Below, piece by piece: positions 1-64,000 of a DNA stretch of 64,000 nucleotides; position 1 is the stretch's first letter, and each line of letters begins with the position of its first letter. The notes under the pieces are model-generated. The model was not told the DNA's origin, made no database searches, and saw only the letters and a list, made by a program, of their open reading frames with translations. Position numbers and translations under genes: made by a program. The stretch is from positions 5,208,001 through 5,272,000 of the forward strand of contig NZ_CP042912.1 in assembly GCF_008087665.1 (NCBI RefSeq), written 5' to 3'. Source of the DNA: Mariniblastus fucicola (GTDB lineage: Bacteria > Planctomycetota > Planctomycetia > Pirellulales > Pirellulaceae).

Positions 1-817
1 CGACCGCCATTCCGTCGGGCATTCCGGGATCGCCTTTCTTGACCCACTGCGATGTGTCGTAAAGGACTTTGCCGTCACCGAGCGTTCCGTCGTCCTTGAT
101 TGGCCAGCTTTGGAAAACCGGTGCTTCTTTGTCGGATTGAGCCACGTAGAGCGTTTTCTCATCGGGAGAAAGGCCGATGCCGTTCGGGCGAGTCATCTCT
201 TTGGTCAACAGCGTGACGCTGCCGTCCGGCTTGATGCGATAAACACCATGCCATTCGATCTCCCGAGACGCTTCGTCCTTGAGTCCGTACGGCGGGTCGG
301 TGAAGTAGATATCGCCGTTGGAGTGAATGATCAGATCGTTCGGGCTGTTGAATCGTTTGCCTTCGAAGCGATCGGCAATCGTCGTTTTCGTACCATCTTT
401 CTCGACGCGATACACCCGGCGGTTGCCGTGATCGCAAGCGTGCAGCAAACCGTCATTGCCAAGCAGTAAACCGTTTGAACCGGGCTCGCGCCATTTCGTT
501 TTCGGTCCGTCGTAGCCACTTGGATCCATAAAGACTGTGGTCTCACCCGTTTCCGGGTCCCATTTGCTGATCTTGTTCCTTGGCACATCGGACCAAATCA
601 AAAAGTTTCCGTCCTTGATCCAAACCGGGCCTTCTGACCATTGATGCCCGGTTGAGATGACTTCAATCGGAGCATTAACATCGATCAGAGCGTCGAGTCC
701 GTCATCAAGTTTTTCGATCGAGCGTTCGATCTGATTGGCTTTGTCCTGGGCTTGAGCGAGTGGAGCCAAGCCGACGATCAGCGAGACGGCTATGGAACAG
801 GTGATCAATTTTTTCAT
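1..817 (-). CDS. SMP-30/gluconolactonase/LRE family protein (partial, 3' end outside window)
   Basis: Reading leftward from an ATG at 817, 272 codons stay open to the window edge, so the C-terminus is missing. The product starts with a lipophilic signal peptide (MKKLITCSIAVSLIVG) ending near AQAQ, so it is exported. Family hallmarks follow in order: WSEGPVW with the likely metal-binding Glu, EPGSNGLLL, a DHGNRRVYR blade, FNSPNDLIIHSNGDIYFTDP, and RPNGIGLSPDEKTLYVA. These match the SMP-30/gluconolactonase six-bladed propeller with its Glu/Asn/Asp metal site. The family hydrolyses sugar lactones; in planctomycetes these secreted paralogues are many and the true substrate is unknown. Confidence 0.88.
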   Translation of the reverse strand, partial: MKKLITCSIAVSLIVGLAPLAQAQDKANQIERSIEKLDDGLDALIDVNAPIEVISTGHQWSEGPVWIKDGNFLIWSDVPRNKISKWDPETGETTVFMDPSGYDGPKTKWREPGSNGLLLGNDGLLHACDHGNRRVYRVEKDGTKTTIADRFEGKRFNSPNDLIIHSNGDIYFTDPPYGLKDEASREIEWHGVYRIKPDGSVTLLTKEMTRPNGIGLSPDEKTLYVAQSDKEAPVFQSWPIKDDGTLGDGKVLYDTSQWVKKGDPGMPDGMAV

Positions 818-969
818 CAGGAGTCCGTAATGGTTTGGCGGTTTTATGTGGTTCGAGTGATGCTCGATTTTACATCAGTTCGCAAGCGAGTTCCAACATT
901 TGCGATCTGTGGCGGAATAAGAAGGCATGCGCGTCAGGATGCTGACACTCCGGCGCAAACTTCAAAGAA

Positions 970-2616
970 TTACGATCCCATCCAAACGTTGCTGTTGAGC
1001 AAAGGACGTCGTTTGGCAACAACCGCGGATTTCATCGCCATGTACTCCGAGGAGAACTTCGCTTCGCCGAGTTGCACCAATACGGAATCTGGTTCCAGCG
1101 ACTCCCAACGTGGATTGTCCAATAGCGCAGTCACATGCTGGCGCAAGTTGGATGCTTCGCCGGCAAACAGATCGACCTCGCCGCTGGCGATCACAAACAC
1201 GCCCGGACATTCGTATTTCGGGCTGTCGATTTTCTCGATGGATACACGGGACAAGCGACGCTTCGAAAATTCACCGTTTCGCTCGGCCGCGATGCGACGC
1301 GCACTTCGAGCCTGTTTGCGGATCGCGATCGCAGCCCGTCGATAGTCAGTCGAAGAAATCTCTGCGTCCTGCGGACCATATTCCGACGCAATTCGATCAA
1401 AATAGGCGGCTGATTCGGGAGAGCAAAACATTTCGTCGAGCGAGACCCCAAAGTCGACTTCGATCAATCGCCAAGCCACCTCGCTGGCGTAGCTGTATCT
1501 ACTCTGGTCGGACGTGGAAATTTTTGGCACACGTTTCGTGGAAGCCGGGAGCTTTTTCGACTTTCGCAAACTCAGCAGCAACCGATTCCAAACCGTCGCG
1601 TTTCCACCGATGCCTTTCGAGAGGCAATCGTCGATGAACCGTTTGTTCAGATCCTTGTCACACAACAAATAGTCAACCGGATACCCTTCGCCAGCAGTCA
1701 AATACGACTCAACGACGGCGTCAATCGTTTTGTCATCAAAGCCCTTCTTTCGCCGTTTACCTTTGGCCGTGCTGGGCGCACTTTCGATCGGATCTTCAGG
1801 GCCATCGATCGCGTCGCCGATGCCTGTTTTCTCCAGCCGATTGCCAATGTGTTTTACGTACTCTTCAGACAGCTCAAAACCCATCCACTGACGAGCCAAC
1901 TTTTTCGCGACACACAGAGTCGTGCCGCTACCGCCGAACGGATCCAAAACCAGATCTTGCGGGTTGCTCGATGACCGAATAATTCGCGCCAAAAGCTGCT
2001 CTGGCATTTGGCAACCGTGAAAGCCTTCGCGTTCCTTGAACGTGCCGGCGACCCGGGTGAAGTACCACGTATCATGATTCGGACTGAAGGACTCGGGCGC
2101 GTCCTGCGGGCGAATGATCCACGTGTTGTCGGGCAGCCTGCCAGCCGGGTTGGCTCGATTGTCAGCGTACACCAGTTGCCGCGCGGACTTGACGCGTATC
2201 TGCGGATTGCTGCGGTTGAACGTGAACTTCTTTTTGTCTTTGACGAAGTGAAAAATGTGCGTGTGCGAGCGGCTGAATCCGTTGACGCAGTTGACGCCAA
2301 AAGTGTAGTACCAGATGACCCAACTGCGGCAGTGAAAGCCGGCTTTCTGAGCTTCGATTTTCAGTTCGGCCGCGTAGGTGTCGCCGATCGCCAACCAGAA
2401 AGTACCGTCGGATTTGAGGGCCCGATGTACGCCGCGAATCCATTCTCCACACCATTGGAGATACTTTTCGCTGGACTGCGAGTCGTCGTAAACATCGTAG
2501 TCGTAGCCGATGTTGAACGGCGGGTCGGCAAAGACCATGTCGACCGATTCGGGCTTGAGTTTGGCCAACAGTTTGACGCAGTCGCCTTGGTGGATTTGGT
2601 TCTTTTTCAGTGGCAC
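970..2616 (-). CDS. Site-specific DNA methyltransferase (beta class) with unknown C-terminal domain
   Basis: An S-adenosylmethionine-dependent DNA methyltransferase. From the start chosen here, catalytic motif IV is DPPF at residues 31-34 and the SAM-binding motif I (DPFGGSGTT) lies at about 225-233. This IV-before-I order defines the beta class; DPPF favours N6-adenine over N4-cytosine methylation, but that is inference. The final ~270 residues (from about 280) are not part of the methylase fold and I do not recognise them. The start is GTG at 2616, preceded by AAAGGA six bases upstream; the frame stays open to a TTG at 2691 without a comparable ribosome site. No restriction enzyme or specificity subunit is adjacent, so it looks like an orphan methylase or a fused methylase/effector. 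Confidence 0.85.
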   Translation of the reverse strand: MPLKKNQIHQGDCVKLLAKLKPESVDMVFADPPFNIGYDYDVYDDSQSSEKYLQWCGEWIRGVHRALKSDGTFWLAIGDTYAAELKIEAQKAGFHCRSWVIWYYTFGVNCVNGFSRSHTHIFHFVKDKKKFTFNRSNPQIRVKSARQLVYADNRANPAGRLPDNTWIIRPQDAPESFSPNHDTWYFTRVAGTFKEREGFHGCQMPEQLLARIIRSSSNPQDLVLDPFGGSGTTLCVAKKLARQWMGFELSEEYVKHIGNRLEKTGIGDAIDGPEDPIESAPSTAKGKRRKKGFDDKTIDAVVESYLTAGEGYPVDYLLCDKDLNKRFIDDCLSKGIGGNATVWNRLLLSLRKSKKLPASTKRVPKISTSDQSRYSYASEVAWRLIEVDFGVSLDEMFCSPESAAYFDRIASEYGPQDAEISSTDYRRAAIAIRKQARSARRIAAERNGEFSKRRLSRVSIEKIDSPKYECPGVFVIASGEVDLFAGEASNLRQHVTALLDNPRWESLEPDSVLVQLGEAKFSSEYMAMKSAVVAKRRPLLNSNVWMGS

Positions 2617-2743
2617 GTCGCGTCCTTTTTGGTGGAAGCGTACATGGTAAGAGTTCCCGCCAAGGTTGTCGACGGTTGCAAGGCGGGCCAAGCTTACAGC
2701 CTGTCATTGCAGCAGGGGAAGTTCGAGAAAGGCAGTGCAGCAC

Positions 2744-2770
2744 GATCACAGGCCGGAAGCCTATGCCACC
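2744..2770 (-). repeat. REP-like repeat copy (family A)
   Basis: Minus-orientation copy of the element whose plus-strand core is GGTGGCATAGGCTTCCAGCC followed by TGTGAT. One base differs in the centre (CCGG in place of CTGG). The core can fold on AGGCT/AGCCT. Confidence 0.8.
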
Positions 2771-2807
2771 TTTTGCTGGAAGCCATTGGTCTGGCAGCAA
2801 GCTACTC

Positions 2808-2877
2808 GTTTAACGGCAAGCCGTAGGCGACGGAGCACCACAGGATGATCGCAGTCGCCTACGGCTTGCCGTTAAAC
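2808..2877. repeat. Perfect 24-bp inverted repeat, 22-base loop (family B)
   Basis: The arm at 2808-2831 contains AACGGCAAGCCGTAGGCGAC; 2854-2877 is its exact reverse complement. The same core recurs with one change (CCGCAGG) at about 25073-25092 inside the antiporter operon, so this is a second dispersed repeat family rather than a single hairpin. Confidence 0.85.
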
Positions 2878-2942
2878 AAGTGCAGAGCAGGCTGAAGTAG
2901 ACCAACGCGAAACGCTACAGCAAAAACCTGTCGATCGACGCG

Positions 2943-4403
2943 TTAGGCCAGCAGATCGTCGATCACGTGAGCTTCCTCAACACCCGTCAGCTTCTGATCA
3001 AGCCCCTGATACTTGACGCTGAACTTGTTGTGGTCGAAACCCATCAACTTCAGAACCGTCGCGTGGAAGTCGCGGATATGAATCGGATCTTTCGTGATGT
3101 TGTAAGAAAAATCATCGGTCTCGCCATAGATTTGGCCGCTGCGAGAACCGCCGCCGGCCATCCACATCGTGAAGCAACGCGGATGATGGTCGCGACCGTA
3201 GTTGTCTTTCGAAAGCCCGCCTTGCGAATAGATTGTACGTCCGAACTCGCCGCCCCAAATGACCAGCGTATCGTCAAGCATGCCTCGCTGTTTCAAATCC
3301 TCCAGCAACGCAAAGCAGGGCTGGTCGACGTCTTTGCACTGGCTGGGCATGCGAGCGTTGACGTTGGAATGATGGTCCCAGTTATTGTGATAGACCTGAA
3401 CAAATCGAACGCCACGTTCGGCCAGTCGACGAGCCATCAACGCCGTGTTGGCGAAACTGCCAGGCTTTCTGGCTTCTTCGCCATAAAGCTTGAACGTGGC
3501 TTCAGACTCACTCGACAAATCCGTTAGCTCGGGAACGCTGGCTTGCATCTTGAACGCCATCTCGTATTGCTGAATCCGGGTATGCGTTTCCGGATCGCCG
3601 ATGGCTTCGAAGTTCAGCTTGTTCAGTCGGTTCAGCCCATCGATTGTGCGTTTGCGGATCGCCGTCGGAACGCCATCGGGATTGTTGATGTACAGAATGG
3701 GATCGCCGCTGCTGCGAAAGGAAACGCCAGCGTGCTTTCCAGGCAAATAGCCGGAACTCCACAGCCGCGATGAGATCGCCTGTTCCTGTTCGCGATTGCT
3801 GGGGATCGCGACGAGCACGACGAAAGCCGGCAGGTTTTCGTTTTCGCTGCCGAGCCCATACGATGCCCAGGATCCAAGGCAGGGGCGACCGGTGATTTCG
3901 TTTCCGGTTTGCATCGCAGCAATCGCAGGCTCGTGGTTGATGGCTTCGGTGTGCAGCGATTTCATCCAACAGATTTCGTCGGCTTTCTGGCCGAGATATG
4001 GCAACAGCGTTTCGTTCATCCACATCCCGCATTCGCCACGCTGCGTGAATTTATACTTCGTCGGAGCGATCGGAAATCGGGTTTGGCCGCTGGTCATCGT
4101 GGTCAGACGTTGGCCTTTACGGATCGATTCGGGCAAGTCTTTGTCATACCACTCGTCCATTTTTGGCTTGTAGTCAAACAGGTCCATCTGTGACGGACCG
4201 CCGACCATATGCAAATAGATGACGCGTTTGGCTTTGGCGGGAAAATGCGGCATCCGCACGTCGGGAACCGGCGAAGCGAACGCCTTTCCCGCCAGCGAGT
4301 TCCCCATCAACGAAGCCAACGCAGCGCCGCCAAGCAGGTGCTTTCCCTTTGCGAAAAACTGGCGTCGCGTTTGAAGTTGATTGAATTGTTCGATCGGATT
4401 CAT
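2943..4403 (-). CDS. DUF1501 domain-containing protein (sulfatase-fold, exported)
   Basis: A 486-residue member of the DUF1501 family, very common in planctomycetes and related to the alkaline phosphatase/sulfatase fold. The start MNPIEQFNQLQTRRQFFAKG gives a twin-arginine-like N-terminus (RRQFF) and a hydrophobic stretch ending near AFA, so Tat export is likely. Visible signatures are YLHMVGGPSQMDLFDYKP, GSWASYGLG, VYHNNWDHHSNV and WGGEFGRTIYSQGG. The frame stays open upstream to 4508, but that overlaps the preceding gene and runs through a repeat, so ATG 4403 is preferred. It directly follows the DUF1549/DUF1553 gene on the same strand; these two families are almost always paired, and the pair is thought to act on extracellular polymers, though no reaction is proven. 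Confidence 0.9.
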   Translation of the reverse strand: MNPIEQFNQLQTRRQFFAKGKHLLGGAALASLMGNSLAGKAFASPVPDVRMPHFPAKAKRVIYLHMVGGPSQMDLFDYKPKMDEWYDKDLPESIRKGQRLTTMTSGQTRFPIAPTKYKFTQRGECGMWMNETLLPYLGQKADEICWMKSLHTEAINHEPAIAAMQTGNEITGRPCLGSWASYGLGSENENLPAFVVLVAIPSNREQEQAISSRLWSSGYLPGKHAGVSFRSSGDPILYINNPDGVPTAIRKRTIDGLNRLNKLNFEAIGDPETHTRIQQYEMAFKMQASVPELTDLSSESEATFKLYGEEARKPGSFANTALMARRLAERGVRFVQVYHNNWDHHSNVNARMPSQCKDVDQPCFALLEDLKQRGMLDDTLVIWGGEFGRTIYSQGGLSKDNYGRDHHPRCFTMWMAGGGSRSGQIYGETDDFSYNITKDPIHIRDFHATVLKLMGFDHNKFSVKYQGLDQKLTGVEEAHVIDDLLA

Positions 4404-4423
4404 GTTCTTACTTTCAATGGCAG

Positions 4424-4447
4424 CACAGGCTGGAGGCCTGTCCCGCC
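4424..4447 (-). repeat. Diverged REP-like repeat copy (family A)
   Basis: CACAGGCTGGAGGCCTGTCC lies in the 50-base gap between the DUF1553 stop and the DUF1501 start. It is a diverged copy with a stronger palindrome (ACAGGC/GCCTGT). Confidence 0.6.
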
Positions 4448-4453
4448 GCTTTT

Positions 4454-7400
4454 TTACTTGTTCAAAACTTCGTCGAGATTCAGCAACTGGTTGCAGACCA
4501 TCGTCCACGCCGCAAGCTGAGCCACGTCCAGGCTATCGTCCGCTTTCGCCTGGCCGATCGCCAACAGTTTTTTGGCATCGCCCGTGTTCTCGCGATAGAA
4601 ATCAAAGAACGCGTCAAAATCGTCTTTCAAGATTCCGGACTCAATGTCACTAAACGTTCGACTGAGCGTGCGTTCTGCCACGAAATCCAACGTTGAGCTC
4701 CAATCGTCGCCTCCGTGTTTGACACCTTTTTCCGCAAGCACACGTGCCGCTTCGACGAATTGCGGATCGTTGAGCGTAACAAGGGCTTGCAACGGCGTAT
4801 TCGTCCGCTCTCGCCGCACAGTGCAGACTTCACGATTCGGCGCGTTGAACGCTTCGAGGTTCGGCGGCGGACTCATCCGCTTCCAGAACGAATACAGCGA
4901 ACGGCGATAAACGTTGTCGCCTTTATCCTGCACATAGCGACGCGTGTCGCTTCCCGGCATCCCGACGACTTCCCAAACATTTGGCGGCTGGTAAGGCTTG
5001 GCACCACGACCGAACATTCGATCGTTGTACAGCCCGCTGGCAACGAGTGCGTAGTCCCGAACCATCTCGCCATCCATGCGGAAACGCGGACCGCGGGAAA
5101 GCAACGAGTTGTCCTGATCTCTGGCCAGTTTCTCAGCCGTCACGTTTGCGGCCTGACGATACGTGGAACTCAACAACATCTTTTTATACAGCCGTTTCAC
5201 GTCCCATCCGGACTCGCGAAAGTCGACTGCCAGCCAGTCCAACAACGCCTGATTCGAAGGCGGCGTGCCCATCACGCCAAAGTCTTCCGACGTGGCGACG
5301 ATGCCATGCCCGAACAACTCTTGCCAGAAACGGTTCACGGTAACGCGAGCAGTCAGCGGGTTCGCCGGATCGATGACCCATTTCGCAAGGCCCAGTCGAT
5401 TTGCCGGAGCACCTTCGGGCATCGGATGTAAAACTTCCGGCGGCGCTGCAACCACTTCGTCACCCGGTTTGTCGTAGGCGCCTCGCATCAGCACATTGGT
5501 CTTCGCCATCATGTCTGGCTTTTCCACCTGAATGTGCGTGATCGGCGTTTTGGCTTCGATCTTTTTACGCTCCTGTTTCAGATCCGCCACGGCCTTGGTC
5601 AGCGTTGGAAACGTCGCGTCAATCTTGTTCAGAAAATAGCTCAGCAGAGCTTTCTCCTGATTCGGCGTTCGCTTTTCTGCGGGAACAGAAATCAGAGCCT
5701 CGACGTAATTGGCTCCGATCGCCATCACGGACTTGATCTCGTCCTGAGAGAGAGCTTTGTCGTAAATCCGGACGTCCTGAACCTGCCCGCCGTCGTAAAT
5801 TGCACCGGAACTACGCTGGCCAACTTTCAACGGCGTCTTCGTTTCGAGGCTGGCGACAGGCTTGAGCGTGTTCGCTTCGGTTTCGGTTTTCTGCAGCTCG
5901 CCATCAACGTAAATGCGAACGCCTTCCGGTTTCCGCGTCCCGTCGTAAGTCACGAAAACGTGTTGCCACTTGTTTTCAATCGACAGACTCTTGACCGTGC
6001 GAACCTTCATCGCATTGCCCGGCCACTGGTCAATAATATGAGCCACGAATTGGCCGTTCTGATGCCACAGATCCCAACCGCGATGAGCCGCGGCTTCATC
6101 CATTTTCGCGATCAAAGAAACGCCGCCAAACTTTTTCGGAGCCTTCGTCCACACGCCGTAGCTAAAAGGTTTGTCGAACGAAAAATCCGGAAACGCCCCC
6201 AGCTCAACCGTCTTGCCGGGTTTGAGCGTAATCGCCGGACCAAGCTTCCCATCTTCGGTCCATTGGAAATCTTCTTTGGCCACAACCGTTTCGTCGATTC
6301 CGATCGTCGCGGTGACCGAATTCCCCTGGCCCTCGTTAAGCGGAACTTGCAGCGTCGGCTGAACTTCAGGACCGTACTTTGATTCTGGATGGTCGCCCTG
6401 GACGGCATTCACGGTGCCCAACCACGACGCAAACTTCTCAGACGACGAATCGCGATAGTCCTGTTTGGCTTTGTTTGCAGCCAACAACTCCTGCTTGATT
6501 TCTTCCAGACGCTTGCGATCCGTTTCGGCATAGACTTTCATCGTCGCACTCTTGCCGTCCTTGACGTTTCCATCTTTCGCCGGCTCGGTCGTATTGCGAA
6601 AGAAGGCTGCCAGTGAGTAGTAATCCTTGATCGAAATCGGATCGAACTTGTGGTCGTGGCACTGGCAACAGTTGGTCGTCAAGCCAAGATACACCCAACC
6701 GAAAGTCTGCACGCGATCTGCCGCATAGAGTGCCCGATTTTCTTCATCGATCGTGCCGCCTTCGTTGGTCGTCATGTTGCAGCGTTGAAATCCCGTTGCA
6801 ACGAGTTGTTCATCACTCGGGTTTTCGAGCAAATCACCAGCCAACTGATCGACGGTAAACTGGTCGAAAGGCATATTCCTGTTAAAGGCCCGGATGACCC
6901 AATCGCGATACGGCCACATCTCCCGATAGTTGTCAAAGTGCATGCCGTGCGTGTCAGCGTAGCGAGCCGCGTCGAGCCAATAGCGCGCCCGATGTTCTCC
7001 CCATGAAGGACGCTCCATCAGCTTGTCGATCCACTCGGAAACTGCTTCGTCGCCGCGATCGGCAACGTCTTTCTCGAAAGCCTGCAAGTCTTCAACCGCG
7101 GGGGGCAATCCGCTAATGTCCAGGCTCAGACGACGAAATAAAGTTCGGGCGCCTGCATCGGCAGCCGGCTTCAATCCTTCTGATTCCAGACGCGCCAACA
7201 CGAATTGGTCGATCTCGGTTCGAACCCAATCACTGTCGTTGACTTTTGGAAGCGACTGTTTTTCCGGAGCAACCAGCGACCAGTGTTTTTGGTATTCGGC
7301 TCCTTCTTCGATCCAACGTTTGAGCAATTCCTTTTCGTCGTCGGACAGTTTCTTTCCCGAGTCCACCGGCGGCATGATCGAATCGTGATCTTCCGTGTAG

Positions 7401-7675
7401 AGCCGTTCAATCATTGAACTTTCGTCGGCACTTCCGGGCTCGATCGCGCCCGCATCGACCGCGGCATCACGCTCGTCGAGCCTCAAGTCTGCCGCACGTG
7501 TTTCAGAATCCGTGCCGTGACAGGCGAAGCAGTTTTCTGCCAGAAGCGGTTTGATGTCGCGAGAGAAATCAATCGAATCCTGAGCTTCACAACTCGATTG
7601 AGCCCATGTCATCGTCGCGAAGAATGCCAGTGCGAAGGTGTTGATGAAACGTGGCATAGAAAGTTTGCTCGTCAT
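4454..7675 (-). CDS. PSD1/planctomycete cytochrome c protein (DUF1549-LamG-DUF1553)
   Basis: A 1073-residue exported protein. In order: a signal peptide (MPRFINTFALAFFATMTWAQ from the second Met), a planctomycete cytochrome-c domain with heme motif CFACH near residue 49, DUF1549 (about 150-350) with a second CQCHDHKFDP motif, a concanavalin/LamG-like insert (about 450-640) and DUF1553 (about 760-1030) with the NRFWQELFGHGIV and NTPLQALVTLNDPQF signatures. The family is planctomycete-specific and is suspected to work in extracellular carbohydrate oxidation with its DUF1501 partner, encoded 50 bases downstream. The start at 7675 or six codons later (7657) cannot be separated, because neither has a clear ribosome site. 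Confidence 0.92.
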   Translation of the reverse strand: MTSKLSMPRFINTFALAFFATMTWAQSSCEAQDSIDFSRDIKPLLAENCFACHGTDSETRAADLRLDERDAAVDAGAIEPGSADESSMIERLYTEDHDSIMPPVDSGKKLSDDEKELLKRWIEEGAEYQKHWSLVAPEKQSLPKVNDSDWVRTEIDQFVLARLESEGLKPAADAGARTLFRRLSLDISGLPPAVEDLQAFEKDVADRGDEAVSEWIDKLMERPSWGEHRARYWLDAARYADTHGMHFDNYREMWPYRDWVIRAFNRNMPFDQFTVDQLAGDLLENPSDEQLVATGFQRCNMTTNEGGTIDEENRALYAADRVQTFGWVYLGLTTNCCQCHDHKFDPISIKDYYSLAAFFRNTTEPAKDGNVKDGKSATMKVYAETDRKRLEEIKQELLAANKAKQDYRDSSSEKFASWLGTVNAVQGDHPESKYGPEVQPTLQVPLNEGQGNSVTATIGIDETVVAKEDFQWTEDGKLGPAITLKPGKTVELGAFPDFSFDKPFSYGVWTKAPKKFGGVSLIAKMDEAAAHRGWDLWHQNGQFVAHIIDQWPGNAMKVRTVKSLSIENKWQHVFVTYDGTRKPEGVRIYVDGELQKTETEANTLKPVASLETKTPLKVGQRSSGAIYDGGQVQDVRIYDKALSQDEIKSVMAIGANYVEALISVPAEKRTPNQEKALLSYFLNKIDATFPTLTKAVADLKQERKKIEAKTPITHIQVEKPDMMAKTNVLMRGAYDKPGDEVVAAPPEVLHPMPEGAPANRLGLAKWVIDPANPLTARVTVNRFWQELFGHGIVATSEDFGVMGTPPSNQALLDWLAVDFRESGWDVKRLYKKMLLSSTYRQAANVTAEKLARDQDNSLLSRGPRFRMDGEMVRDYALVASGLYNDRMFGRGAKPYQPPNVWEVVGMPGSDTRRYVQDKGDNVYRRSLYSFWKRMSPPPNLEAFNAPNREVCTVRRERTNTPLQALVTLNDPQFVEAARVLAEKGVKHGGDDWSSTLDFVAERTLSRTFSDIESGILKDDFDAFFDFYRENTGDAKKLLAIGQAKADDSLDVAQLAAWTMVCNQLLNLDEVLNK

Positions 7676-7755
7676 GTTTGCAGTTCAATCTGAATGCGGC
7701 TTTGCGGACGTCGATCCTATTGTAGTGCCACATCGTCCGTTCGAAAACAAAACAT

Positions 7756-9306
7756 GTGACTTCAACGTTTCCGGACAAGAAAAAATATGCAATTCCGCGA
7801 TTCGCAGATGTGGCGTGCGTCATTTTGGTCAGCAGCAGTTGCGTCACAACCGTTGCATCCCGAGCACCAAAACCGGGGCGATTGGGGTTTCGGAGTTTCC
7901 GCAAAGGGCTGCTCGCGTTTCCGAATAAACTGGCACGCATGAGCCTTTTGATTGCCATCGTCATCCTTCTGTCCATCTTGTGGGGAGAAGTCCACACTTC
8001 GAGCGAATCCAGCAACACTCTTGCGACCGCTTTCATGACCGCGCTACTGACGGGAGTCGCTCCTGGATTTGCGGCGATTCAAATGTGCATCGGCCGCAGC
8101 CGCCACCGAAACGAGCGATCAAGCGACTGGTTCCCCCGATTCCGCACCATGGTCGTTGCTCATTCTATCGTGTGGACCGTGGCTTCCATTTCTATCGCTG
8201 TCTGGATTCAATGGTTGGATGTCGTTCACGCGACCGCATGGAGTGAAACAATTCCCCTGGCCGACGAGTTGCTGTTGATTGCGCCGGCTTTGATTGGGCT
8301 GATCGGATCCTGGGCCATTTTCATTTTCGCTGCGCCGGACGGGACACTGAAAAAAAGCAAAACGAGAACCAGTATTTTTCGACTGTGGCTGCGGATGCAA
8401 GTCGTCATGGTGACGGCACCGATTCTGTTTGCTTTCCTGGTGACCGATTGCTTTGCCCTGGTGGTGCGAAGTGAATTGTCGCCGACGGGGCAGACGTTGT
8501 TGTGGGGTGTCGCCGGAATCATCATCACGGCGTCGACGCTTTTCTATCCGCAACTGATGCTGCTGGTTTGGTCAACAAAACGAATGGAAGACCCTGAACT
8601 GAAATCGCGAATGGACAACCTGTTTCTTCGCTCCGGCTTGCGTCCAAGGAAAGTTCACATCTGGCAGACCAATGACTCGATCGTCAACGCGGCGGCTGTC
8701 GGAATCGTCCCGGGCACGGAAGTTGTACTCGTCAGCGACTTGCTGCTGAAAAAGTTCTCACCGCAAGAAGTCGATGCGATCGTGCTGCATGAAATCGGGC
8801 ACATTCGACACCGACATTGCATTCGGCGAATCGCGATGGTGCTGATTCCGTTGTTCCTTCTGGCGATCGACCATGCATCCGGTATTGGATTGCACGCCGG
8901 GATTGCGTCCAGCGATCTGCTTGCCCGCAGCGTCGGGGCGTTGACTCCCTTTCTGCCTGCTGTCGGATTCATGGTTTATTCGTTGGTTATCTCGCGAACC
9001 ATTTTCCGCAGCATGGAGTTCGAGGCCGACCAGTTCGCGATCGAATCGCTCCATAAAATAAAGAAGCATTCGTCCTCCGAACAATACGTGACAGCAGCCG
9101 ACGCGGTGCTCACGGCGCTCGAAAAAATGGCGGTGATCTACCCACGACTGGTGGATCGACGAAGCGGGCTGCATCCTTCGATTCGCCAGCGATTGGCGTT
9201 CGCAATCGAAGCTCAATCGCGATTCGCCGAACAAATTCAGTCCGACAATTCGCGGCCCGTTCCGCCGCCGAAGAGCATTTCTCTTGACCCGATCACGGCG
9301 AAATGA
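7756..9306 (+). CDS. M48 family integral-membrane metallopeptidase
   Basis: Zinc protease of the M48 (HtpX/Ste24-like) family. The zinc motif HEIGH starts at residue 345 and the third ligand region is FEADQFA (Glu about 423). Several membrane segments precede it (LLIAIVILLSILW, IVWTVASISIAVWI, LLLIAPALIGLIGSWAIFIF, VVMVTAPILFAFLVTDCF) and two follow the active site. The active site would face the cytoplasm, where such proteases act on membrane or secreted substrates. The N-terminus is uncertain: ATG 7939 (MSLLIAIVILL) would begin just before the first membrane helix, and the 61 residues before it look unstructured. The divergent neighbour is the DUF1553 gene; a sulfotransferase gene starts 13 bases downstream. 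Confidence 0.88.
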   Translation: MTSTFPDKKKYAIPRFADVACVILVSSSCVTTVASRAPKPGRLGFRSFRKGLLAFPNKLARMSLLIAIVILLSILWGEVHTSSESSNTLATAFMTALLTGVAPGFAAIQMCIGRSRHRNERSSDWFPRFRTMVVAHSIVWTVASISIAVWIQWLDVVHATAWSETIPLADELLLIAPALIGLIGSWAIFIFAAPDGTLKKSKTRTSIFRLWLRMQVVMVTAPILFAFLVTDCFALVVRSELSPTGQTLLWGVAGIIITASTLFYPQLMLLVWSTKRMEDPELKSRMDNLFLRSGLRPRKVHIWQTNDSIVNAAAVGIVPGTEVVLVSDLLLKKFSPQEVDAIVLHEIGHIRHRHCIRRIAMVLIPLFLLAIDHASGIGLHAGIASSDLLARSVGALTPFLPAVGFMVYSLVISRTIFRSMEFEADQFAIESLHKIKKHSSSEQYVTAADAVLTALEKMAVIYPRLVDRRSGLHPSIRQRLAFAIEAQSRFAEQIQSDNSRPVPPPKSISLDPITAK

Positions 9307-9319
9307 TATTTCGCGATGC

Positions 9320-9940
9320 ATGATCGTTTCCAACTCCCGACAATTCGTGTTCGTGCACATCTTTAAAACCGCCGGCACCAGCATCAAGCGTGCGGTCCGC
9401 CGGTACGCAATGCCGTCGTGGCACGAATCGGCCAACTTTGTTTTCAAACGAATCGGCGTGCCCCAGTTCGGTCCGCCAAGTCGCGGCGATCACGTCAAAG
9501 CCTGTGACTTGATTGGCGAAATTGGCCGCAAGCAATTCGATCGACTGTTCAGTTTTGCGTTCGTGAGAAACCCCTGGGATTGGGAACTGTCCCACTTTCG
9601 GCATATCCGCAAACACGGTTCGCACCCGGACCACGCTGAAGTATCGCGGCTTTCAGGTTTCGCGGACTACGTTCAATGGCGTTGCGACGGTCGATTTCAA
9701 ACTCAGGAATCATTCCTGGTTCACCGCGGCCAAACGGTCGTTGATTTCGTAGGTCGGTTCGAAAACCTTGCAAGCGATTTCGGATTCGTTTGTCAGCGAC
9801 TGAGCATTCCTTTTCGATTGCCAAAATTGAATCGAACACAACAAGAAGACTACCGCTCGGCATACGAAGATCGGACTCGGGAATTGGTTGCGTCGACTTA
9901 CGCGAGCGACATCAATCGATTCGGCTACCGCTTCGAGTAG
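9320..9940 (+). CDS. Sulfotransferase family protein
   Basis: A 206-residue protein with the two PAPS-binding signatures of the sulfotransferase family: a 5'-phosphosulfate loop in FVFVHIFKTAGTSIK near the N-terminus, and the 3'-phosphate motif FAFVRNPWDWELS around residue 80. It should transfer sulfate from PAPS to a carbohydrate or lipid; the acceptor is unknown. The start at ATG 9320 avoids overlap with the M48 gene and places the loop close to the N-terminus, as usual in the family; the frame is also open from 9284. It is shorter than many relatives but not visibly broken. It is probably co-transcribed with the protease upstream. Confidence 0.85.
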   Translation: MIVSNSRQFVFVHIFKTAGTSIKRAVRRYAMPSWHESANFVFKRIGVPQFGPPSRGDHVKACDLIGEIGRKQFDRLFSFAFVRNPWDWELSHFRHIRKHGSHPDHAEVSRLSGFADYVQWRCDGRFQTQESFLVHRGQTVVDFVGRFENLASDFGFVCQRLSIPFRLPKLNRTQQEDYRSAYEDRTRELVASTYASDINRFGYRFE

Positions 9941-10022
9941 TAGCAAAATTCAATTCGTCGCCACGATGGGCGAATTTCGGTTACGATGGACCAAATCGAA
10001 CTTCTTTCCATTTGGTGCCACG

Positions 10023-12251
10023 ATGAAACACTTTGCGATTCTCCTTGTTTGCCTCTTTCAATCTCTGGCTTGTGCCCAGCAAGATGCAGAGACGCTGAAG
10101 CTTGCGGCTCCAATTTCGGATCACATGGTTTTGCAACACGGCGCATCGACTTCCGTGTGGGGCACTGCCAAGCCGGATTCGAAAGTTTCGGTTTCGTTTG
10201 CCGACCAATCGGTCGAGACCGAGACAGATGGCGACGGGCGTTGGAGCGTTTCGCTTGCCCCGCTGGAAATTTCCACTGAACCGGCGACGCTGAAAGTGAC
10301 TTCTTCGGAAGGCGAAACGATTTCTGTAAATGACGTTCTGGTTGGCGAAGTCTGGATGTGTTCCGGCCAGTCCAACATGGCGTGGACGCTGCAACGAACT
10401 GGCGATCCAATGATCGATCAGATTGACCTGCCGCTGGTCCGGCTTTTTAAAACAGATTCTGCCACTTCAGACACCGTTCAAACGGACTGTGGAGGTGACT
10501 GGAAGGTAGCCAAGCCAAACACCGCTGCGGATTTCTCGGCCGTCGGTTTTCACTTTGGTCGCGAACTACACGCAGAGTTGAAGGTCCCCGTTGGTTTGAT
10601 CGATACGTCGTGGGGCGGAAAACCGGTAGAGGCATTCACCAGTCGCGAGAAACTGTTGACCGTTGAAGACGCAATTCCTCTGGTCGAAGAGTGGGACAAC
10701 ACGGACGCAAACTACGATGCCGCAGCCGCAAAATCCCGCTTCGAAGCGGCGATGGAGAAATGGAAAGCCAAGCGTGACGAGATCGTTGCCAATACGAAGG
10801 AAGGAGTGAAACCAAAGCTCCCGCGTCGACCGCAAATGCAGGGCCAGCCAAAACTGGACACTCGATTTCCCGGCGCAATCTACAACCAAAAAGTTGCTCC
10901 CTGGACAAAGTACGCGGTCGCGGGATCAATTTGGTATCAGGGAGAATCAAACGCGGGTCGAGCAGTGCAGTACGAGAGCTTGCTGACGGCTTTGATCGAA
11001 GATTGGCGAGCCAAATGGAACAACGAGAGCATGCCGTTCTACATCGTTCAATTGGCGAACTTCAAGAAACCGACCGACCAACCTGGAATTCGCAGCGAAT
11101 GGGCTGAGCTGCAACATTTTCAGACGCGTGTGGCTCAGAGCATTCCAAACTGTGGCATCGCGGTGATCAATGACATCGGAGACACCAGCAACATTCACCC
11201 AAAAAACAAACGCGACGTAGGACATCGACTGGCATTGCTGGCGTTGAAAAAACACTACGACAAAGATTTGGAAGTCTTTTCTTCGCCGCTCTACAAAAGC
11301 CACAGCGTTGCGGACGATCACATTCTGGTCACGCTGGATCACGTTGGTTCCGGTTTGAAGTCGCGTGACGGCGAAGAACTGAAACGTTTCGAAGTCGCTG
11401 GCTCGGACATGAAGTGGCACTGGGCGAAGGCCGAGATCGTTGCCAAGGACACAATCAAGCTCAGCAGCGCCGAAGCGCCGCAACCCGTCGCTGCTCGCTA
11501 TGCCTGGGCAGCGAATCCGGAAGGCGCAAACCTGGTGAACTCTGGCGATCTACCGGCTTCGCTTTTCCGAACCGATACATGGCCGTTGAAGACCCAAGGA
11601 AGATTGACGTTGAGACAGCCGACTCAAACGGAACGGCAAATGGCTCAACGTGGCTTCACGCCGCTTTTCAATGGCAGGAATTTGGACGGCTGGCGCAACC
11701 CTTACGATTTCGGAAAGGCCAAAGTCGTCAACAACGAGATCCATCTGACCGCCAACAAGAAATTCTTCCTTGTGACGGAAAAGAAGTTTTCTGATTTTGT
11801 TCTGTTTGTCGAAATCAATCTTCCGGAAGGCCAAGCCAACTCGGGCGTGATGTTTCGATGTCATGTTGAGCCCAACAGGGTCTACGGCTATCAGGCGGAA
11901 TGCGATGGCTCGGATCGTCGTTGGTCGGCTGGACTGTACGACGAAGGTCGCCGCGGATGGGTTTGGCCCAGCAAGGAAGGGCGTTCCAATGACAAGAAAA
12001 TGCTGGAGTACGCCGAAGAGTCACAGGCTCATTTCGCCAAGCCGGAAGTACGCGGCGCGCTCAAGCGAACGGACTGGAACCGTTACAAGATCACCTGCAA
12101 AGGCAACAAGATCTCGATCGAGCTTAACGGTGTGAAGGTTACGGACGTCGAAGACGACACCGATGCCGAGGGCTTCATCGGAATCCAGCATCACGGCGAG
12201 AAAGGCCAGACTTATCGGTTCCGCAACATCTTCATTAAAGAGCTGAAGTAA
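10023..12251 (+). CDS. Sialate O-acetylesterase fused to DUF1080 (3-keto-disaccharide hydrolase-like) domain
   Basis: A 742-residue secreted enzyme with signal peptide MKHFAILLVCLFQSLACAQ. Residues about 25-540 form an SGNH-type sialate O-acetylesterase: the nucleophile motif CSGQSNM has Ser117, WYQGESNAG carries the oxyanion-site residues, and DIGDTSNIHPKNK has the catalytic His (about 392). Residues about 545-742 form a DUF1080 domain (FTPLFNGRNLDGW, SGVMFRC, GFIGIQHHG), a concanavalin-like fold found in 3-keto-disaccharide hydrolases. The combination suggests removal of acetyl groups from glycans coupled to binding or cleavage of the sugar. ATG 10023 is preferred to upstream in-frame starts because it begins exactly at the signal peptide. 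Confidence 0.9.
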   Translation: MKHFAILLVCLFQSLACAQQDAETLKLAAPISDHMVLQHGASTSVWGTAKPDSKVSVSFADQSVETETDGDGRWSVSLAPLEISTEPATLKVTSSEGETISVNDVLVGEVWMCSGQSNMAWTLQRTGDPMIDQIDLPLVRLFKTDSATSDTVQTDCGGDWKVAKPNTAADFSAVGFHFGRELHAELKVPVGLIDTSWGGKPVEAFTSREKLLTVEDAIPLVEEWDNTDANYDAAAAKSRFEAAMEKWKAKRDEIVANTKEGVKPKLPRRPQMQGQPKLDTRFPGAIYNQKVAPWTKYAVAGSIWYQGESNAGRAVQYESLLTALIEDWRAKWNNESMPFYIVQLANFKKPTDQPGIRSEWAELQHFQTRVAQSIPNCGIAVINDIGDTSNIHPKNKRDVGHRLALLALKKHYDKDLEVFSSPLYKSHSVADDHILVTLDHVGSGLKSRDGEELKRFEVAGSDMKWHWAKAEIVAKDTIKLSSAEAPQPVAARYAWAANPEGANLVNSGDLPASLFRTDTWPLKTQGRLTLRQPTQTERQMAQRGFTPLFNGRNLDGWRNPYDFGKAKVVNNEIHLTANKKFFLVTEKKFSDFVLFVEINLPEGQANSGVMFRCHVEPNRVYGYQAECDGSDRRWSAGLYDEGRRGWVWPSKEGRSNDKKMLEYAEESQAHFAKPEVRGALKRTDWNRYKITCKGNKISIELNGVKVTDVEDDTDAEGFIGIQHHGEKGQTYRFRNIFIKELK

Positions 12252-12261
12252 ACTCGCGAAA

Positions 12262-12410
12262 CGGTGGCCTCCACCGCTTAGTGGCATGCGGATGGTGGCA
12301 TAGGCTTCCAGCCTGTGATCGCGATCATCATCCTAGAACGGTGGTCTCCACCGTTTGCTGCATTGTCATGCGTTGCGTAAGAATCCGCATTCACGGTGGA
12401 GACCACCGTG
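12262..12410. repeat. Cluster of three short perfect palindromes plus one REP-like copy
   Basis: Between convergent genes lie CGGTGG-CCT-CCACCG (12262-12276), AACGGTGG-TCT-CCACCGTT (12337-12355) and CACGGTGG-AGA-CCACCGTG (12392-12410), with a family A copy at 12294-12323. All three palindromes share a GGTGG/CCACC stem and a three-base loop. They may terminate or protect both converging transcripts; no T-tract is present. Confidence 0.7.
12294..12323 (+). repeat. REP-like repeat copy (family A)
   Basis: Plus-orientation, near-consensus copy containing GGTGGCATAGGCTTCCAGCC, located between convergent genes. Confidence 0.85.
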
Positions 12411-12438
12411 CCACGCATGTGCAAATAGACGTACAGGC

Positions 12439-13002
12439 TCAGCCCAAGTTCACGATCTCAAGCAGCTCAATCGCGGGCTTGCCGTTGCAAAACATCCAGG
12501 CCGTGCGACCAAAGATATCGGCTCCGGGATCAGCACCGAAACAGGACGCCAGCTCTTCACCGGCCTCGATGCGAAACAGTTTCTCCAGGCGAACAGCACG
12601 CATCACGTCGTGGCTAATCAGGATTCGGCCCAGCGGAATTTTCCGTTCGCGAATCTGATCCTGAACGACTTGCGGCAACGTGGACATATCAAGCCGCACG
12701 ATGCCGTACTGAACCACGCCGCCGTCTGACTTTCGCGTCAGCAAGATCTTTCGCGAGTAGTGCGTGTCGCTGTCGTGCTCTTCGAGGACTTTCACGTCGA
12801 CTTCACCATGGTGAAAATCCTCGATCGTGACCGTCATGTGCTCGCAGTGATTGAGCAACCTGTTCGCGTCGGCCGGCATCTCGGAAGCATCGACTTCGTG
12901 GAACACGCCAACTCCCGAATCTGTGTCGGGAAAGAACAGCCCGATCAGTTCGTCGAGCTCAACCTGGGGCAATTCAGTCGGATTCACGATGTCGGCGCAC
13001 AC
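12439..13002 (-). CDS. Chorismate pyruvate-lyase-like protein (UbiC/DUF98 fold)
   Basis: A 187-residue protein with the conserved layout of chorismate lyases: YSRKILLTR with Arg84 (matching the substrate-binding Arg of UbiC REVLL), KIPLGRILI at 122-130 (UbiC TPLGRYLF), FGRTAWMF at 164-171 (UbiC WGRRSRL) and KPAIELLE with Glu182, aligned with the catalytic Glu of the Rv2949c-type branch. The family turns chorismate into 4-hydroxybenzoate and pyruvate. The start is GTG 13002, because no better codon is available. It is the last gene of the operon with the DUF116-prenyl synthase and the terpene cyclase, which points to a prenylated or terpenoid aromatic product. The match is by motif order only, so the exact activity is inferred. 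Confidence 0.65.
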   Translation of the reverse strand: MCADIVNPTELPQVELDELIGLFFPDTDSGVGVFHEVDASEMPADANRLLNHCEHMTVTIEDFHHGEVDVKVLEEHDSDTHYSRKILLTRKSDGGVVQYGIVRLDMSTLPQVVQDQIRERKIPLGRILISHDVMRAVRLEKLFRIEAGEELASCFGADPGADIFGRTAWMFCNGKPAIELLEIVNLG

Positions 13003-13085
13003 TGGATGAATGTTGAATCAGATAGAAGGCTAATCGCCTGTGGACGTCATCGCAAAATCACAGGCGTGAAACCTGATACCGACGC

Positions 13086-14930
13086 CTACCTGTTAACAAT
13101 CGGCAAAACTTCTTCATAACTCAAATGAGTGATGTCGATCGTTGGCTTGACTTCGGTCGTGCGATCCAAAACCGTGTCCACAAGGTAATAGAACAACCGA
13201 CGAAGCGATTCGGGTTCGATCGAATCCGCAATTTCCTCAGCTTTTTGCTGGTGCTTGTCGACCAACCGATAGGCTTTTTCGAACACGCCAGCCTCGAAGA
13301 ACAAATGCCGCGCCCTTAACAACCGGGTTTCGGTGGACTTTTCGCAATCGTCTGCCAGCAGAGAAACCAGCTCTTCCCGCTGAGAATCTTTCAAACCCTC
13401 CAGGGCCAGTGCCAGCAAAACGGTCGGGCGTCCGCCCAGCAAATCAGCTCCCAGCGAACGCTTGTTTTCGTCGTCATGCTCCCAGTCTTTCAGATCGTTC
13501 AAAATCTGAAACGCAACGCCAAGGTTTCTGGCGAAAGCCCGCACTGGGCTCGCAAAGTCATCGGTCGGACCCGCCAAACGCAAACCGCTCATGATCGCGG
13601 CTTCGAACGCCGGCGCGGTCTTGAGTGCGTAGATCTTCAGCGCATCAATCGGCTTGAGACATTTATCTTTCGCGTCACGCCAGATCAATTCCGTGCCCTG
13701 GCCTTCGGAAAGCCGTTGATGGGAATCCGCCAGCGTATCAAGAATGTCCGCCGCGGTTTCAGCCCCCAGTGTTTTTCGATTTCGGCTAACCAGACGATAG
13801 CCCATGCCGACCAGATAGTCGCCCACGTTGATCGCCGTCGGAATGCCGTATTTTTGATGCAGCGTATCATCGCCATAGCGGAACGCATCACCGTCTTCGA
13901 TATCGTCGTGAACCAACGACGCTTTGTGGAATGTTTCAATCGACATCGCGGCATGCAAAATTGAATCGTCCCAGCCTTCGATGACTTTATCGCCATCGGA
14001 CTTCGTCGCCGCGCCACCGGTGACGGCATCGTAAACCGCCATCGTGATAAACGGACGAGAGTATTTTCCGCCAGCGGTCAAAAAATCATAAGCAATCGCT
14101 TCAGTCGCAGCCAACGGATCAAGTCCGCCAACACCCTGGCCGTTCGATTCCGCCAGCGATTTCCCGCCGCGAACACGAGGCACCAGCGACTCCAACACAT
14201 CGTGTTCAAACAGCGTCGATGCTTTGCGCATCAAGTGAATGTAGCTGTTGGTCTGAGTCTGCACCTCGGCGTGCGGCACGCGAACCATTTGCTCAACCCA
14301 GTCTTCGTCGACCGATGTATTGCGGCAGTCGCTGGAGAGCAGCGGCACGGCCATGCAGGGAATTCCAGCCAACATGATTTTGTCGATGGCTTTTTCCAGC
14401 ACGTTCAAACATGCCACGCCCACGATCGCATCGACGTGTCCGCTGACAATGATCTTCAAAACAATCGGTGATCCTTCGGCGACCAGAACTTTATAACCAA
14501 GCTCTTCCGCCGCGCCGCGGAAATCGGCGATGCTGCATGCTCCACAGGTCTTGCAAGCCAAACCAAATTCGTCGTAATCGGCCGGACAACCTTCGGCGTG
14601 CTTCAGGCAGTGCGGCAGCAAAAACAGACGGCGTGAGTGCGGGATGCCTTTGATCTGGTCTTCCCAGAACACGCTCGAGAGCACGACCATGATCCAACCC
14701 AGAAATCCTTCCGGCTGATTCTCATCCGCAAGGATCTTTCGCGAGATTGCTTCGAGCTCATCTTTCGATGGCGGATTGCTGCGATCAAGCGTCACCGCAA
14801 TCTCACGACAACGTTCTCGCAGGTGCTCGCGCAATGACTTGCTGTCGGGCACCATCTTCAGATGAGCCGTCTTGCGTCTGCGCGAGCGCCGCGGTTTCTT
14901 TTCAGCAACAGATGTTTCTTCGGGTGCCAC
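13086..14930 (-). CDS. DUF116-polyprenyl synthetase fusion protein
   Basis: A 614-residue two-domain protein. Residues about 75-235 are a DUF116 domain with five conserved cysteines (LPHCLKHAEGC at 105-115 and CKTCGACS at 126-133), possibly a metal or cluster site. Residues about 270-580 are a trans-isoprenyl diphosphate synthase with the first Asp-rich motif DDIED at 342-346 and the second NDLKD at 478-482. It should condense isopentenyl diphosphate onto allylic diphosphates; chain length cannot be read safely. The N-terminus is basic (KKPRRSRRRK). The start is GTG 14930, overlapping the upstream cyclase by 29 bases, so translation is probably coupled. The third gene follows after 83 bases. 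Confidence 0.88.
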   Translation of the reverse strand: MAPEETSVAEKKPRRSRRRKTAHLKMVPDSKSLREHLRERCREIAVTLDRSNPPSKDELEAISRKILADENQPEGFLGWIMVVLSSVFWEDQIKGIPHSRRLFLLPHCLKHAEGCPADYDEFGLACKTCGACSIADFRGAAEELGYKVLVAEGSPIVLKIIVSGHVDAIVGVACLNVLEKAIDKIMLAGIPCMAVPLLSSDCRNTSVDEDWVEQMVRVPHAEVQTQTNSYIHLMRKASTLFEHDVLESLVPRVRGGKSLAESNGQGVGGLDPLAATEAIAYDFLTAGGKYSRPFITMAVYDAVTGGAATKSDGDKVIEGWDDSILHAAMSIETFHKASLVHDDIEDGDAFRYGDDTLHQKYGIPTAINVGDYLVGMGYRLVSRNRKTLGAETAADILDTLADSHQRLSEGQGTELIWRDAKDKCLKPIDALKIYALKTAPAFEAAIMSGLRLAGPTDDFASPVRAFARNLGVAFQILNDLKDWEHDDENKRSLGADLLGGRPTVLLALALEGLKDSQREELVSLLADDCEKSTETRLLRARHLFFEAGVFEKAYRLVDKHQQKAEEIADSIEPESLRRLFYYLVDTVLDRTTEVKPTIDITHLSYEEVLPIVNR

Positions 14931-17142
14931 CAGGATTGTCTCGTTCGTGCAGTTGATTGATATCGTTTTGTGGCGAGTCGCTAATCGTCTTCAAAGCTTT
15001 CGCCAACGCGCCGGTCGCAAAAACCAGCGGATACATTTTCTCGTAGTACCAAAGTTTGGCGAAGTAAAATCCGATCGGCCAGTGGACTGAAACACAATCC
15101 AGATCGATCGAATCCAGCAACCATTGAACCCCGCGCGTGGCGTGAATTTTCAGCCGCTGGCGAGTTTGCTGATCCAACCCATCGCATTCGACTCCGTGAA
15201 GCAAAGTCTCGGTACACAACGCGGTCTCTTCGACCGAACTGGTGCCGAGAACGCCAAAGTCTCCCGGTTTCGAATGCTCCGACCTGAAAGTCCGATGAAG
15301 CGTCGGCCAATCGAGCGACTTTCCGCCGCCCCAGCCACCGTCTTCGTTCTGACTTCCAGCGATCCATTCTAAACCAATTCTGGCGGGCTCGGTATCGAAC
15401 AAATTCGCATCCCGGTACGCCAGGAGCACTTTTGCCGTCCCGTACCACGGATTTATTTCGTCTTCTGTGTCCTGGTTCCCAAACCAGAGCGGCAACCAGT
15501 TGCCATCCGGCCGCTGTTGTTTCGACAAATAGCGGAATCCGCGGTCAATCGACTTCTGAATCTTCGGGTCAGAAAATTTATCTTGCCACGCAATCAGACC
15601 CCGAATCGAGTGGGCTGTAATATCGGATCCGCTACGATCAAACGGCAGCTTTCCCCAACCCGTGCAGAATGTTGGAAAGCCGGAATCGCGGTTTTGCAGA
15701 TCGAGCAGCCATTGAACGGCGGCTCGAGCCGAGTTTTCGATTTCAGCACGCATGGTAGAAAGTTCGTCGGGCTCGCACCACAAATCTGCATGGTCATGGA
15801 AGTGCCGCAGTGCGATCAGGGCTCCTGGCGTATCGTCCGCGTCGGGAACGGAACCGGAAAGATCAGTCCAGCCAAAGCCGCCAGGTTGTGCGCCAGTGAA
15901 GGGATGTTTGTTTTTTGTCTGACAGCCGAGAATCCAGTCAACGCATTTCTTCCAGGTTTGCTTGTTCGCGGAGAGTTGCTCGCGAAAGTAATCCACATCG
16001 TTGGCCAACGCGTTGACGGTGAGCGTCGTGCCCCAAGTGGCGAGGTTGGTATCGATCGGCCACGTGCCCTGTTCGTGGTTGCGGCTTCCAGCCGCAGCAA
16101 TTTGCATGTCCTCGCGTTCGTCGTAGCGACGGCTTCCAGCCGTCACATCATCCGGGTTGCCGTGCGACTTCAACGACTGAAAGCCCTCGCTACGAATGGC
16201 TTGTTCCGACCGCACATCGACCCCAGCATCCAACGGCAACCGGCCACTCTCTCCACCAAACGATTGCGGCTGGAAGCCGCAACCACGGCTAGGGCGAAAC
16301 GACTCACGCAAAAACTCAACACCGGCCTCAACAACCGGATGACTTTCTCGCCCACACTTCACCAACGCCATCGCCACGAAACTCGTCAGCGGTACGGCCT
16401 CCAAAAACCCGCCGCTCTCCGGCTGCATCCGCTCAAGCACTCGGAGACTCGGCTCAACGCACAACCTGCGAATCGTCTTTCGCACGGGATCCCAAGGCGG
16501 ATCGTTAACGAATTTTGCCTGACCGATCGCCACCAGCGCAGGAATCGCGTAGCTAACCACGGGTAGTTGCATCAGGTTGTAAAAACGCTGTGGCACGCAA
16601 GCCGCCTCGAAGGGCAGGGCGGAGACTTCACGCCACGGCAAGATACCGGCCATCGCACAGTGAGCCAAAATTGGAACGGCGAATGTTTTGTCGTTTCCAT
16701 ACCGCGTACGCAAGCCAGCGATCCCGCCTTTGGAGTCGATGTAGGCCTGAGCTCGCTCGATCTCCGCGGTGAACTGCTCGGCCTTGCCACAGGCGTGCAA
16801 GGACGCAACGGCCAGCATCGCAGTCGAAATATTCGAGTGGCTAAGTGGTGTATCGCCAAATCCACCGTCTTCGTTTTGCTGCCCAACCAGCCACGAAATC
16901 CCGGCGTCGACTTGCTGTTGAAGCTCCTGATCCTCGACGCCAGTGGCTTCCAGATAAAATGCGATCGCCGTGACAGCCGTGGCAGTGGCGAGAGCCGAAG
17001 ACGATAACTCGCCCGTCCAGTGTCCGTTCGCATTTCGCTGATCGAACAGTTGCTGGCTGACCTTGCGCAAGCCATCTTCAATTTTTGCCTTCCATTCCAT
17101 GCCGCCATCATAGCACGCCGCGGCGAAACTGCGATTTGACAT
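14902..17142 (-). CDS. Class II terpene cyclase, squalene-hopene cyclase-like, with repeat-derived insert
   Basis: A 746-residue class II cyclase. The protonating DXDD motif is DADD at 434-437, within SVPDADDTPG. Multiple QW-type repeats are visible (QNEDGGFG, QRPDGNWLP, QNEDGGWGGG). The family folds squalene or related polyprenes into polycyclic triterpenes such as hopene at the membrane. Residues about 285-361 are foreign to the family: this stretch (DNA 16062-16290) is built of three short palindromes of the dispersed repeat type, kept in frame. Without it the protein is about 665 residues, the normal size. The start at ATG 17142 has AGGAG eight bases upstream. It is the first gene of the operon with the prenyl synthase. 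Substrate could be squalene or another polyprenyl chain. Confidence 0.87.
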   Translation of the reverse strand: MSNRSFAAACYDGGMEWKAKIEDGLRKVSQQLFDQRNANGHWTGELSSSALATATAVTAIAFYLEATGVEDQELQQQVDAGISWLVGQQNEDGGFGDTPLSHSNISTAMLAVASLHACGKAEQFTAEIERAQAYIDSKGGIAGLRTRYGNDKTFAVPILAHCAMAGILPWREVSALPFEAACVPQRFYNLMQLPVVSYAIPALVAIGQAKFVNDPPWDPVRKTIRRLCVEPSLRVLERMQPESGGFLEAVPLTSFVAMALVKCGRESHPVVEAGVEFLRESFRPSRGCGFQPQSFGGESGRLPLDAGVDVRSEQAIRSEGFQSLKSHGNPDDVTAGSRRYDEREDMQIAAAGSRNHEQGTWPIDTNLATWGTTLTVNALANDVDYFREQLSANKQTWKKCVDWILGCQTKNKHPFTGAQPGGFGWTDLSGSVPDADDTPGALIALRHFHDHADLWCEPDELSTMRAEIENSARAAVQWLLDLQNRDSGFPTFCTGWGKLPFDRSGSDITAHSIRGLIAWQDKFSDPKIQKSIDRGFRYLSKQQRPDGNWLPLWFGNQDTEDEINPWYGTAKVLLAYRDANLFDTEPARIGLEWIAGSQNEDGGWGGGKSLDWPTLHRTFRSEHSKPGDFGVLGTSSVEETALCTETLLHGVECDGLDQQTRQRLKIHATRGVQWLLDSIDLDCVSVHWPIGFYFAKLWYYEKMYPLVFATGALAKALKTISDSPQNDINQLHERDNPGGTRRNICC
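16081..16280. repeat. Three palindromic repeat units inside the terpene cyclase gene
   Basis: GCGGCTTCCAGCCGC (16081-16095), ACGGCTTCCAGCCGT (16129-16143) and GCGGCTGGAAGCCGC (16266-16280) share the core CGGCTTCCAGCCG or its complement. They lie within the coding frame of the cyclase and account for a ~75-residue non-homologous segment. Confidence 0.85.
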
Positions 17143-17170
17143 TGGTGTCTCTCCTCACGAACATTGCACC

Positions 17171-17707
17171 ATGGAATCCGAACACAACCCGTATGCCTCG
17201 CCCACGTCGGCTGAACCGACGTTCATCGCCGCTCACGTCGGCGAAACCAGAGACTTACCTGCGATGCCACAATTGCCGTTGGTGTTCAGGACTTCTCCTT
17301 CGGCGCTTGCGATCATGGTTCCCTGCGGCGTTGTGTTAACAGCCATCACGGCGATGTTGATTGGTGCGCCGTTCCAAATCGCCGGATTGGTTTCTACCTC
17401 CTACGATCCAATTGCTGCGTTAGCGTTTGCAGTTTTCACAGGTGTGACGGCGTTTGGATGCCTAATGGGAGTTCGGTGCAAAGTCGTGGTTAACGAATCG
17501 GCGATCGAGAAAACAGAATTCGCACGACAAGTCATTTTCTTTTCCCGGATCAAATCGTGGCCCCAGCATCCTGCCACGGGAACGGTGCAGCTGTCACTGT
17601 TTGACGCGGATGGATACTTGCCCGTTTCGAATTGGGCGATGGAGAAAGAGAAGAGCGATTTGCTGGCGATTGTGTTGCGGCATAGAGTCGGACCAGCGTC
17701 CGGATAG
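17171..17707 (+). CDS. NPYxSP-type small membrane protein of unknown function
   Basis: A 178-residue protein starting MESEHNPYASP. This NPYxSP beginning marks a large group of planctomycete membrane proteins of unknown role. Two to three membrane segments are visible (SALAIMVPCGVVLTAITAMLIGA, IAALAFAVFTGVTAFGCLMGV), followed by a soluble C-terminal domain (VVVNESAIEKTEF onward) of PH-like character. It is divergently transcribed from the terpene cyclase, with only 28 bases between the two start codons, so the promoters must overlap the 5' ends. No specific function can be given. Confidence 0.8.
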   Translation: MESEHNPYASPTSAEPTFIAAHVGETRDLPAMPQLPLVFRTSPSALAIMVPCGVVLTAITAMLIGAPFQIAGLVSTSYDPIAALAFAVFTGVTAFGCLMGVRCKVVVNESAIEKTEFARQVIFFSRIKSWPQHPATGTVQLSLFDADGYLPVSNWAMEKEKSDLLAIVLRHRVGPASG

Positions 17708-17769
17708 AGAAGAGGCAGATTGCGAAAGCATCGCCCCCGTTGAGCCAGTCAGCTCAGATCCGCAGGCCA

Positions 17770-18684
17770 CTAGCTGGGCCATTCGAAACCTGAATCCCGG
17801 GCCAACGTTTTCTGCAACGCTTGCGTGCCGTCTTTGCCAAAGCCAGCTTTTTCCAATTCGATGTACAACTCGCGGGCAAGTTCCAGGCCGCGGAGCTTCA
17901 ATCCCATTCGGCTGGACTCCTCAAACGCAATGTTCAAATCCTTTACGAAGTGCTCGACGAAAAAGCCAGGATCGAAATTGCCTTCGATGATCCGCGGGCC
18001 AAGGTTCGAAAGCGCCCAACTTCCTGCAGCGCCACTGCTAACGGACTTCAACACGGTCTGCAAATCCAAGCCCGATTTGAGCGCGTAAAGCAGCGACTCG
18101 CAGACGCCCAACATTCCTGCGGCGACCAAAATCTGGTTAACCATTTTGGTGTGCTGGCCGGAACCGGCCGGGCCCTGATGGACAACCGTTTTGCCCATCA
18201 CATCGAAAAGCGGTTGGACCGCAGCGACCGCATCTGCTTCGCCGCCGATCATAATAGAGAGCGCGCCGCTCTTCGCGCCGACATCGCCTCCTGAAACGGG
18301 CGCGTCAATCGCCGCAACGGATTTAGCTTTCGCGGCTTCGTCGATTCGCACCGCCAACTCGGGCTTGCTGGTTGTCATATCCACGACGATGCTGCCGGCA
18401 GACGCGCCAGCGAGCAAACCTTCATCGCCCAGGAAAACGCTGTGAACGTCTTCGGGCATGCCGACGATCGCAAAGCTAACGTCAGACGCTTCGGCGACTT
18501 CCCTCGGTGAATCCGCCCAGGTCGCACCCGCGTCGAGCAAAGTTTGGGCTTTCGCTTTGGTTCGTGAGAAGATCGTGGCTTGATAACCAGCTTCCATCAG
18601 GTTGCGGCACATGCTCAATCCCATCACGCCGGTGCCAACCCAACCGATTCGCGTTTCATCCGGAGTTGTCAGTTTGTATTCCAT
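17770..18684 (-). CDS. NAD(P)-dependent beta-hydroxyacid dehydrogenase (GarR/GlxR/HIBADH family)
   Basis: A 304-residue dehydrogenase. The N-terminal Rossmann fold shows [20 protein letters not shown]; the substrate-binding signature is [19 protein letters not shown]; the catalytic lysine lies in GQHTKMVNQ. The family oxidises or reduces 3-hydroxyacids such as 3-hydroxyisobutyrate, tartronate semialdehyde or glyoxylate; the exact substrate is not readable. The start at ATG 18684 puts the Rossmann motif about 13 residues from the N-terminus, as in homologues; upstream in-frame codons to 18792 do not fit the family. Monocistronic as far as seen, convergent with the NPYxSP gene. Confidence 0.9.
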
Positions 18685-19099
18685 TTGTCGATTCTCATCA
18701 GGTTTCGAAACCAACAGGATAACGCAGATCGCGACAAAAGAACCCTTGCCAGGAATACCGCCGGCAAAATGGCAACCCTCATCTGGCGACAAACGGCACT
18801 GTTATCCGAATGGTCATTTTGACTGGTTGGCTTTGGCTCGCGAGATGGAAATCGGATCTGCTGTTTTGCAAAAGCCTCTTAATTTCTTCAGACGGGCAGG
18901 ACGAAGTCACATTGAAATCGTTCCCGCCGGCGTCTGCCTGCGTGCCCTCCTATATGTAAATCGCAAATCTGCCAACCGCCAGCCTCCATTTCAAACTGGG
19001 TAAGCGCGGCACCACACCGTTTAGCTACCTCGCCTTTTTGGTTTCCAGGCTCATCGATATACTGCCCGTTCACGACACCCTCCTCACCCCGCACGTCCC
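18685..19099. other. Divergent intergenic region upstream of the antiporter operon
   Basis: No protein-coding signal or repeat of the known families was found. It must hold promoters for the dehydrogenase (leftward) and the antiporter operon (rightward). Confidence 0.5.
19035..19063 (+). promoter_or_regulatory. Possible promoter of the mrp operon
   Basis: A good -10 hexamer TATACT (19058-19063) lies about 37 bases before the mrpE start; the -35 position holds only a weak TTTTTG (19035-19040, spacing 17). Transcription would start near 19070. Confidence 0.3.
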
Positions 19100-19621
19100 A
19101 TGAAATACACGCTGACTCTCGGCATCGCGATGGCAGCAGTCTGGTATCTCTGGTCGGGCCACAATGAACCGCACTTGCTGATCATTGGAGGCCTTTCGGT
19201 TTTGCTGTGTCTGTGGATTGCGCGGCGAATGGGGATTGTTGACGAAGAAGGCGCCCCGGCGGAACTCGGGATTCGTCCATTCACTTCGTACATGCCGTGG
19301 CTGGCGAAAGAGATCGTGGTCTCGAATATCGAAGTCACGAAAACGATCCTTTCGTCGGATATGAAGCTGAAGCGAAACATGATCGAAGTCGGCGCGAATC
19401 AGAAAACGGCGCTCGGGCGAGTCATCCTTGCGAATTCGATCACGCTGACTCCCGGGACCGTATCGGTGCAAATGGAAAACGATCGCATTCTGGTTCACGC
19501 GTTGTCGTTCGAAGGAGCCGAAGAAGATCTTTCCGGCGAAATGGATCGCCGAGTCTGCCGTTTGGAAGGCAGCAAAGTCCCGATCCACCAGAACCCGAAT
19601 TCTGACAGCGAGGCGAGCTGA
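19100..19621 (+). CDS. mrpE: Na+/H+ antiporter subunit E (MrpE/MnhE)
   Basis: A 173-residue MrpE homologue. Two hydrophobic helices at the N-terminus (YTLTLGIAMAAVWYLW, LLIIGGLSVLLCLWIA) are followed by the family signatures YMPWLAKEIVVSNIEV and LGRVILANSITLTPGTVSV. MrpE is a small membrane subunit needed for assembly of the multi-subunit cation/proton antiporter. It is the first gene of the operon; its stop codon overlaps the start of mrpF by one base. No clear ribosome site is seen before the ATG. Confidence 0.9.
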   Translation: MKYTLTLGIAMAAVWYLWSGHNEPHLLIIGGLSVLLCLWIARRMGIVDEEGAPAELGIRPFTSYMPWLAKEIVVSNIEVTKTILSSDMKLKRNMIEVGANQKTALGRVILANSITLTPGTVSVQMENDRILVHALSFEGAEEDLSGEMDRRVCRLEGSKVPIHQNPNSDSEAS

Positions 19622-19932
19622 TGGAATCGGGATTTATGCATTATGGCTACGTTGCCTGTTCGCTGTCCATTTTGGTCACGATGACGCTGGCTCTCATCCG
19701 TGCGATGCTGGGGCCGACGGTTTTTGATCGAGTCCTGGCATTGAACATGTTCGGGACGAAGACGGTGTTGCTGATTTGCGTCGTCAGCTTCCTCACCGGA
19801 CGGCAGGACTTTATTGATGTGGCGCTGCTTTACAGTTTGATGAACTTCATCGGCATGGTGGCGTTGCTGAGATTTTCACAGCTGGGCTACTTCGGCGAAA
19901 CGGAATCCGAAAGCACCGAGGTGTCCGCATGA
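19621..19932 (+). CDS. mrpF: Na+/H+ antiporter subunit F (MrpF/MnhF)
   Basis: A 103-residue protein with three membrane helices and the MrpF signature RAMLGPTVFDRVLALNMFGTK. It ends in an acidic tail. The ATG overlaps the mrpE stop and its own end overlaps the mrpG start (ATGA), implying coupled translation. MrpF is a structural small subunit of the antiporter, equivalent to MbhB of archaeal hydrogenase complexes. Confidence 0.9.
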   Translation: MESGFMHYGYVACSLSILVTMTLALIRAMLGPTVFDRVLALNMFGTKTVLLICVVSFLTGRQDFIDVALLYSLMNFIGMVALLRFSQLGYFGETESESTEVSA

Positions 19933-20258
19933 TCGTCCTCGAAATCATTTCATGGGCTTTTCTGATTGCCGGTTCGTTTTTCTCGATCGTTGGAGGAATC
20001 GGAATCGTCCGCTTGCCCGAATTTTTCTCGCGACTGCACGGCGGCGGCATCACCGATACGCTCGGCGCAGGGCTGATTTTGCTGGGGCTGTGCTTCCAGA
20101 TCAGCAGCCCGTTCATTTTGGCAAAGCTGTTGATGATCCTGTTCTTTTTGACGATCAGCAGCCCAAGTTCCTGCCACGCGTTGGCTCGGTCGGCGTTGTC
20201 TCAGGGAGTCAAACCGGAACTCGACATCAACACCTACGAATCGAACTGTAACAACTAA
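19929..20258 (+). CDS. mrpG: Na+/H+ antiporter subunit G (MrpG/MnhG)
   Basis: A 109-residue, three-helix protein with the MrpG signature GGIGIVRLPEFFSRLHGGGITDTLGAGLILLG and an SSPSSCHALARSA segment matching the conserved SP-(x)n-HAL-RSA tail of the family. It overlaps mrpF by four bases and is followed after 31 bases by the DUF4040 gene. It corresponds to MbhC. Confidence 0.92.
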   Translation: MIVLEIISWAFLIAGSFFSIVGGIGIVRLPEFFSRLHGGGITDTLGAGLILLGLCFQISSPFILAKLLMILFFLTISSPSSCHALARSALSQGVKPELDINTYESNCNN

Positions 20259-20289
20259 CTGCAATCCAAAACTGCACTGAATCCAACCC

Positions 20290-20829
20290 ATGATTTTCAT
20301 CGTCATTCCAATCCTCGCGCTGCTCGCCATGACTGCGTTCGCGGTCGCGCGGATTCGTGATTTGTGGGCGGCGGTCATGTTTACCGGGATCTTCAGCTTC
20401 CTTGGCGCGAGCTGGATGTTGATCCTGGATGCACCGGACGTTGCGTTCACCGAAGCCGCTGTCGGAGCAGGGATCTCGACGTTTCTGATGCTCAGCACGT
20501 TGGCGCTGACGGGAAAGAAAGAGAAGCCGTCGAAGGTCGCGGTCGTCCCGCTGCTGGTCGTTGGCATCACGGGAGCCGCGTTGATCTACGGCACGCTGGA
20601 CATGCCAGCCTACGGTGCTCCCGACGCGCCGATTCAGACTTATCCGAACCCGTCGTTTGTCGAAAAATCGAAACAGGACATGCACGGTTTGCCAAACGTA
20701 GTGACTTCCGTGCTGGCCAGCTATCGCGGTTATGACACGCTGGGCGAGACCGCGGTGATTTTCACGGCGGGCATCGCAGTGTTGTTGATCTTGCGGAAAA
20801 ACGGGGATCAGGAGGATCGCAAGTCATGA
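20290..20829 (+). CDS. DUF4040/MbhD-MbhE-like antiporter subunit
   Basis: A 179-residue membrane protein. The first ~80 residues form a DUF4040 (MbhD) domain (ARIRDLWAAVMFTGIFSFLG, LDAPDVAFTEAAVGAGIST), which in standard Mrp systems is the C-terminal part of MrpA. The remainder resembles MbhE, ending in SYRGYDTLGETAVIFTAGIAVLLILR. The role is proton/sodium path structure. Here it is a separate gene, as in Mbh-type complexes, which means MrpA is split in this operon. It overlaps mrpB by four bases. Confidence 0.87.
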   Translation: MIFIVIPILALLAMTAFAVARIRDLWAAVMFTGIFSFLGASWMLILDAPDVAFTEAAVGAGISTFLMLSTLALTGKKEKPSKVAVVPLLVVGITGAALIYGTLDMPAYGAPDAPIQTYPNPSFVEKSKQDMHGLPNVVTSVLASYRGYDTLGETAVIFTAGIAVLLILRKNGDQEDRKS

Positions 20830-21296
20830 ATTCGTTCCCGATCATCCGGGTGATCACCAAGCTCATCATCCCTTACATCTTGCTGTTTGCACTCTACGTT
20901 CAGTTCCACGGCGACTTCGGTCCAGGTGGAGGATTCCAGGCTGGAGTCATCTTTGCGTCGGCGATTATTTTGTACGGCCTGGTGTTTGGATTGCCAGCCG
21001 CACAGCGTGTGGCTCCGGTTCGAGTCGTCGAAAAACTGATCGCGTTGGGTTTGTTGATTTACGCTGGAACCGGCGTGGCAACGATGCTGATTGCGAAAGG
21101 CAATGGCCACGGCGAAGCCTCACAGGCCAACTTTTTGGATTACGAATCGCTCAACCACAACATCTCGTGGCTTGGACCGCTTTCCGGGCAACACCTCGGA
21201 ATCTTTCTGGTCGAGCTTGGTGTCGGCATCACAGTCACCGCGGTCATGACGATCATCTTTTATGCGTTCGCAGGAAGGGAGCCGGTGGCAGAATGA
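20826..21296 (+). CDS. mrpB: Na+/H+ antiporter subunit B (MrpB/MnhB domain)
   Basis: A 156-residue protein with four helices and the MnhB signature HGDFGPGGGFQAGVIFASAIILYG, plus GIFLVELGVGITVTAVMTIIF near the end. It corresponds to MbhF. It is coupled by ATGA overlaps to the DUF4040 gene before it and mrpC after it. Confidence 0.92.
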   Translation: MNSFPIIRVITKLIIPYILLFALYVQFHGDFGPGGGFQAGVIFASAIILYGLVFGLPAAQRVAPVRVVEKLIALGLLIYAGTGVATMLIAKGNGHGEASQANFLDYESLNHNISWLGPLSGQHLGIFLVELGVGITVTAVMTIIFYAFAGREPVAE

Positions 21297-21844
21297 TTGC
21301 TCAGTTCACATTCGATCATGTGCTCGGTTTGTACAACTACTGGATTGTTATCTGTTTGATGATGACCGGTTTCTATATTGTTATCGCCCGCGGCAATCTG
21401 ATCAAAACGATCATCGGCCTGAACATTTTCCAAACTTCGGTCGTGCTGCTGTACGTGACGATGGGAAAAGTCCGTGGCGGGACCGCGCCGATCATGCCGC
21501 TGGATTCAGGCCACGGACACGACGATCACGGCCACGAAGAAATTCACAACGATGCCGTCGAACATGGCCACGCGGTCATTGACCAGATCCCGACCAGTTA
21601 CGAGCACACAGATTCAACCGTTCAGCTGGCCGGATTCGAAGACGCTGCTCAGGGGCATGCCGAAGCCGCCAATCAGGCTTCGGAGATCATTTACTCCAAT
21701 CCGTTGCCAAGCGTTCTGATGCTGACGGCGATCGTGGTTGGCATCGCGACGACGGCGTTGGCGCTGGCGCTTACGATTCGCATTCGTGAAGCGTACGGAA
21801 CGATCGAAGAAGACGAAATTCTCGAACTGGATCGTGCCGCGTGA
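21293..21844 (+). CDS. mrpC: Na+/H+ antiporter subunit C (MrpC, NuoK-like) with histidine-rich insert
   Basis: A 183-residue NuoK-like subunit, against the usual ~110-120. Helix 1 is YWIVICLMMTGFYIVIARG, helix 2 LIKTIIGLNIFQTSVVLLYVTMG, and helix 3 begins at the conserved NPLPSVLMLTAIVVGIATTALAL. Between helices 2 and 3 lies a ~70-residue extra loop (about 60-130) with seven histidines between residues 74 and 93 in a His-Gly-His-Asp pattern, plus acidic residues. Such loops usually bind metal ions. ATG 21293 overlaps the mrpB stop; the last bases overlap the next gene (GTGA). Confidence 0.9.
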   Translation: MIAQFTFDHVLGLYNYWIVICLMMTGFYIVIARGNLIKTIIGLNIFQTSVVLLYVTMGKVRGGTAPIMPLDSGHGHDDHGHEEIHNDAVEHGHAVIDQIPTSYEHTDSTVQLAGFEDAAQGHAEAANQASEIIYSNPLPSVLMLTAIVVGIATTALALALTIRIREAYGTIEEDEILELDRAA

Positions 21845-23331
21845 TCGACTTCGCTTCTCAACTTCCGATCCTGATGATCGTGATTCCGCTCTTCTCGGCG
21901 CCGCTCTGCGTGCTGCTGGGAGGCCGGCAGCTCAGCTATGTGATTGCGCTGATCGTCACGTGGTGCACGTTCGCAATTTCGCTGGCTTGCCTTTTTCAGG
22001 TCATACAAACCGGCCCGATTCACTACGAAATCGGCAACTGGAATCCGCCTTACGGGATCGAATTGGTCATCGACGGGCTGAGCGGATTTGTGCTGATGTT
22101 CGTTTCGGCTTTGGCCGCGATTGTGCTGACGTACGGCAAGCCCTCGATCGACAAAGAGATCCCACACTCGAAACACTATCTGTTTTACGCCACGTACCTG
22201 CTGTGCATGACGGGCCTGATGGGCATGTGCATCACGGGCGACCTGTTCAACGTGTTCGTGTTCCTGGAAATCAGTTCGCTTTCTTCCTACGCGTTGATTT
22301 CGCTGGGTAAGTCACGACGGGCACCGTTGGCGGCGCTGCAGTATCTGATTCTGGGAACCATCGGAGCCACGTTTTTCCTGATCGGAATCGGGCTGCTTTA
22401 TCAGATGACCGGCACGCTCAACATGGCTGACATCGCAGGGCGACTGGATGTCGAAAACGGCGGACGCACGCTGACCGTTGCGTTTGCGTTCATGACGATC
22501 GGGCTGTTCATCAAGATGGCTCTGTTTCCGCTGCACACCTGGTTGCCGAACGCTTACACCTACGCTCCTTCCGTCGTCACGGCTTTCATTGCCGCGACGG
22601 CGACCAAGGTTTCTGTTTACGCCTTTATTCGATTGATCTTTGGGATCTTCACGCCTGAGTTCGCGTTTCAAACGCAACACCTCGACAACGCGCTGCTGGC
22701 GATGGCGCTGACCGGGATCTTTGTGGCTTCGACGGCGGCGATCTATCAGGACAACGTGAAGCGACTGTTGGCGTATTCAAGTATCGGACAAATCGGTTAC
22801 ATGCTGTTGGGCATCGGCCTGGTAAGCGTCGGCGGACTGACCGCGACGATTGTGCACATGTTCAATCACGCGTTGATCAAAGGCGGACTGTTCATGGCGA
22901 TGGGTTGTTTCGCGCTGCGAATCGGATCGGTGAAGCTGGTCGATCTCCGCGGCGCTGCGAAGACGATGCCGTGGACTTCGCTGGCGTTCGCGATTGGAGG
23001 ACTTGGCTTGATCGGCGTCCCTTTGACGGCTGGCTTTATCAGTAAGTGGCTGTTGTTGACGAGTTCTTTTGAAGCCGGGCGTTGGCCTGTGGCAGCGTTG
23101 ATGCTGGTGAGTTCGCTGTTGGCTCTGGTTTATGTTTGGCGAGTCGTCGAGGCGTTGTATTTTGCCGAACCGTCGGAGTCGGCGACGAAAGCCGAGGAAG
23201 CCCCGATGTCGATGTTGATCCCGCTCTATGTTGTGATTGGAGCGACGATTGTATTCGGCGTTTGGACGGATTGGTCTGCCGGGATGGCTCAGCATGCGGC
23301 TGAGTTTCTGTTTGCGGGAGGTGTGAAATGA
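21841..23331 (+). CDS. mrpD: Proton-translocating antiporter subunit 1 (MrpD/MbhH, NuoN/M-like)
   Basis: A 496-residue polytopic protein of the NuoL/M/N family, with a GTG start overlapping the mrpC stop. The hallmark segments are GDLFNVFVFLEISSLSSYAL (charged Glu of helix 5), ALFPLHTWLPNAYTYAPSVV with the half-channel Lys nearby (FIKMALFPLH), ATKVSVYAFIRL, NVKRLLAYSSIGQIGYM and FNHALIKGGLF. These carry the conserved lysines and histidine of the proton path. Its position right after mrpC matches MrpD in Mrp and MbhH in Mbh operons. Confidence 0.92.
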   Translation: MIDFASQLPILMIVIPLFSAPLCVLLGGRQLSYVIALIVTWCTFAISLACLFQVIQTGPIHYEIGNWNPPYGIELVIDGLSGFVLMFVSALAAIVLTYGKPSIDKEIPHSKHYLFYATYLLCMTGLMGMCITGDLFNVFVFLEISSLSSYALISLGKSRRAPLAALQYLILGTIGATFFLIGIGLLYQMTGTLNMADIAGRLDVENGGRTLTVAFAFMTIGLFIKMALFPLHTWLPNAYTYAPSVVTAFIAATATKVSVYAFIRLIFGIFTPEFAFQTQHLDNALLAMALTGIFVASTAAIYQDNVKRLLAYSSIGQIGYMLLGIGLVSVGGLTATIVHMFNHALIKGGLFMAMGCFALRIGSVKLVDLRGAAKTMPWTSLAFAIGGLGLIGVPLTAGFISKWLLLTSSFEAGRWPVAALMLVSSLLALVYVWRVVEALYFAEPSESATKAEEAPMSMLIPLYVVIGATIVFGVWTDWSAGMAQHAAEFLFAGGVK

Positions 23332-23479
23332 GATTGATTTCCCGCAACGGTGGCACGGGCGCTGAGCGTGTGACTGCATTGACGAGTATCGCGAACGGCA
23401 AAGAAAGCAGCATGAATCACAGGCTGGAAGCCTATGCCACCGACAGGATCCAAGTCCATACCACCGAAGGAGCCGCAGT
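23332..23479. other. Spacer with REP-like repeat inside the mrp operon
   Basis: A 148-base interruption in an otherwise tightly overlapping operon. It contains a minus-oriented family A copy (23415-23442). The next gene regains a strong ribosome site, AAGGAG seven bases before its ATG. Confidence 0.7.
23415..23442 (-). repeat. REP-like repeat copy (family A)
   Basis: Consensus copy containing ATCACAGGCTGGAAGCCTAT, lying between two antiporter genes transcribed the same way. Confidence 0.85.
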
Positions 23480-24970
23480 ATGACTCCTGAGAACATGATT
23501 CTGATCGCGATGGGCATTCCGTTGCTCGCGGTAGCCTGGGTTGCGATTTTTGGGAAGCTCCCGGATGTGCGTGAGACTGGCTCGATTGCTGCGGCTGTTG
23601 CGACGTTTACCGTTTGCTGTTTGCTGGCCTCGCACGTCTTCGCCGGAGCACGACCGACGGTTTTGATCGGTGAGATGATGCCCGGGTTCTCGATTTCGTT
23701 CACGGTTGAGCCGCTGGGGATGGCGTTCGCACTGATCGCTTCGGGGCTGTGGATCCTGACCACGATTTATGCGATCGGCTACATGCGCGGTCATCACGAA
23801 ATCAACCAGACGCGGTTCTTTTGCTGTTTCGCGATTGCGATTTTCGCGGCGTTGGCTGCTGCGTTTTCTGGCAACCTGTTCACCCTGTTTGTGGCTTACG
23901 AAGTCATGACGATTTCGACCTATCCCCTGGTCACGCATCACGGCGACGAAAAAGCTCGTGCTGGCGGACGAGTCTACCTTGGGATTCTGCTTTCAACTTC
24001 GGTTGCGTTTTTCATGCTGGCGATCGTTTGGACCTGGCACCTCGCCGGAACGCTGGACTTTACGCCAGGCGGCATCCTGAGCCTTCCGTATCGCGGCCGG
24101 CAAATCGAAACGCTGGGACTGGCCGTCCTGCTGGGCCTGTTCGCGTACGGAATCGGGAAAGCAGCATTGATGCCGTTTCACCGCTGGCTTCCTGCCGCGA
24201 TGGTGGCTCCGACTCCGGTCAGTGCTCTGCTGCACGCCGTGGCGGTTGTTAAAGTCGGCGTGTTTAGTGTGCTGAAAATCGTGGTTTACATCTTCGGCTT
24301 TGACCTGGTTCGTGAATCCGGCATCAGCGAATGGCTGTGCTATGTGGCGGGAGCCTCAATCCTGATCGGGTCGCTGGTCGCGATGACGAAGGACAACCTG
24401 AAGGCTCGATTGGCGTATTCCACGATCAGCCAATTGGCTTACATCACGCTCGGCGCGGCTCTGGCAACACAAGCCAGCATCATCGGTAGCGGCATGCATA
24501 TCGCGATGCACGCGGTCGGAAAAATCACCCTGTTCTTTTGTGCCGGAGCGATCTACGTCGGTGCCCACAAATCAAACATCAGCGACATGCGAGGACTCGG
24601 TCGGGCCATGCCGTTCACGTTCGGTGCGTTTCTGCTGGCCAGCATCAGCATCATCGGCTTGCCGCCGGGCGGAGGCGCGTGGAGCAAATGGTTCCTGGCC
24701 GTTGGAACTGCCGATCGCGGCATGTACTTTTTGTTGGCCACGCTAATGATCAGCTCGCTGTTGAATATTGCTTACCTTGTCCCGATCCCGATTCAAGCTT
24801 TCATGACGCCCAAGGGCGAGGAACCGCAGAAGTTCCATGAAGCGCCGATGATGTGCGTGGTGCCGTTGTGCATGACAGCGGTTGGAAGCGTGTTGCTGTT
24901 TTTCTTTGCCCAGCCCATTTACGACGTGCTGCTACCGATCACGGAAGTTGTCACCGAGGTGACGCCATGA
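23480..24970 (+). CDS. Proton-translocating antiporter subunit 2 (NuoL/M/N-like)
   Basis: A second 496-residue NuoL/M/N-like protein. Signatures are GNLFTLFVAYEVMTISTYPLV, GKAALMPFHRWLPAAMVAPTPVSALLHAVAVVKVGVF, NLKARLAYSTISQLAYITLG and IAMHAVGKITLFFCAG. The conserved Glu, Lys and His of the proton channels are present. It differs clearly from its neighbours (about 14 helices), so it is not a recent duplicate. The APTPVSALLHAVAVVKVGV stretch resembles the NuoL/MrpA branch. Start ATG 23480 has AAGGAG at optimal distance. The stop overlaps an ATG (24967) of a short open frame in the spacer. Confidence 0.9.
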   Translation: MTPENMILIAMGIPLLAVAWVAIFGKLPDVRETGSIAAAVATFTVCCLLASHVFAGARPTVLIGEMMPGFSISFTVEPLGMAFALIASGLWILTTIYAIGYMRGHHEINQTRFFCCFAIAIFAALAAAFSGNLFTLFVAYEVMTISTYPLVTHHGDEKARAGGRVYLGILLSTSVAFFMLAIVWTWHLAGTLDFTPGGILSLPYRGRQIETLGLAVLLGLFAYGIGKAALMPFHRWLPAAMVAPTPVSALLHAVAVVKVGVFSVLKIVVYIFGFDLVRESGISEWLCYVAGASILIGSLVAMTKDNLKARLAYSTISQLAYITLGAALATQASIIGSGMHIAMHAVGKITLFFCAGAIYVGAHKSNISDMRGLGRAMPFTFGAFLLASISIIGLPPGGGAWSKWFLAVGTADRGMYFLLATLMISSLLNIAYLVPIPIQAFMTPKGEEPQKFHEAPMMCVVPLCMTAVGSVLLFFFAQPIYDVLLPITEVVTEVTP

Positions 24971-25176
24971 TCGATCTATGCAGTACTTCGACCATGTCGA
25001 ACTCGACTCGCCGGAGCAACAACTTGCCCAACGCCAAGCCGCAGGCGTTTCGCCAGCGCACTAGTTCGTTCAACGGCAAGCCGCAGGCGACTGCGTTTCC
25101 GCCCTTCCACAATCCAGGCACCTTCAGCTCGCCATCTACCAATGCCACGGCAAACGAAAGGCGGATGGGAACCTAA
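24967..25176 (+). other. Repeat-bearing spacer frame (69 codons) linking two antiporter genes
   Basis: An open frame begins with an ATGA overlap on the preceding stop and ends with TAA overlapping the next gene's ATG (TAATG). Its content is low-complexity and partly made of family B repeat sequence (two AAGCCGCAGGC cores at about 25029-25092), with no membrane helix. It is probably not a functional protein, but its exact fit could keep ribosomes flowing to the next gene. Confidence 0.3.
25029..25092. repeat. Two family B repeat cores
   Basis: AACGCCAAGCCGCAGGCGTT and TTCAACGGCAAGCCGCAGGC match one arm of the 2808-2877 inverted repeat with few changes. They sit inside the antiporter operon. 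Confidence 0.7.
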
Positions 25177-25448
25177 TGGAAGATCAAGATCACAAAACTC
25201 CCTCCGACCCATCGTGGTTCGAAAAGAAAGCCAACCTTCGGCTGATGATCATCGGACTGATTGTGGTTTGTATCGGACTGCTGCTCGCGGAGTTCACTTT
25301 CGAGAACGATCACGCACACTTTCCAAAGTACGAAAACATCTTTGGCTTTCAGGCCATGTTCGGATTCGTGGCCTTCGTCGTCATCGTTTTTCTGGGCATG
25401 GGTTTGCGACTGATCATTGAACGGGATGAGGACTACTACGATGGATAG
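25176..25448 (+). CDS. Small two-helix membrane protein of the mrp operon
   Basis: A 90-residue protein with a charged N-terminus and two membrane helices (LRLMIIGLIVVCIGLLLAEFTF and FQAMFGFVAFVVIVFLGMGLRL), then an acidic end (ERDEDYYDG). Its gene overlaps the next antiporter gene by eight bases and lies in the middle of the operon, so it is probably an accessory subunit. I know no named family for it. The ATG at 25176 overlaps the stop of the spacer frame. Confidence 0.8.
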   Translation: MEDQDHKTPSDPSWFEKKANLRLMIIGLIVVCIGLLLAEFTFENDHAHFPKYENIFGFQAMFGFVAFVVIVFLGMGLRLIIERDEDYYDG

Positions 25449-27207
25449 CCTCAGAAATCTCCCGCCGGGCACGATCATGATGCTCGGTGCCTTGCTGCTG
25501 CCTTTCCTGGCAAAGCTTGGCAACAAACTTCCCGCAATCGGCGCACTCGTGCTCTCTGTTGTGAGCCTGTTGTTGTTCTGGTTCACGCCGGACGGCAGCT
25601 ACGGCAACGTCGAATTCTTCGGCAACACATTGAACATGGTGCGCATCGATTCGCTCAGCCGGATCTTCGGAGTCATCTTCCACCTCGCCGCGATCATGGC
25701 GTCGATTTATGCGTTGCATTTGGAAGACACCAAACAACACATCGCCGCAATGATCTATGCCGGCGGAGCGATTGCTGCGGCCTGCGCCGGCGACCTCGTT
25801 ACGCTGTTCGTGTTCTGGGAACTAACCGCGGTATCCAGCGTTGTGTTGGTTTGGGCCGGGGAAGGGAAGGGGGCCTACAAATCCGGGATGCGCTATCTGA
25901 TCATTCAGGTGATCTCCGGCGTGCTGCTGCTTTCGGGCGCGATCCTCGAATACTCGCAAGACGGCAGCCTGATGTTCGAAGCCTTCGGTGATGGCGGTTC
26001 GCTGTGGGATCTCAGTCCGGGCGCTCAACTGATCTTGCTGGCGTTCGGCATCAAGGCCGCGTTCCCGCTGCTTCACAACTGGCTGCAGGACGCATACCCG
26101 CAGGCTTCAGTTACAGGTACGGTGTTCCTGAGTGCGTTCACGACGAAGCTCGCAATCTACGCGTTGGCTCGTGGATTCGCAGGCACTGACGAGCTGATTT
26201 ATATCGGCTGCGCGATGACGTTGTTTCCGATCGTGTTCGCCGTCATCGAAAATGATCTTCGCCGCGTGCTGGCGTACAGCCTCAACAACCAACTGGGATT
26301 TATGGTTGTCGGCATTGGCATCGGAACCGAACTGGCGATCAACGGAGCAGCCGCTCACGCGTTTTGCCACATCATCTACAAAGCACTCCTGTTTATGTCG
26401 ATGGGTGCGGTTCTGTATCGAGTCGGCACAACGAAAGCCACCGAGCTTGGCGGGCTGCACAAGTCGATGCCGTGGACGACGGGCTTCTGTTTGATCGGCG
26501 CCGGATCGATCTCAGGCTTTCCATTACTTTCGGGTTTCGTGTCCAAGTCCATGATCATCACGGCGGCTGGCGAAGAGCACATGTTCTGGGTGTGGATCGT
26601 TTTGTTGATCGCTTCAGCGGGCGTGATGGAACACTCCGGCATCAAGATTCCTTTCTTTGCCTTCTTCGCTCACGACAGCGGCAAACGCGTCAAGGAAGCT
26701 CCACTGAACATGCTGATCGCGATGGGCATGGCGGCGGCGTTGTGCATTGGAGCCGGCGTCTTCTACTGGTATCTCTACGACTTGCTTCCATCGGAACCGG
26801 TGACTCATCATGTCGACCATGAAGGACATTCGCATGCCGAACCGTACAAGCCCTACACGGCGCCGCACGTGGTAATGCAATTGCAGTTATTAATGTTTGC
26901 GGTGCTGGCGTTTGTGTTTTTAATGCAGACGAAACTCTATCCGGCTGAGAAGCGTTCCACGAATCTGGACACGGACTGGATCTACCGCCGCTTCATCCCG
27001 ACGGGCCTGGAAGGAATAGGCAAGGTCTATCACAAACTTGACGCGGCTTGGCGTTCGCTGGCAGTTGCCGGAATCGGCGGCGCTATTGCGACGATGGGCA
27101 AGTTCTTCAACGAACGCGGCGTATTCGGCCGTCCATGGGCGACCAGCACGATGGCTTTCTGGGCCGCAGTTCTGCTCGGCGGATTCCTGCTGATCTATTT
27201 CACATAG
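25441..27207 (+). CDS. Proton-translocating antiporter subunit 3 (MrpA/NuoL-like) with histidine-rich loop
   Basis: A 588-residue NuoL/MrpA-like protein. Hallmarks are GDLVTLFVFWELTAVSSVVLVWAG, GIKAAFPLLHNWLQDAYPQASV, TTKLAIYALARGF, NDLRRVLAYSLNNQLGFMVV and FCHIIYKALLFM. About 455-480 is a loop with several His residues (THHVDHEGHSHAEP), followed by a further membrane region. The C-terminus ends in a hydrophobic helix. MrpA's usual MnhB/DUF4040 tail is absent, because those domains are separate genes upstream. ATG 25441 overlaps the small gene before it; upstream in-frame codons to 25417 have no family support. It is the last gene of the operon. Confidence 0.9.
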   Translation: MDSLRNLPPGTIMMLGALLLPFLAKLGNKLPAIGALVLSVVSLLLFWFTPDGSYGNVEFFGNTLNMVRIDSLSRIFGVIFHLAAIMASIYALHLEDTKQHIAAMIYAGGAIAAACAGDLVTLFVFWELTAVSSVVLVWAGEGKGAYKSGMRYLIIQVISGVLLLSGAILEYSQDGSLMFEAFGDGGSLWDLSPGAQLILLAFGIKAAFPLLHNWLQDAYPQASVTGTVFLSAFTTKLAIYALARGFAGTDELIYIGCAMTLFPIVFAVIENDLRRVLAYSLNNQLGFMVVGIGIGTELAINGAAAHAFCHIIYKALLFMSMGAVLYRVGTTKATELGGLHKSMPWTTGFCLIGAGSISGFPLLSGFVSKSMIITAAGEEHMFWVWIVLLIASAGVMEHSGIKIPFFAFFAHDSGKRVKEAPLNMLIAMGMAAALCIGAGVFYWYLYDLLPSEPVTHHVDHEGHSHAEPYKPYTAPHVVMQLQLLMFAVLAFVFLMQTKLYPAEKRSTNLDTDWIYRRFIPTGLEGIGKVYHKLDAAWRSLAVAGIGGAIATMGKFFNERGVFGRPWATSTMAFWAAVLLGGFLLIYFT

Positions 27208-27562
27208 AACATAGCAACACGTTGGTCTCCACCACGTACCGTTCGGTGGCATCGGCTTCCAGCCTGTGATTGATCTGTTTCAATTATGGCAATGTGGCCT
27301 CCACCATGTTCATAACTCCCTCACAGCGAAAACCACCGTGCAACTTTGGCCTTCGCCTCTCTGCTTCGATGCACGTGCATGCACACAAGCTTGTAGTTCT
27401 TACAAAAAATCGCTTGCCACGAACTTCCTGTTCATCACCTCGTAGATTCTTCACATGACCGGGCGGGAAGTCTGGTCAGCACAGGACGTTGAACACTCCA
27501 GGAAGGAGCCGATGTTTTTGGCGGATGGATCTGCCGTGTGAATTGAACTTCAAGGAGCCACG
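27208..27562. other. Intergenic region with one REP-like copy
   Basis: No gene is seen. It holds a family A copy (27245-27272) and degenerate GGTCTCCACC palindrome fragments near 27220-27240 similar to those at 12262-12410. The last bases include AAGGAG before the next ATG. Confidence 0.6.
27245..27272 (+). repeat. REP-like repeat copy (family A)
   Basis: Plus-oriented copy with one change (GGTGGCATCGGCTTCCAGCC), 37 bases after the antiporter operon. Confidence 0.8.
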
Positions 27563-28543
27563 ATGTTTTCCGCTAACCGAACCCAGATTGCTGTCACACT
27601 TTGCTGCCTTTTGACGACCACCGTCTGCTCTGCCCAGGACAAATCGATTGAGTTTGACGTCCCGGCAGTCGTTGGAGCCAGAGAAATTCTTCCGTCCCCG
27701 TTTGAAGAAACCAAAATCATCGAAGTCATCCTGCCGGTGTCGACGGCCATCGCACCCAAGCTTCGAGGCAACGTTAACGAATTCCGTTTTGATGTCAGTT
27801 GGAATCAGGGTGTCTACCCGATATTTGACTACGGCCCACGGACTCAAACCGCGACTGCAATCAAAGGCCTGTTGACGGTTGAGAAAAACGAAAGCCAAAG
27901 CTTTGGCATCGACTCAAGCCTGACAGGAACTCCCGTGGATCTGGCGTCGATCAACCTCTCGTCCGATCTTGGCAGCAGTAATTCGGAACGAAAAAGCTAT
28001 CAGGAAATTCCGCAACACGATGTGCTTGTGGCCAGCGGAACAATCGATCGTGGCACAGGGGCATTCTTTCGATTCCATCCTTCCAAAACGCAGACGCTTG
28101 AAGGAAGTCATGATCTGATTTTGGCGTTTCGAGTTCCGAAGGAATGGCGGAATGGGATGCTGAAGGTGGAGTGCCGTGGAATTGGCAAACGTAAAGTCAT
28201 TGGTCTATGGAGCGAACCGTTCGAAGTCAGCCGTTCGTTTGTTGCCCCGCTGTATCTTGAAAGCAACTCGACATCGCATGACCTCGCGATCGGCTATGCT
28301 CGCGCCGAGCAGGAGTTTCGAAAGTCATGGCAAGTATTCGAAAAGGAGTTGAGAGACATCCGGAACTACATCCCGCCGCGAGTACCGCTTTGCCGTCAAC
28401 CAGCTATTCAGGAGATGCCTCATCTATTGATCCAGTCGGGCGACGACAAACACTTGAGTCATTTCGAAGGCTACTTGACCGATGAAGTCGCCATCGCTGC
28501 GGGAAAGTTTGTCCAGGCACGCAACAGCCTCAAGGCTAATTAG
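27563..28543 (+). CDS. Secreted protein of unknown function
   Basis: A 326-residue protein with a clear signal peptide (MFSANRTQIAVTLCCLLTTTVCSAQ). AAGGAG lies seven bases before the ATG, so the start is firm. The mature part begins with a beta-rich region (VIEVILPVSTAIAP, VNEFRFDVSWNQGVYPIFDY) and continues with a second beta-rich portion (DLILAFRVPKEWRNGMLKVECRG), then a helical C-terminus. I do not recognise a family. It stands alone and converges on the next gene. Confidence 0.8.
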   Translation: MFSANRTQIAVTLCCLLTTTVCSAQDKSIEFDVPAVVGAREILPSPFEETKIIEVILPVSTAIAPKLRGNVNEFRFDVSWNQGVYPIFDYGPRTQTATAIKGLLTVEKNESQSFGIDSSLTGTPVDLASINLSSDLGSSNSERKSYQEIPQHDVLVASGTIDRGTGAFFRFHPSKTQTLEGSHDLILAFRVPKEWRNGMLKVECRGIGKRKVIGLWSEPFEVSRSFVAPLYLESNSTSHDLAIGYARAEQEFRKSWQVFEKELRDIRNYIPPRVPLCRQPAIQEMPHLLIQSGDDKHLSHFEGYLTDEVAIAAGKFVQARNSLKAN

Positions 28544-28570
28544 CACTTTCGGATTGTCGCCCGCGAGCTT

Positions 28571-28601
28571 CAGCCGCAGTCTTGTGACAGGACTGCGGCT
28601 G
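28571..28601. terminator. Perfect 11-bp hairpin between convergent genes
   Basis: CAGCCGCAGTC (28571-28581) pairs exactly with GACTGCGGCTG (28591-28601) around a nine-base loop. It lies between the stop codons of two converging genes and could stop both transcripts, though no T-run follows. The core also resembles the palindromes within the terpene cyclase gene (CGGCTGGAAG), so it may be a mobile repeat. Confidence 0.5.
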
Positions 28602-28630
28602 GAAGGACGACGTCGGCGGCTGCGCTCACT

Positions 28631-29197
28631 TCATTCAATCGGATTTTCAGATACGTTTTTGCCTGAAACGCTTTTATCAGAAACCCTTTGGCTTTTGTAC
28701 TCGACGGCCGCCTTGTTGCTGCGACGCAAACTCTGTGGCAGTAGATAGACGAGGAACAGAGCCAGCAGCGCGATGCCTGCCAACAAAAGCGATGAAACGG
28801 CTGTGAAACCCATTTCGCTTGTCACTCCGTTGTGAAGATCGAAGCCCGAACCGATCGCCGTAGTGGCCGGAATGCAAGTGAACATCAGCAGGCACTGGCA
28901 ACATGGAACTGCAACAATCCCGGCGAGCAAACTCAAGCCGATTCGCAGACCTTGCGACTTGTTTGTTGCTCTCATCCCAGCGAAAACTGACCAGAACGCG
29001 ACGGCAAAGAACAGAATCGGCGGCACGAAAACAAGAGTCACGCTCAGCCCATTGACGAAAGTCTCGAACGCGACCAACGCTACGGATACCGCAATCAGGA
29101 TCAGCATTCCACGTAGGTCGTAGTTGGTGGCTTCCGGTTCTGCGTGAACATCGGCAGCGTTTTCAGGCGTTTTGAACGGGTTGGGAGTGTCCGACAT
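28631..29197 (-). CDS. Four-helix membrane protein of unknown function
   Basis: A 188-residue protein starting MSDTPNPFKTPENAAD, an NPFxxP variant of the planctomycete NPYxSP membrane-protein start. Four membrane helices are visible: MLILIAVSVALVAFETFV, LVFVPPILFFAVAFWSVFAG, LSLLAGIVAVPCCQCLLMF (containing a Cys-Cys-Gln-Cys cluster) and AVSSLLLAGIALLALFLVYLL. The C-terminal tail is polar. No family or function recognised. It is divergent from cysK. Confidence 0.75.
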   Translation of the reverse strand: MSDTPNPFKTPENAADVHAEPEATNYDLRGMLILIAVSVALVAFETFVNGLSVTLVFVPPILFFAVAFWSVFAGMRATNKSQGLRIGLSLLAGIVAVPCCQCLLMFTCIPATTAIGSGFDLHNGVTSEMGFTAVSSLLLAGIALLALFLVYLLPQSLRRSNKAAVEYKSQRVSDKSVSGKNVSENPIE

Positions 29198-29324
29198 TTG
29201 AAAACTCTTTCTGGGAAATGGCTGCCTTCATCGAGGGTGTTCAATGGAGGCTGCATTTCAGATTCTATCAAATTCACTTACAATCCGCGGTCTGACAAAC
29301 TCACTTTGACCCGGAGATTTCGCG

Positions 29325-30263
29325 ATGCCACGAGGCCAGACTTTTGAGAACGCGGTTGCTGCTATCGGCAACACACCCATGATCCAGATCAACCGCCTGA
29401 TTCCGGCTGAGCACGGTACTGTTTTCGCCAAGTGTGAGTTCTTCCAGCCGCTCAACAGCGTCAAAGATCGATTGGGCGCGGCGATGATTAACGCAGGAGA
29501 AGCCGACGGCACCATCAAGCCGGACACGCATGTGGTTGAGCCGACGAGCGGCAACACGGGAATTGCGTTAGCGTTCGTTTGTGCGGCCAAGGGCTACAAG
29601 CTGACGCTGACGATGCCCGAATCGATGTCGGTCGAGCGACGTGCGCTTTTGAAAGCCATGGGCGCGAACCTGGTGCTGACTCCGGCCAGCGAGGGTATCC
29701 CGGGAGCCATCCGCAAGGCAGAGGAAATCGTCGCCGGTGATGCGAAAGCCTGGATGCCGCAGCAGTTTGAAAACCCCGCCAACCCTGCAATTCACGAGGC
29801 CACCACGGGGCCTGAAATCTGGGAAGACAGTGCTCACAATATCGATGCCATCGTCGCGGGAGTCGGAACTGGCGGAACGATCACCGGTGTGGCTCGATTT
29901 ATTAAAAAACTGAATCCGGACTTCAAAGCTTTCGCCGTTGAACCCGCTGGTTCGCCGGTCATCGGAGGCGGCTCGCCGGGTCCTCACAAGATCCAGGGTA
30001 TCGGGGCAGGCTTCGTGCCCAAGAACCTGGATACTTCTTTGCTCGACGGAACGATCACGGTTGAGAACGAAGAAGCATTCGAATGGGGTCGTCGTCTGGC
30101 CAAGGAAGAAGGCATCGTTGCCGGAATCAGCAGCGGAGCAAACATGTGTGCTGCGGCTCAAATCGCGGCTCGACCTGAATTCCACGGCAAGCGAATCGTG
30201 ACGATTGCGTGCAGCTTGGGCGAAAGGTATCTGTCGACGCCCCTGTTTGAAGACCAGGCGTAA
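29325..30263 (+). CDS. cysK: Cysteine synthase A (O-acetylserine sulfhydrylase)
   Basis: A 312-residue PLP enzyme making cysteine from O-acetylserine and sulfide in the cytoplasm. The PLP lysine is Lys47 in NSVKDRLG; the substrate loop is EPTSGNTGIALAF; the phosphate-binding loop is GVGTGGTITGVARF; the C-terminal GISSGANMCAA is typical. Length and order match CysK/CysM, and the start MPRGQTFENAVAAIGNTPMIQI is standard. It is monocistronic, followed by a hairpin-forming repeat. Confidence 0.95.
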   Translation: MPRGQTFENAVAAIGNTPMIQINRLIPAEHGTVFAKCEFFQPLNSVKDRLGAAMINAGEADGTIKPDTHVVEPTSGNTGIALAFVCAAKGYKLTLTMPESMSVERRALLKAMGANLVLTPASEGIPGAIRKAEEIVAGDAKAWMPQQFENPANPAIHEATTGPEIWEDSAHNIDAIVAGVGTGGTITGVARFIKKLNPDFKAFAVEPAGSPVIGGGSPGPHKIQGIGAGFVPKNLDTSLLDGTITVENEEAFEWGRRLAKEEGIVAGISSGANMCAAAQIAARPEFHGKRIVTIACSLGERYLSTPLFEDQA

Positions 30264-30293
30264 GTCAAAGATCACAGATCGGAAAGAACCTCA

Positions 30294-30350
30294 CGCAAAG
30301 GCGCGACGGCGCAAAGAATTCATGCTTTACTTTGCGAGCTTCGCGCCTTT
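30294..30350. repeat. Imperfect hairpin repeat downstream of cysK
   Basis: CGCAAAGGCGCGACGGCGCA (start of the arm 30294-30316) pairs imperfectly with the arm at 30329-30350 (CTTTGCGAGCTTCGCGCCTT). Such CGCAAAGGCGC palindromes look like a third dispersed repeat type. It could also terminate cysK transcription. Confidence 0.6.
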
Positions 30351-30400
30351 AACTGCGGCAATTTTGAAACCTCTGAAAAATTCCGGCCTACAATTCAAGC

Positions 30401-30927
30401 ATGTCTTCAGCAGAGAAATACATCCCGCGATACACGGTGGACGATTACCAGCACTGGGAAGGTGATTGGCAGTTGGTAGAAGGCATTGCGATTTCGATGA
30501 ACCCTTCTCCGTTTGGACCGCATGAACGTGCCGTTTCCAGGATTTCACTTTGTATTGGCAATGCGATCGAAGAAGCTGACTTCGAATGCGAATCGTATGC
30601 CGGGCTGGATTGGATCGTTTCTGACGAAACCGTTGTGCGTCCGGACGTGATGGTCGTTTGTGGCGAGCAACCCGAGCGTCATCTGGAAAACCCCCAATCG
30701 TCGCTGTGGAAGTGCTTTCTGCATCTACCCGAAAGCTGGACGTCGGTTCGAAGCGGCGGATTTACAAAGACGAAGGTGTTCTGGTTTATCTGATCGTCGA
30801 CACCGATGATCAGACCCTCGAAGTCAATGACTTTCAAAATGACACTTCGGCTATCGTAAAAGACACCGCCGTTTTTTCAGCAGGCGAACTGAAATTCGAA
30901 CTCGACCTCACGAGAATCTTTCGTTGA
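30401..30927 (+). pseudogene. Uma2 family nuclease gene disrupted by a one-base frameshift
   Basis: Two overlapping frames together encode one Uma2 (DUF820) protein. The first frame gives YTVDDYQHWEGDWQLVEGIA and VVRPDVMVVC; the second resumes with PPIVAVEVLSASTRKLD and KRRIYKDEGVLVYLIVD, the conserved core with the PD-(D/E)xK-like catalytic Asp, Glu and Lys. The break is in a run of four A followed by five C (30687-30695): adding one A restores an unbroken frame reading HLEKPPIVAVEVL. It is either a recent deletion, a sequencing error in a homopolymer, or slippage. Uma2 proteins are common in cyanobacteria and planctomycetes; their role is unclear. Confidence 0.82.
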
Positions 30928-30929
30928 AG

Positions 30930-31385
30930 TCAGGGAAAATTTTTGGATCGTCGCCGCGAACTATCCGCTTCGATCCAGTTGCTCATTCGATTGGCCAATG
31001 AGTTCAGCTGTTTTTCGCTGCGGGAACGCACGGCACATTCCCAGACGGTCATCACGTGCCAGCCAAGCTTTCGCAGTTCCTGAACGTTGCGCGCGTCGCG
31101 TTCGCGATTGCCGAGGATTTTCTTCCTCCAAAACGCAGCGTTGGACTTGGGCCATTTGAACAAATGGCACTCGTGACAATGCCAGAAACAACCGTGCACG
31201 AACACGGCGACTTCGTATTTAGGCAGAACAATATCCGGCTTGCCCGGCAGGTCTTTGCGATGAAGCCGGTAGCGGAAACCGTGAGCAAACAACAACTTTC
31301 GCACGATGACCTCCGGCTTCGTATTGGCAGTGCCGATGCCTGACATCATGCGGGAGCGTGTTTTGGCGTCAACGATGTCAGTCAT
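30930..31385 (-). CDS. vsr: Very short patch repair endonuclease (Vsr)
   Basis: A 151-residue DNA mismatch endonuclease. All catalytic and zinc positions match Escherichia coli Vsr in number: Asp51 in GKPDIVLP, His64, Cys66, His69, His71, Cys73 (VHGCFWHCHEC) and Cys117 (WECAV). The enzyme nicks DNA at T:G mismatches left by deaminated 5-methylcytosine. No cytosine-5 methylase gene is adjacent. The downstream neighbour is the 3-methyladenine glycosylase-like gene on the same strand, but that gene lies upstream in transcription, 60 bases away. It ends two bases from the convergent Uma2 gene. Confidence 0.95.
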   Translation of the reverse strand: MTDIVDAKTRSRMMSGIGTANTKPEVIVRKLLFAHGFRYRLHRKDLPGKPDIVLPKYEVAVFVHGCFWHCHECHLFKWPKSNAAFWRKKILGNRERDARNVQELRKLGWHVMTVWECAVRSRSEKQLNSLANRMSNWIEADSSRRRSKNFP

Positions 31386-31445
31386 GAGTTTTGTTTGTCA
31401 GAGTCAAACGTCGAACTGGATTCCAACCGTGGCAAGTGTTCCGGA

Positions 31446-32342
31446 TTAACGATTGGCGAGTGCAACGAGTGATTCAATTCGATCAGCCAGTTCGGATCGC
31501 AAAGGTGCCGCACGATCTGCGACTTCACGCTGAGCCTGCTCGTATTGGGCACGTCCCTGGGCGGTCTCGATCAGGATCGGTTCGTAGTCGCCATAGCTCG
31601 ACAGATCGTAAGGACTGGCTCGCATGTCGATCTCGCGAGCAAACAGAGCCAGCCGAAAACAGCGAAGCAAAAACTCGCTTCCGATCCAGGGCATGGCTTT
31701 GAAAGCCCATTTGTACAAATCCATGTTGGCGTGAATGCAGCCGGGCTGTTCCAGATCCGGGCGAGACTCCAGCGTCGGCTCAATCCTGTTGAGAGGCTTG
31801 GCATCGATCGCGTAAAACCGAAACGCATCAAAATGAGTGCACGTCAACGGACGCGATTCAACGATCGCATCGATCTCGGCTTGCGGCAATCGCAGTGGCG
31901 TCGTTTTCTCGTGACGAACTTCATGCCCGCGGTAAACCATCGCCCACTCGTGCAATCCCAGACAGGAGAAATTCCCTTTCCGCGATTCAGTTTGACGCAA
32001 CAGTTCCGCCGTCCACCTGAGCCGCTGAAACGACTTCTCATCCATCAAGGTCGGATCAGCGAAAACGATTTCGCTTTCCTTCCGATAGTGACGATCCGAA
32101 AAGTGATTCGGTACGCCACCCGGACATTCGAGTCGCACGTTGGCTCCCGGATGCCAGTGTTCCAACTGCCCGGAAGAGTAGCGATAGTAGACAAACAGAA
32201 AGTCATCGACCGGATGCGATTTGCCTTTGCGACGACGTTGTCGAAACGGGACCGTCCACTGACTGACCTCGTTGGCATAGTCGTCCGCGAGACGCTGCCA
32301 TTGGCTCTGAGTCAGTTTGGTTTCGGTCGCCCCGGTTTGCAT
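31446..32342 (-). CDS. 3-methyladenine DNA glycosylase-like protein (uncharacterised family)
   Basis: A 298-residue protein of a family usually labelled 3-methyladenine DNA glycosylase in actinobacteria and planctomycetes. Recognised segments are KSHPVDDFLFVYYRYSSGQL, HWHPGANV, FSCLGLHEWAMVYRG, THFDAFRFYAIDAKPLNR, LEQPGCIHANMDLYKWAF and EIDMRASPYDLSSYGDYEPI. The label rests on old annotation; I see no helix-hairpin-helix, so the activity is uncertain. ATG 32342 is chosen because the in-frame extension to 32405 is entirely encoded by a REP-like repeat. It probably shares a transcript with vsr 60 bases downstream. Confidence 0.75.
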   Translation of the reverse strand: MQTGATETKLTQSQWQRLADDYANEVSQWTVPFRQRRRKGKSHPVDDFLFVYYRYSSGQLEHWHPGANVRLECPGGVPNHFSDRHYRKESEIVFADPTLMDEKSFQRLRWTAELLRQTESRKGNFSCLGLHEWAMVYRGHEVRHEKTTPLRLPQAEIDAIVESRPLTCTHFDAFRFYAIDAKPLNRIEPTLESRPDLEQPGCIHANMDLYKWAFKAMPWIGSEFLLRCFRLALFAREIDMRASPYDLSSYGDYEPILIETAQGRAQYEQAQREVADRAAPLRSELADRIESLVALANR

Positions 32343-32373
32343 AATGGTTGTCGTTGTAAGGTCGGTTACCAAA

Positions 32374-32400
32374 GGTGGGATAGGCTTCCAGCCTGTCATT
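32374..32400 (+). repeat. REP-like repeat copy (family A)
   Basis: GGTGGGATAGGCTTCCAGCC followed by TGTCATT, just upstream of the glycosylase-like gene; on the minus strand it adds a spurious MTGWKPIPP coding extension. Confidence 0.8.
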
Positions 32401-32483
32401 TGCATGGTTCAATATTAAATTGGCCCCACGGCCTGGTCACAGCAGAAACATTTTCGCAAAGACTTCCGCCAGATGACCATTTC

Positions 32484-32513
32484 GATCACAGGCTGGAATC
32501 CTATGCCACCTTG
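32484..32513 (-). repeat. REP-like repeat copy (family A) at the end of a methyltransferase gene
   Basis: GATCACAGGCTGGAATCCTA then TGCCACCTTG; its last bases form the final codons of the methyltransferase gene that ends at 32501. Confidence 0.8.
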
Positions 32514-33280
32514 AGCGCTCGAGTCGCAATCAGCAAGTTAATACGATCCGACAACGCTGCGAGTTCCGGCCAGCGATCTTCGTAGAAACCCGTGATCACA
32601 AAACCAGCTTCGATCTGGCCGCCAATTTGATCTTCGAGAGAATGCCCAAACCACAACGGTTCGTCCTGATCGATCAACGCCTGTCGTTCTGCTTCCGGCA
32701 AATCGTAATCGCTGTAGGGAATTTTGTGACGGACTTCCAGGTCGCCGGCTTCCATTTTTTCGTAATCGAAAATGTGCGTGAGCGGATTGATGAAGCCGAC
32801 CATCAGCGAACCGCCAGGCTTCAGGACTCGATGGCACTCTTTCCAAACCGGATTCACGTCAGGGACAAACGAGTTCGAGCATGGGTTCACGATCACATCG
32901 AATGATTCGTTTTCAAAAGCCGACAAGTCACGCATGTCGCCGAGCACCGTTTCAATCGCCAGGCCTTCACGACTTGCCACCAATCGATCCTGCTCCAGTT
33001 GGCTCGGGCTATTGTCCAGCGTCGTAACTTCGGCTCCGGCAGCCGCAAGGATCGGAGCCTGTTGTCCGCCGCCTCCGGCCAGACAGAGAATCTTCTTGCC
33101 TGCGACCGGCTTCAGCCAATCGTCGGGAACTGGCTTTTCAGGCGTGAGCACAATTTTCCAGTCACCGGCCTTTGCGGCGGCGATTTGTTCGCCTGTGACC
33201 GGCACCGTCCAGCGATTGCCTTTTGAGACCAGCGAATCCCAGGCTTTTCGGTTGTGTTTTGCGGGATCAGACTGAGCCAT
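32501..33280 (-). CDS. Class I SAM-dependent methyltransferase
   Basis: A 259-residue cytoplasmic methyltransferase. Motif I is KILCLAGGGGQQAPILAAAGAEVTTLD, the acidic motif follows (TLDNSPSQLEQDR), motif II is SFDVIVNPCSNSFVPD and motif III is HRVLKPGGSLMVGFINP. It belongs to the broad UbiE/Methyltransf_11 group; the substrate is unknown. Its final codons (ALKVA) fall in a REP-like repeat, so the natural stop may have been replaced by the repeat. Divergent from thrC. Confidence 0.88.
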   Translation of the reverse strand: MAQSDPAKHNRKAWDSLVSKGNRWTVPVTGEQIAAAKAGDWKIVLTPEKPVPDDWLKPVAGKKILCLAGGGGQQAPILAAAGAEVTTLDNSPSQLEQDRLVASREGLAIETVLGDMRDLSAFENESFDVIVNPCSNSFVPDVNPVWKECHRVLKPGGSLMVGFINPLTHIFDYEKMEAGDLEVRHKIPYSDYDLPEAERQALIDQDEPLWFGHSLEDQIGGQIEAGFVITGFYEDRWPELAALSDRINLLIATRALKVA

Positions 33281-33393
33281 GTTCCTCTCGCGACGGTGAG
33301 AAAATGAAGTTAATTATTGGAGGCAGCTTTTGCCGAATCGGACAATAATTGATAGGCTCTGTACATTAAACCATTTACCCAATTCGCCGAATC

Positions 33394-34761
33394 ATGTCGA
33401 CACTTACCACCGAACCATCAAGTTCTGCAACGGATGCCCAGACCTATTTTCGCTGCTTCGCCGGCTGTGAAGGCAAGCATTCGATCTACGACGTGATCTA
33501 TACTTGCCCGACCTGCGGCAGTCTGTTGGAAGTTTACCACGAACGCGAACCTCTGAAAGCTCGCAACCCGTACCAATGGCAGCAACTGGTTGACTCGCGT
33601 GCCAGTACCACCAAGTGGCCCTACGGCAGTGGCGTCTGGGCGATGCGAGAGTGGGTCGTCCCGAGCTTGCGTGACGAAAATATCGTCAGCATGTGTGAAG
33701 GCAACACAAACCTGTTTTGGGCCGAACGGCTTGGGCGACAACTCGGCGTGCCGGACCTGTGGATCAAACTCTGCGGCAACAGCCATACAGGTTCTTTCAA
33801 AGACCTTGGCATGACCGTTCTGGTCAGCGTGGTCAAACAGATGATGAGCATGGAAGGCAATCCGGTGAAAGCCGTGGCCTGTGCGAGCACCGGAGACACC
33901 AGCGCTGCTCTGGCCGCCTACGCTGCTTACGCCGGCATCCCGGCAGTCATCTTTTTGCCGGCCGGAAAAGTAAGCACGGCGCAGCTGATCCAACCGGTTT
34001 CCAACGGAGCCCACGTGCTGGCCCTGGACACGGATTTCGATGGTTGCATGAAGATCGTTCAGGAAGTGACGAACGATCAGAGCATCTACCTCGCCAACTC
34101 GATGAACAGCCTGCGTATCGAGGGGCAAAAAACCGTCGGCATTGAGATCGTCAAACAGTTTGACTGGGAAGTGCCGGACTGGATCATCATTCCGGTCGGC
34201 AATCTCGGAAACATCAGCGCTCTGCACAAGGGCTTTAAACTCATGATGGATCTTGGCTTGATCAACAAGATGCCTCGACTGGTCGCGGCTCAGGCGGCGA
34301 AGGCCGATCCGTTTTACCAATCGTACAAGAATGGTTTCAAGGACAAGATCTCCGTGACAGCGGGTGAAACTTTGGCGAACGCAATTCGCATCGGCGATCC
34401 GGTGAGCTACCACAAGGCAGTCAAAGCTGTTCAGGAAACCGATGGCGTCGTCGAGCAGGCCACCGAAGCGGAACTTGCGGAAGCCGCGGCGGAAGCGGAT
34501 CTGACAGGCATGTACTGCTGCCCACACACGGGCGTGGCGTTGGCAGTTTTGAAGAAGCTAGTCAAGTCTGGACAGATCAAGTCGAACGAGCGGGCGATTG
34601 TGATTAGCACGGCTCACGGTTTGAAGTTCACGGATTTCAAAGTTCGCTACCACGAGTCAAAGCTGGACGACATCAAGAGCGAACTGGCGAATCCACCGGC
34701 TTACGTTTCCGCCGATGCCAATGCCGTCAAGGACGAGATCGCGAAGCGATTGGGGCTGTAA
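33394..34761 (+). CDS. thrC: Threonine synthase
   Basis: A 455-residue PLP enzyme converting O-phosphohomoserine to threonine. The N-terminus holds a cysteine-rich segment (CFAGCEG...[10 protein letters not shown]) typical of one threonine-synthase branch. The PLP lysine is Lys136 in [11 protein letters not shown]; the substrate loop is [20 protein letters not shown]; the phosphate loop is [16 protein letters not shown]-terminal [14 protein letters not shown] is characteristic. Monocistronic, followed by a cluster of repeats. Confidence 0.95.
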
Positions 34762-34793
34762 CGTGGATGCGGCTTTCGGCCACAGCATCTCCC

Positions 34794-34901
34794 GGTGGCA
34801 CAGGCTTCCAGCCTGTGGACGCGCTGGCAGGTGGCATAGGCTTCCAGCCTGTGATTGCGCTGGTTCAGGTGGCATAGGCTTCCAGCCTGTGATTGCGCTG
34901 T
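34794..34901 (+). repeat. Three tandem REP-like copies (family A)
   Basis: Direct copies at 34794-34827, 34830-34863 and 34868-34901, each with AGGCTTCCAGCCTGTG and a shared GCGCTGG tail, only a few bases apart. This is the densest cluster of the family in the window and lies right after thrC. Confidence 0.9.
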
Positions 34902-34949
34902 CGTCAAATCCCCGCTGTACTCAAGAGAAAATCTCAAGTTCAATCAAAC

Positions 34950-34985
34950 ACTCAAGCTCATTCACTCAAGCTCATTCACTCAAGC
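34950..34985. repeat. 14-base tandem repeat, about 2.6 copies
   Basis: ACTCAAGCTCATTC occurs at 34950-34963 and 34964-34977, and the first eight bases again at 34978-34985, in the gap between the two repeat clusters. Confidence 0.85.
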
Positions 34986-35001
34986 CCCAGACATCCATGC
35001 A

Positions 35002-35030
35002 ATGACAGGCTGGAAGCCTATCCCACCTTG
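35002..35030 (-). repeat. REP-like repeat copy (family A)
   Basis: ATGACAGGCTGGAAGCCTAT then CCCACC, inverted relative to the three copies just upstream; it abuts the end of the selenoprotein candidate gene. Confidence 0.85.
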
Positions 35031-35038
35031 GCTCAAAC

Positions 35039-35659
35039 CTATCCAGCCTCGATTTCTCCACCTGCGGAAAACTTCGCTTTCTCCGCAAGCCACTTCCGCT
35101 TCTCAATACGCGACATCCAGCCCTCCGGCTCGACATCCAAACCATCGGCCACGCGATTGATGTAGTTGAAATAGCCAATCACTTGCACCACAACGGTGAT
35201 CTGGCTATCGATCAAACCAAGCGCCTTCAGTTTCCCAACGTCGGTGGCATCCATTTGCCCCGGAGTCAACGTCAGCTTCACCGCATAATCGCAAAGAGCA
35301 CGGTCGACCGCATCAAGCTCGCTGTCGTCGCAAGCCCGATAATCCCAGATCAACTTCTCCGCGACGTCCGGACGCCCTGACTCCTGACCGAAGTCTTCTG
35401 CATGTGAAAGCGTTCAGTAAAAACAGTCGTTGACGTTGCTAACCACCGCCGCCAACATCTCACGGCGAGTTGTTGAAAGCTCATTTTTCCCTTTCATCAA
35501 CGCGCCATAGAAACCCATCGAGCCTTCGCAGCTTTGCGGATCCTGCGACATAACTTTGATGATTCCCGCCACATAACCGGCTCGCTTCATCGCCGACGCA
35601 TAAATACGAGCCAGCCGTCCGGTCGCGTTTTCGGGTTCGATTTGTTCAATAAAAGGCAT
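35039..35659 (-). CDS. AhpD/carboxymuconolactone decarboxylase-like protein, candidate selenoprotein (in-frame UGA)
   Basis: A 206-residue peroxidase-related AhpD-like protein if UGA at 35416-35414 is read as selenocysteine (residue 82). Before it: MPFIEQIEPENATGRLARIY and REMLAAVVSNVNDCFY. After it: TLSHAEDFGQESGRPDVAEK, DAVDRALCDYAVKLT and VVVQVIGYFNYINRVADGLD. The family's redox motif is CxxCxxxH; here it reads C-F-Y-(UGA)-T-L-S-H, so the UGA sits exactly at the second cysteine. The frame continues open for ~124 codons beyond, with family sequence intact. AhpD-type proteins are thiol peroxidase partners. ATG 35659 is chosen because the family start MPFIEQIEPENATG fits; it lies 23 bases after the stop of the gene before it. 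A single stop mutation is the alternative. Confidence 0.8.
35379..35395 (-). promoter_or_regulatory. Possible bacterial SECIS stem-loop after the in-frame UGA
   Basis: Starting 18 bases after the UGA, GACU pairs with AGUC around a nine-base loop UCGGUCAGG containing a GGU, within the 16-37 base window where bacterial SECIS loops occur. An alternative fold is GAC-UUCG-GUC. The stem is short and weak, so this is only suggestive. Confidence 0.3.
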
Positions 35660-35682
35660 CGCTAATCTCGGCAAATTCTCGA

Positions 35683-36981
35683 TCAATTAAACCAAACGGC
35701 GAAGCCAAAGAAGTTACCGCGAAAAACACGTTGGAACTCGGCCCACGTTTCAGGCTCGCTGCACTTTCCCATTTTCACAAACGGCACCGCACCGCTGCCA
35801 TGAATCCACAGCACCAGATCGAAGTCTTCTGGTTCATGAAACACTCTGTGCAGGTCGATGCCGCGTTTCTTGTTCGTGCCACGCCAAAATGGAATCAACA
35901 ACTCGCCATTAAGAATCTGCTCGCCCTCCACCAGAAACTTCTCCCAGGAATCAGTCATGTTCCGTGTAATCCGAACCGCAGCAAACGGATTCGACTGGTT
36001 TGGAGACGGAATCCACTCCTGATCGTCGTCCGTTTCCGCATTGATTCGCTTCCACATCTGGCGGCTGTGCCCGATCGTATTTAGTAAATGCTGGTGCGCC
36101 ACTTTCAGTCGCTCGGGTTCCTTCACCGGGAACCGAATGTTGTGAATCGCCGCGATGATGTCAGCGATCTCCATATAAAAGTCCCTGTCGTCCCCGTCAA
36201 CGTCCGCCTCTTCAGTCAGAAAATCGAACTTCGTTTCTCCCTTCTCAAACATTCGATGCGAGACCACTTCCCAGAACTCGGTCTGATCGTAAGCCAGAAA
36301 AATCTCGCCCAACGAACGCAGCAAACAGCTGTAGCCTCGCAGCCAATCGACATCCGCTCGATCGAAATGGATGGACTTGTCCATCAAGTCTTTCACCCGT
36401 TCCGGATCGCGTCGACCGCCGAGATACTGCATCAACGCCGGACCGAGGTTTTCGTTTGCCCCAGCAACTCCGTCACCATCGAAGTCCAGCTTGATCTGCA
36501 TCACGCGCAGCGGAAGCTTGACGTCGTCTGAATCGATTTTCGCCAGCGTTTTGTCGACTTCTTCGAGATCGTTGATGAAATCCTGAATCATCTCACGGAC
36601 ATCGTCCAGCGAAACGGGCTCCGGATCGGGGTTGTCCGGGACAGGGAGCCGCAGGAACGGGATCTGGCCCATCGCAAACGATCGACCGGGACCAAATCGA
36701 TACAGCGTTTGCCCCATTTTCTCCACGGACTGAAAAAACTGGACAAAGCCCAACTCCATGAGCAACTGATCGTCTTCCGGAGATTTCAACAACGCCGCAC
36801 GAAGCTTCGCCTCGCCATCGGCAAGCTTCCCGGTGGTTAGATACGGGGCAATAATCGTTTCTGCTACGACGACCTCGGTTTGCTGGGCCTTCGCTGACGA
36901 ACAAAGCCCAACCAGCGCAACGGCAAGGCAGAAACCTGCTGTGGAAATCGCAAAAATCAAGCTGTGACGTAATGATTTCAT
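35683..36981 (-). CDS. Secreted protein with calcium-loop-like motifs, function unknown
   Basis: A 432-residue exported protein with signal peptide (HSLIFAISTAGFCLAVALVGLCSSAKA). GGAAGG lies seven bases before the ATG. The N-terminal part resembles TPR-type helical repeats (LADGEAKLRAALLKSPEDDQLLMELGFVQF). Two EF-hand-like loops are visible: DFDGDGVAGANE near residue 170 and ADVDGDDRDFYME near 260. The C-terminal domain (VAVRITRNMTDSWEKF onward) is not recognised. It probably shares a transcript with the selenoprotein candidate that follows after 23 bases. Confidence 0.78.
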   Translation of the reverse strand: MKSLRHSLIFAISTAGFCLAVALVGLCSSAKAQQTEVVVAETIIAPYLTTGKLADGEAKLRAALLKSPEDDQLLMELGFVQFFQSVEKMGQTLYRFGPGRSFAMGQIPFLRLPVPDNPDPEPVSLDDVREMIQDFINDLEEVDKTLAKIDSDDVKLPLRVMQIKLDFDGDGVAGANENLGPALMQYLGGRRDPERVKDLMDKSIHFDRADVDWLRGYSCLLRSLGEIFLAYDQTEFWEVVSHRMFEKGETKFDFLTEEADVDGDDRDFYMEIADIIAAIHNIRFPVKEPERLKVAHQHLLNTIGHSRQMWKRINAETDDDQEWIPSPNQSNPFAAVRITRNMTDSWEKFLVEGEQILNGELLIPFWRGTNKKRGIDLHRVFHEPEDFDLVLWIHGSGAVPFVKMGKCSEPETWAEFQRVFRGNFFGFAVWFN

Positions 36982-37053
36982 CGTAGGCCCTTCCGAAAGT
37001 TGTAGACGAATCAGATTCAGGCAACACTGGAGATACGCCCGAGCACAAAGAGC

Positions 37054-37989
37054 TTACTCATCTTTCGTCGGCGAGTTTAAGAATCCGTTCAGCTCCAGCC
37101 AGACTTTCAAATTTTCTTCCCAGCCATCGGTGGCTTTGCCGCGTTTGTACAGCCCGTAGCCATGGCCGCCTTCTTGCCAGACGTGAACTTCCGCTTTCAC
37201 ACCGTTTTGCAACAGGCGAGCGAGCAGAAGTCCCGCTTGAGCACCGCGCATGTTGTCATCCGCAGTTACGGCCATAAAGGTAGGAGGCGTGTTTTCGGTC
37301 ACGTTCACCAAATCGCCCAGCTCGACGACATCGTCTTTGTAGTCATTGCCAAGGTAAGCCGCGTAGATCGGACAGATGAAGTTCGGACGACAGCTCAGTT
37401 TGTCGGCATCGTCGACCGGATCGTAGCTTTGCGTTTCGAATTGCGTCCCCGCCATCACAGTCAGATGACCTCCTGCGGAAAACCCGAGCACGCCGATTCG
37501 GTCGGAATCAATTTTGTACTGGTCGGCTCTGCTGCGAACGATACGGATGGCTCGTTGCACGTCCTGCATCGGTTCCCAGTGAATTTTCTCCTGGCGACGT
37601 GGCACTCGATACTTCAGTAAAAACGCCGTGACGCCCTGCTCGTTGAACCACTTCGCCAGATCGATGCCTTCGTGCTTGTAGGCCAGCATATAGTATCCAC
37701 CGCCAGGACAAATGACGACTGCCGTCCCGTTTTTCTTCTCAGCTGGCGGCTCGTAGATCGTCAGCATCGGCGACTCGACGTGGAAGATTCGCTCGTCCGT
37801 CGTTTTGGATTTGGCTTCTTCGATCTGTTTTTCCGTCAACGGCTTGGCGTCGGCCGGCAAGCCGTCGGGCCACAGCTCGATGGTGGTGTGCTGTTTGGCT
37901 TCTTGGGCGTATCCGTGGTTTCCGACGATAATCGCCAGCAGGCAAAGGCAAGCTGGCACGAGCGGGGAGCGAAAAAGCAAAGCGTTCAT
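37054..37989 (-). CDS. Secreted alpha/beta hydrolase (acetyl-xylan esterase/BD-FAE-like)
   Basis: A 311-residue esterase with signal peptide (FRSPLVPACLCLLAIIVGNHGYA). The oxyanion-hole motif is VVICPGGGYYMLAYKHEG, the nucleophile motif GFSAGGH, and the catalytic His lies in EGGHGYGLYKRG; the Asp is in AVTADDNM. This pattern is that of carbohydrate esterases deacetylating plant or algal polysaccharides. ATG 37989 is preferred because the in-frame upstream part lacks family similarity. The preceding neighbour in transcription is none; the tRNA-Arg lies upstream on the other strand. Confidence 0.87.
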   Translation of the reverse strand: MNALLFRSPLVPACLCLLAIIVGNHGYAQEAKQHTTIELWPDGLPADAKPLTEKQIEEAKSKTTDERIFHVESPMLTIYEPPAEKKNGTAVVICPGGGYYMLAYKHEGIDLAKWFNEQGVTAFLLKYRVPRRQEKIHWEPMQDVQRAIRIVRSRADQYKIDSDRIGVLGFSAGGHLTVMAGTQFETQSYDPVDDADKLSCRPNFICPIYAAYLGNDYKDDVVELGDLVNVTENTPPTFMAVTADDNMRGAQAGLLLARLLQNGVKAEVHVWQEGGHGYGLYKRGKATDGWEENLKVWLELNGFLNSPTKDE

Positions 37990-38113
37990 GTGAAGAATCC
38001 AGTTGAATTGAGGGTCTTTGGTGATGGCTGACGAACCTACGAGAGTTTTCGCTGTCCACCATTCACAGCAGGGCCGATTATCGCTTAAAATCGTGCCGCG
38101 ATGTTGTTCGCAC

Positions 38114-38187
38114 GCCTCCATAGCTCAACTGGATAGAGCAGCCGCCTTCTAAGCGGCAGGTTGCAGGTTCGAGTCCTGCTGGGGGTG
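38114..38187 (+). tRNA. tRNA-Arg (anticodon TCT)
   Basis: A 74-base cloverleaf. Acceptor GCCTCCA pairs with TGGGGGT (two G-U pairs); the D arm has GCTC/GAGC with AACTGGATA; the anticodon stem GCCGC/GCGGC surrounds CTTCTAA, giving anticodon TCT for AGA; the T arm is GCAGG-TTCGAGT-CCTGC. Discriminator G; CCA is not encoded. It is flanked by unrelated genes. Confidence 0.92.
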
Positions 38188-38272
38188 CTATTTGGCAGCC
38201 GTTGCCGGGAATTTGTCCGGCGTGTTCGGCGAGACGATTGTCGTCGTCCGGCAGAGTCCACACACCGGCGCG

Positions 38273-41200
38273 TTATTGATTGGGCGATTGATCTCGGTCG
38301 AGGTAGTTGACCAACTTCTGCACAAACAGCGGGCCATCGAGCGGCTTGGACAGATAATCGGTGCAGCCAGCTTCCAGGCACACTTCACGATCACCCTCCA
38401 TGGCATGTGCCGTCAGCGCGATGACGGGCTTGTCAAAGCCTGACGCGCGAAGCCGCCTGGTCGCTTCGTAACCATCAACGACCGGCATCTGCATATCGAT
38501 CACGACCAGGTCGAAAGGCTGCCCTGCCTGCTCCGCGGCTTCCACAGCATCAATTGCTTCCTGCCCGTTTTCGGCAGTGACTACCGTTCCGCCGGCGTCT
38601 TCGATGAAGTGCTGGGCGATGAAGCGAATTTCGCGGCGGTCATCCACCACCAGAATCCTTCCATCGATGCCCGTCTGTTTGGTCGGCGACAAACCCCGCC
38701 GTGAAACTGCCTTGTCGGGTTGATCCCAATCGGATTGCGACACAAACCCTGAACCCTTGGCAATTTCCGACTGGATCATCAACGTAAACTGACTGCCACC
38801 GCCCGGTTCGCTGGTCACGCTGATCTCACCATCCAGGTTTCGAGCCAGTCGCTGGCTGATCGCCAAGCCCAGTCCCGTACCGCCAAACTTCCTTCCGACC
38901 GAAGCGTCGCCCTGCATGAACGGATCGAACAACCGGGTCAAGTGCTCGGACTCGATCCCGATCCCTGTGTCGATCACATCGAAGTAGGTACGGCATTGCG
39001 TTTCGTCTGGCTGACGCTCACTTCTAACAGAAAGTTGCACTGAACCCGACTCCGTGAACTTGATTGCGTTCCCCAGCAGGTTAACGAGGATCTGTTTGAG
39101 CCGTTTGGAATCGCTGCGAATTTTCCGGGGGATTTCGTTGGCAATGCTGACCTCAAACGCCAGCCGTTTTTCGGTAGCGCGGACCAGCATCAATGACTGC
39201 ACGTCAGACAGAAGTCGATCCAGGCGGAAGATCTTCCTGCCCAACTCCAGTTTCCCGGCTTCGATTTTTGAGATATCGAGGATGTCGTTGATGATATCCA
39301 GCAGAAAATTTCCGTTGTTGCGAATAATGGAGACGCAATTCAAATCGTCCGGATCGTTCAAATGCCCGGAAAGAATGTCGGCGTACCCGATGATGGCACT
39401 CATCGGCGTGCGAATCTCATGGCTCATGTTTGCCAGAAATTCGGATTTGGATTCGTTGGCTTGCTGCGCCCGACGCTCACTTTCGCGCAACGCCTCAGCC
39501 GCCAGGCGCTCGGCCGTGTTGTCCCAGTTAAGCCCAAAGATTCGCAGAATTTCACCGTTCTCGTCACGCACGACTTCGCCAACGCCATAGATCCATCGCA
39601 CCTGGCCGTCAGGTCGGACGATACGGAATTCTGAGTCGTACGGCGCACCTCGCCTGGTGGATCGATGCCACGCATCTTTGAGAATGGCGACATCGTCTGG
39701 ATGCACGTTTTTGAAAAACAGTTCCGGCGACGGCGTCTGATTCCGGTCGGCTCCGATCATGTCATAAAGTTCGTCGGTCCAGAAACTGGCTTCCGGAGTC
39801 CATTCCCAGGCAGCCAGACCCGCAGCTTTCATGGCCATTTTCAAACGCAGTTCGTTGTCGGCAAGCTTCTGCTCCGCCGCCTTGCGATCGGAAATATCGA
39901 CGCCCGACGGAATCAGGTAGCTGATCTCTCCGGACGCATCGTGCACCGGAGCGATCATGAAATCGATCATCAATGGCTTTCCATCTTTGGAAAACAGGCC
40001 GATATCAAATCGAACTTTCTCGCCGGCAAACGCCCTGTCCATTGCTTCGCGAATTCGGTTGGCGACCGCATCGTCATAGGTCCACCACGCACATTCGGCG
40101 AAATGCTTCCCGATCACGTCCTCACGTTCCAGGCCGGCAATGTTCATCGATCGATCATCGACTTCCAGCAATAGCCCATCACTACCGATGACGCCAACGA
40201 GCCCCAGCTGATTGTTGATGACACGTCGCAGGTGTTCTTCGCTGGACCGCAACGCCTGCTCCGCTCGCGTCCGCTCGATCCGCAGATAAAGCATGTCGCC
40301 GATCTCGCGAAGTAATTCGATTTCATCCTGACGCCACGAATAGCGTTCATCTTTCTGGGCAGCAAGAATGAAGGTCAGCCGCTGTTCTTGCGTGCATCCA
40401 ACAACGACCAGGGAGTGGATGTCCAGTTCAGCAAAACTGGCTGCCAGTTCGGAGTCGCGCATCAAAGCCGTATCGTCAACGACCAGAATGCCGCCTTCCC
40501 TGAGCTCATGCCTTTCTTCGACGGACCAGAAATCCGCCATTTCATAGAGGCCCTCTATGTTTGGATGGTGTTCGGCGTGTTCGTCATGAAAGACGTTGGC
40601 AATTTCTGCCCGATCGTCGATATCCACCAACAGGCAATGGGCAAGCCCAAGAAATTTTCGAATCTGTGAACACGCCGCGCGGATAATTTCATCCGGCGTA
40701 TGCAAGTCGTTGATCGAACTGACAAGATCCGCAAAGAAAGCAAGCGATATTTCGCCACGTTTCCGGGACGTAATGTCCGACGCGATCCCAGTGACGCGGA
40801 CTGCGTTGCCTTCCTGGTCGCGATCAACGACGCCATCGATTTTGGTCCAGATAATTTCACCGTCCGTGCCACGACGAGCGCGGATCTCGTAGTCCTCCCT
40901 CTTCGAATCCGAATTCAGAATCGAATCGATGACCTCTTCAACAACGGGGCGATCTTCCGGCAGCGTCAGTTCCAGGAAAGCATCCGGAGTCTCGGCGAAT
41001 TCACCTTTCTCGAAACCGTAGATCTCATAAAGTCGATCTGACCAACTGATACGATTGGCGGCAATGTCCCAGACCCATGTCCCCATCTGACCGGCCTCCA
41101 GTGCCAGGCTCAAATGCCTTTCCCGCTGACGGGCCTTTCGTTCGGCTCGCTTGCGATCACTGATATCGACTCCCGAAGGAATCAGATGCGTGATGGAGCC

Positions 41201-43297
41201 CTGATCATTGCGTACCGGGATCATCATGAAATCGATGTCCATCGGTTGATCGTTTTTCATTCGCACCGTTTCGTCATAGCGAACGGTCTCACCGCCAGTC
41301 GCTTTGGCGACCGCCTTCTTCAGCCTGGCGGCGACCCGGGAACTGTAGCTCCACCAGTAACAGTCCCAAAATGGTTTGCCGATCACGTCTTCGCGGCTCA
41401 ATCCGCCCGCATTGAGCGCCGTCTGGTTGACCTCCAACATGATGCCTGAGGGGTCAAGCACGCCAACGAAATTCAGCATGTTATCGATGACTCGTCGCAA
41501 ACCCGCATGCTGTTCGGCGATTTCACGTTCCCAGATTCGGCGCTGTGAAATGTCCCGAAACGTAACCACACAGCCCAAAATTTCGTCGTCGATCATCTTC
41601 GGGTACGACCAGTACTCAACCTCCAGCGACGCCCCGTCGGCCCGCCAGAAAACTTCGGTGTCCACGTGTACCTGTTCCCCGCGCAAATACGCCTGATTGA
41701 TCAGGCACTCGTGTTCAGGATATGGCTGGCCGTCCACTTTTGTGTGATGGATCAGTTCATGCATTGAATGGCCAATGAAATCACTGGGGCAGTCGTACCC
41801 CAGAATTCGGGCAGCGGCCTGATTGGCAAACGTGCACTTTCCATCGACGTCAATTCCGTAAATGCCTTCCGCGGTAGCCGCAAGAATTGCGCTCATTCGC
41901 TTTTCGCGATGCTTGCGACGGTAGTTCGATCGCTTCAGCTCCGTGATGTCCGTTGCCAAAACACAGGTTCCAACCAGTTCGCTCTGGTCATTGACATCGG
42001 GAGTAAAGGTCACACTCGCGAACCGGATCCCCTCCTCGGGATCGCGTGGCATTGCCATCTCGTATTGTTGGCGGTCTCCTCGCAATGCCGCGTCCAGGCA
42101 GTCCGCCAGTTCCGCGAAAGGCCCCGTCATCAAACCGTCCGCCAGGCTTCCAACAATCTGGCTCGACGGCTGCCCAATCCAGTCGCAGAACTTTTGGTTG
42201 GCAAACTGACAACGGCGATTGATATCAATGTACGCGATTGCAGCCGGGACTGTATTGGTAATGGATCGAAACTGCCGATCCGCCTGCCGATAGCCTGCTT
42301 CCTTACGACGAAATTCGGTGACGTCAGTAAAGGTAATCACCAATCCATCCAGCAGCCCCTGATTCGTCCGGTAGGGCAGGGCTTTGCGAACAAAGTACCG
42401 CTCATCATGGGTTCCGATCGTTAGCTGTTCCGGTTCCGATTCACTGACATCTGTGGGACGCGGAATGGGAGGCATAAAATGCGCACGCGATTCGATGCTC
42501 TCCAGCGAACGTCCAATGTCGTTCGGCTGAAGCGGATAGATCGCGGTTACCGCCGGCGTGAAGCTTCGGATCAACAAATTGTTATCCAGAAAGATCGTGG
42601 CCGTCTGTGTGCTGCGGATCAGGTTGTCCAAATCCTCGGCGACGCGTTGATGCTGACCTCCGGTGAGCAGGGCACCAACGGCGGGAGTTGCGGGCCCGCT
42701 CTCCAGAGCTGCGGTTTGAGCCGATTTACCGAAGGGCACCTGTTTGCGCAAAAATTCGAGCACCTGAGACGCAAGCTCTGCGGGCGCTTGACCTGCGTGA
42801 CAAACCAGTGCCAATCCTCCGACTTCCCGAATTGCACTCAAACCGTTTTCGACGAAGGCATCTTCATTCGCAAAAGACACCCCGACAGCAGATGATTGAA
42901 ACATATCCGCCAGCGACTTAAAAATAGGCTCAACCAAATCCTCGCCAGCAGCGTCTCTCTTGACCACCGAAACACGGAACGAGCCACTGGCAATCGCAAC
43001 GCGGCGACGCGGCGGTACGACGTAGATCCTGCCGGGCTCAATCAGCATCCGGTTCTTGACCGGAGTAACCTGCAGCGCAGAATCCCCTTGCAGCCAGCGG
43101 GCCGGATCGCGTTGGGACGCGGGAGGAATTATCACGACCGATTCGGATCCGACTTTCAGGATCTGTTGGCAGAACTGGCGAACCGTCGAGGCATCCCTGT
43201 TCGACGTGCACAGCTCAATTAGATGCTGATTGCCTTGCGGTTCAGCGCTGGCCTGGCCATCGAAAGATTCACTCGAATCACGGTCAGTCGAATGCAT
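38273..43297 (-). CDS. Multi-PAS hybrid sensor histidine kinase with decayed CheB-like N-terminus and receiver domain
   Basis: A 1674-residue cytoplasmic signalling protein. Residues 1-200 resemble a CheB methylesterase domain (VKNRMLIEPGRIYVVPPRRRV; FKSLADMFQSSAVGVSFANE) but lack the catalytic Ser, His and Asp motifs. A PAS of the CheB-CheR-PAS type follows (FLDNNLLIRSFTPAVTAIYP, about 235-345), then about four PAS/PAC units to ~860, a GAF domain (~865-1030), two more PAS units, and HisKA with His1293 in NMSHEIRTPMS. The ATPase domain has NAIKFTESG, DTGIGI and GGTGLGLAISQRL. The receiver has Asp1601 in DLVVIDMQMPVVDG. No membrane helices, so it senses internal signals. No partner regulator is adjacent. 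Confidence 0.93.
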   Translation of the reverse strand: MHSTDRDSSESFDGQASAEPQGNQHLIELCTSNRDASTVRQFCQQILKVGSESVVIIPPASQRDPARWLQGDSALQVTPVKNRMLIEPGRIYVVPPRRRVAIASGSFRVSVVKRDAAGEDLVEPIFKSLADMFQSSAVGVSFANEDAFVENGLSAIREVGGLALVCHAGQAPAELASQVLEFLRKQVPFGKSAQTAALESGPATPAVGALLTGGQHQRVAEDLDNLIRSTQTATIFLDNNLLIRSFTPAVTAIYPLQPNDIGRSLESIESRAHFMPPIPRPTDVSESEPEQLTIGTHDERYFVRKALPYRTNQGLLDGLVITFTDVTEFRRKEAGYRQADRQFRSITNTVPAAIAYIDINRRCQFANQKFCDWIGQPSSQIVGSLADGLMTGPFAELADCLDAALRGDRQQYEMAMPRDPEEGIRFASVTFTPDVNDQSELVGTCVLATDITELKRSNYRRKHREKRMSAILAATAEGIYGIDVDGKCTFANQAAARILGYDCPSDFIGHSMHELIHHTKVDGQPYPEHECLINQAYLRGEQVHVDTEVFWRADGASLEVEYWSYPKMIDDEILGCVVTFRDISQRRIWEREIAEQHAGLRRVIDNMLNFVGVLDPSGIMLEVNQTALNAGGLSREDVIGKPFWDCYWWSYSSRVAARLKKAVAKATGGETVRYDETVRMKNDQPMDIDFMMIPVRNDQGSITHLIPSGVDISDRKRAERKARQRERHLSLALEAGQMGTWVWDIAANRISWSDRLYEIYGFEKGEFAETPDAFLELTLPEDRPVVEEVIDSILNSDSKREDYEIRARRGTDGEIIWTKIDGVVDRDQEGNAVRVTGIASDITSRKRGEISLAFFADLVSSINDLHTPDEIIRAACSQIRKFLGLAHCLLVDIDDRAEIANVFHDEHAEHHPNIEGLYEMADFWSVEERHELREGGILVVDDTALMRDSELAASFAELDIHSLVVVGCTQEQRLTFILAAQKDERYSWRQDEIELLREIGDMLYLRIERTRAEQALRSSEEHLRRVINNQLGLVGVIGSDGLLLEVDDRSMNIAGLEREDVIGKHFAECAWWTYDDAVANRIREAMDRAFAGEKVRFDIGLFSKDGKPLMIDFMIAPVHDASGEISYLIPSGVDISDRKAAEQKLADNELRLKMAMKAAGLAAWEWTPEASFWTDELYDMIGADRNQTPSPELFFKNVHPDDVAILKDAWHRSTRRGAPYDSEFRIVRPDGQVRWIYGVGEVVRDENGEILRIFGLNWDNTAERLAAEALRESERRAQQANESKSEFLANMSHEIRTPMSAIIGYADILSGHLNDPDDLNCVSIIRNNGNFLLDIINDILDISKIEAGKLELGRKIFRLDRLLSDVQSLMLVRATEKRLAFEVSIANEIPRKIRSDSKRLKQILVNLLGNAIKFTESGSVQLSVRSERQPDETQCRTYFDVIDTGIGIESEHLTRLFDPFMQGDASVGRKFGGTGLGLAISQRLARNLDGEISVTSEPGGGSQFTLMIQSEIAKGSGFVSQSDWDQPDKAVSRRGLSPTKQTGIDGRILVVDDRREIRFIAQHFIEDAGGTVVTAENGQEAIDAVEAAEQAGQPFDLVVIDMQMPVVDGYEATRRLRASGFDKPVIALTAHAMEGDREVCLEAGCTDYLSKPLDGPLFVQKLVNYLDRDQSPNQ

Positions 43298-43641
43298 GTA
43301 GGGTAGGTGCCGGAGGCAGCCGTGTGAATGTTAAGTTGCAACTCGAAAGGACGACATTGCATGACGGCCATTGACATAGTCCGGACCGCCCCAAGTCCAG
43401 AATTGTATGCCAAAGCCGCCGTATTGTCTTTGGCCGGACCGGCAATATTCCAGGCGGAACCTTTCCAACATCCGCCTTTTTCCATGATTCATAACCGTCC
43501 AGATGAGGACCGGGCGCTGGAAACTTTGCAATGCCTGCCCGGCGCTCACGTTAACCTTGCGCGGCGAAGCCAGAGACTTATACCGGTACGCTGTCTACGA
43601 ATCCTGAGGCTTCCGAATCTGGCGCAGCAAAAAGATGTCGC
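43298..43641. other. Intergenic region upstream of the hybrid kinase
   Basis: A 344-base stretch between the kinase start and the end of the acyltransferase gene, both on the minus strand. No gene, RNA or known repeat was found; it should contain the kinase promoter. Confidence 0.5.
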
Positions 43642-44955
43642 TCAGGCGCTTGGTAGCAGCCGCCGAGTCGTATCGAAGAAGGCATCCACAAAACGCTCGG
43701 CATCGGCCTGCGCAATGGATCGTGGGTCGTATTGCATGCTGAAGCGCACTTGGCCTGAATACTCATAGACAACGATAGCGATCGGCATCCCTCGGTGCAT
43801 CGTCGGAACAACCTCGACCTCGGTCACCGCGACACCGTCCACATTTTGGCAGTCAAAGAACTCGAATCCGCGGTCAAGGCGGCCGAGATTCGAAAACAGG
43901 GTGGTTGCGGTTACGTTTTGTGGCGACCCGAACCGCGCTATTCCTCCGGGCAACCGGCGAAAGAGCCCCAGCACTCGCCAAAAGTTCAAACTCAACCGCC
44001 AGCGTTGCACGACTCGAACTTCCTGATCAACGCTATGCAGCAGCGTTGCTGGATTGGCAACCTCGTCTCGCGACCGATCAAAGCTTATCACCGTGCAATG
44101 ATTGCAGGCCGACAATCGATTGCTTGACGAGTTGCGTTCGTTAAAAGGAATTGCCAGGCGAAGATGACTGCCTTTCGCTTCCATCCTGTGCCGGGTCTGA
44201 TATTCGTCGATGGCAACGTAGAGGTTTCGGGCTAACAAAGAATTCGTCGAAACGCGATTGTCGCGAGCGCACTTTCGCAAGTCCGCGCTGGTCTGCCGGT
44301 CGAAACAACGCGTGATGACTTTGGCCGGGACCGGGTCAAGGCCCGCGGAGTCGATGGGCTTACCAAGCAGAGGGATCACTTTGCGGCCCAGCACCTGAAC
44401 CGTTGCCCGGACCGACTTCCATTGCCCTGGCAACAGTTTCACTGCCTGCAATACGGAAACTGAAGGACGGCATCTTCGCAAAAGCTGATTCTGGTCGTAG
44501 TCGCCGGCAGGTTCTTTCCCACAATAGATTCGCCACCAGTCCTGAAACAGCTGCAGGAACCCGAGCCCGTCGAATGCAACATGATGGACGTGAAAAAGCA
44601 TCGTCGAAGATGAATCCGGCCTCGAGTAGCAGTGGACTCGCAGAGGCCTTTCTTTTTCCGGATCAAACCAGGGCTGCGGATAGCCGGCCTCTTCAAACTC
44701 ATTTTCGAACCATTGAATTTCGATTCGTCGCGGACAATGAACCCATCGTGATTTGCCATTCGAGCCGACTTCGATGCGCGAGCTGGCCAGCACGTGATGC
44801 TCGCAGACTTTGTCGATCGACTGCTGAGCCTTCGCACGGTCCAGGTGACTGTTGAGCTGGAACTTTACGAAGAAGGACGACGGCGCGTCAGGGTGATCGC
44901 GATAGAGGAATAGTTCTTCAAAAGCAGACAGTGGAAACGATTGCTGGTCACTCAT
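43642..44955 (-). CDS. Condensation-domain-like acyltransferase (HHxxxDG family)
   Basis: A 437-residue stand-alone protein of the condensation/wax-ester-synthase/PapA superfamily. The active-site motif is HHVAFDG within FHVHHVAFDGLGFLQLFQDW near residue 135; later TTLFSNLGRLDRG matches the conserved region near the solvent channel, and the N-terminal SAFEELFLYRD is typical. It would join an acyl or peptidyl donor to an alcohol or amine. The start at ATG 44955 overlaps the stop of the FAD oxidoreductase (ATGA), so the two are coupled. No carrier protein is visible nearby, so a CoA donor is possible. Confidence 0.82.
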   Translation of the reverse strand: MSDQQSFPLSAFEELFLYRDHPDAPSSFFVKFQLNSHLDRAKAQQSIDKVCEHHVLASSRIEVGSNGKSRWVHCPRRIEIQWFENEFEEAGYPQPWFDPEKERPLRVHCYSRPDSSSTMLFHVHHVAFDGLGFLQLFQDWWRIYCGKEPAGDYDQNQLLRRCRPSVSVLQAVKLLPGQWKSVRATVQVLGRKVIPLLGKPIDSAGLDPVPAKVITRCFDRQTSADLRKCARDNRVSTNSLLARNLYVAIDEYQTRHRMEAKGSHLRLAIPFNERNSSSNRLSACNHCTVISFDRSRDEVANPATLLHSVDQEVRVVQRWRLSLNFWRVLGLFRRLPGGIARFGSPQNVTATTLFSNLGRLDRGFEFFDCQNVDGVAVTEVEVVPTMHRGMPIAIVVYEYSGQVRFSMQYDPRSIAQADAERFVDAFFDTTRRLLPSA

Positions 44956-46235
44956 TCTTCTGCCCCAAATCGCCATCGCAACAAGCGAACGTAGGCATCC
45001 ACTCCGGATTTCAATATTGCTCCGCCAGGGATCCAGTTCGGTTTCTTCAGCGACTGAATCAGCGCAAGCAATTCGGAACGATGCCCCATCGCCAGCTCCG
45101 CCAACAATCGTCCGGATGTAGTTCCGTGTGCGATTCCGTGTCCGTTGTAGCCAGTTGCAAAATACACATTGTCCGACGACTGACCGAACAGGCTGCCGCC
45201 GTTGGCGGTGATGCTGATTGGGCCACTCCACGTGTTGGCGACTTGCATTTTGCTCACATCTGCCACCCCGGAAAATCGTGACTGCAGCGTTCGCAACTGG
45301 AAACTGGCGACCCGCTTGAGTTCGGCTTTGGGATCTGCGGACCGCGTCCCGAACTCGGCAGTATTGCGAATGAACAATCGATTTCCCACACGGCGAATTG
45401 AACTTCCGACTCTTTCTGACGAAGTGATCCCCCACGCAGGATTTTCCTGACCACTTGTTGGAAACTCGACCTCGCTAACAAACGTCCGCATCGGAAACAC
45501 ACGATGCTTGCCGATGCCAAACTGATTCGCAAACGCATTCACAGACAGAATCATTTGACCCGATTCGATCACGATCCCGCCGTCAACGATCGCGTTTCCG
45601 TTTGGCAGAACAGCAGTCACCGCGGAGTTCGTCATCAGCGTCACGTTGGGCGGCAAAGTCTCGATCAGGCCTCGGAGCAGTTTCGCCGGGTTCACCATCA
45701 CCGATTCCGTTTGTCGAATCGCGGCGTGATAGGTGGCCATGGAAGTGTGCTCGCGAACCTGTTCTCCAGATAGTCGCACGATTGGCGAACCCAATGCTTC
45801 GAGCGACCGGGCTATCCTGTTGAGCGACTTCATCCCGGGTGCGGCTCGGGCTCCGATCAATCGCCCAGCATTATTCCAGTCGCAATCGATCCTGTGATGC
45901 TCAACAAGCTCACGCAGCTGCCGAATCCCGTCGCTCCCCAGACGGTAGAGTTTTTCGTTTTCCGGTAGCCGCGGGTGATAGAAATGGCCAATCGGCACAA
46001 CGAATCCGGACGAGCGACTGGAGCTTCCATCGAGGACTTCGCCAGCGTCAACGATCAACACACGATCGTCAGGTTTCGCGATCGCGATTCGCCGCGCAGC
46101 TGCGACTCCCGTGAATCCTGCTCCAACGATCAGCCAGTCGACCGACTGGTCCTGCTCGACTTTCGAAAACGTCGGCAACGTCCCGACACCGTCAAGCCAA
46201 CTGTTGTGTTCGAGTGTTGGTTCGGAACAGGGCAT
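44952..46235 (-). CDS. FAD-dependent oxidoreductase (DAO/PuuB family)
   Basis: A 427-residue flavoenzyme of the D-amino-acid-oxidase/gamma-glutamylputrescine oxidase type. The dinucleotide fold is VDWLIVGAGFTGVAAARRIA, followed by SSRSSGFVVPIGHFYHP, and the C-terminal FAD segment is DNVYFATGYNGHGIAHGTTSGRLLA. The family oxidises amines or amino acids. ATG 46235 avoids overlap with the preceding gene and fits the family's length; the frame also permits ATG 46313 and a TTG at 46355. Middle gene of a three-gene operon. Confidence 0.85.
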   Translation of the reverse strand: MPCSEPTLEHNSWLDGVGTLPTFSKVEQDQSVDWLIVGAGFTGVAAARRIAIAKPDDRVLIVDAGEVLDGSSSRSSGFVVPIGHFYHPRLPENEKLYRLGSDGIRQLRELVEHHRIDCDWNNAGRLIGARAAPGMKSLNRIARSLEALGSPIVRLSGEQVREHTSMATYHAAIRQTESVMVNPAKLLRGLIETLPPNVTLMTNSAVTAVLPNGNAIVDGGIVIESGQMILSVNAFANQFGIGKHRVFPMRTFVSEVEFPTSGQENPAWGITSSERVGSSIRRVGNRLFIRNTAEFGTRSADPKAELKRVASFQLRTLQSRFSGVADVSKMQVANTWSGPISITANGGSLFGQSSDNVYFATGYNGHGIAHGTTSGRLLAELAMGHRSELLALIQSLKKPNWIPGGAILKSGVDAYVRLLRWRFGAEE

Positions 46236-46260
46236 TGCTCGCACGCAGGTTTTTGCGATC

Positions 46261-46956
46261 CTAGAAACTGCTGGCTGCGGATTGGCTTGAGTGATTGGCT
46301 GGTCCGACGACATTCCCGTTTCTGCGACCAGAAGACTTGGCGGCTTTTCGCTCAAGCAACGTCAAAAACACTTTTACAGGTTCGATATTGATCAGCGCGA
46401 TCGTTTCTTCGGAAGAATACTTCATTCCGGGCAAGGTCAGGGTTGCGCCGGAATAGAGCTTGGTGGGCTTGAGCCAAAACGCAAGCGACTTCATACGCGT
46501 GTTGCTGTTGTCGAACGTGAACAGAAAGCTGTTCTTTTTCGATTTGACCAGATGGCCGATCAGCAACCGCCAGAACAATATTGAGAGGAAAGGCGACTTC
46601 ATTTTCGGCGCCAACCAGAGCCCGTTGATTTCAGCCACATCGCCGCGTTCGTTGAGTGACTGATGAGCCCCACGATGCTGATCGGGAATTCCTGCGATCG
46701 ATCGAAACGGCCCGCTTCCAACAAGCATGACTCCGCCGCAAAGCTGGTCGTCCTCATCAAGCACGGCCAGCACGTCAGCGCGATCGACGTAGTGGGTCGG
46801 GAACGCGATATCAAGCTGCTCCTCGGTACGCTTGAGATAGGAAGTACGCGAACTGCCTTCGAGGACAACCAGTCGATGGCTATTGCACGATCGATGTGGA
46901 TGTCCGGAGCGACGTTTCGATCGTTCGCTTGACGAAGTGCTCATGTTGATTCCCAT
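46261..46956 (-). CDS. GNAT-like acyltransferase (weak assignment)
   Basis: A 231-residue protein. The central region DRADVLAVLDEDDQLCGGVMLVGSGPF, then VAEINGLWLAPKMKSPFLSILFWRLLIGH and FTFDNSNTRMKSLAFWLKP, has the layout of an N-acetyltransferase fold (sheet, then acetyl-CoA loop position, then helix), but the R/QxxGxG/A signature is not evident. N- and C-termini are basic and Ser-rich, likely disordered. Starts: ATG 46956 or 46944; TTG 46983 is open but less likely. First gene of an operon with the FAD enzyme and the condensation-like enzyme. Confidence 0.6.
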   Translation of the reverse strand: MGINMSTSSSERSKRRSGHPHRSCNSHRLVVLEGSSRTSYLKRTEEQLDIAFPTHYVDRADVLAVLDEDDQLCGGVMLVGSGPFRSIAGIPDQHRGAHQSLNERGDVAEINGLWLAPKMKSPFLSILFWRLLIGHLVKSKKNSFLFTFDNSNTRMKSLAFWLKPTKLYSGATLTLPGMKYSSEETIALINIEPVKVFLTLLERKAAKSSGRRNGNVVGPANHSSQSAASSF

Positions 46957-47477
46957 CGCTTGAGTCAGTCTTGCACGGTTCAACGCCAGTTGGACCCATG
47001 ACTGAGATCGAGAGAATCCGCCTAAATGTCAACCAATTCCCGTGTCGCGACGCAAAAAACAGCTCATTGTGCCACCCGGCATCCCAAGCCAGCCAACCGG
47101 TTGTGAAGAAGAACGGGTCAGGAAAGATAATCGGACCAGCAACACGCTGCCGCAAATCCGAGCACCGTCTTGAGCCCAGATCGTGGCTTGGCCTGAAGTC
47201 GAATTGAACCTGGCGATTACAGATCGCAGCACGCGCCAACTGCCTCAAACCGGGCGCAACGGTGACTCGCTCGCAGAGCGATCGTGCCGCGAACTCTTGG
47301 CCACCATTGCATGTTTTTGGTTGTTTCACTGCTCGAGCGCCGCCTCTCGCTTGCAACATCGTGTACGCTTCGAAACGATGAATCTGATTTTGTTTGCACT
47401 CAGATTTTTCGGAAGCAGCCCGCAATCAACGGACTGCTGCACCTGTGCCGACCACATTCTCCACTATCGAGCTCCAC
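46957..47477. other. Long divergent intergenic region
   Basis: A 521-base gap between the divergent acyltransferase operon and sulfatase gene. Several open frames cross it but none has a ribosome site or family signature. No repeat of the three families is seen. It should contain both promoters. Confidence 0.5.
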
Positions 47478-49313
47478 ATGCCCAAATTTGCATTTTTCGT
47501 TTTACTCGTTTTAGTGAGCGACCTCGTATCCGGTGCGACGCAGGTGTTGGCAGAACAGCCCAACGTACTGTGGATCGTTACCGATGACCAACGCTACGAT
47601 TCGGTTCAGGAGTTCAATCGCATTCTGCACGATCGCGACCACAGCGCTCTCGGCCATGTCGAATCGCCGAACGTTGATCGACTGGCGAAGATGGGCACAA
47701 CGTTTATCAACACCTACTGCCAGGCCCCGGGGTGCGCTCCGTCTCGCGCGTCGATGCACTACGGACGCTATCCGTTTCGCAGCGGCGTCTACGAATTCGA
47801 GTATCACAACAATACTGTGGAACACTGCCGCCCAACGTTGCCCGAGGAGATGGCGGCGATCGGATATCAGACGGTACAGATCGGAAAACTAGGCGTGCGA
47901 ATCAAGACGCTCAACCGGAATGGCAAACCTGTCAAGCATCCGATTTACCAAACAGAGATCAGTTCCAAATTCCTGGCGAAGCAGGGCCTTTCGGATCGTG
48001 GCAAGGACTGGTTTTTTGAGCTTGATGGTGAGAAGCTCGAAACGCCGCTGAAGTCCGTCGAATATTTCATTACGCCCGATGGAGAATTCGAGATGACCAG
48101 TCCACAGATCGAAGTGTTTGAAAAGTACAAAGGTCAAAGTAAGCGAATCGATGAGAAATACGATCTGCTGAGACACTACAACAAGAAAAAACCAGGCCTG
48201 CCTGGAGCTGGCATCGCGATCACCGGAGTCAGTTCGCGGAAGGCCGGCAAGACCCGCGACGGATATTACGCCTCTGTGTTCGGTGACTTCCTCGAATCCG
48301 CTGACCAACCGCTGCAGATCGGCAGCGAATCCTTTACCGGCGTCGACACCTCCAAACCGCTTTTCTGCCACATCGGTTTTGACTTTCCTCACACGCCAGT
48401 CAATCCTCCGAAAAGCTTTCGTGATCGCTTTCAACAATTCGACTACAAGATCCCCGAGTTCGACGAAGCGGAACTAAAGACAATGGCCAGGCAGATGAAA
48501 AAGCAGGTCACCAGCGGATACAGCGATCATCTGACCGATGAAGAGAAACAAAAGATGACGCAGGATTATTACGCGTTTTGCGCTTACGGAGATTCACTGG
48601 TCGGCCAGTCGGTTGACTCATTCGTACAGTACAGTGAAAAACACAACCAGCCATGGATGGTCGTTTACGTATGCGGCGATCACGGTTGGAAGCTGAACGA
48701 ACACGGATCGATCTCGAAGTTTTCGCCCTGGGACGTTGACTGCCACAACCCGATCATTGTCGTGTCTTCGGACAAGCAAATTTTTCCATCCGGAAAGGTC
48801 GTCACGGACTTTACGGAGTTCGTTGACATCGCGCCGACAATTTTGGCCGCAGGCGGGGCAGAACTGGACAACGAAAAGTTCCAACATCTCGACGGGCAAA
48901 ACCTTGCCAAAGTCGTTTCGGGCGAGGCTCCAGTTCGCGACTACGTGATTGGCGAATGTCATGCCGTGACCGGACCGCGGGCCTATATTCGAACGAAAGA
49001 CTACGTGTTCTCCTGCCAAACCCGACCGGATAAACGTCGCGGCAGGAATCTGCAGTGGGCGATGGAAGCCAAATACGAAGAGATTGATCCTGCACTTTAT
49101 CAAACCGGCACCGATCCTGGCGAAGTCAATAATCTCGCGTTCAACGAGGATCACAAACAGACCGCGCTGGTTTTGAAAGACAAGTTGCTTTCGATTGTGC
49201 TGGGCGATGATCGTGTGGAAGTGGACTGGGGAAGCAAGGGTGGCGGAACTGAGATCTTTCGCAGCAACAATTCGCCAGACGCAGACGACAAGAAACTGGA
49301 CCTCTCGAATTAA
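47478..49313 (+). CDS. Secreted sulfatase (type I, formylglycine)
   Basis: A 611-residue sulfatase with signal peptide (MPKFAFFVLLVLVSDLVSGA). Metal-binding start is NVLWIVTDDQRYDS; the modification motif is CAPSR with Cys86, which would become formylglycine; YGRYPFRSG follows as usual. Later HIGFDFPHTPVNPP and VYVCGDHGWKLNEHG give the remaining metal and sulfate contacts. It removes sulfate from a carbohydrate outside the cytoplasm. ATG 47478 is chosen because it begins the signal peptide; the frame opens earlier at 47394. First of four genes that look like a sulfated-galactan degradation set. Confidence 0.92.
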   Translation: MPKFAFFVLLVLVSDLVSGATQVLAEQPNVLWIVTDDQRYDSVQEFNRILHDRDHSALGHVESPNVDRLAKMGTTFINTYCQAPGCAPSRASMHYGRYPFRSGVYEFEYHNNTVEHCRPTLPEEMAAIGYQTVQIGKLGVRIKTLNRNGKPVKHPIYQTEISSKFLAKQGLSDRGKDWFFELDGEKLETPLKSVEYFITPDGEFEMTSPQIEVFEKYKGQSKRIDEKYDLLRHYNKKKPGLPGAGIAITGVSSRKAGKTRDGYYASVFGDFLESADQPLQIGSESFTGVDTSKPLFCHIGFDFPHTPVNPPKSFRDRFQQFDYKIPEFDEAELKTMARQMKKQVTSGYSDHLTDEEKQKMTQDYYAFCAYGDSLVGQSVDSFVQYSEKHNQPWMVVYVCGDHGWKLNEHGSISKFSPWDVDCHNPIIVVSSDKQIFPSGKVVTDFTEFVDIAPTILAAGGAELDNEKFQHLDGQNLAKVVSGEAPVRDYVIGECHAVTGPRAYIRTKDYVFSCQTRPDKRRGRNLQWAMEAKYEEIDPALYQTGTDPGEVNNLAFNEDHKQTALVLKDKLLSIVLGDDRVEVDWGSKGGGTEIFRSNNSPDADDKKLDLSN

Positions 49314-49575
49314 TCAGGAAGGCCGAAGCTGACCGGTATCGAGAGATCTGTTCAAGCCGGTTCGCTGTTTGTTCGTGGCTTTTCTCAAGCGTGCCGCAGA
49401 CGTTTCGTTGCACACGAACCGCAGGGAACGCTATCGATGACGATCGCCAAAAGGACAATCCAGATTTTCTCGACAATTCGCGAATCTGAAATCGTGTTCA
49501 GTTCGATTCGAAGCTCAGCCGCATTGGCTCAGCTACAATTTTGGTAAGCCAACCACCACCTACCAAAACGAAACC

Positions 49576-51102
49576 ATGAATCGACTGATCGCAGTTCTGC
49601 TTGTCCTTGCATTTCTGGGCAATGTTACTTTCGCGGATGAACTCTCGCAGAAACCTAACATCGTGCTCGTCCTGGCGGATGATTTGGGGTTGGGCGACGT
49701 GAGCTTTCACACGCGTCACGTTCAAAAGAAAGAGCCCCTCTTCGAGACACCAACTCTCGACGACCTGGCGGCGAAAAGTTTGTGGTTTACTGACGGTCAT
49801 TCGGCAACAGCGCTTTGTGCGCCCACTCGATACGCGGTCATGAGCGGCAACAACAACTATCGCTCCTATCAACCGTGGGGCGTCTGGAGCACTTTTGCGA
49901 AAACGGCTTTCGTGAAAGGCCATGCAACGCTCGGCACCGTCGTACGTGATGCCGGCTATCGCACCGGCTTTGTTGGCAAATGGCATCTCGGCGGTGACTT
50001 CAACGTCCCGGGATCGGATCAAGTCTTCCGCGGCAAAAAGAACGGTGACCTTCGCGGCAAAGTCGACATGACGAAAATGATCGGCGGCGGCCCAAAGTTC
50101 TGCGGCTTTGACTATGACTTCACGACGCCCTGTGGCATCCAGGGGCCACACTATTTGGTCTACGAGAATCAGGTTTGGGCGCCGATCAACAATGTTTCGA
50201 AAATCATTTTCATGAACAAGGATACCGCCAAAAACCCTGGCGACCTGGCGTCCAAGGGCGAGGGCATGGGGGATTCTCAGTGGGACACCCGTCAGCTTGG
50301 AAAGATTCTGTCTGCGAAAGCGGTCGACTTCATCGAGGAGAGTGCCGCACAGGAAGAGCCGTTCTTTCTGTACTACTGTTCGCCGATGGTTCACCGGCCT
50401 CACGTTCCACCCAAAGAGTTCGACGGCAAACCAATCAAAGGTCAGACTCCGAGCAGCCACCTCGACATGGTGTTGGACTTTGACATGCAAATGAAGCGGA
50501 TCGTTGATGCACTCAAGGCGACAGGCGAGTTCGAAAATACGCTGTTCGTTTTGACTTCGGACAACGGTGGCTTGCAAGACGGGCCTGCACGGAAAGTCGG
50601 CTATCAGGTTGGCGGCGGCTTCAATGGCAGCAAAAACAGTCCGCTCGAAGGAGGGCATCGCATTCCCTGTTTCGCGATGTGGCCTGGCAAAATCGAGCCT
50701 GGAATTTGCGATGAACTGGTCGTCAACCAGGACATGATCGCGACCTTTGCCGCACTGGTTGGAACTGAAATCCCGGAAGGGCAGGCTCAGGATTCCAACA
50801 ACCTGCTTCCGCTACTGACAGGAGACGGCAAATTCAGGCCACGTTCCAGTTGGATCAATCAAGCGGGCTCCAAAAATGAGGTCATGATCCGAAAAATGCC
50901 GTGGAAGCTGATTATCCAGAGCAACAACAAGCGTTCCAGGTTTGAACCGATTGCTCTCTACAACCTGCAGAGCGACCCTGGCGAAAAACAGAATCAACTG
51001 AAGGTCGACGCGCACCAGAACGTGGTTGCAACGCTGTTGGCCGAGTATCTCGAAACCGTCAACTCGGGCCAACCAACGGCTCCATCAAGAATGAACGACT
51101 AA
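49576..51102 (+). CDS. Secreted sulfatase (arylsulfatase A-like)
   Basis: A 508-residue sulfatase with signal peptide ([20 protein letters not shown]). Metal site [14 protein letters not shown]; modification motif CAPTR with Cys81, the Thr variant of Cx[14 protein letters not shown] and [13 protein letters not shown] complete the active site. The Thr variant is still a substrate for the formylglycine-generating enzyme in other sulfatases. It lies 262 bases after the first sulfatase and 117 bases before the GH86-like gene, same strand. Confidence 0.92.
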
Positions 51103-51219
51103 AAAGTCAACTCGATCGCGAACCTGCCCTGTGCCTCCGACGGCTTCAAGAAAGACTCACTGTGACTTTCAGGCAAATTGAACAATCCAATATTCACGCA
51201 GCGAAACCAGGCGAAATCC

Positions 51220-53580
51220 ATGACCTACCGAAACCAGATCAGCCAACTGTTGCTTCTCCTGTTTGCCACGTTTACTTTCCCGAATGGAATGTGGGCTCAG
51301 GAACTAAGTGCCGAAGGGCAACAGGCCAAAGCGACTCACGACTATCTGTTTGAGACTTTCGCCAAAGATCGCAAAACGATCTATCAGGGCAACGGAAACA
51401 ATCGAGCGCTGAAGCAGGTTTTGATTTTTGAAGAGTCAAAGCAAGTTACCGATGGTTTCGAGCTCGTGCTGCCTGACGGCGCCGAGCGGATCGCCGGGCT
51501 CTTTCGTCATTTCGGGTTTAAAGGCGACAACCTCGACCGAATCAAGGAAGTTCACGTCTACCCGTTTTCACCCGACAAAATGCCGCCTCGCAGCGTGCAG
51601 GTGAAAGACTTCTATCGAGTTCAGATGCCGTCGATTCCGCTTGCTGACAAGCCATTCGGTCAAATGAAGATCGTGTTCTTTATGAAGGACAAAGAAGAAA
51701 CCTGTCGCATCGACAACCTGGCCTTCATCGCGCAGAAAGCCATCCCGCCAACCTTTGACACGATCCCCTATCGCGATCTCGGGTCCGAGTTTCCACGCGA
51801 ACGTGTTGAAATTCTGATCGACACAGAACATGAGCTTTCCATCGACGGTTCGACCGCGCTTCAGCGAGACCGCTGGTTTCGAATGCACGAAACGCCGGGT
51901 GTCGTCGATCAGTCATTCGAAAAATGGGCCAAGGAACGAAACTTTCTTCCGGGCCGCGGCGCGTTCAAGTTCAAGCCTGGAATTACGCGTGCGTGGGGAA
52001 ACTGGAAACCACTCACCGAACGGGCTGACAAACCGGGCGCCGCTGATCTTTCGTTCTTTGATCAGTACGATGCCGGAAAGCGACTTCGCAGCACGATCGA
52101 TCATTTCAAGACAAAACCGTTTGCTCTGTGCTTCAACGACTGGCCGGACTTCATGTCGGTCCCGCTCGTTGGACGCGGTACGCCGAAACCGGAATACTTT
52201 GACGACGCAGCCGAACTGGCGGCCGCCTATGTAGAAGCTCAAATCAGGGACGCCGGCTACACCGCTGCGTGGTGGGAAGTAAAAAACGAGAGCAGCGTTC
52301 AATCAGAATGGGCTCATCACTGGAAAGAGGCTCAGGGAATCGACGGCTGGGGCTTGCTGGCTGACTTCCACAACCGAGTCGCCGACGCGGTTCACGCCAA
52401 AGCACCCAATGTGAACGTTGGCGGGCCTTCTTCGGCCTACATGCAGGTGCAGGTGAAGGACTTTAGCATCTACAAGAGCCAGGCTCGTTTCATTGAAGAG
52501 ACGCGAGGGCACATTGATTTCTTCTCGCATCACTTTTACGAAAATGCCCTGATGCTGGGCGCTCACGAGCGGCGAGGAATGGGCTATTCGAATTATTTGC
52601 TGGGGCGATACGAAGCGATCCTCGACATGCTGCGGGCTCACATGCACAAAGCCGACAACGTGCTGCCGATCCTGATCACAGAAACCGGCTCGTTGCAAAA
52701 TGGCCGCAAACCGTCTGACAACTGGCTGCGATTGCTGGCGTGGAATGCCTATCTCACCAAGTCCATGCAGCGTCCGGATCAGATCGATCTGTACGTGCCG
52801 TTTGTGTTTCTGCATATGTCGTGGAACCCGATGAGCGGCGACGCAGCGTTCACTCCAAAAGACGGAAAACGCTCGGGAAAAATCGGCGATTTTGAAAAGA
52901 CAACCATCGCCAACTATTTCGAACTGTGGCGTGATTTTGATGGGCACCGACTGCCTGTTGAGTTCAATCGGGACTGGTTGGACGTGATTGCGGTTCACGA
53001 CAAAGATCGCATTTCACTGGCAGTAACCAACATGGGAGGACGACAGATCGCTGTGGACCTTTCGAAAGTTACGGCTCAAATTGACGCCACTTCGGCGACT
53101 CAAATACGACTGAACTATCACAAAGGAAAAGTCGTCTTTGAGCCGGAACACGCAGTCGATGCTTCGGCTGTCCCGGTCGACGTCAATGAAACGACTGTGA
53201 TCCGGCTAATGCCGAAGGAGCCGCTTGCTCCCGGGAAAAGTCTGTCGCTCGAGCGGCACTACGCAGCAGAAACTGCCGTCAAATCAGCCGGAGGAGCACA
53301 GGTTTTCAACATCAAGATTGATGAACCTGAGGAGATCGTCTCAGCAAAGCTGATCATTGGAGTCCACCGTCGCGGCGGACTCAAAGAGCCGCTAACAGTG
53401 ACTTGCAACGGCCAGTCTGTTAAAGTCGACAGCGGTGACGCGGATGAGTTCACGGAGTTCTTCGCTCCATTGGATGCAGCGCTCCCTGCTTCGGTTCTGG
53501 CCAAAGAAAACGAGATCTCGATCACGGCGCAGGACGACACAACGCTTACTTCCGTCCAACTGGAAGTGCTGCGAAAGTAG
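51220..53580 (+). CDS. GH86-like beta-agarase/porphyranase
   Basis: A 786-residue secreted glycoside hydrolase with signal peptide (ISQLLLLLFATFTFPNGMWAQ). The TIM-barrel region shows WWEVKNESS with acid/base Glu357, ARFIEETRGHIDFFSHHFYE, and the nucleophile Glu488 in ILITETGSL, the clan GH-A arrangement expected for GH86. GH86 enzymes cut agarose or porphyran, the latter sulfated; two sulfatase genes upstream fit that. C-terminal beta domains cover about 590-786. ATG 51220 begins the signal peptide; the frame is open from 51178. Confidence 0.8.
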   Translation: MTYRNQISQLLLLLFATFTFPNGMWAQELSAEGQQAKATHDYLFETFAKDRKTIYQGNGNNRALKQVLIFEESKQVTDGFELVLPDGAERIAGLFRHFGFKGDNLDRIKEVHVYPFSPDKMPPRSVQVKDFYRVQMPSIPLADKPFGQMKIVFFMKDKEETCRIDNLAFIAQKAIPPTFDTIPYRDLGSEFPRERVEILIDTEHELSIDGSTALQRDRWFRMHETPGVVDQSFEKWAKERNFLPGRGAFKFKPGITRAWGNWKPLTERADKPGAADLSFFDQYDAGKRLRSTIDHFKTKPFALCFNDWPDFMSVPLVGRGTPKPEYFDDAAELAAAYVEAQIRDAGYTAAWWEVKNESSVQSEWAHHWKEAQGIDGWGLLADFHNRVADAVHAKAPNVNVGGPSSAYMQVQVKDFSIYKSQARFIEETRGHIDFFSHHFYENALMLGAHERRGMGYSNYLLGRYEAILDMLRAHMHKADNVLPILITETGSLQNGRKPSDNWLRLLAWNAYLTKSMQRPDQIDLYVPFVFLHMSWNPMSGDAAFTPKDGKRSGKIGDFEKTTIANYFELWRDFDGHRLPVEFNRDWLDVIAVHDKDRISLAVTNMGGRQIAVDLSKVTAQIDATSATQIRLNYHKGKVVFEPEHAVDASAVPVDVNETTVIRLMPKEPLAPGKSLSLERHYAAETAVKSAGGAQVFNIKIDEPEEIVSAKLIIGVHRRGGLKEPLTVTCNGQSVKVDSGDADEFTEFFAPLDAALPASVLAKENEISITAQDDTTLTSVQLEVLRK

Positions 53581-53620
53581 CGGTTTATTTACAACAATCT
53601 GGCTTTAGACAAGGAAACCA

Positions 53621-55069
53621 ATGTCAAAACTACCCAAGACGAATCGTCGCGACTTCATCAAGTCATCCGCAGCCATCGGTGCCGCCGCTTCGATCCCTTA
53701 CATCTGGACCAGTTCGTCGGCGCGGGCGATCGATCTGAACAGCAAGCCAACGATCGCAGCAATCGGTGTCGGCGGAAGTCGAGGCCGCTACAACCGGGGC
53801 GGCGGGATCGCCAATGGTGCGGCTCAGTTCGGCCAGATGATTGCCGTCTGCGATGTCGACAAACTGCACAATGAGGAGTTCAACGCGAAATACGACGGGA
53901 AACTGGGCATGTACCAGGATTACCGCAAGCTTTTTGAGAATGAGAAACCTGATGTGGTCACCATCGGAACGCCTGACCACTGGCACATCCCGATTGCATT
54001 GCATGCCCTGGAACATGGGGCTGACGTCTACTGCGAAAAGCCGCTGACGCTGACGATCGAAGAGGGAAAACTGATTCGCGAAGCGGCTGAAAAATCAGAT
54101 CGCGTTTTCCAGGTCGGAACGCAGCAACGCAGCACCAACCTGTTCATGTACGCCGTCGCAATCGTTCGCAGCGGTAGACTTGGTGACAACGTCGTGGCTC
54201 ACTGTGGCATCGACCCGGCACCGGTCGGCGGACCGTTCGAATCCACCAGCGTTCCGGAAGGTTTGGATTGGGATTTGTGGCTGGGCCCAACCGCGACGAA
54301 AGACTATTCCGAAGAGCGACGAAAGTACTTTCGCTGGTACCTTGAATATTCCGGCGGCAAGATGACGGACTGGGGTGCTCACCACGTCGACATCGCACAC
54401 TGGGCTCTCGACCTGGGCAGCAGCCCGGTGCAGAAAGTTTCTGGCAAGGGACAGATGACACCGATCGTTCCCGACGACTTTGACTGGAACGCATTCTTTG
54501 ACGGACAGGCTGATTTGCCGAACGCTTACAACGCAGCGACCAAGTTCAATATCGATCTGGACTTTGCCGGCGGGAAGAAGATCACGGTGAACCACCGTTA
54601 CAAATCGGGGAATACCGAATTCGGCAATGGCATTCTGTTTGAAGGCGACAAGGGTCGAATCTTTGTCAACCGCAGCAAGTTGCAAGGCTCTGTCGTCAAG
54701 GACATGTTCGGCGATAACCTTGAGAAGAAAACCAACGCGGATGGAAAACGCGTGGACAACTTCAAAGAGTGCATTGCTCGCCTGGACGAGAAAACGAAAG
54801 AGGAGTTCGACGCGGCGTTCAAGATGCTGTTCAAAGGCAGAAAACCAGCCTGGCACATGAAGAACTTCTTTGATTGTGTGCAGGATCGCGCGGAGCCGAT
54901 GTCGGACGTTGATAGCCATGTCAACACAATGAATTCGCTGCACATGTGCAACATCAATTTGATGCTGGGGCGCGACTTGAACTGGGACGGAACAAGTTTT
55001 GGCAGCGATGATCAGGCCAATGCCCTGATTCGCAGAAAGCGCCGTGAGGGATTCGAGCTGGGCGGCTAG
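53621..55069 (+). CDS. Gfo/Idh/MocA family oxidoreductase with Tat signal
   Basis: A 482-residue NAD(P)-dependent sugar oxidoreductase. The N-terminus is a Tat signal (NRRDFIKSSAAIGAAASIP). The Rossmann motif is IAAIGVGGSRGRYNRGG; the catalytic-site motif is CEKPLT with Lys140; GAHHVDIAHWALD holds the further conserved His/Asp. Export of NAD-dependent enzymes through Tat is a known planctomycete habit. Last gene of the sulfatase/GH86 group, 40 bases after it; it may process the released sugar, for example 3,6-anhydro-galactose, but that is inference. Confidence 0.9.
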   Translation: MSKLPKTNRRDFIKSSAAIGAAASIPYIWTSSSARAIDLNSKPTIAAIGVGGSRGRYNRGGGIANGAAQFGQMIAVCDVDKLHNEEFNAKYDGKLGMYQDYRKLFENEKPDVVTIGTPDHWHIPIALHALEHGADVYCEKPLTLTIEEGKLIREAAEKSDRVFQVGTQQRSTNLFMYAVAIVRSGRLGDNVVAHCGIDPAPVGGPFESTSVPEGLDWDLWLGPTATKDYSEERRKYFRWYLEYSGGKMTDWGAHHVDIAHWALDLGSSPVQKVSGKGQMTPIVPDDFDWNAFFDGQADLPNAYNAATKFNIDLDFAGGKKITVNHRYKSGNTEFGNGILFEGDKGRIFVNRSKLQGSVVKDMFGDNLEKKTNADGKRVDNFKECIARLDEKTKEEFDAAFKMLFKGRKPAWHMKNFFDCVQDRAEPMSDVDSHVNTMNSLHMCNINLMLGRDLNWDGTSFGSDDQANALIRRKRREGFELGG

Positions 55070-55280
55070 AAAATGTCGCTGCGGGCGATGGATGAGCGGG
55101 TTGGTTTCGGCGGGAGGTTCAAGGTCCTGCCGAAACATTTGCTCGCGAGCGTTCAGATTCAGCCTGAGTTTGAGTTGAGTTTTGGCTGGAGATCATCGTT
55201 TAGTGAACCGCAAACTTGTGAGTTGCCGAGCGAGCGGACCATCTCGAAGCGGACCAATCGGAACAGCGTTCGCGCATGAG

Positions 55281-55310
55281 TTCACAGGCTGGAAACCTAT
55301 GCCACCTAAG
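55281..55310 (-). repeat. REP-like repeat copy (family A)
   Basis: TTCACAGGCTGGAAACCTAT then GCCACC, overlapping the last codon of the convergent reductase gene. Confidence 0.8.
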
Positions 55311-56301
55311 TCGCGTTCACGTCGACGACGACGCGGCCTTTGACTTTGCCTTGGAGAATTTCGCTCCCAAGCGAAGGCACATCGGAGAGAGTCGCGGGCT
55401 GGATCATGGCTTCCAGCTTCTCCATCGGCAGATCCGAGGCGATTCGCTGCCAAGCTCGCAAGCGATTTTCGTAGGGCTGCATCACACTATCGATGCCCAA
55501 CAGATTTACGCCGCGAAGCAAAAACGGAATCACGCTGGCTGGAAGTTTTGCTCCGCCGGCAAGCCCGACTGCGGAAACCGAAGCGCCATATTTCAACTGC
55601 CCCAGGACTCGAGCCAGCATTTCGCCTCCGACAGCATCAACACAGCCCGCCCAGGTTTCGCGTTCGAGCGGCCGTTTGGTAACCGTGTCGATTTCGCTTC
55701 GCGGCACGATTCGCGTCGCGCCCAGCGACTTCAGATAGTCCGCAGTTTCGGGGCGTCCAGTCACGGCAGCAACTTCGTAGCCACGCTTTCCGAGAATCGT
55801 TGTAGCAACTGAACCGACTCCGCCAGCGGCTCCGGTGACGAGCACTTCACCATGATCCGGCTTGAGCCCATGGTCTTCGAGAGCCATAACAGCAAGCATC
55901 GCCGCGAATCCCGCCGTACCGACAGCCATCGCCTGACGCGTGGTAATTCCTTCCGGCAACGGCACCAACCAGTCGGCATTGACTCGAGCTTTCTGGCTGA
56001 AGCCTCCCCAATGCGATTCTCCAACGCGCCAACCGGTCAGCACAACCTGGTCGCCGACCGAATAACGTGAATCATCCGACGACTCAACGGTTCCCGCAAA
56101 GTCGATGCCTGGGACGTGAGGATAATTTCGCACCAGCCCATTGTTGGGCTGCAGGCAAAGTCCATCTTTGTAGTTAACCGTCGAGTACTCGACAGCGACG
56201 GTAACGTTGCCTTCGGGCAGTTGATCTTCGGTCAATTCAGTGACGGCAACGGAGACTTCGGTGTCGCTTACTTGCTCGACGACGATGGTATTGAAAGGCA
56301 T
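55306..56301 (-). CDS. YhdH/YhfP (AcuI) family quinone/acrylyl-CoA reductase
   Basis: A 331-residue medium-chain dehydrogenase/reductase without zinc. Signatures: STVNYKDGLCL, YPHVPGIDFAGTV, VLTGWRVGESHWGGFSQKA, VGTAGFAAMLAVMALEDHG and the NADPH fold VLVTGAAGGVGSVAT. These are the YhdH/AcuI subgroup; AcuI reduces acryloyl-CoA to propanoyl-CoA in marine bacteria metabolising dimethylsulfoniopropionate. Substrate here is not proven. Stands alone; its 5' side faces a small peptide gene. Confidence 0.9.
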   Translation of the reverse strand: MPFNTIVVEQVSDTEVSVAVTELTEDQLPEGNVTVAVEYSTVNYKDGLCLQPNNGLVRNYPHVPGIDFAGTVESSDDSRYSVGDQVVLTGWRVGESHWGGFSQKARVNADWLVPLPEGITTRQAMAVGTAGFAAMLAVMALEDHGLKPDHGEVLVTGAAGGVGSVATTILGKRGYEVAAVTGRPETADYLKSLGATRIVPRSEIDTVTKRPLERETWAGCVDAVGGEMLARVLGQLKYGASVSAVGLAGGAKLPASVIPFLLRGVNLLGIDSVMQPYENRLRAWQRIASDLPMEKLEAMIQPATLSDVPSLGSEILQGKVKGRVVVDVNAT

Positions 56302-56487
56302 GGAATTTTGAATTGGAGGGTGAAGTTCGGTTCGTGCCGACGAGTCAAACTTTCGGGACTGGTCAAAGCTCGACGGGCAAATGATTTTTCTTGCAGCTTC
56401 GATATTCTAACGTCGATATCGAAAGTGCATGGATGTGCAAATTACTTTCTCACGGACGGATCGTTTCGTACCCTGGAGGAACAGTCC
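56302..56487. promoter_or_regulatory. Divergent promoter region of the reductase and small peptide genes
   Basis: It contains an imperfect inverted repeat CTTCGATAT (56397-56405) against GATATCGAAAG (56415-56425), which could be an operator or a 5' leader hairpin of the small transcript. No convincing -35/-10 pair is seen. Confidence 0.3.
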
Positions 56488-56577
56488 ATGCCATTCGAAA
56501 ACTTACATTCAATTATCGCGATTGCGTTCACCGCAGTCTGGCTGATGGTCGGTCAATTTGCGTTTTCAAAAACGTGA
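56488..56577 (+). CDS. 29-residue single-helix membrane peptide
   Basis: ATG 56488 is preceded at seven bases by GGAGGA, one of the strongest ribosome sites in the window. The product MPFENLHSIIAIAF... has one membrane helix (about residues 8-26) and a short basic end (SKT). A rho-independent terminator follows 38 bases after the stop, so this is a complete short transcription unit. It may be a small regulator or accessory of a membrane complex. No family is recognised. An alternative is a non-coding small RNA with an incidental frame. Confidence 0.6.
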   Translation: MPFENLHSIIAIAFTAVWLMVGQFAFSKT

Positions 56578-56614
56578 CACAACCGCAACCACTAACATCG
56601 TGAACTCAAAGACA

Positions 56615-56643
56615 AACGCGGGCCGGTCGGTCCGCGTTTTTTT
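56615..56643 (+). terminator. Rho-independent terminator
   Basis: AACGCGG (56615-56621) pairs with CCGCGTT (56632-56638), with further GC pairing inside the loop, followed by a run of seven T (56637-56643). Confidence 0.9.
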
Positions 56644-56835
56644 GTGTCTGTTGAAAAGTCTGGGGCGACGGGAAGTCAAAACCAAACCTGATCACGCCCG
56701 AAACACGATAGCCTGAAGGCCGTGAACCGACGACAACACCCGCAAGTTCGCCTCGCATTTCCAATGTAGGCGTCAGCCCAAGCCGAGAGTTACCGCCGAC
56801 CGTGTTCGGAACGCGCAATGCACCGGAGGCCACGC

Positions 56836-58089
56836 CTACGACATGTCTGCGGTTTCGCCGCTTTTGGCTTTCTCGATGAACGGATCAAGGTCCTTGAAGA
56901 TGGCACCAGGATCGCCATCGAATACTCGACCAATCAACAGATCCGTTAAATTGCCAGCGTGTTGCGGGTAAGCTTTCATGAATCCACCAAAACTGAATTC
57001 CTTCGTGTAGAAAGCCCGAACCAACTTGCGGATCCACTTCACACCTTCCTCGAAATCGCCTGTCCACTTACCAAGCTGTTTCTCTGACAAATCGTTTTTG
57101 TGCAAGCCTTCTGCGACGGCTTCTCCGGCAAGCAAGCCTGACTTCAAGCCAAGATAGACGCCTGACGAGTAAATCGGATCAATGAAACCGCCAGCATCGC
57201 CCACCAGAACCCAACCGTTGCCAGCCTGTTTGGTGGTCGTATAAGAAAACTCTTTTGCAACCTGCAGCCGACCGGTTTGCGTCGCGTCACGAAGGCGCCG
57301 ACCGATTCCCGGGCAATTCTTTCGTTCCTGCTCGAAAGTCTCCTGGGGCGAGTTTCCTCGCTTGAGCAGAAAATCATTATCGGCCACCAACCCAACACTC
57401 ACCGTGCCGTCAGACAGCGGGATATACCAGAACCAGGCGTCCTTCGATTCCGTGTGCAAGATACAAGTCACCTCAGGGTTGCCGCCGCCGGCACGTTCCG
57501 CGTTTTCGAAATAACCCCAGATCGCAGCCTTTTTGAGATCGTCATAAACTTCACGCAACCCGTTTCGGTTGGCAATCATCGCCGACTGACCGGAAGCGTC
57601 GACGATCACCTTAGCGGAAAGCTCGCGTTCTTTTCCCTTCTCATCCAGAAAGGTGACTTTATGAGGCGACTTTGGCTTCAGTTCAATATCCAGCACACGG
57701 GTTTGGTCCGCACACGTTGCCCCGCGCTGAAAAGCTGCGTCGTAGAGCAACTTGTCAAAGTCCGCTCGCTTCACATGCCAGGACATGTTGCTTGGTCGAT
57801 CATCGTGCTCTGAGAAAATGAACGGCTTCGTTTCCTTGTCGCTCGCACTGACAAACTGGACGCCGTGCTTTTGCTGAAAGCCGACTCGATCCATTTCGTG
57901 GGCCAGGCCCAGACGTTCGAAAATCCAATACGCTTCCGGCATCAGCGACTCGCCCACATGTTCGCGAGGGAACTGATCACGCTCGATCAGCAGCGTTGAA
58001 AATCCCTGTTCGGCGACGATACAGGCCGCGGTGGATCCGGCAGGACCCGCTCCGATGACAAGACAGTCGTAACTTCGATTGGCAATCAT
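56836..58089 (-). CDS. FAD-dependent oxidoreductase/halogenase-like (geranylgeranyl-reductase superfamily)
   Basis: A 417-residue flavoprotein. FAD fold YDCLVIGAGPAGSTAACIVAEQG, then FPREHVGESLMP; VIVDASGQSAMI; the FAD-phosphate motif WVLVGDAGGFIDPIYSSG. Within it AWFWYIPLSDG reproduces the WxWxIP motif seen in flavin-dependent halogenases. The same motif also occurs in non-halogenating relatives, so the function could be halogenase, epoxidase or reductase. Stands alone; divergent from the M28 peptidase. Confidence 0.85.
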   Translation of the reverse strand: MIANRSYDCLVIGAGPAGSTAACIVAEQGFSTLLIERDQFPREHVGESLMPEAYWIFERLGLAHEMDRVGFQQKHGVQFVSASDKETKPFIFSEHDDRPSNMSWHVKRADFDKLLYDAAFQRGATCADQTRVLDIELKPKSPHKVTFLDEKGKERELSAKVIVDASGQSAMIANRNGLREVYDDLKKAAIWGYFENAERAGGGNPEVTCILHTESKDAWFWYIPLSDGTVSVGLVADNDFLLKRGNSPQETFEQERKNCPGIGRRLRDATQTGRLQVAKEFSYTTTKQAGNGWVLVGDAGGFIDPIYSSGVYLGLKSGLLAGEAVAEGLHKNDLSEKQLGKWTGDFEEGVKWIRKLVRAFYTKEFSFGGFMKAYPQHAGNLTDLLIGRVFDGDPGAIFKDLDPFIEKAKSGETADMS

Positions 58090-58374
58090 GACGGGCGCTT
58101 TATAGAGTTAAAGTCAGTTTTCAAATACATTCGAGCAGGGGATTTGACCGCACAAACTCGATCCAGACAACGGTTTTTACCGTGTTTCGCAACAGAGCGA
58201 CGCGTACAGTCCACGAATCTTCCGCGCAACTGGTCGCTCCCACGATCTTAAACCGCGTTTTGCGTGCCGCGTGTCCCCAAAAACAGAGTTACCAAGAAGT
58301 AAATCTGTTGTTAGTTTAATCGTAAACTTCATCTCCACCCTTCGAGCGAAATCCGAATTTCGCACTGAGTGCCC

Positions 58375-61300
58375 ATGTTCCGCCTCACATTCAACGCAAT
58401 CCGACCCCAATCACTGATCCGCCTGCTTGCGTTCGCCCCCCGAAAGCGGAGCCTGTTCGCTGCATTGGCGATGGCAGCCTCAGTATCGATCACGCTGGGT
58501 TCCGCGACAAAATGTCCTGCACAACAGGACGACAGCGTTGCGGACAAAGCAGAAAAGAAAGCGGAAGCGGTCGAGCCCAAGTTTCTCAGCGAAGTGCGAC
58601 AGCTTACTTTTGAAGGCCGGCGTGCTGGCGAAGGGTACTTCAGCCCCAGCGGCGACCAAATGGTTTTCCAGAGCGAGCGACTGGAAGAGAATCCGTTCTT
58701 TCAGATTTACGTTCTCGATTTTGAAACAGGAGACGTGAGCCCTGTTTCGCCCGGCCACGGAAAAACGACTTGTGCGTGGATCAACCCCGACGAAGAAACC
58801 GTGCTGTTCTCTTCGACTCATGACGACCCGGAAGCAGTCGCCAAACAGAAAGCCGAAATCGAGATGCGTGAATCGGGTACGCAGCGCCGGTACTCGTGGG
58901 ACTACGACGAAAACTACGAACTCTACGCCGGCAAACCTGGCTCGAAGGAGTACGTCAAGCTCACCGACGCCACAGGCTACGACGCCGAAGGTTCATACTC
59001 GCCCGATGGAAAGCTGATTGCTTTCGCGTCCAACCGAAACGCGTATTCCAAGCCGATGACCGAGGAGCAGAAAAAGAAGTTCGAAGTCGATCCGGCTTAC
59101 ATGATGGATCTGTTCATCATGAACGCGGACGGCTCCAACGTTCAGCAACTGACCGAAGCCCCGGGCTACGACGGCGGGCCTTTCTTTTCTCCGGACGGCA
59201 AACGAATTTGCTGGCGGCGTTTTAGCGAGAACGGCGCAACGGCCGAGATCATGACGATGAATATCGATGGCAGCGACAAACGCACACTGACCAAAATGGG
59301 AGCGCTCAGCTGGGCTCCTTTCTATCACCCGTCCGGCGACTATTTGATCTTCACGACGAACAAACACGGGTTCGCAAATTTCGAATTGTATCTGGTTGCT
59401 GCCGACGGGAAGTCTCCTCCGGTTCGCGTTACCGACACAGAGGGCTTTGACGGACTGGCAAGTTTCTCGCCGGATGGAAAGAAGCTGACATGGACTTCCA
59501 ATCGCAACGCGCAAAAGCAGTCTCAGATTTACCTGGCGAACTGGAACGACAATCACGCCAGAAAATTGTTGGGGCTGGATCCCGATTCTGCTTCGATCCG
59601 CGAAGCATTTGAAATTGGATTGCGATCCGCAAAAGAATCCAACGCTGCGTTTCGCGATTCGGATATCGCCCGCCACGTGCAGTATCTCTGTCGCAATGAC
59701 CTTGCTGGCCGCATGACGGGCTCGAAAGGCGAACGTATGGCAACCGCGTACGTTGCGGCTTACTTTGATTACCTTGGCATCAAGCCTGCCGGCGATGACG
59801 GAACATGGTTTCAAACCTTCGAATTCCCTGATGGTGCCGAAGCAGGACCGGGCAACGTGCTTTCGATGAAAACGGGTGTCGGCGGGTCGACAGCGTTGGC
59901 AACCGATGTGGATTGGCGCCCGCTATCGTTCTCGGGCAACACTTCTGTCGAATCGGCAGACGTTGTTTTCGCCGGCTATGGAATCGTGGCTGAAAAGACG
60001 GACAAGTTCGAAGCCTACGACTCGTACAAAGGCCTCGACGTGAAAGGCAAGTGGGCGATGGTGTTCCGCTTTGTCCCCGAAGACGTCAGCCCTGAATTGC
60101 GTCAGCATCTTTCTTACCGTGGCGAGCTACGCAAAAAGTTGCTGTATGCGAGAGAGCAGGGTGCTGCGGGAATGATCGTTGTCAGTGGGCCTTCGTCAAA
60201 CGTCAACAACGAACTGATCCCTCTGTTCAATGACTTTTCTCCTTCCGGTTCGAGCATCGCAGCGATCAGCATCACGGACTCGGTGGCCCAAAAACTGCTT
60301 GGTGAACAAAAGCTCGGCTCGTTGCAGAAATCCTATGACGACGGAACCAAACAGGCCGGTTTCGCTCTGGAAAACGTTTCTGTTGCAGCCCAAACAGACA
60401 TCAAAAAGATCATCGGAAGTGGACGTAACGTAGTTGGCCGCCTGATCGTCGGCGACGCTCCTTCGGAGAAAGTCATCGTCGTCGGAGCTCACATCGACCA
60501 CCTTGGTCAGGGTAAAACGGGCGGCTCACTGGCTCGCGAGAACGAGAAATCGCAAATCCACTTCGGTGCCGACGACAACGCTTCGGGGATCGCCGGCATG
60601 CTGGAGATCGCGGAGTACATTTCGAAGCTGAAGAAGGACGGCAAGACGAAACTGAAACACGACATTGTTTTCGCCGGATGGTCAGGAGAAGAACTTGGGC
60701 TCCACGGCTCGAAACATTTCGCAAAAAGATGGCCGGGTTTGATGGAAGACGCGATGGACAAGACCAAGCCGAGAGAAAAAGATTCGTTCCACGATTTCAT
60801 TATTGGCGTCGCGAAAGATGGAAGCCTGAGCCTGAACGATTCAGCTACCACGCTTGATGAGCTTGGGAAAGAAATTGCCGTGGTCGTCAAACTGGCTCCT
60901 GATTTCCCTGTTGAGATACTTGCTCATGCGGATGTCAAAGTCAGCGAAGTCGAGAAGGTAAAGAAAGTTCTGTTCGACTCGGGACTGAAAACGGTAAAAG
61001 TAGGAGTCCTGAATCCTGCCATCGACCCGACGGCAGATCGCAGCGTAATCGCGGCGCTCAACATGGACATGATCGGTCGACTGGAAGACAAACTGGTGCT
61101 GCAGGGAATCGGCAGCAGCGACGGTTGGAGTCGGATGATCGAAACCAGCAACGCTGTCATTGGATTGCCACTGACGCTGAACTCGGACACCGAACTTCCG
61201 ACCGATGCGACATCGTTCTATAAAGTCGGCGTTCCGATCCTGTCGGCCTTCACCGGTTCGCACAAGGATTACCACACGCCTCGCGACACGCCGGAAAAGC

Positions 61301-61695
61301 TCAACTATCCGGAAGCTGCCAGAATCGCAAAACTGATGGGGTTGGTAACGCGAAAGCTGAGCATTGCCGAAACGCAACTGGCCTGGAAACGTCATGAGCC
61401 GAAACAGAAGATGGCAATGCGTGGCGGCGGGCGAGCCTATCTGGGGACCGTCCCCGACTACGGCGCCGACGTCGTGGGTGTTAAACTGGACGACGTCAAA
61501 AGCGGTGGACCGGCTCAACAGGCTGGTGTTCGCGGCGGAGACGTTATCCTTGAACTCGCCGGAACAAAAATCGAAAACATCTACGACTACACAGCCGTGA
61601 TCGATCGACTGAAGCCGGGGCAAAAGGTAAAAATCAGAATCCAACGCGGCACGGAAACCATGGAGCTTGAGTTGACACCTGGCTCCCGCCAGTAA
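58375..61695 (+). CDS. M28 family aminopeptidase with TolB-like propeller and PDZ domain
   Basis: A 1106-residue exported protein. After an N-terminal signal/anchor (SLFAALAMAASVSITLGSA) comes a TolB/WD40-type propeller (about 60-400; repeats like YSPDGKLIAFASNR, FFSPDGKRICWRR, FSPDGKKLTWTSNR). A protease-associated insert (about 500-640) precedes the M28 catalytic domain: VVGAHIDHLGQG, GADDNASGIAG, WSGEELGLHGSKHF, NMDMIGRL and SHKDYHTPRDTPEK with the zinc ligands. A C-terminal PDZ (about 1010-1100; SGGPAQQAGVRGGDVILEL) likely positions substrates. ATG 58375 is preferred to GTG 58369. Confidence 0.92.
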   Translation: MFRLTFNAIRPQSLIRLLAFAPRKRSLFAALAMAASVSITLGSATKCPAQQDDSVADKAEKKAEAVEPKFLSEVRQLTFEGRRAGEGYFSPSGDQMVFQSERLEENPFFQIYVLDFETGDVSPVSPGHGKTTCAWINPDEETVLFSSTHDDPEAVAKQKAEIEMRESGTQRRYSWDYDENYELYAGKPGSKEYVKLTDATGYDAEGSYSPDGKLIAFASNRNAYSKPMTEEQKKKFEVDPAYMMDLFIMNADGSNVQQLTEAPGYDGGPFFSPDGKRICWRRFSENGATAEIMTMNIDGSDKRTLTKMGALSWAPFYHPSGDYLIFTTNKHGFANFELYLVAADGKSPPVRVTDTEGFDGLASFSPDGKKLTWTSNRNAQKQSQIYLANWNDNHARKLLGLDPDSASIREAFEIGLRSAKESNAAFRDSDIARHVQYLCRNDLAGRMTGSKGERMATAYVAAYFDYLGIKPAGDDGTWFQTFEFPDGAEAGPGNVLSMKTGVGGSTALATDVDWRPLSFSGNTSVESADVVFAGYGIVAEKTDKFEAYDSYKGLDVKGKWAMVFRFVPEDVSPELRQHLSYRGELRKKLLYAREQGAAGMIVVSGPSSNVNNELIPLFNDFSPSGSSIAAISITDSVAQKLLGEQKLGSLQKSYDDGTKQAGFALENVSVAAQTDIKKIIGSGRNVVGRLIVGDAPSEKVIVVGAHIDHLGQGKTGGSLARENEKSQIHFGADDNASGIAGMLEIAEYISKLKKDGKTKLKHDIVFAGWSGEELGLHGSKHFAKRWPGLMEDAMDKTKPREKDSFHDFIIGVAKDGSLSLNDSATTLDELGKEIAVVVKLAPDFPVEILAHADVKVSEVEKVKKVLFDSGLKTVKVGVLNPAIDPTADRSVIAALNMDMIGRLEDKLVLQGIGSSDGWSRMIETSNAVIGLPLTLNSDTELPTDATSFYKVGVPILSAFTGSHKDYHTPRDTPEKLNYPEAARIAKLMGLVTRKLSIAETQLAWKRHEPKQKMAMRGGGRAYLGTVPDYGADVVGVKLDDVKSGGPAQQAGVRGGDVILELAGTKIENIYDYTAVIDRLKPGQKVKIRIQRGTETMELELTPGSRQ

Positions 61696-61718
61696 AGTCG
61701 ACTTCAACAGGCAAACGC

Positions 61719-63302
61719 ATGACGAAATCCAAATCAGGCACACCCGACGCTGAACCGCAGTCCAACTATCGGGTCTCCAGGCTGGTTTCTTTCATTTTGC
61801 TGATCGGCGTGATCGCTATTTTGGGCGTGATCTTCTATCAGGTCATGTCCCGGTTTCTGATTCCGCTGTTTCTGTCCGCGTTGCTGGTCGTCATTTTTCG
61901 ACCGCTGCACGAATGGGTACTGGAAAAAGTCAACGGTCGCAATCAGGTCGGAGCACTCCTGACGACGTTGCTAATCCTGTTGTTGGTTCTGGTCCCCGTT
62001 TCGACGTTGATCTTCATGGCAGCCACCGAAGGCAGTGCCGTCTTTAAACAGATCAATACACCGAAAATCATTGACGACCTGTCCAGTGTCCGCTCGCGGT
62101 TGAATCTGGACATGCCGAACTCCCGTGAAATTCGTGCGATCGAGAATCGGCTGGGCTTGCTACAGAGCTCCATGGTGCTGGATGAGAAAGATCTGGAGTC
62201 TCACTCCTCATCCTTTTTTGAGATCATGGGCGATTCAATCAACATCGCGAACGCCAACGAGCTTGACTGGCCCGTCGAAGCAATCGAAGAAGACGCGGTC
62301 CCGCCGAGAGGTCTGCACGGCTATTGGCAGCGGTTTGGAAACGAATTGGGTTTGGCCAAACAGCTGCAGGTCGAGGTCGAGAAGGAGATCCGCAAGAAGT
62401 CCTCCGACCTGGAAGATTTTGCGGCGTCCAGCGGCGACAAACATGAAAAGATTCACGACTATATTAAAACTATCGGTAAAGCAAACACCGAGTTCCTGAA
62501 CTTCAAGTTCGAACTGCTCGGTGGTCGCACTCGAGCTTCGATTGTGGAAACAGCGAACCCGACCGGGGAAGAGCTTCAGCACTACACCAGCCAGTTCATT
62601 GGCTTTATACGCAACAAACTGTTCGCTCTGGGCGGATCGATTACTGCGTTCGTGACCAGCACGCTTTTCGGCAGCGTCATCATGATTATTGGGCTGTATT
62701 TTTTCCTGCTTGACGGTCCCGCGCTCCTGAAAAGCCTGCAGGGACTTTCGCCGATCGAAGACAAACACGAACAGGAACTGGTCGAAGAATTCGCTCGTGT
62801 CAGCCGCGCAGTCGTGCTCGCAACGTTGCTCTCTGCGGCAGTTCAGGGGTTGCTGGCCGGAGTCGGATTCTGGATCTGCGGACTCGATTCGATCTTTCTG
62901 CTGACACTGCTTTCAGCAGTTCTGGCGATGGTTCCTTTCGTGGGTGCGGCTTCTGTTTGGGTTCCTTGCGCGTTGTATCTTTTTTTCGTGGACAACAACC
63001 CTTACGCGGCGATCGGCTTGGCAATCTACGGCATGGCGGTAATTTCAATGGCGGACAATGTCATCAAGCCCTGGATTCTTCACGGACAATCGAATCTGCA
63101 TCCGCTGCTGGCGTTGCTTAGCGTGATCGGTGGCGTCGCGGTTTTGGGGCCGATCGGAATTCTGGTTGGACCCATGATCGTCGTATTTCTGCAGACATTG
63201 CTAAAAATCCTGCAACGCGAAATGCATCTGATGGAAAACATCAAACCGCCCGTTCTGGAGACGACAGCAGGTTCAGCGGTTCCCGAGTCTGATGATGCCT
63301 GA
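61719..63302 (+). CDS. AI-2E family transporter (UPF0118 permease)
   Basis: A 527-residue membrane protein. Helices in the N-terminal part (VSFILLIGVIAILGVIFYQV, FLIPLFLSALLVVIFRPL, LLTTLLILLLVLVPVSTLIFM), then a large soluble segment (about 110-290), then the typical C-terminal helices with IGLYFFLLDGPALLKSLQGLSP, VPFVGAASVWVPCALYLFF and ADNVIKPWILHGQSNLHPLLALLSVIGG. The family comprises exporters or regulators of autoinducer-2 and Na+/H+ exchangers; its substrate here is unknown. The gene overlaps the ankyrin gene by eleven bases. Confidence 0.9.
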   Translation: MTKSKSGTPDAEPQSNYRVSRLVSFILLIGVIAILGVIFYQVMSRFLIPLFLSALLVVIFRPLHEWVLEKVNGRNQVGALLTTLLILLLVLVPVSTLIFMAATEGSAVFKQINTPKIIDDLSSVRSRLNLDMPNSREIRAIENRLGLLQSSMVLDEKDLESHSSSFFEIMGDSINIANANELDWPVEAIEEDAVPPRGLHGYWQRFGNELGLAKQLQVEVEKEIRKKSSDLEDFAASSGDKHEKIHDYIKTIGKANTEFLNFKFELLGGRTRASIVETANPTGEELQHYTSQFIGFIRNKLFALGGSITAFVTSTLFGSVIMIIGLYFFLLDGPALLKSLQGLSPIEDKHEQELVEEFARVSRAVVLATLLSAAVQGLLAGVGFWICGLDSIFLLTLLSAVLAMVPFVGAASVWVPCALYLFFVDNNPYAAIGLAIYGMAVISMADNVIKPWILHGQSNLHPLLALLSVIGGVAVLGPIGILVGPMIVVFLQTLLKILQREMHLMENIKPPVLETTAGSAVPESDDA

Positions 63303-64000
63303 ACGCGATTCCGATTTGGCCAAACTTTTCGTCAACGCGATCCATAGCGGCGACGCAGACAAAGTGAATCGTCTCTTCGCCGAAGTCAACGGTCTGTCCG
63401 AGATCATCGACCAACCGTGGTGCCACTTCGACAGCCCACCGATTGTTGCGGCAAAACAAAACCGCGAACTGGTCGAAGTCCTTCTCAAACACGGAGCCGA
63501 CATCAACGCTCGATCGGCATGGTGGGCAGGCAGTTTTGGCGTGCTCGACGGTGTCGACCGCGACACGTTTGACTTTCTGATTTCACGCGGCGCGACACCA
63601 ACAGTTCACGCATGTGCTGCCCAGGGAATGGCAGACGAGGTACAGAACTTTTTAAACGCGGATTCGTCTTTGGCCAACGCTCGCGGCGGAGACGGACAGA
63701 CTCCGCTGCACGTCGTCGGCAGTACCGAAATCATCGACATCCTGCTGGGTTCCAACGCCGATCTTTCGACACGCTGCCTCGACCATTCGGCAACGCCCGC
63801 ACAGTACGCCGTGGACAAACCCAAACTCTGTCAGCATTTTCTGGCTGCGGGCGCTCAACCTGACATTTTCATGGCGGCCGCGCTGGGCGACATTGACCTC
63901 GCGATCAAAGTGCTTTCGGAACAGCCCGATGCGATCTCAACCCGAATTGGTCGTTGTCCGCGGACTTCTCCGATTCACCCAAGGTCGGATCGCCACATTT
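63292..64000 (+). CDS. Ankyrin-repeat protein (partial, 3' end outside window)
   Basis: The frame starts at ATG 63292 (or 63295) and is open to the window edge. Ankyrin repeats: DLAKLFVNAIHSGDADKVNRL, SPPIVAAKQNRELVEVLLKHG, ADINAR, HACAAQGMADEVQNFLN, QTPLHVVGSTEIIDILLGSN and FMAAALGDIDLAIKVLSE. These mediate protein binding; no catalytic domain is in the visible part. Overlap with the preceding transporter gene suggests co-transcription. Confidence 0.85.
   Translation, partial: MMPERDSDLAKLFVNAIHSGDADKVNRLFAEVNGLSEIIDQPWCHFDSPPIVAAKQNRELVEVLLKHGADINARSAWWAGSFGVLDGVDRDTFDFLISRGATPTVHACAAQGMADEVQNFLNADSSLANARGGDGQTPLHVVGSTEIIDILLGSNADLSTRCLDHSATPAQYAVDKPKLCQHFLAAGAQPDIFMAAALGDIDLAIKVLSEQPDAISTRIGRCPRTSPIHPRSDRHI

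Follow-up and report, generated by a model that had tools for sequence, protein, structure and literature searches.

A UGA-Interrupted AhpD-Like Gene of Mariniblastus fucicola as a Predicted CxxU Selenoprotein of the TIGR01926 Family

Described AhpD-Like Proteins and Selenoproteins

AhpD-like selenoproteins with a CxxU active site were predicted in 2005 within COG2128, from 27 sequences of the Sargasso Sea survey, according to the available part of PMC1088965. The corresponding part of the 2008 analysis of marine GOS data gives 299 Sec versus 902 Cys sequences for the family AhpD-like 1 (PMC2398784), and excerpts of a later marine survey attribute 9.5% of selenoprotein genes to AhpD-like proteins (PMC9402790). 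A 2026 review, likewise available in part, has the entry "AhpD-like protein, TIGR01926, CxxU" (PMC13188914). The statement in the first-pass annotation, that AhpD-like selenoproteins had already been predicted in marine bacteria, is correct by the accessible text of PMC1088965 and PMC2398784. Selenoproteins have been reported in two planctomycetes (PMC4807772, in excerpt). The term "planctomycet" is absent from the main text of PMC2398784, PMC1088965, PMC9312934, and PMC13188914, and no open literature was found for "Mariniblastus" with "selenoprotein", or for "selenoproteome" with "Planctomycetota".

Among the cysteine forms, Mycobacterium tuberculosis AhpD and PA0269 of Pseudomonas aeruginosa have the relay layout E-x11-C-x-(H/Y)-C-xxx-H, which is shared by the protein described here. 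The PA0269 relay consists of Glu36, Cys48, Tyr50, Cys51, and His55, with spacing equal to that of our protein, and PA0269 reduced H2O2 in assay (these points, like the shared layout, from the available part of PMC3141380). By sequence, the solved structures that come closest belong to peroxidase-related or AhpD-like proteins (2pfx, 6k40, 2oyo, and 3c1l; TIGR01926-like cysteine forms matching with E values between 7.6e-25 and 2.8e-23). The three displayed alignments of these show matching E-x11-C-x-Y-C-xxx-H positions and a cysteine at the predicted Sec position. An AhpD deposited in the PDB (6e8l) is remote (E 0.61).

The gene analyzed here shares with the published COG2128/TIGR01926 CxxU selenoprotein its family model and second-position Sec, and, as in the known form, a hairpin with a G-bearing apical loop lies just after the UGA (available text of PMC1088965, PMC2398784, and PMC13188914). 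It differs from the published members in belonging to a whole planctomycete genome with selenocysteine machinery, the likeness being one of family model and description. On sequence evidence, its predicted membership in this already known selenoprotein family is solidly supported.

Gene Layout and Family Assignment

The window (the whole 64-kb stretch of DNA analyzed, 64,000 nucleotides) is part of a single 6.57 Mb contig. Its features at this locus are as follows.

35039..35659, minus strand: predicted AhpD-like (TIGR01926, peroxidase-related) selenoprotein gene, 206 residues, Sec at 82, TAG stop at 35041-35039
35657..35659, minus strand: ATG start, from the alignments of relatives, most of them matching from residue 1
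35459..35461, minus strand: Glu67, first AhpD proton-relay residue (E-x11-C-xx-U-xxx-H), E in 119/121 UGA-bearing loci
35423..35425, minus strand: Cys79, partner in the CxxU pair, C in 121/121 UGA-bearing loci
35414..35416, minus strand: UGA, putatively read as selenocysteine 82, TGA in 87/90 distinct covering loci
35402..35404, minus strand: relay His86, H in 121/121 UGA-bearing loci
35379..35395, minus strand: bacterial SECIS-like hairpin within the coding region, from the fold and pair counts on relatives

The 121 loci of the relay-residue counts include the window's own gene, and four genes that were fetched twice are counted twice.

The minus-strand frame 35659-35039 reads MPFIEQ...NVNDCFY*TLSHAED...EAG* and is open except for a single internal TGA at 35416-35414. 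This codon corresponds to residue 82 of the 206-residue product, and from there 124 codons lead to the TAG at 35041-35039. The alternative mechanical start is a TTG at 35686. The active-site layout is E67-x11-C79-F-Y-U82-T-L-S-H86, with the UGA where the AhpD motif has its second cysteine. When every TGA codon of the window flanked on each side by 30 or more stop-free codons was scored for codon usage before and after it, and the lower score was used for ranking, this TGA came first. The first-pass annotation had placed an in-frame UGA at the second motif cysteine, followed by about 124 codons of family sequence with no other defect, and had held that a random stop would rarely fall at such a site; the reading frame, the codon count, and the ranking bear these statements out.

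The read-through protein matched TIGR01926 ("peroxidase-related enzyme", NCBIfam) with 134.7 bits against a cut-off of 81.8, and the halves before and after the UGA scored 46.2 and 68.7 bits, both below the cut-off. The Pfam family CMD (PF02627) was recognized only in the read-through protein (24.1 bits, cut-off 23). Membership in TIGR01926/COG2128 is indicated both by the model score and by the relay residues E, C, C/U, and H at their set spacing.

Filing under NF041238 (AhpD_rel_CFYUT) was rejected, the score being 47.1 bits against a cut-off of 175, with residues 31-182 matching only profile positions 177-339 of 357. The name of this model, an "alkylhydroperoxidase-related (seleno)protein", contains the string CFYUT, which also occurs in the window protein; in the accessible part of the 2026 review, NF041238 is hypothetical protein 1 of the Sargasso Sea (PMC13188914).

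The AhpD-like gene adjoins threonine synthase in its own genome and in ten other loci of the same genus, which says nothing on function. Between the two genes, at about 34790-34895 and 35005-35026, lie short intergenic repeats of the cacaggctggaagcctatgccacc type; read by eye, they comprise three direct copies and one inverted copy. The upstream gene (35683-36981) encodes 432 amino acids. A Pfam search assigned it to no family, and tblastn at 1e-8 against the other fetched loci searched gave no match. Its place directly upstream is taken by a hydrolase gene in L051, the 85%-identical relative.

Predicted Function

The gene probably encodes a working AhpD-like, peroxidase-related (TIGR01926/COG2128) selenoprotein with Sec at predicted residue 82, a reading to which we assign a probability of about 0.95. 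It is supported by the active-site layout, the Sec machinery of the genome, the conserved UGA, the constraint on both sides of it, the co-varying hairpin, and the co-occurrence with SelA. In the proposed mechanism, the ribosome would meet the UGA at codon 82, and an mRNA hairpin at bases 19-35 past that codon, its 5-base loop containing G, would recruit SelB carrying selenocysteyl-tRNA-Sec. Selenocysteine would then be inserted at position 82 and translation would continue for 124 codons. The product would present a Cys79-Phe-Tyr-Sec82 redox pair beside His86 and Glu67, in the AhpD proton-relay layout, and would most likely reduce peroxides or hand electrons to a peroxiredoxin.

We infer both the insertion of Sec in M. 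fucicola and the enzymatic role. The latter, as a Cys-Sec peroxide reducer or electron carrier, is drawn from the family and the active site, and the most likely role is that of a selenium-boosted thiol redox enzyme acting in peroxide reduction or electron transfer to peroxiredoxin. The gene neighborhood contains no partner gene pointing to function. A selenoprotein that is not a peroxidase, using its CxxU pair for another thiol-disulfide or selenium-handling reaction, is possible but rather unlikely. Three of the five best solved relatives carry the name "uncharacterized peroxidase-related protein", and the substrate-binding sites of AhpD-like members were not known in 2011 (PMC3141380, available part), both of which leave room for such a reaction. 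Against it, all five relay positions are found at the exact spacing, including Tyr81 at the position of Tyr50 in PA0269.

The SECIS-Like Hairpin

The RNA fold of the window gene contains a 6-bp stem, GACUUC/GGAGUC (35395-35390 paired with 35384-35379), closed by the 5-nt apical loop GGUCA (35389-35385); the hairpin occupies bases 19-35 after the UGA. Taken alone, the hairpin of this gene was not significant in shuffling (z -1.11, 29/200 shuffles as good) or in synonymous recoding of the gene (p = 0.107). An Rfam search of the SECIS region found no SECIS model, the only match being nadA (14.6 bits; gathering score, 37.5), and a search of the whole window returned only a tRNA. The first-pass annotation had described a GGU-bearing loop 18-35 bases after the UGA and had proposed folding the bases that follow the codon. 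The loop proved real, at 19-35, and the fold yielded the stem with its GGUCA loop, but neither significance in the single gene nor a match to the Rfam SECIS models was obtained. Support for the hairpin of this gene comes from the family.

Synonymous recoding of 78 distinct UGA sequences gave a mean z of -1.80, with p <=0.05 in 37 of the 78, versus a mean z of +1.15 for three Cys sequences. Compensatory changes were counted in two alignments that both contain L039-L045 and from which two distant UGA paralogues (L048 and L049) were omitted; a further alignment, A3, comprises 33 fetched sequences. The alignment of closer sequences (A1; 49 distinct rows) has 90.1% of its hairpin cells paired, with a covariation score above that of all 500 shuffles. 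Double changes in A1 numbered four cells (12/500 shuffles as high) and one pair (400/500 as high). Sliding A1 to the +1 register gave eight doubly changed cells versus four and a covariation score of 0.129 versus 0.122, an excess that we attribute to rows following the +1 register. The alignment of more distant sequences (A2; 42 distinct rows, with a loop of six) has 91.7% of its hairpin cells paired, falling to 28-58% when the register is slid. Its 15 doubly changed cells, spread over two pairs, were reached by 0/500 shuffles, while its pairs with a double change and its pair types were not above the shuffles (446/500 reach both).

Within bases 13-42 after the codon, the longest stem had at least six pairs in 92 of 108 distinct UGA sequences versus 5 of 18 non-UGA sequences, the latter being 16 Cys sequences and two with Leu codons (TTG and CTC). 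From these comparisons, the predicted hairpin is conserved in relatives with compensatory changes, in two co-varying loop registers; a small G-containing apical loop just downstream of the UGA, conserved in relatives, is what is expected of a putative bSECIS element.

Four records labeled Roseibacillus or Akkermansiaceae (L058, L060, L064, and L074) have another predicted minimum-energy stem, GCGGCCG...CGGYCGC, which lies earlier. The hairpin may be shifted in these sequences, or the usual stem may be bulged.

Selenocysteine Machinery of the Genome

The first-pass annotation had proposed searching the genome for selA, selB, selD, and tRNA-Sec, and all four were present. A tRNA-Sec scored 70.1 bits (gathering score, 47) and was the sole match above that score, the 13 further matches all being weaker and falling below it; ARAGORN also called a tRNA-SeC with anticodon tca. 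SelA (full length, 555 bits), SelB (356 bits), and SelD (265 bits) all exceeded their curated cut-offs. The machinery genes are scattered over the contig, and none adjoins the AhpD-like gene.

The formate dehydrogenase alpha gene (L162, G000:C1:3928447-3930459, minus strand) has one TGA inside the match, in the string CAATUHAPTVAGL, which we take to be the classical FdhA Sec site. A SECIS_3 match starting at this TGA scored 34.3 bits, below the gathering score of 63. With its TGA in this string, FdhA looks like a second selenoprotein gene, so that the genome appears to use Sec decoding at another site as well.

The SelD match (G000:C1:4276027-4276941, plus strand; L019:328-2520) forms the C-terminal part of a 730-aa frame, the first half of which resembles an NADH dehydrogenase-type flavoprotein (named by eye); a cysteine stands in CLGCGGK. 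This frame resembles the Ndh-SelD fusions described for the GOS data in the available part of PMC2398784.

General reassignment of UGA, or plain read-through with an amino acid such as Trp, would also open the frame, since a frame that is open when TGA is taken as sense cannot by itself separate Sec from Trp. Reassignment was nevertheless rejected as very improbable. UGA looks like an ordinary stop in the window, because it ends 9 of the 31 longest non-overlapping ORFs (mechanical ORFs, not all proven genes), and the catalytic Cys site, the conservation of the hairpin among relatives, and the complete Sec machinery all speak for selenocysteine. The inference of the first-pass annotation that this organism decodes UGA as Sec is supported by the machinery, together with the conserved UGA and the constraint downstream of it.

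Conservation of the UGA and Constraint on Both Sides

Matches with E values of 1e-15 or below came from 38 of 147 genomes of relatives (own included); among the 42 matches listed, 37 had at least one in-frame TGA and five had none. The loci fetched from these relatives, the window's own among them, carried TGA at the motif in 27/30. A search of a genome collection returned 65 loci; 64 of them cover the motif (L115 does not and was left out), and TGA was found in 64/64. The motif in that search pattern was written with Cys and so could not favor TGA. Pooled, the two sets gave TGA in 91 of 94 covering loci, TGC in two, and TGT in one. Four pairs in the pool represent the same gene fetched twice (L022/L051, L025/L059, L038/L075, and L043/L097); they are counted twice in 91/94, and once in the hairpin and tree sets when the compared stretches were identical. 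With such genes counted once, TGA was present in 87/90 loci with the window's own gene and in 86/89 without it. The window's own gene (L021) is included in the 147-genome, 91/94, phylum, A1, recoding, tree, and relay counts. The occurrence of TGA, TGC, and TGT in one column agrees with the Cys/Sec interchange among homologues for which the first-pass annotation had proposed to look.

Against the 85%-identical relative L022, dN/dS was 0.055 before the UGA (81 codons) and 0.042 after it (115 codons), rough values since dS is near saturation; dS was infinite in many of the wider comparisons. Where it was finite, dN/dS (before/after) was higher downstream for L030 (0.204/0.415), L056 (0.115/0.218), and L093 (0.257/0.352), and lower for L039 (0.303/0.257). 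Protein identity before and after the UGA was similar in 13/13 pairs (e.g., 0.85/0.84, 0.62/0.54, and 0.54/0.61). A decayed half downstream of the UGA is excluded by these sequence comparisons. Relatives with the same UGA and decayed downstream sequence, which the first-pass annotation had named as grounds for abandoning its reading, were looked for in the same comparisons: the relatives have the UGA, and their downstream sequence is conserved.

Two matches among the relatives carry extra stops. One (G054:C58:21781-22350) has one TAG and one TAA besides one TGA, and the other (G076:C25:30335-30793) has a second TGA and one TAG besides one TGA. These are perhaps decaying copies, or the match perhaps ends past the gene.

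A pseudogene, arising by a recent nonsense mutation in a cysteine-type AhpD gene, would account for the stop that the standard code places in this frame, and the same genome does hold a stop-free, TIGR01926-like Cys gene (L147, 69.3 bits, below the family cut-off). Against it, the same UGA is present in 86/89 distinct covering homologues, and constraint after the UGA is about equal to that before it. The shared UGA and the intact downstream sequence in effect refute this reading, which we consider extremely improbable. L147 itself (G000:C1:1934427-1934915, plus strand) has the motif NGCTYCMAAH, with TGC at the Sec column. A sequencing or assembly error at a TGC or TGT codon, for which one base change would suffice, was rejected as having a negligible chance: TGA stands at the same codon in other assemblies, including the 85%-identical L022/L051, the Cys forms are distant and less often have the long stem there, and a base error is very unlikely because 86/89 fetched covering homologues have TGA.

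Distribution of the Sec Form

TIGR01926 was matched at 1e-15 in 213 of 392 sampled Planctomycetota genomes. Of the best 150 matches from these genomes, 138 had one in-frame TGA and 12 were stop-free; among 30 loci fetched from those matches, TGA lay exactly at the motif in 29 and TGC in one. SelA was found in 112 of the 117 Planctomycetota genomes with a listed UGA match (absent in five) versus 130 of the 275 others, some of which have weaker TIGR01926 matches outside the best 150. The association has an odds ratio of 25 (Fisher p 5e-23, a statistic that ignores relatedness). Planctomycetota genomes with only stop-free matches among those listed had SelA in 4/10.

In the relatives, SelA was present in 28/33 UGA-bearing genomes (own included). 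Four of the five that lack it have tRNA-Sec, including G029 (99% complete); G024 (71% complete) has a UGA match and neither SelA nor tRNA-Sec. Five relative genomes have only stop-free forms, two of them with SelA and tRNA-Sec and three with neither.

A maximum-likelihood tree was built from 134 sequences, 116 UGA and 18 non-UGA, with L132 (the same gene as L148) omitted. One side of a branch with support of 99/90 holds 109 rows, the window gene among them, and 109/109 are UGA; they span Planctomycetota, Verrucomicrobiota, Fidelibacterota, Chloroflexota, Actinomycetota, Acidobacteriota, and Myxococcota/SAR324. Outside it fall the 18 non-UGA rows, many of them long branches; some of these mix with the remaining seven UGA rows. 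The tree, in which the root serves only for drawing, needs six changes between UGA and non-UGA labels, three of them forced by well-supported branches. Its sequences were sampled by similarity to a Sec-form query or as best-scoring matches, and contigs of metagenome bins can be misnamed. It seems probable that a large multi-phylum branch of TIGR01926 is effectively fixed for Sec, and that in Planctomycetota the Sec form is the rule and the Cys form the exception. The completeness of Sec retention on the 109-row branch is the less expected feature. Neither this completeness nor dominance of the Sec form in Planctomycetota was found in the available portions of PMC1088965, PMC2398784, PMC9402790, and PMC13188914.

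At L156 (G217:C155:92700-94150), two tandem paralogues, joined in the tree with support of 100/100, have TGA at the motif in one and TTG (Leu) in its neighbor. This pair may represent a Sec gene losing its catalytic residue.

Significance

For M. fucicola, a redox gene that the standard reading splits in two would be intact, and standard gene-calling could split it; the gene would join FdhA as a second gene decoded with Sec in the genome of a planctomycete. If the Sec form is indeed the rule, gene calls that stop at the UGA would truncate most TIGR01926 proteins in Planctomycetota. A multi-phylum branch that apparently keeps Sec, with no drift to Cys, may offer a test bed for the selenium need of enzymes.
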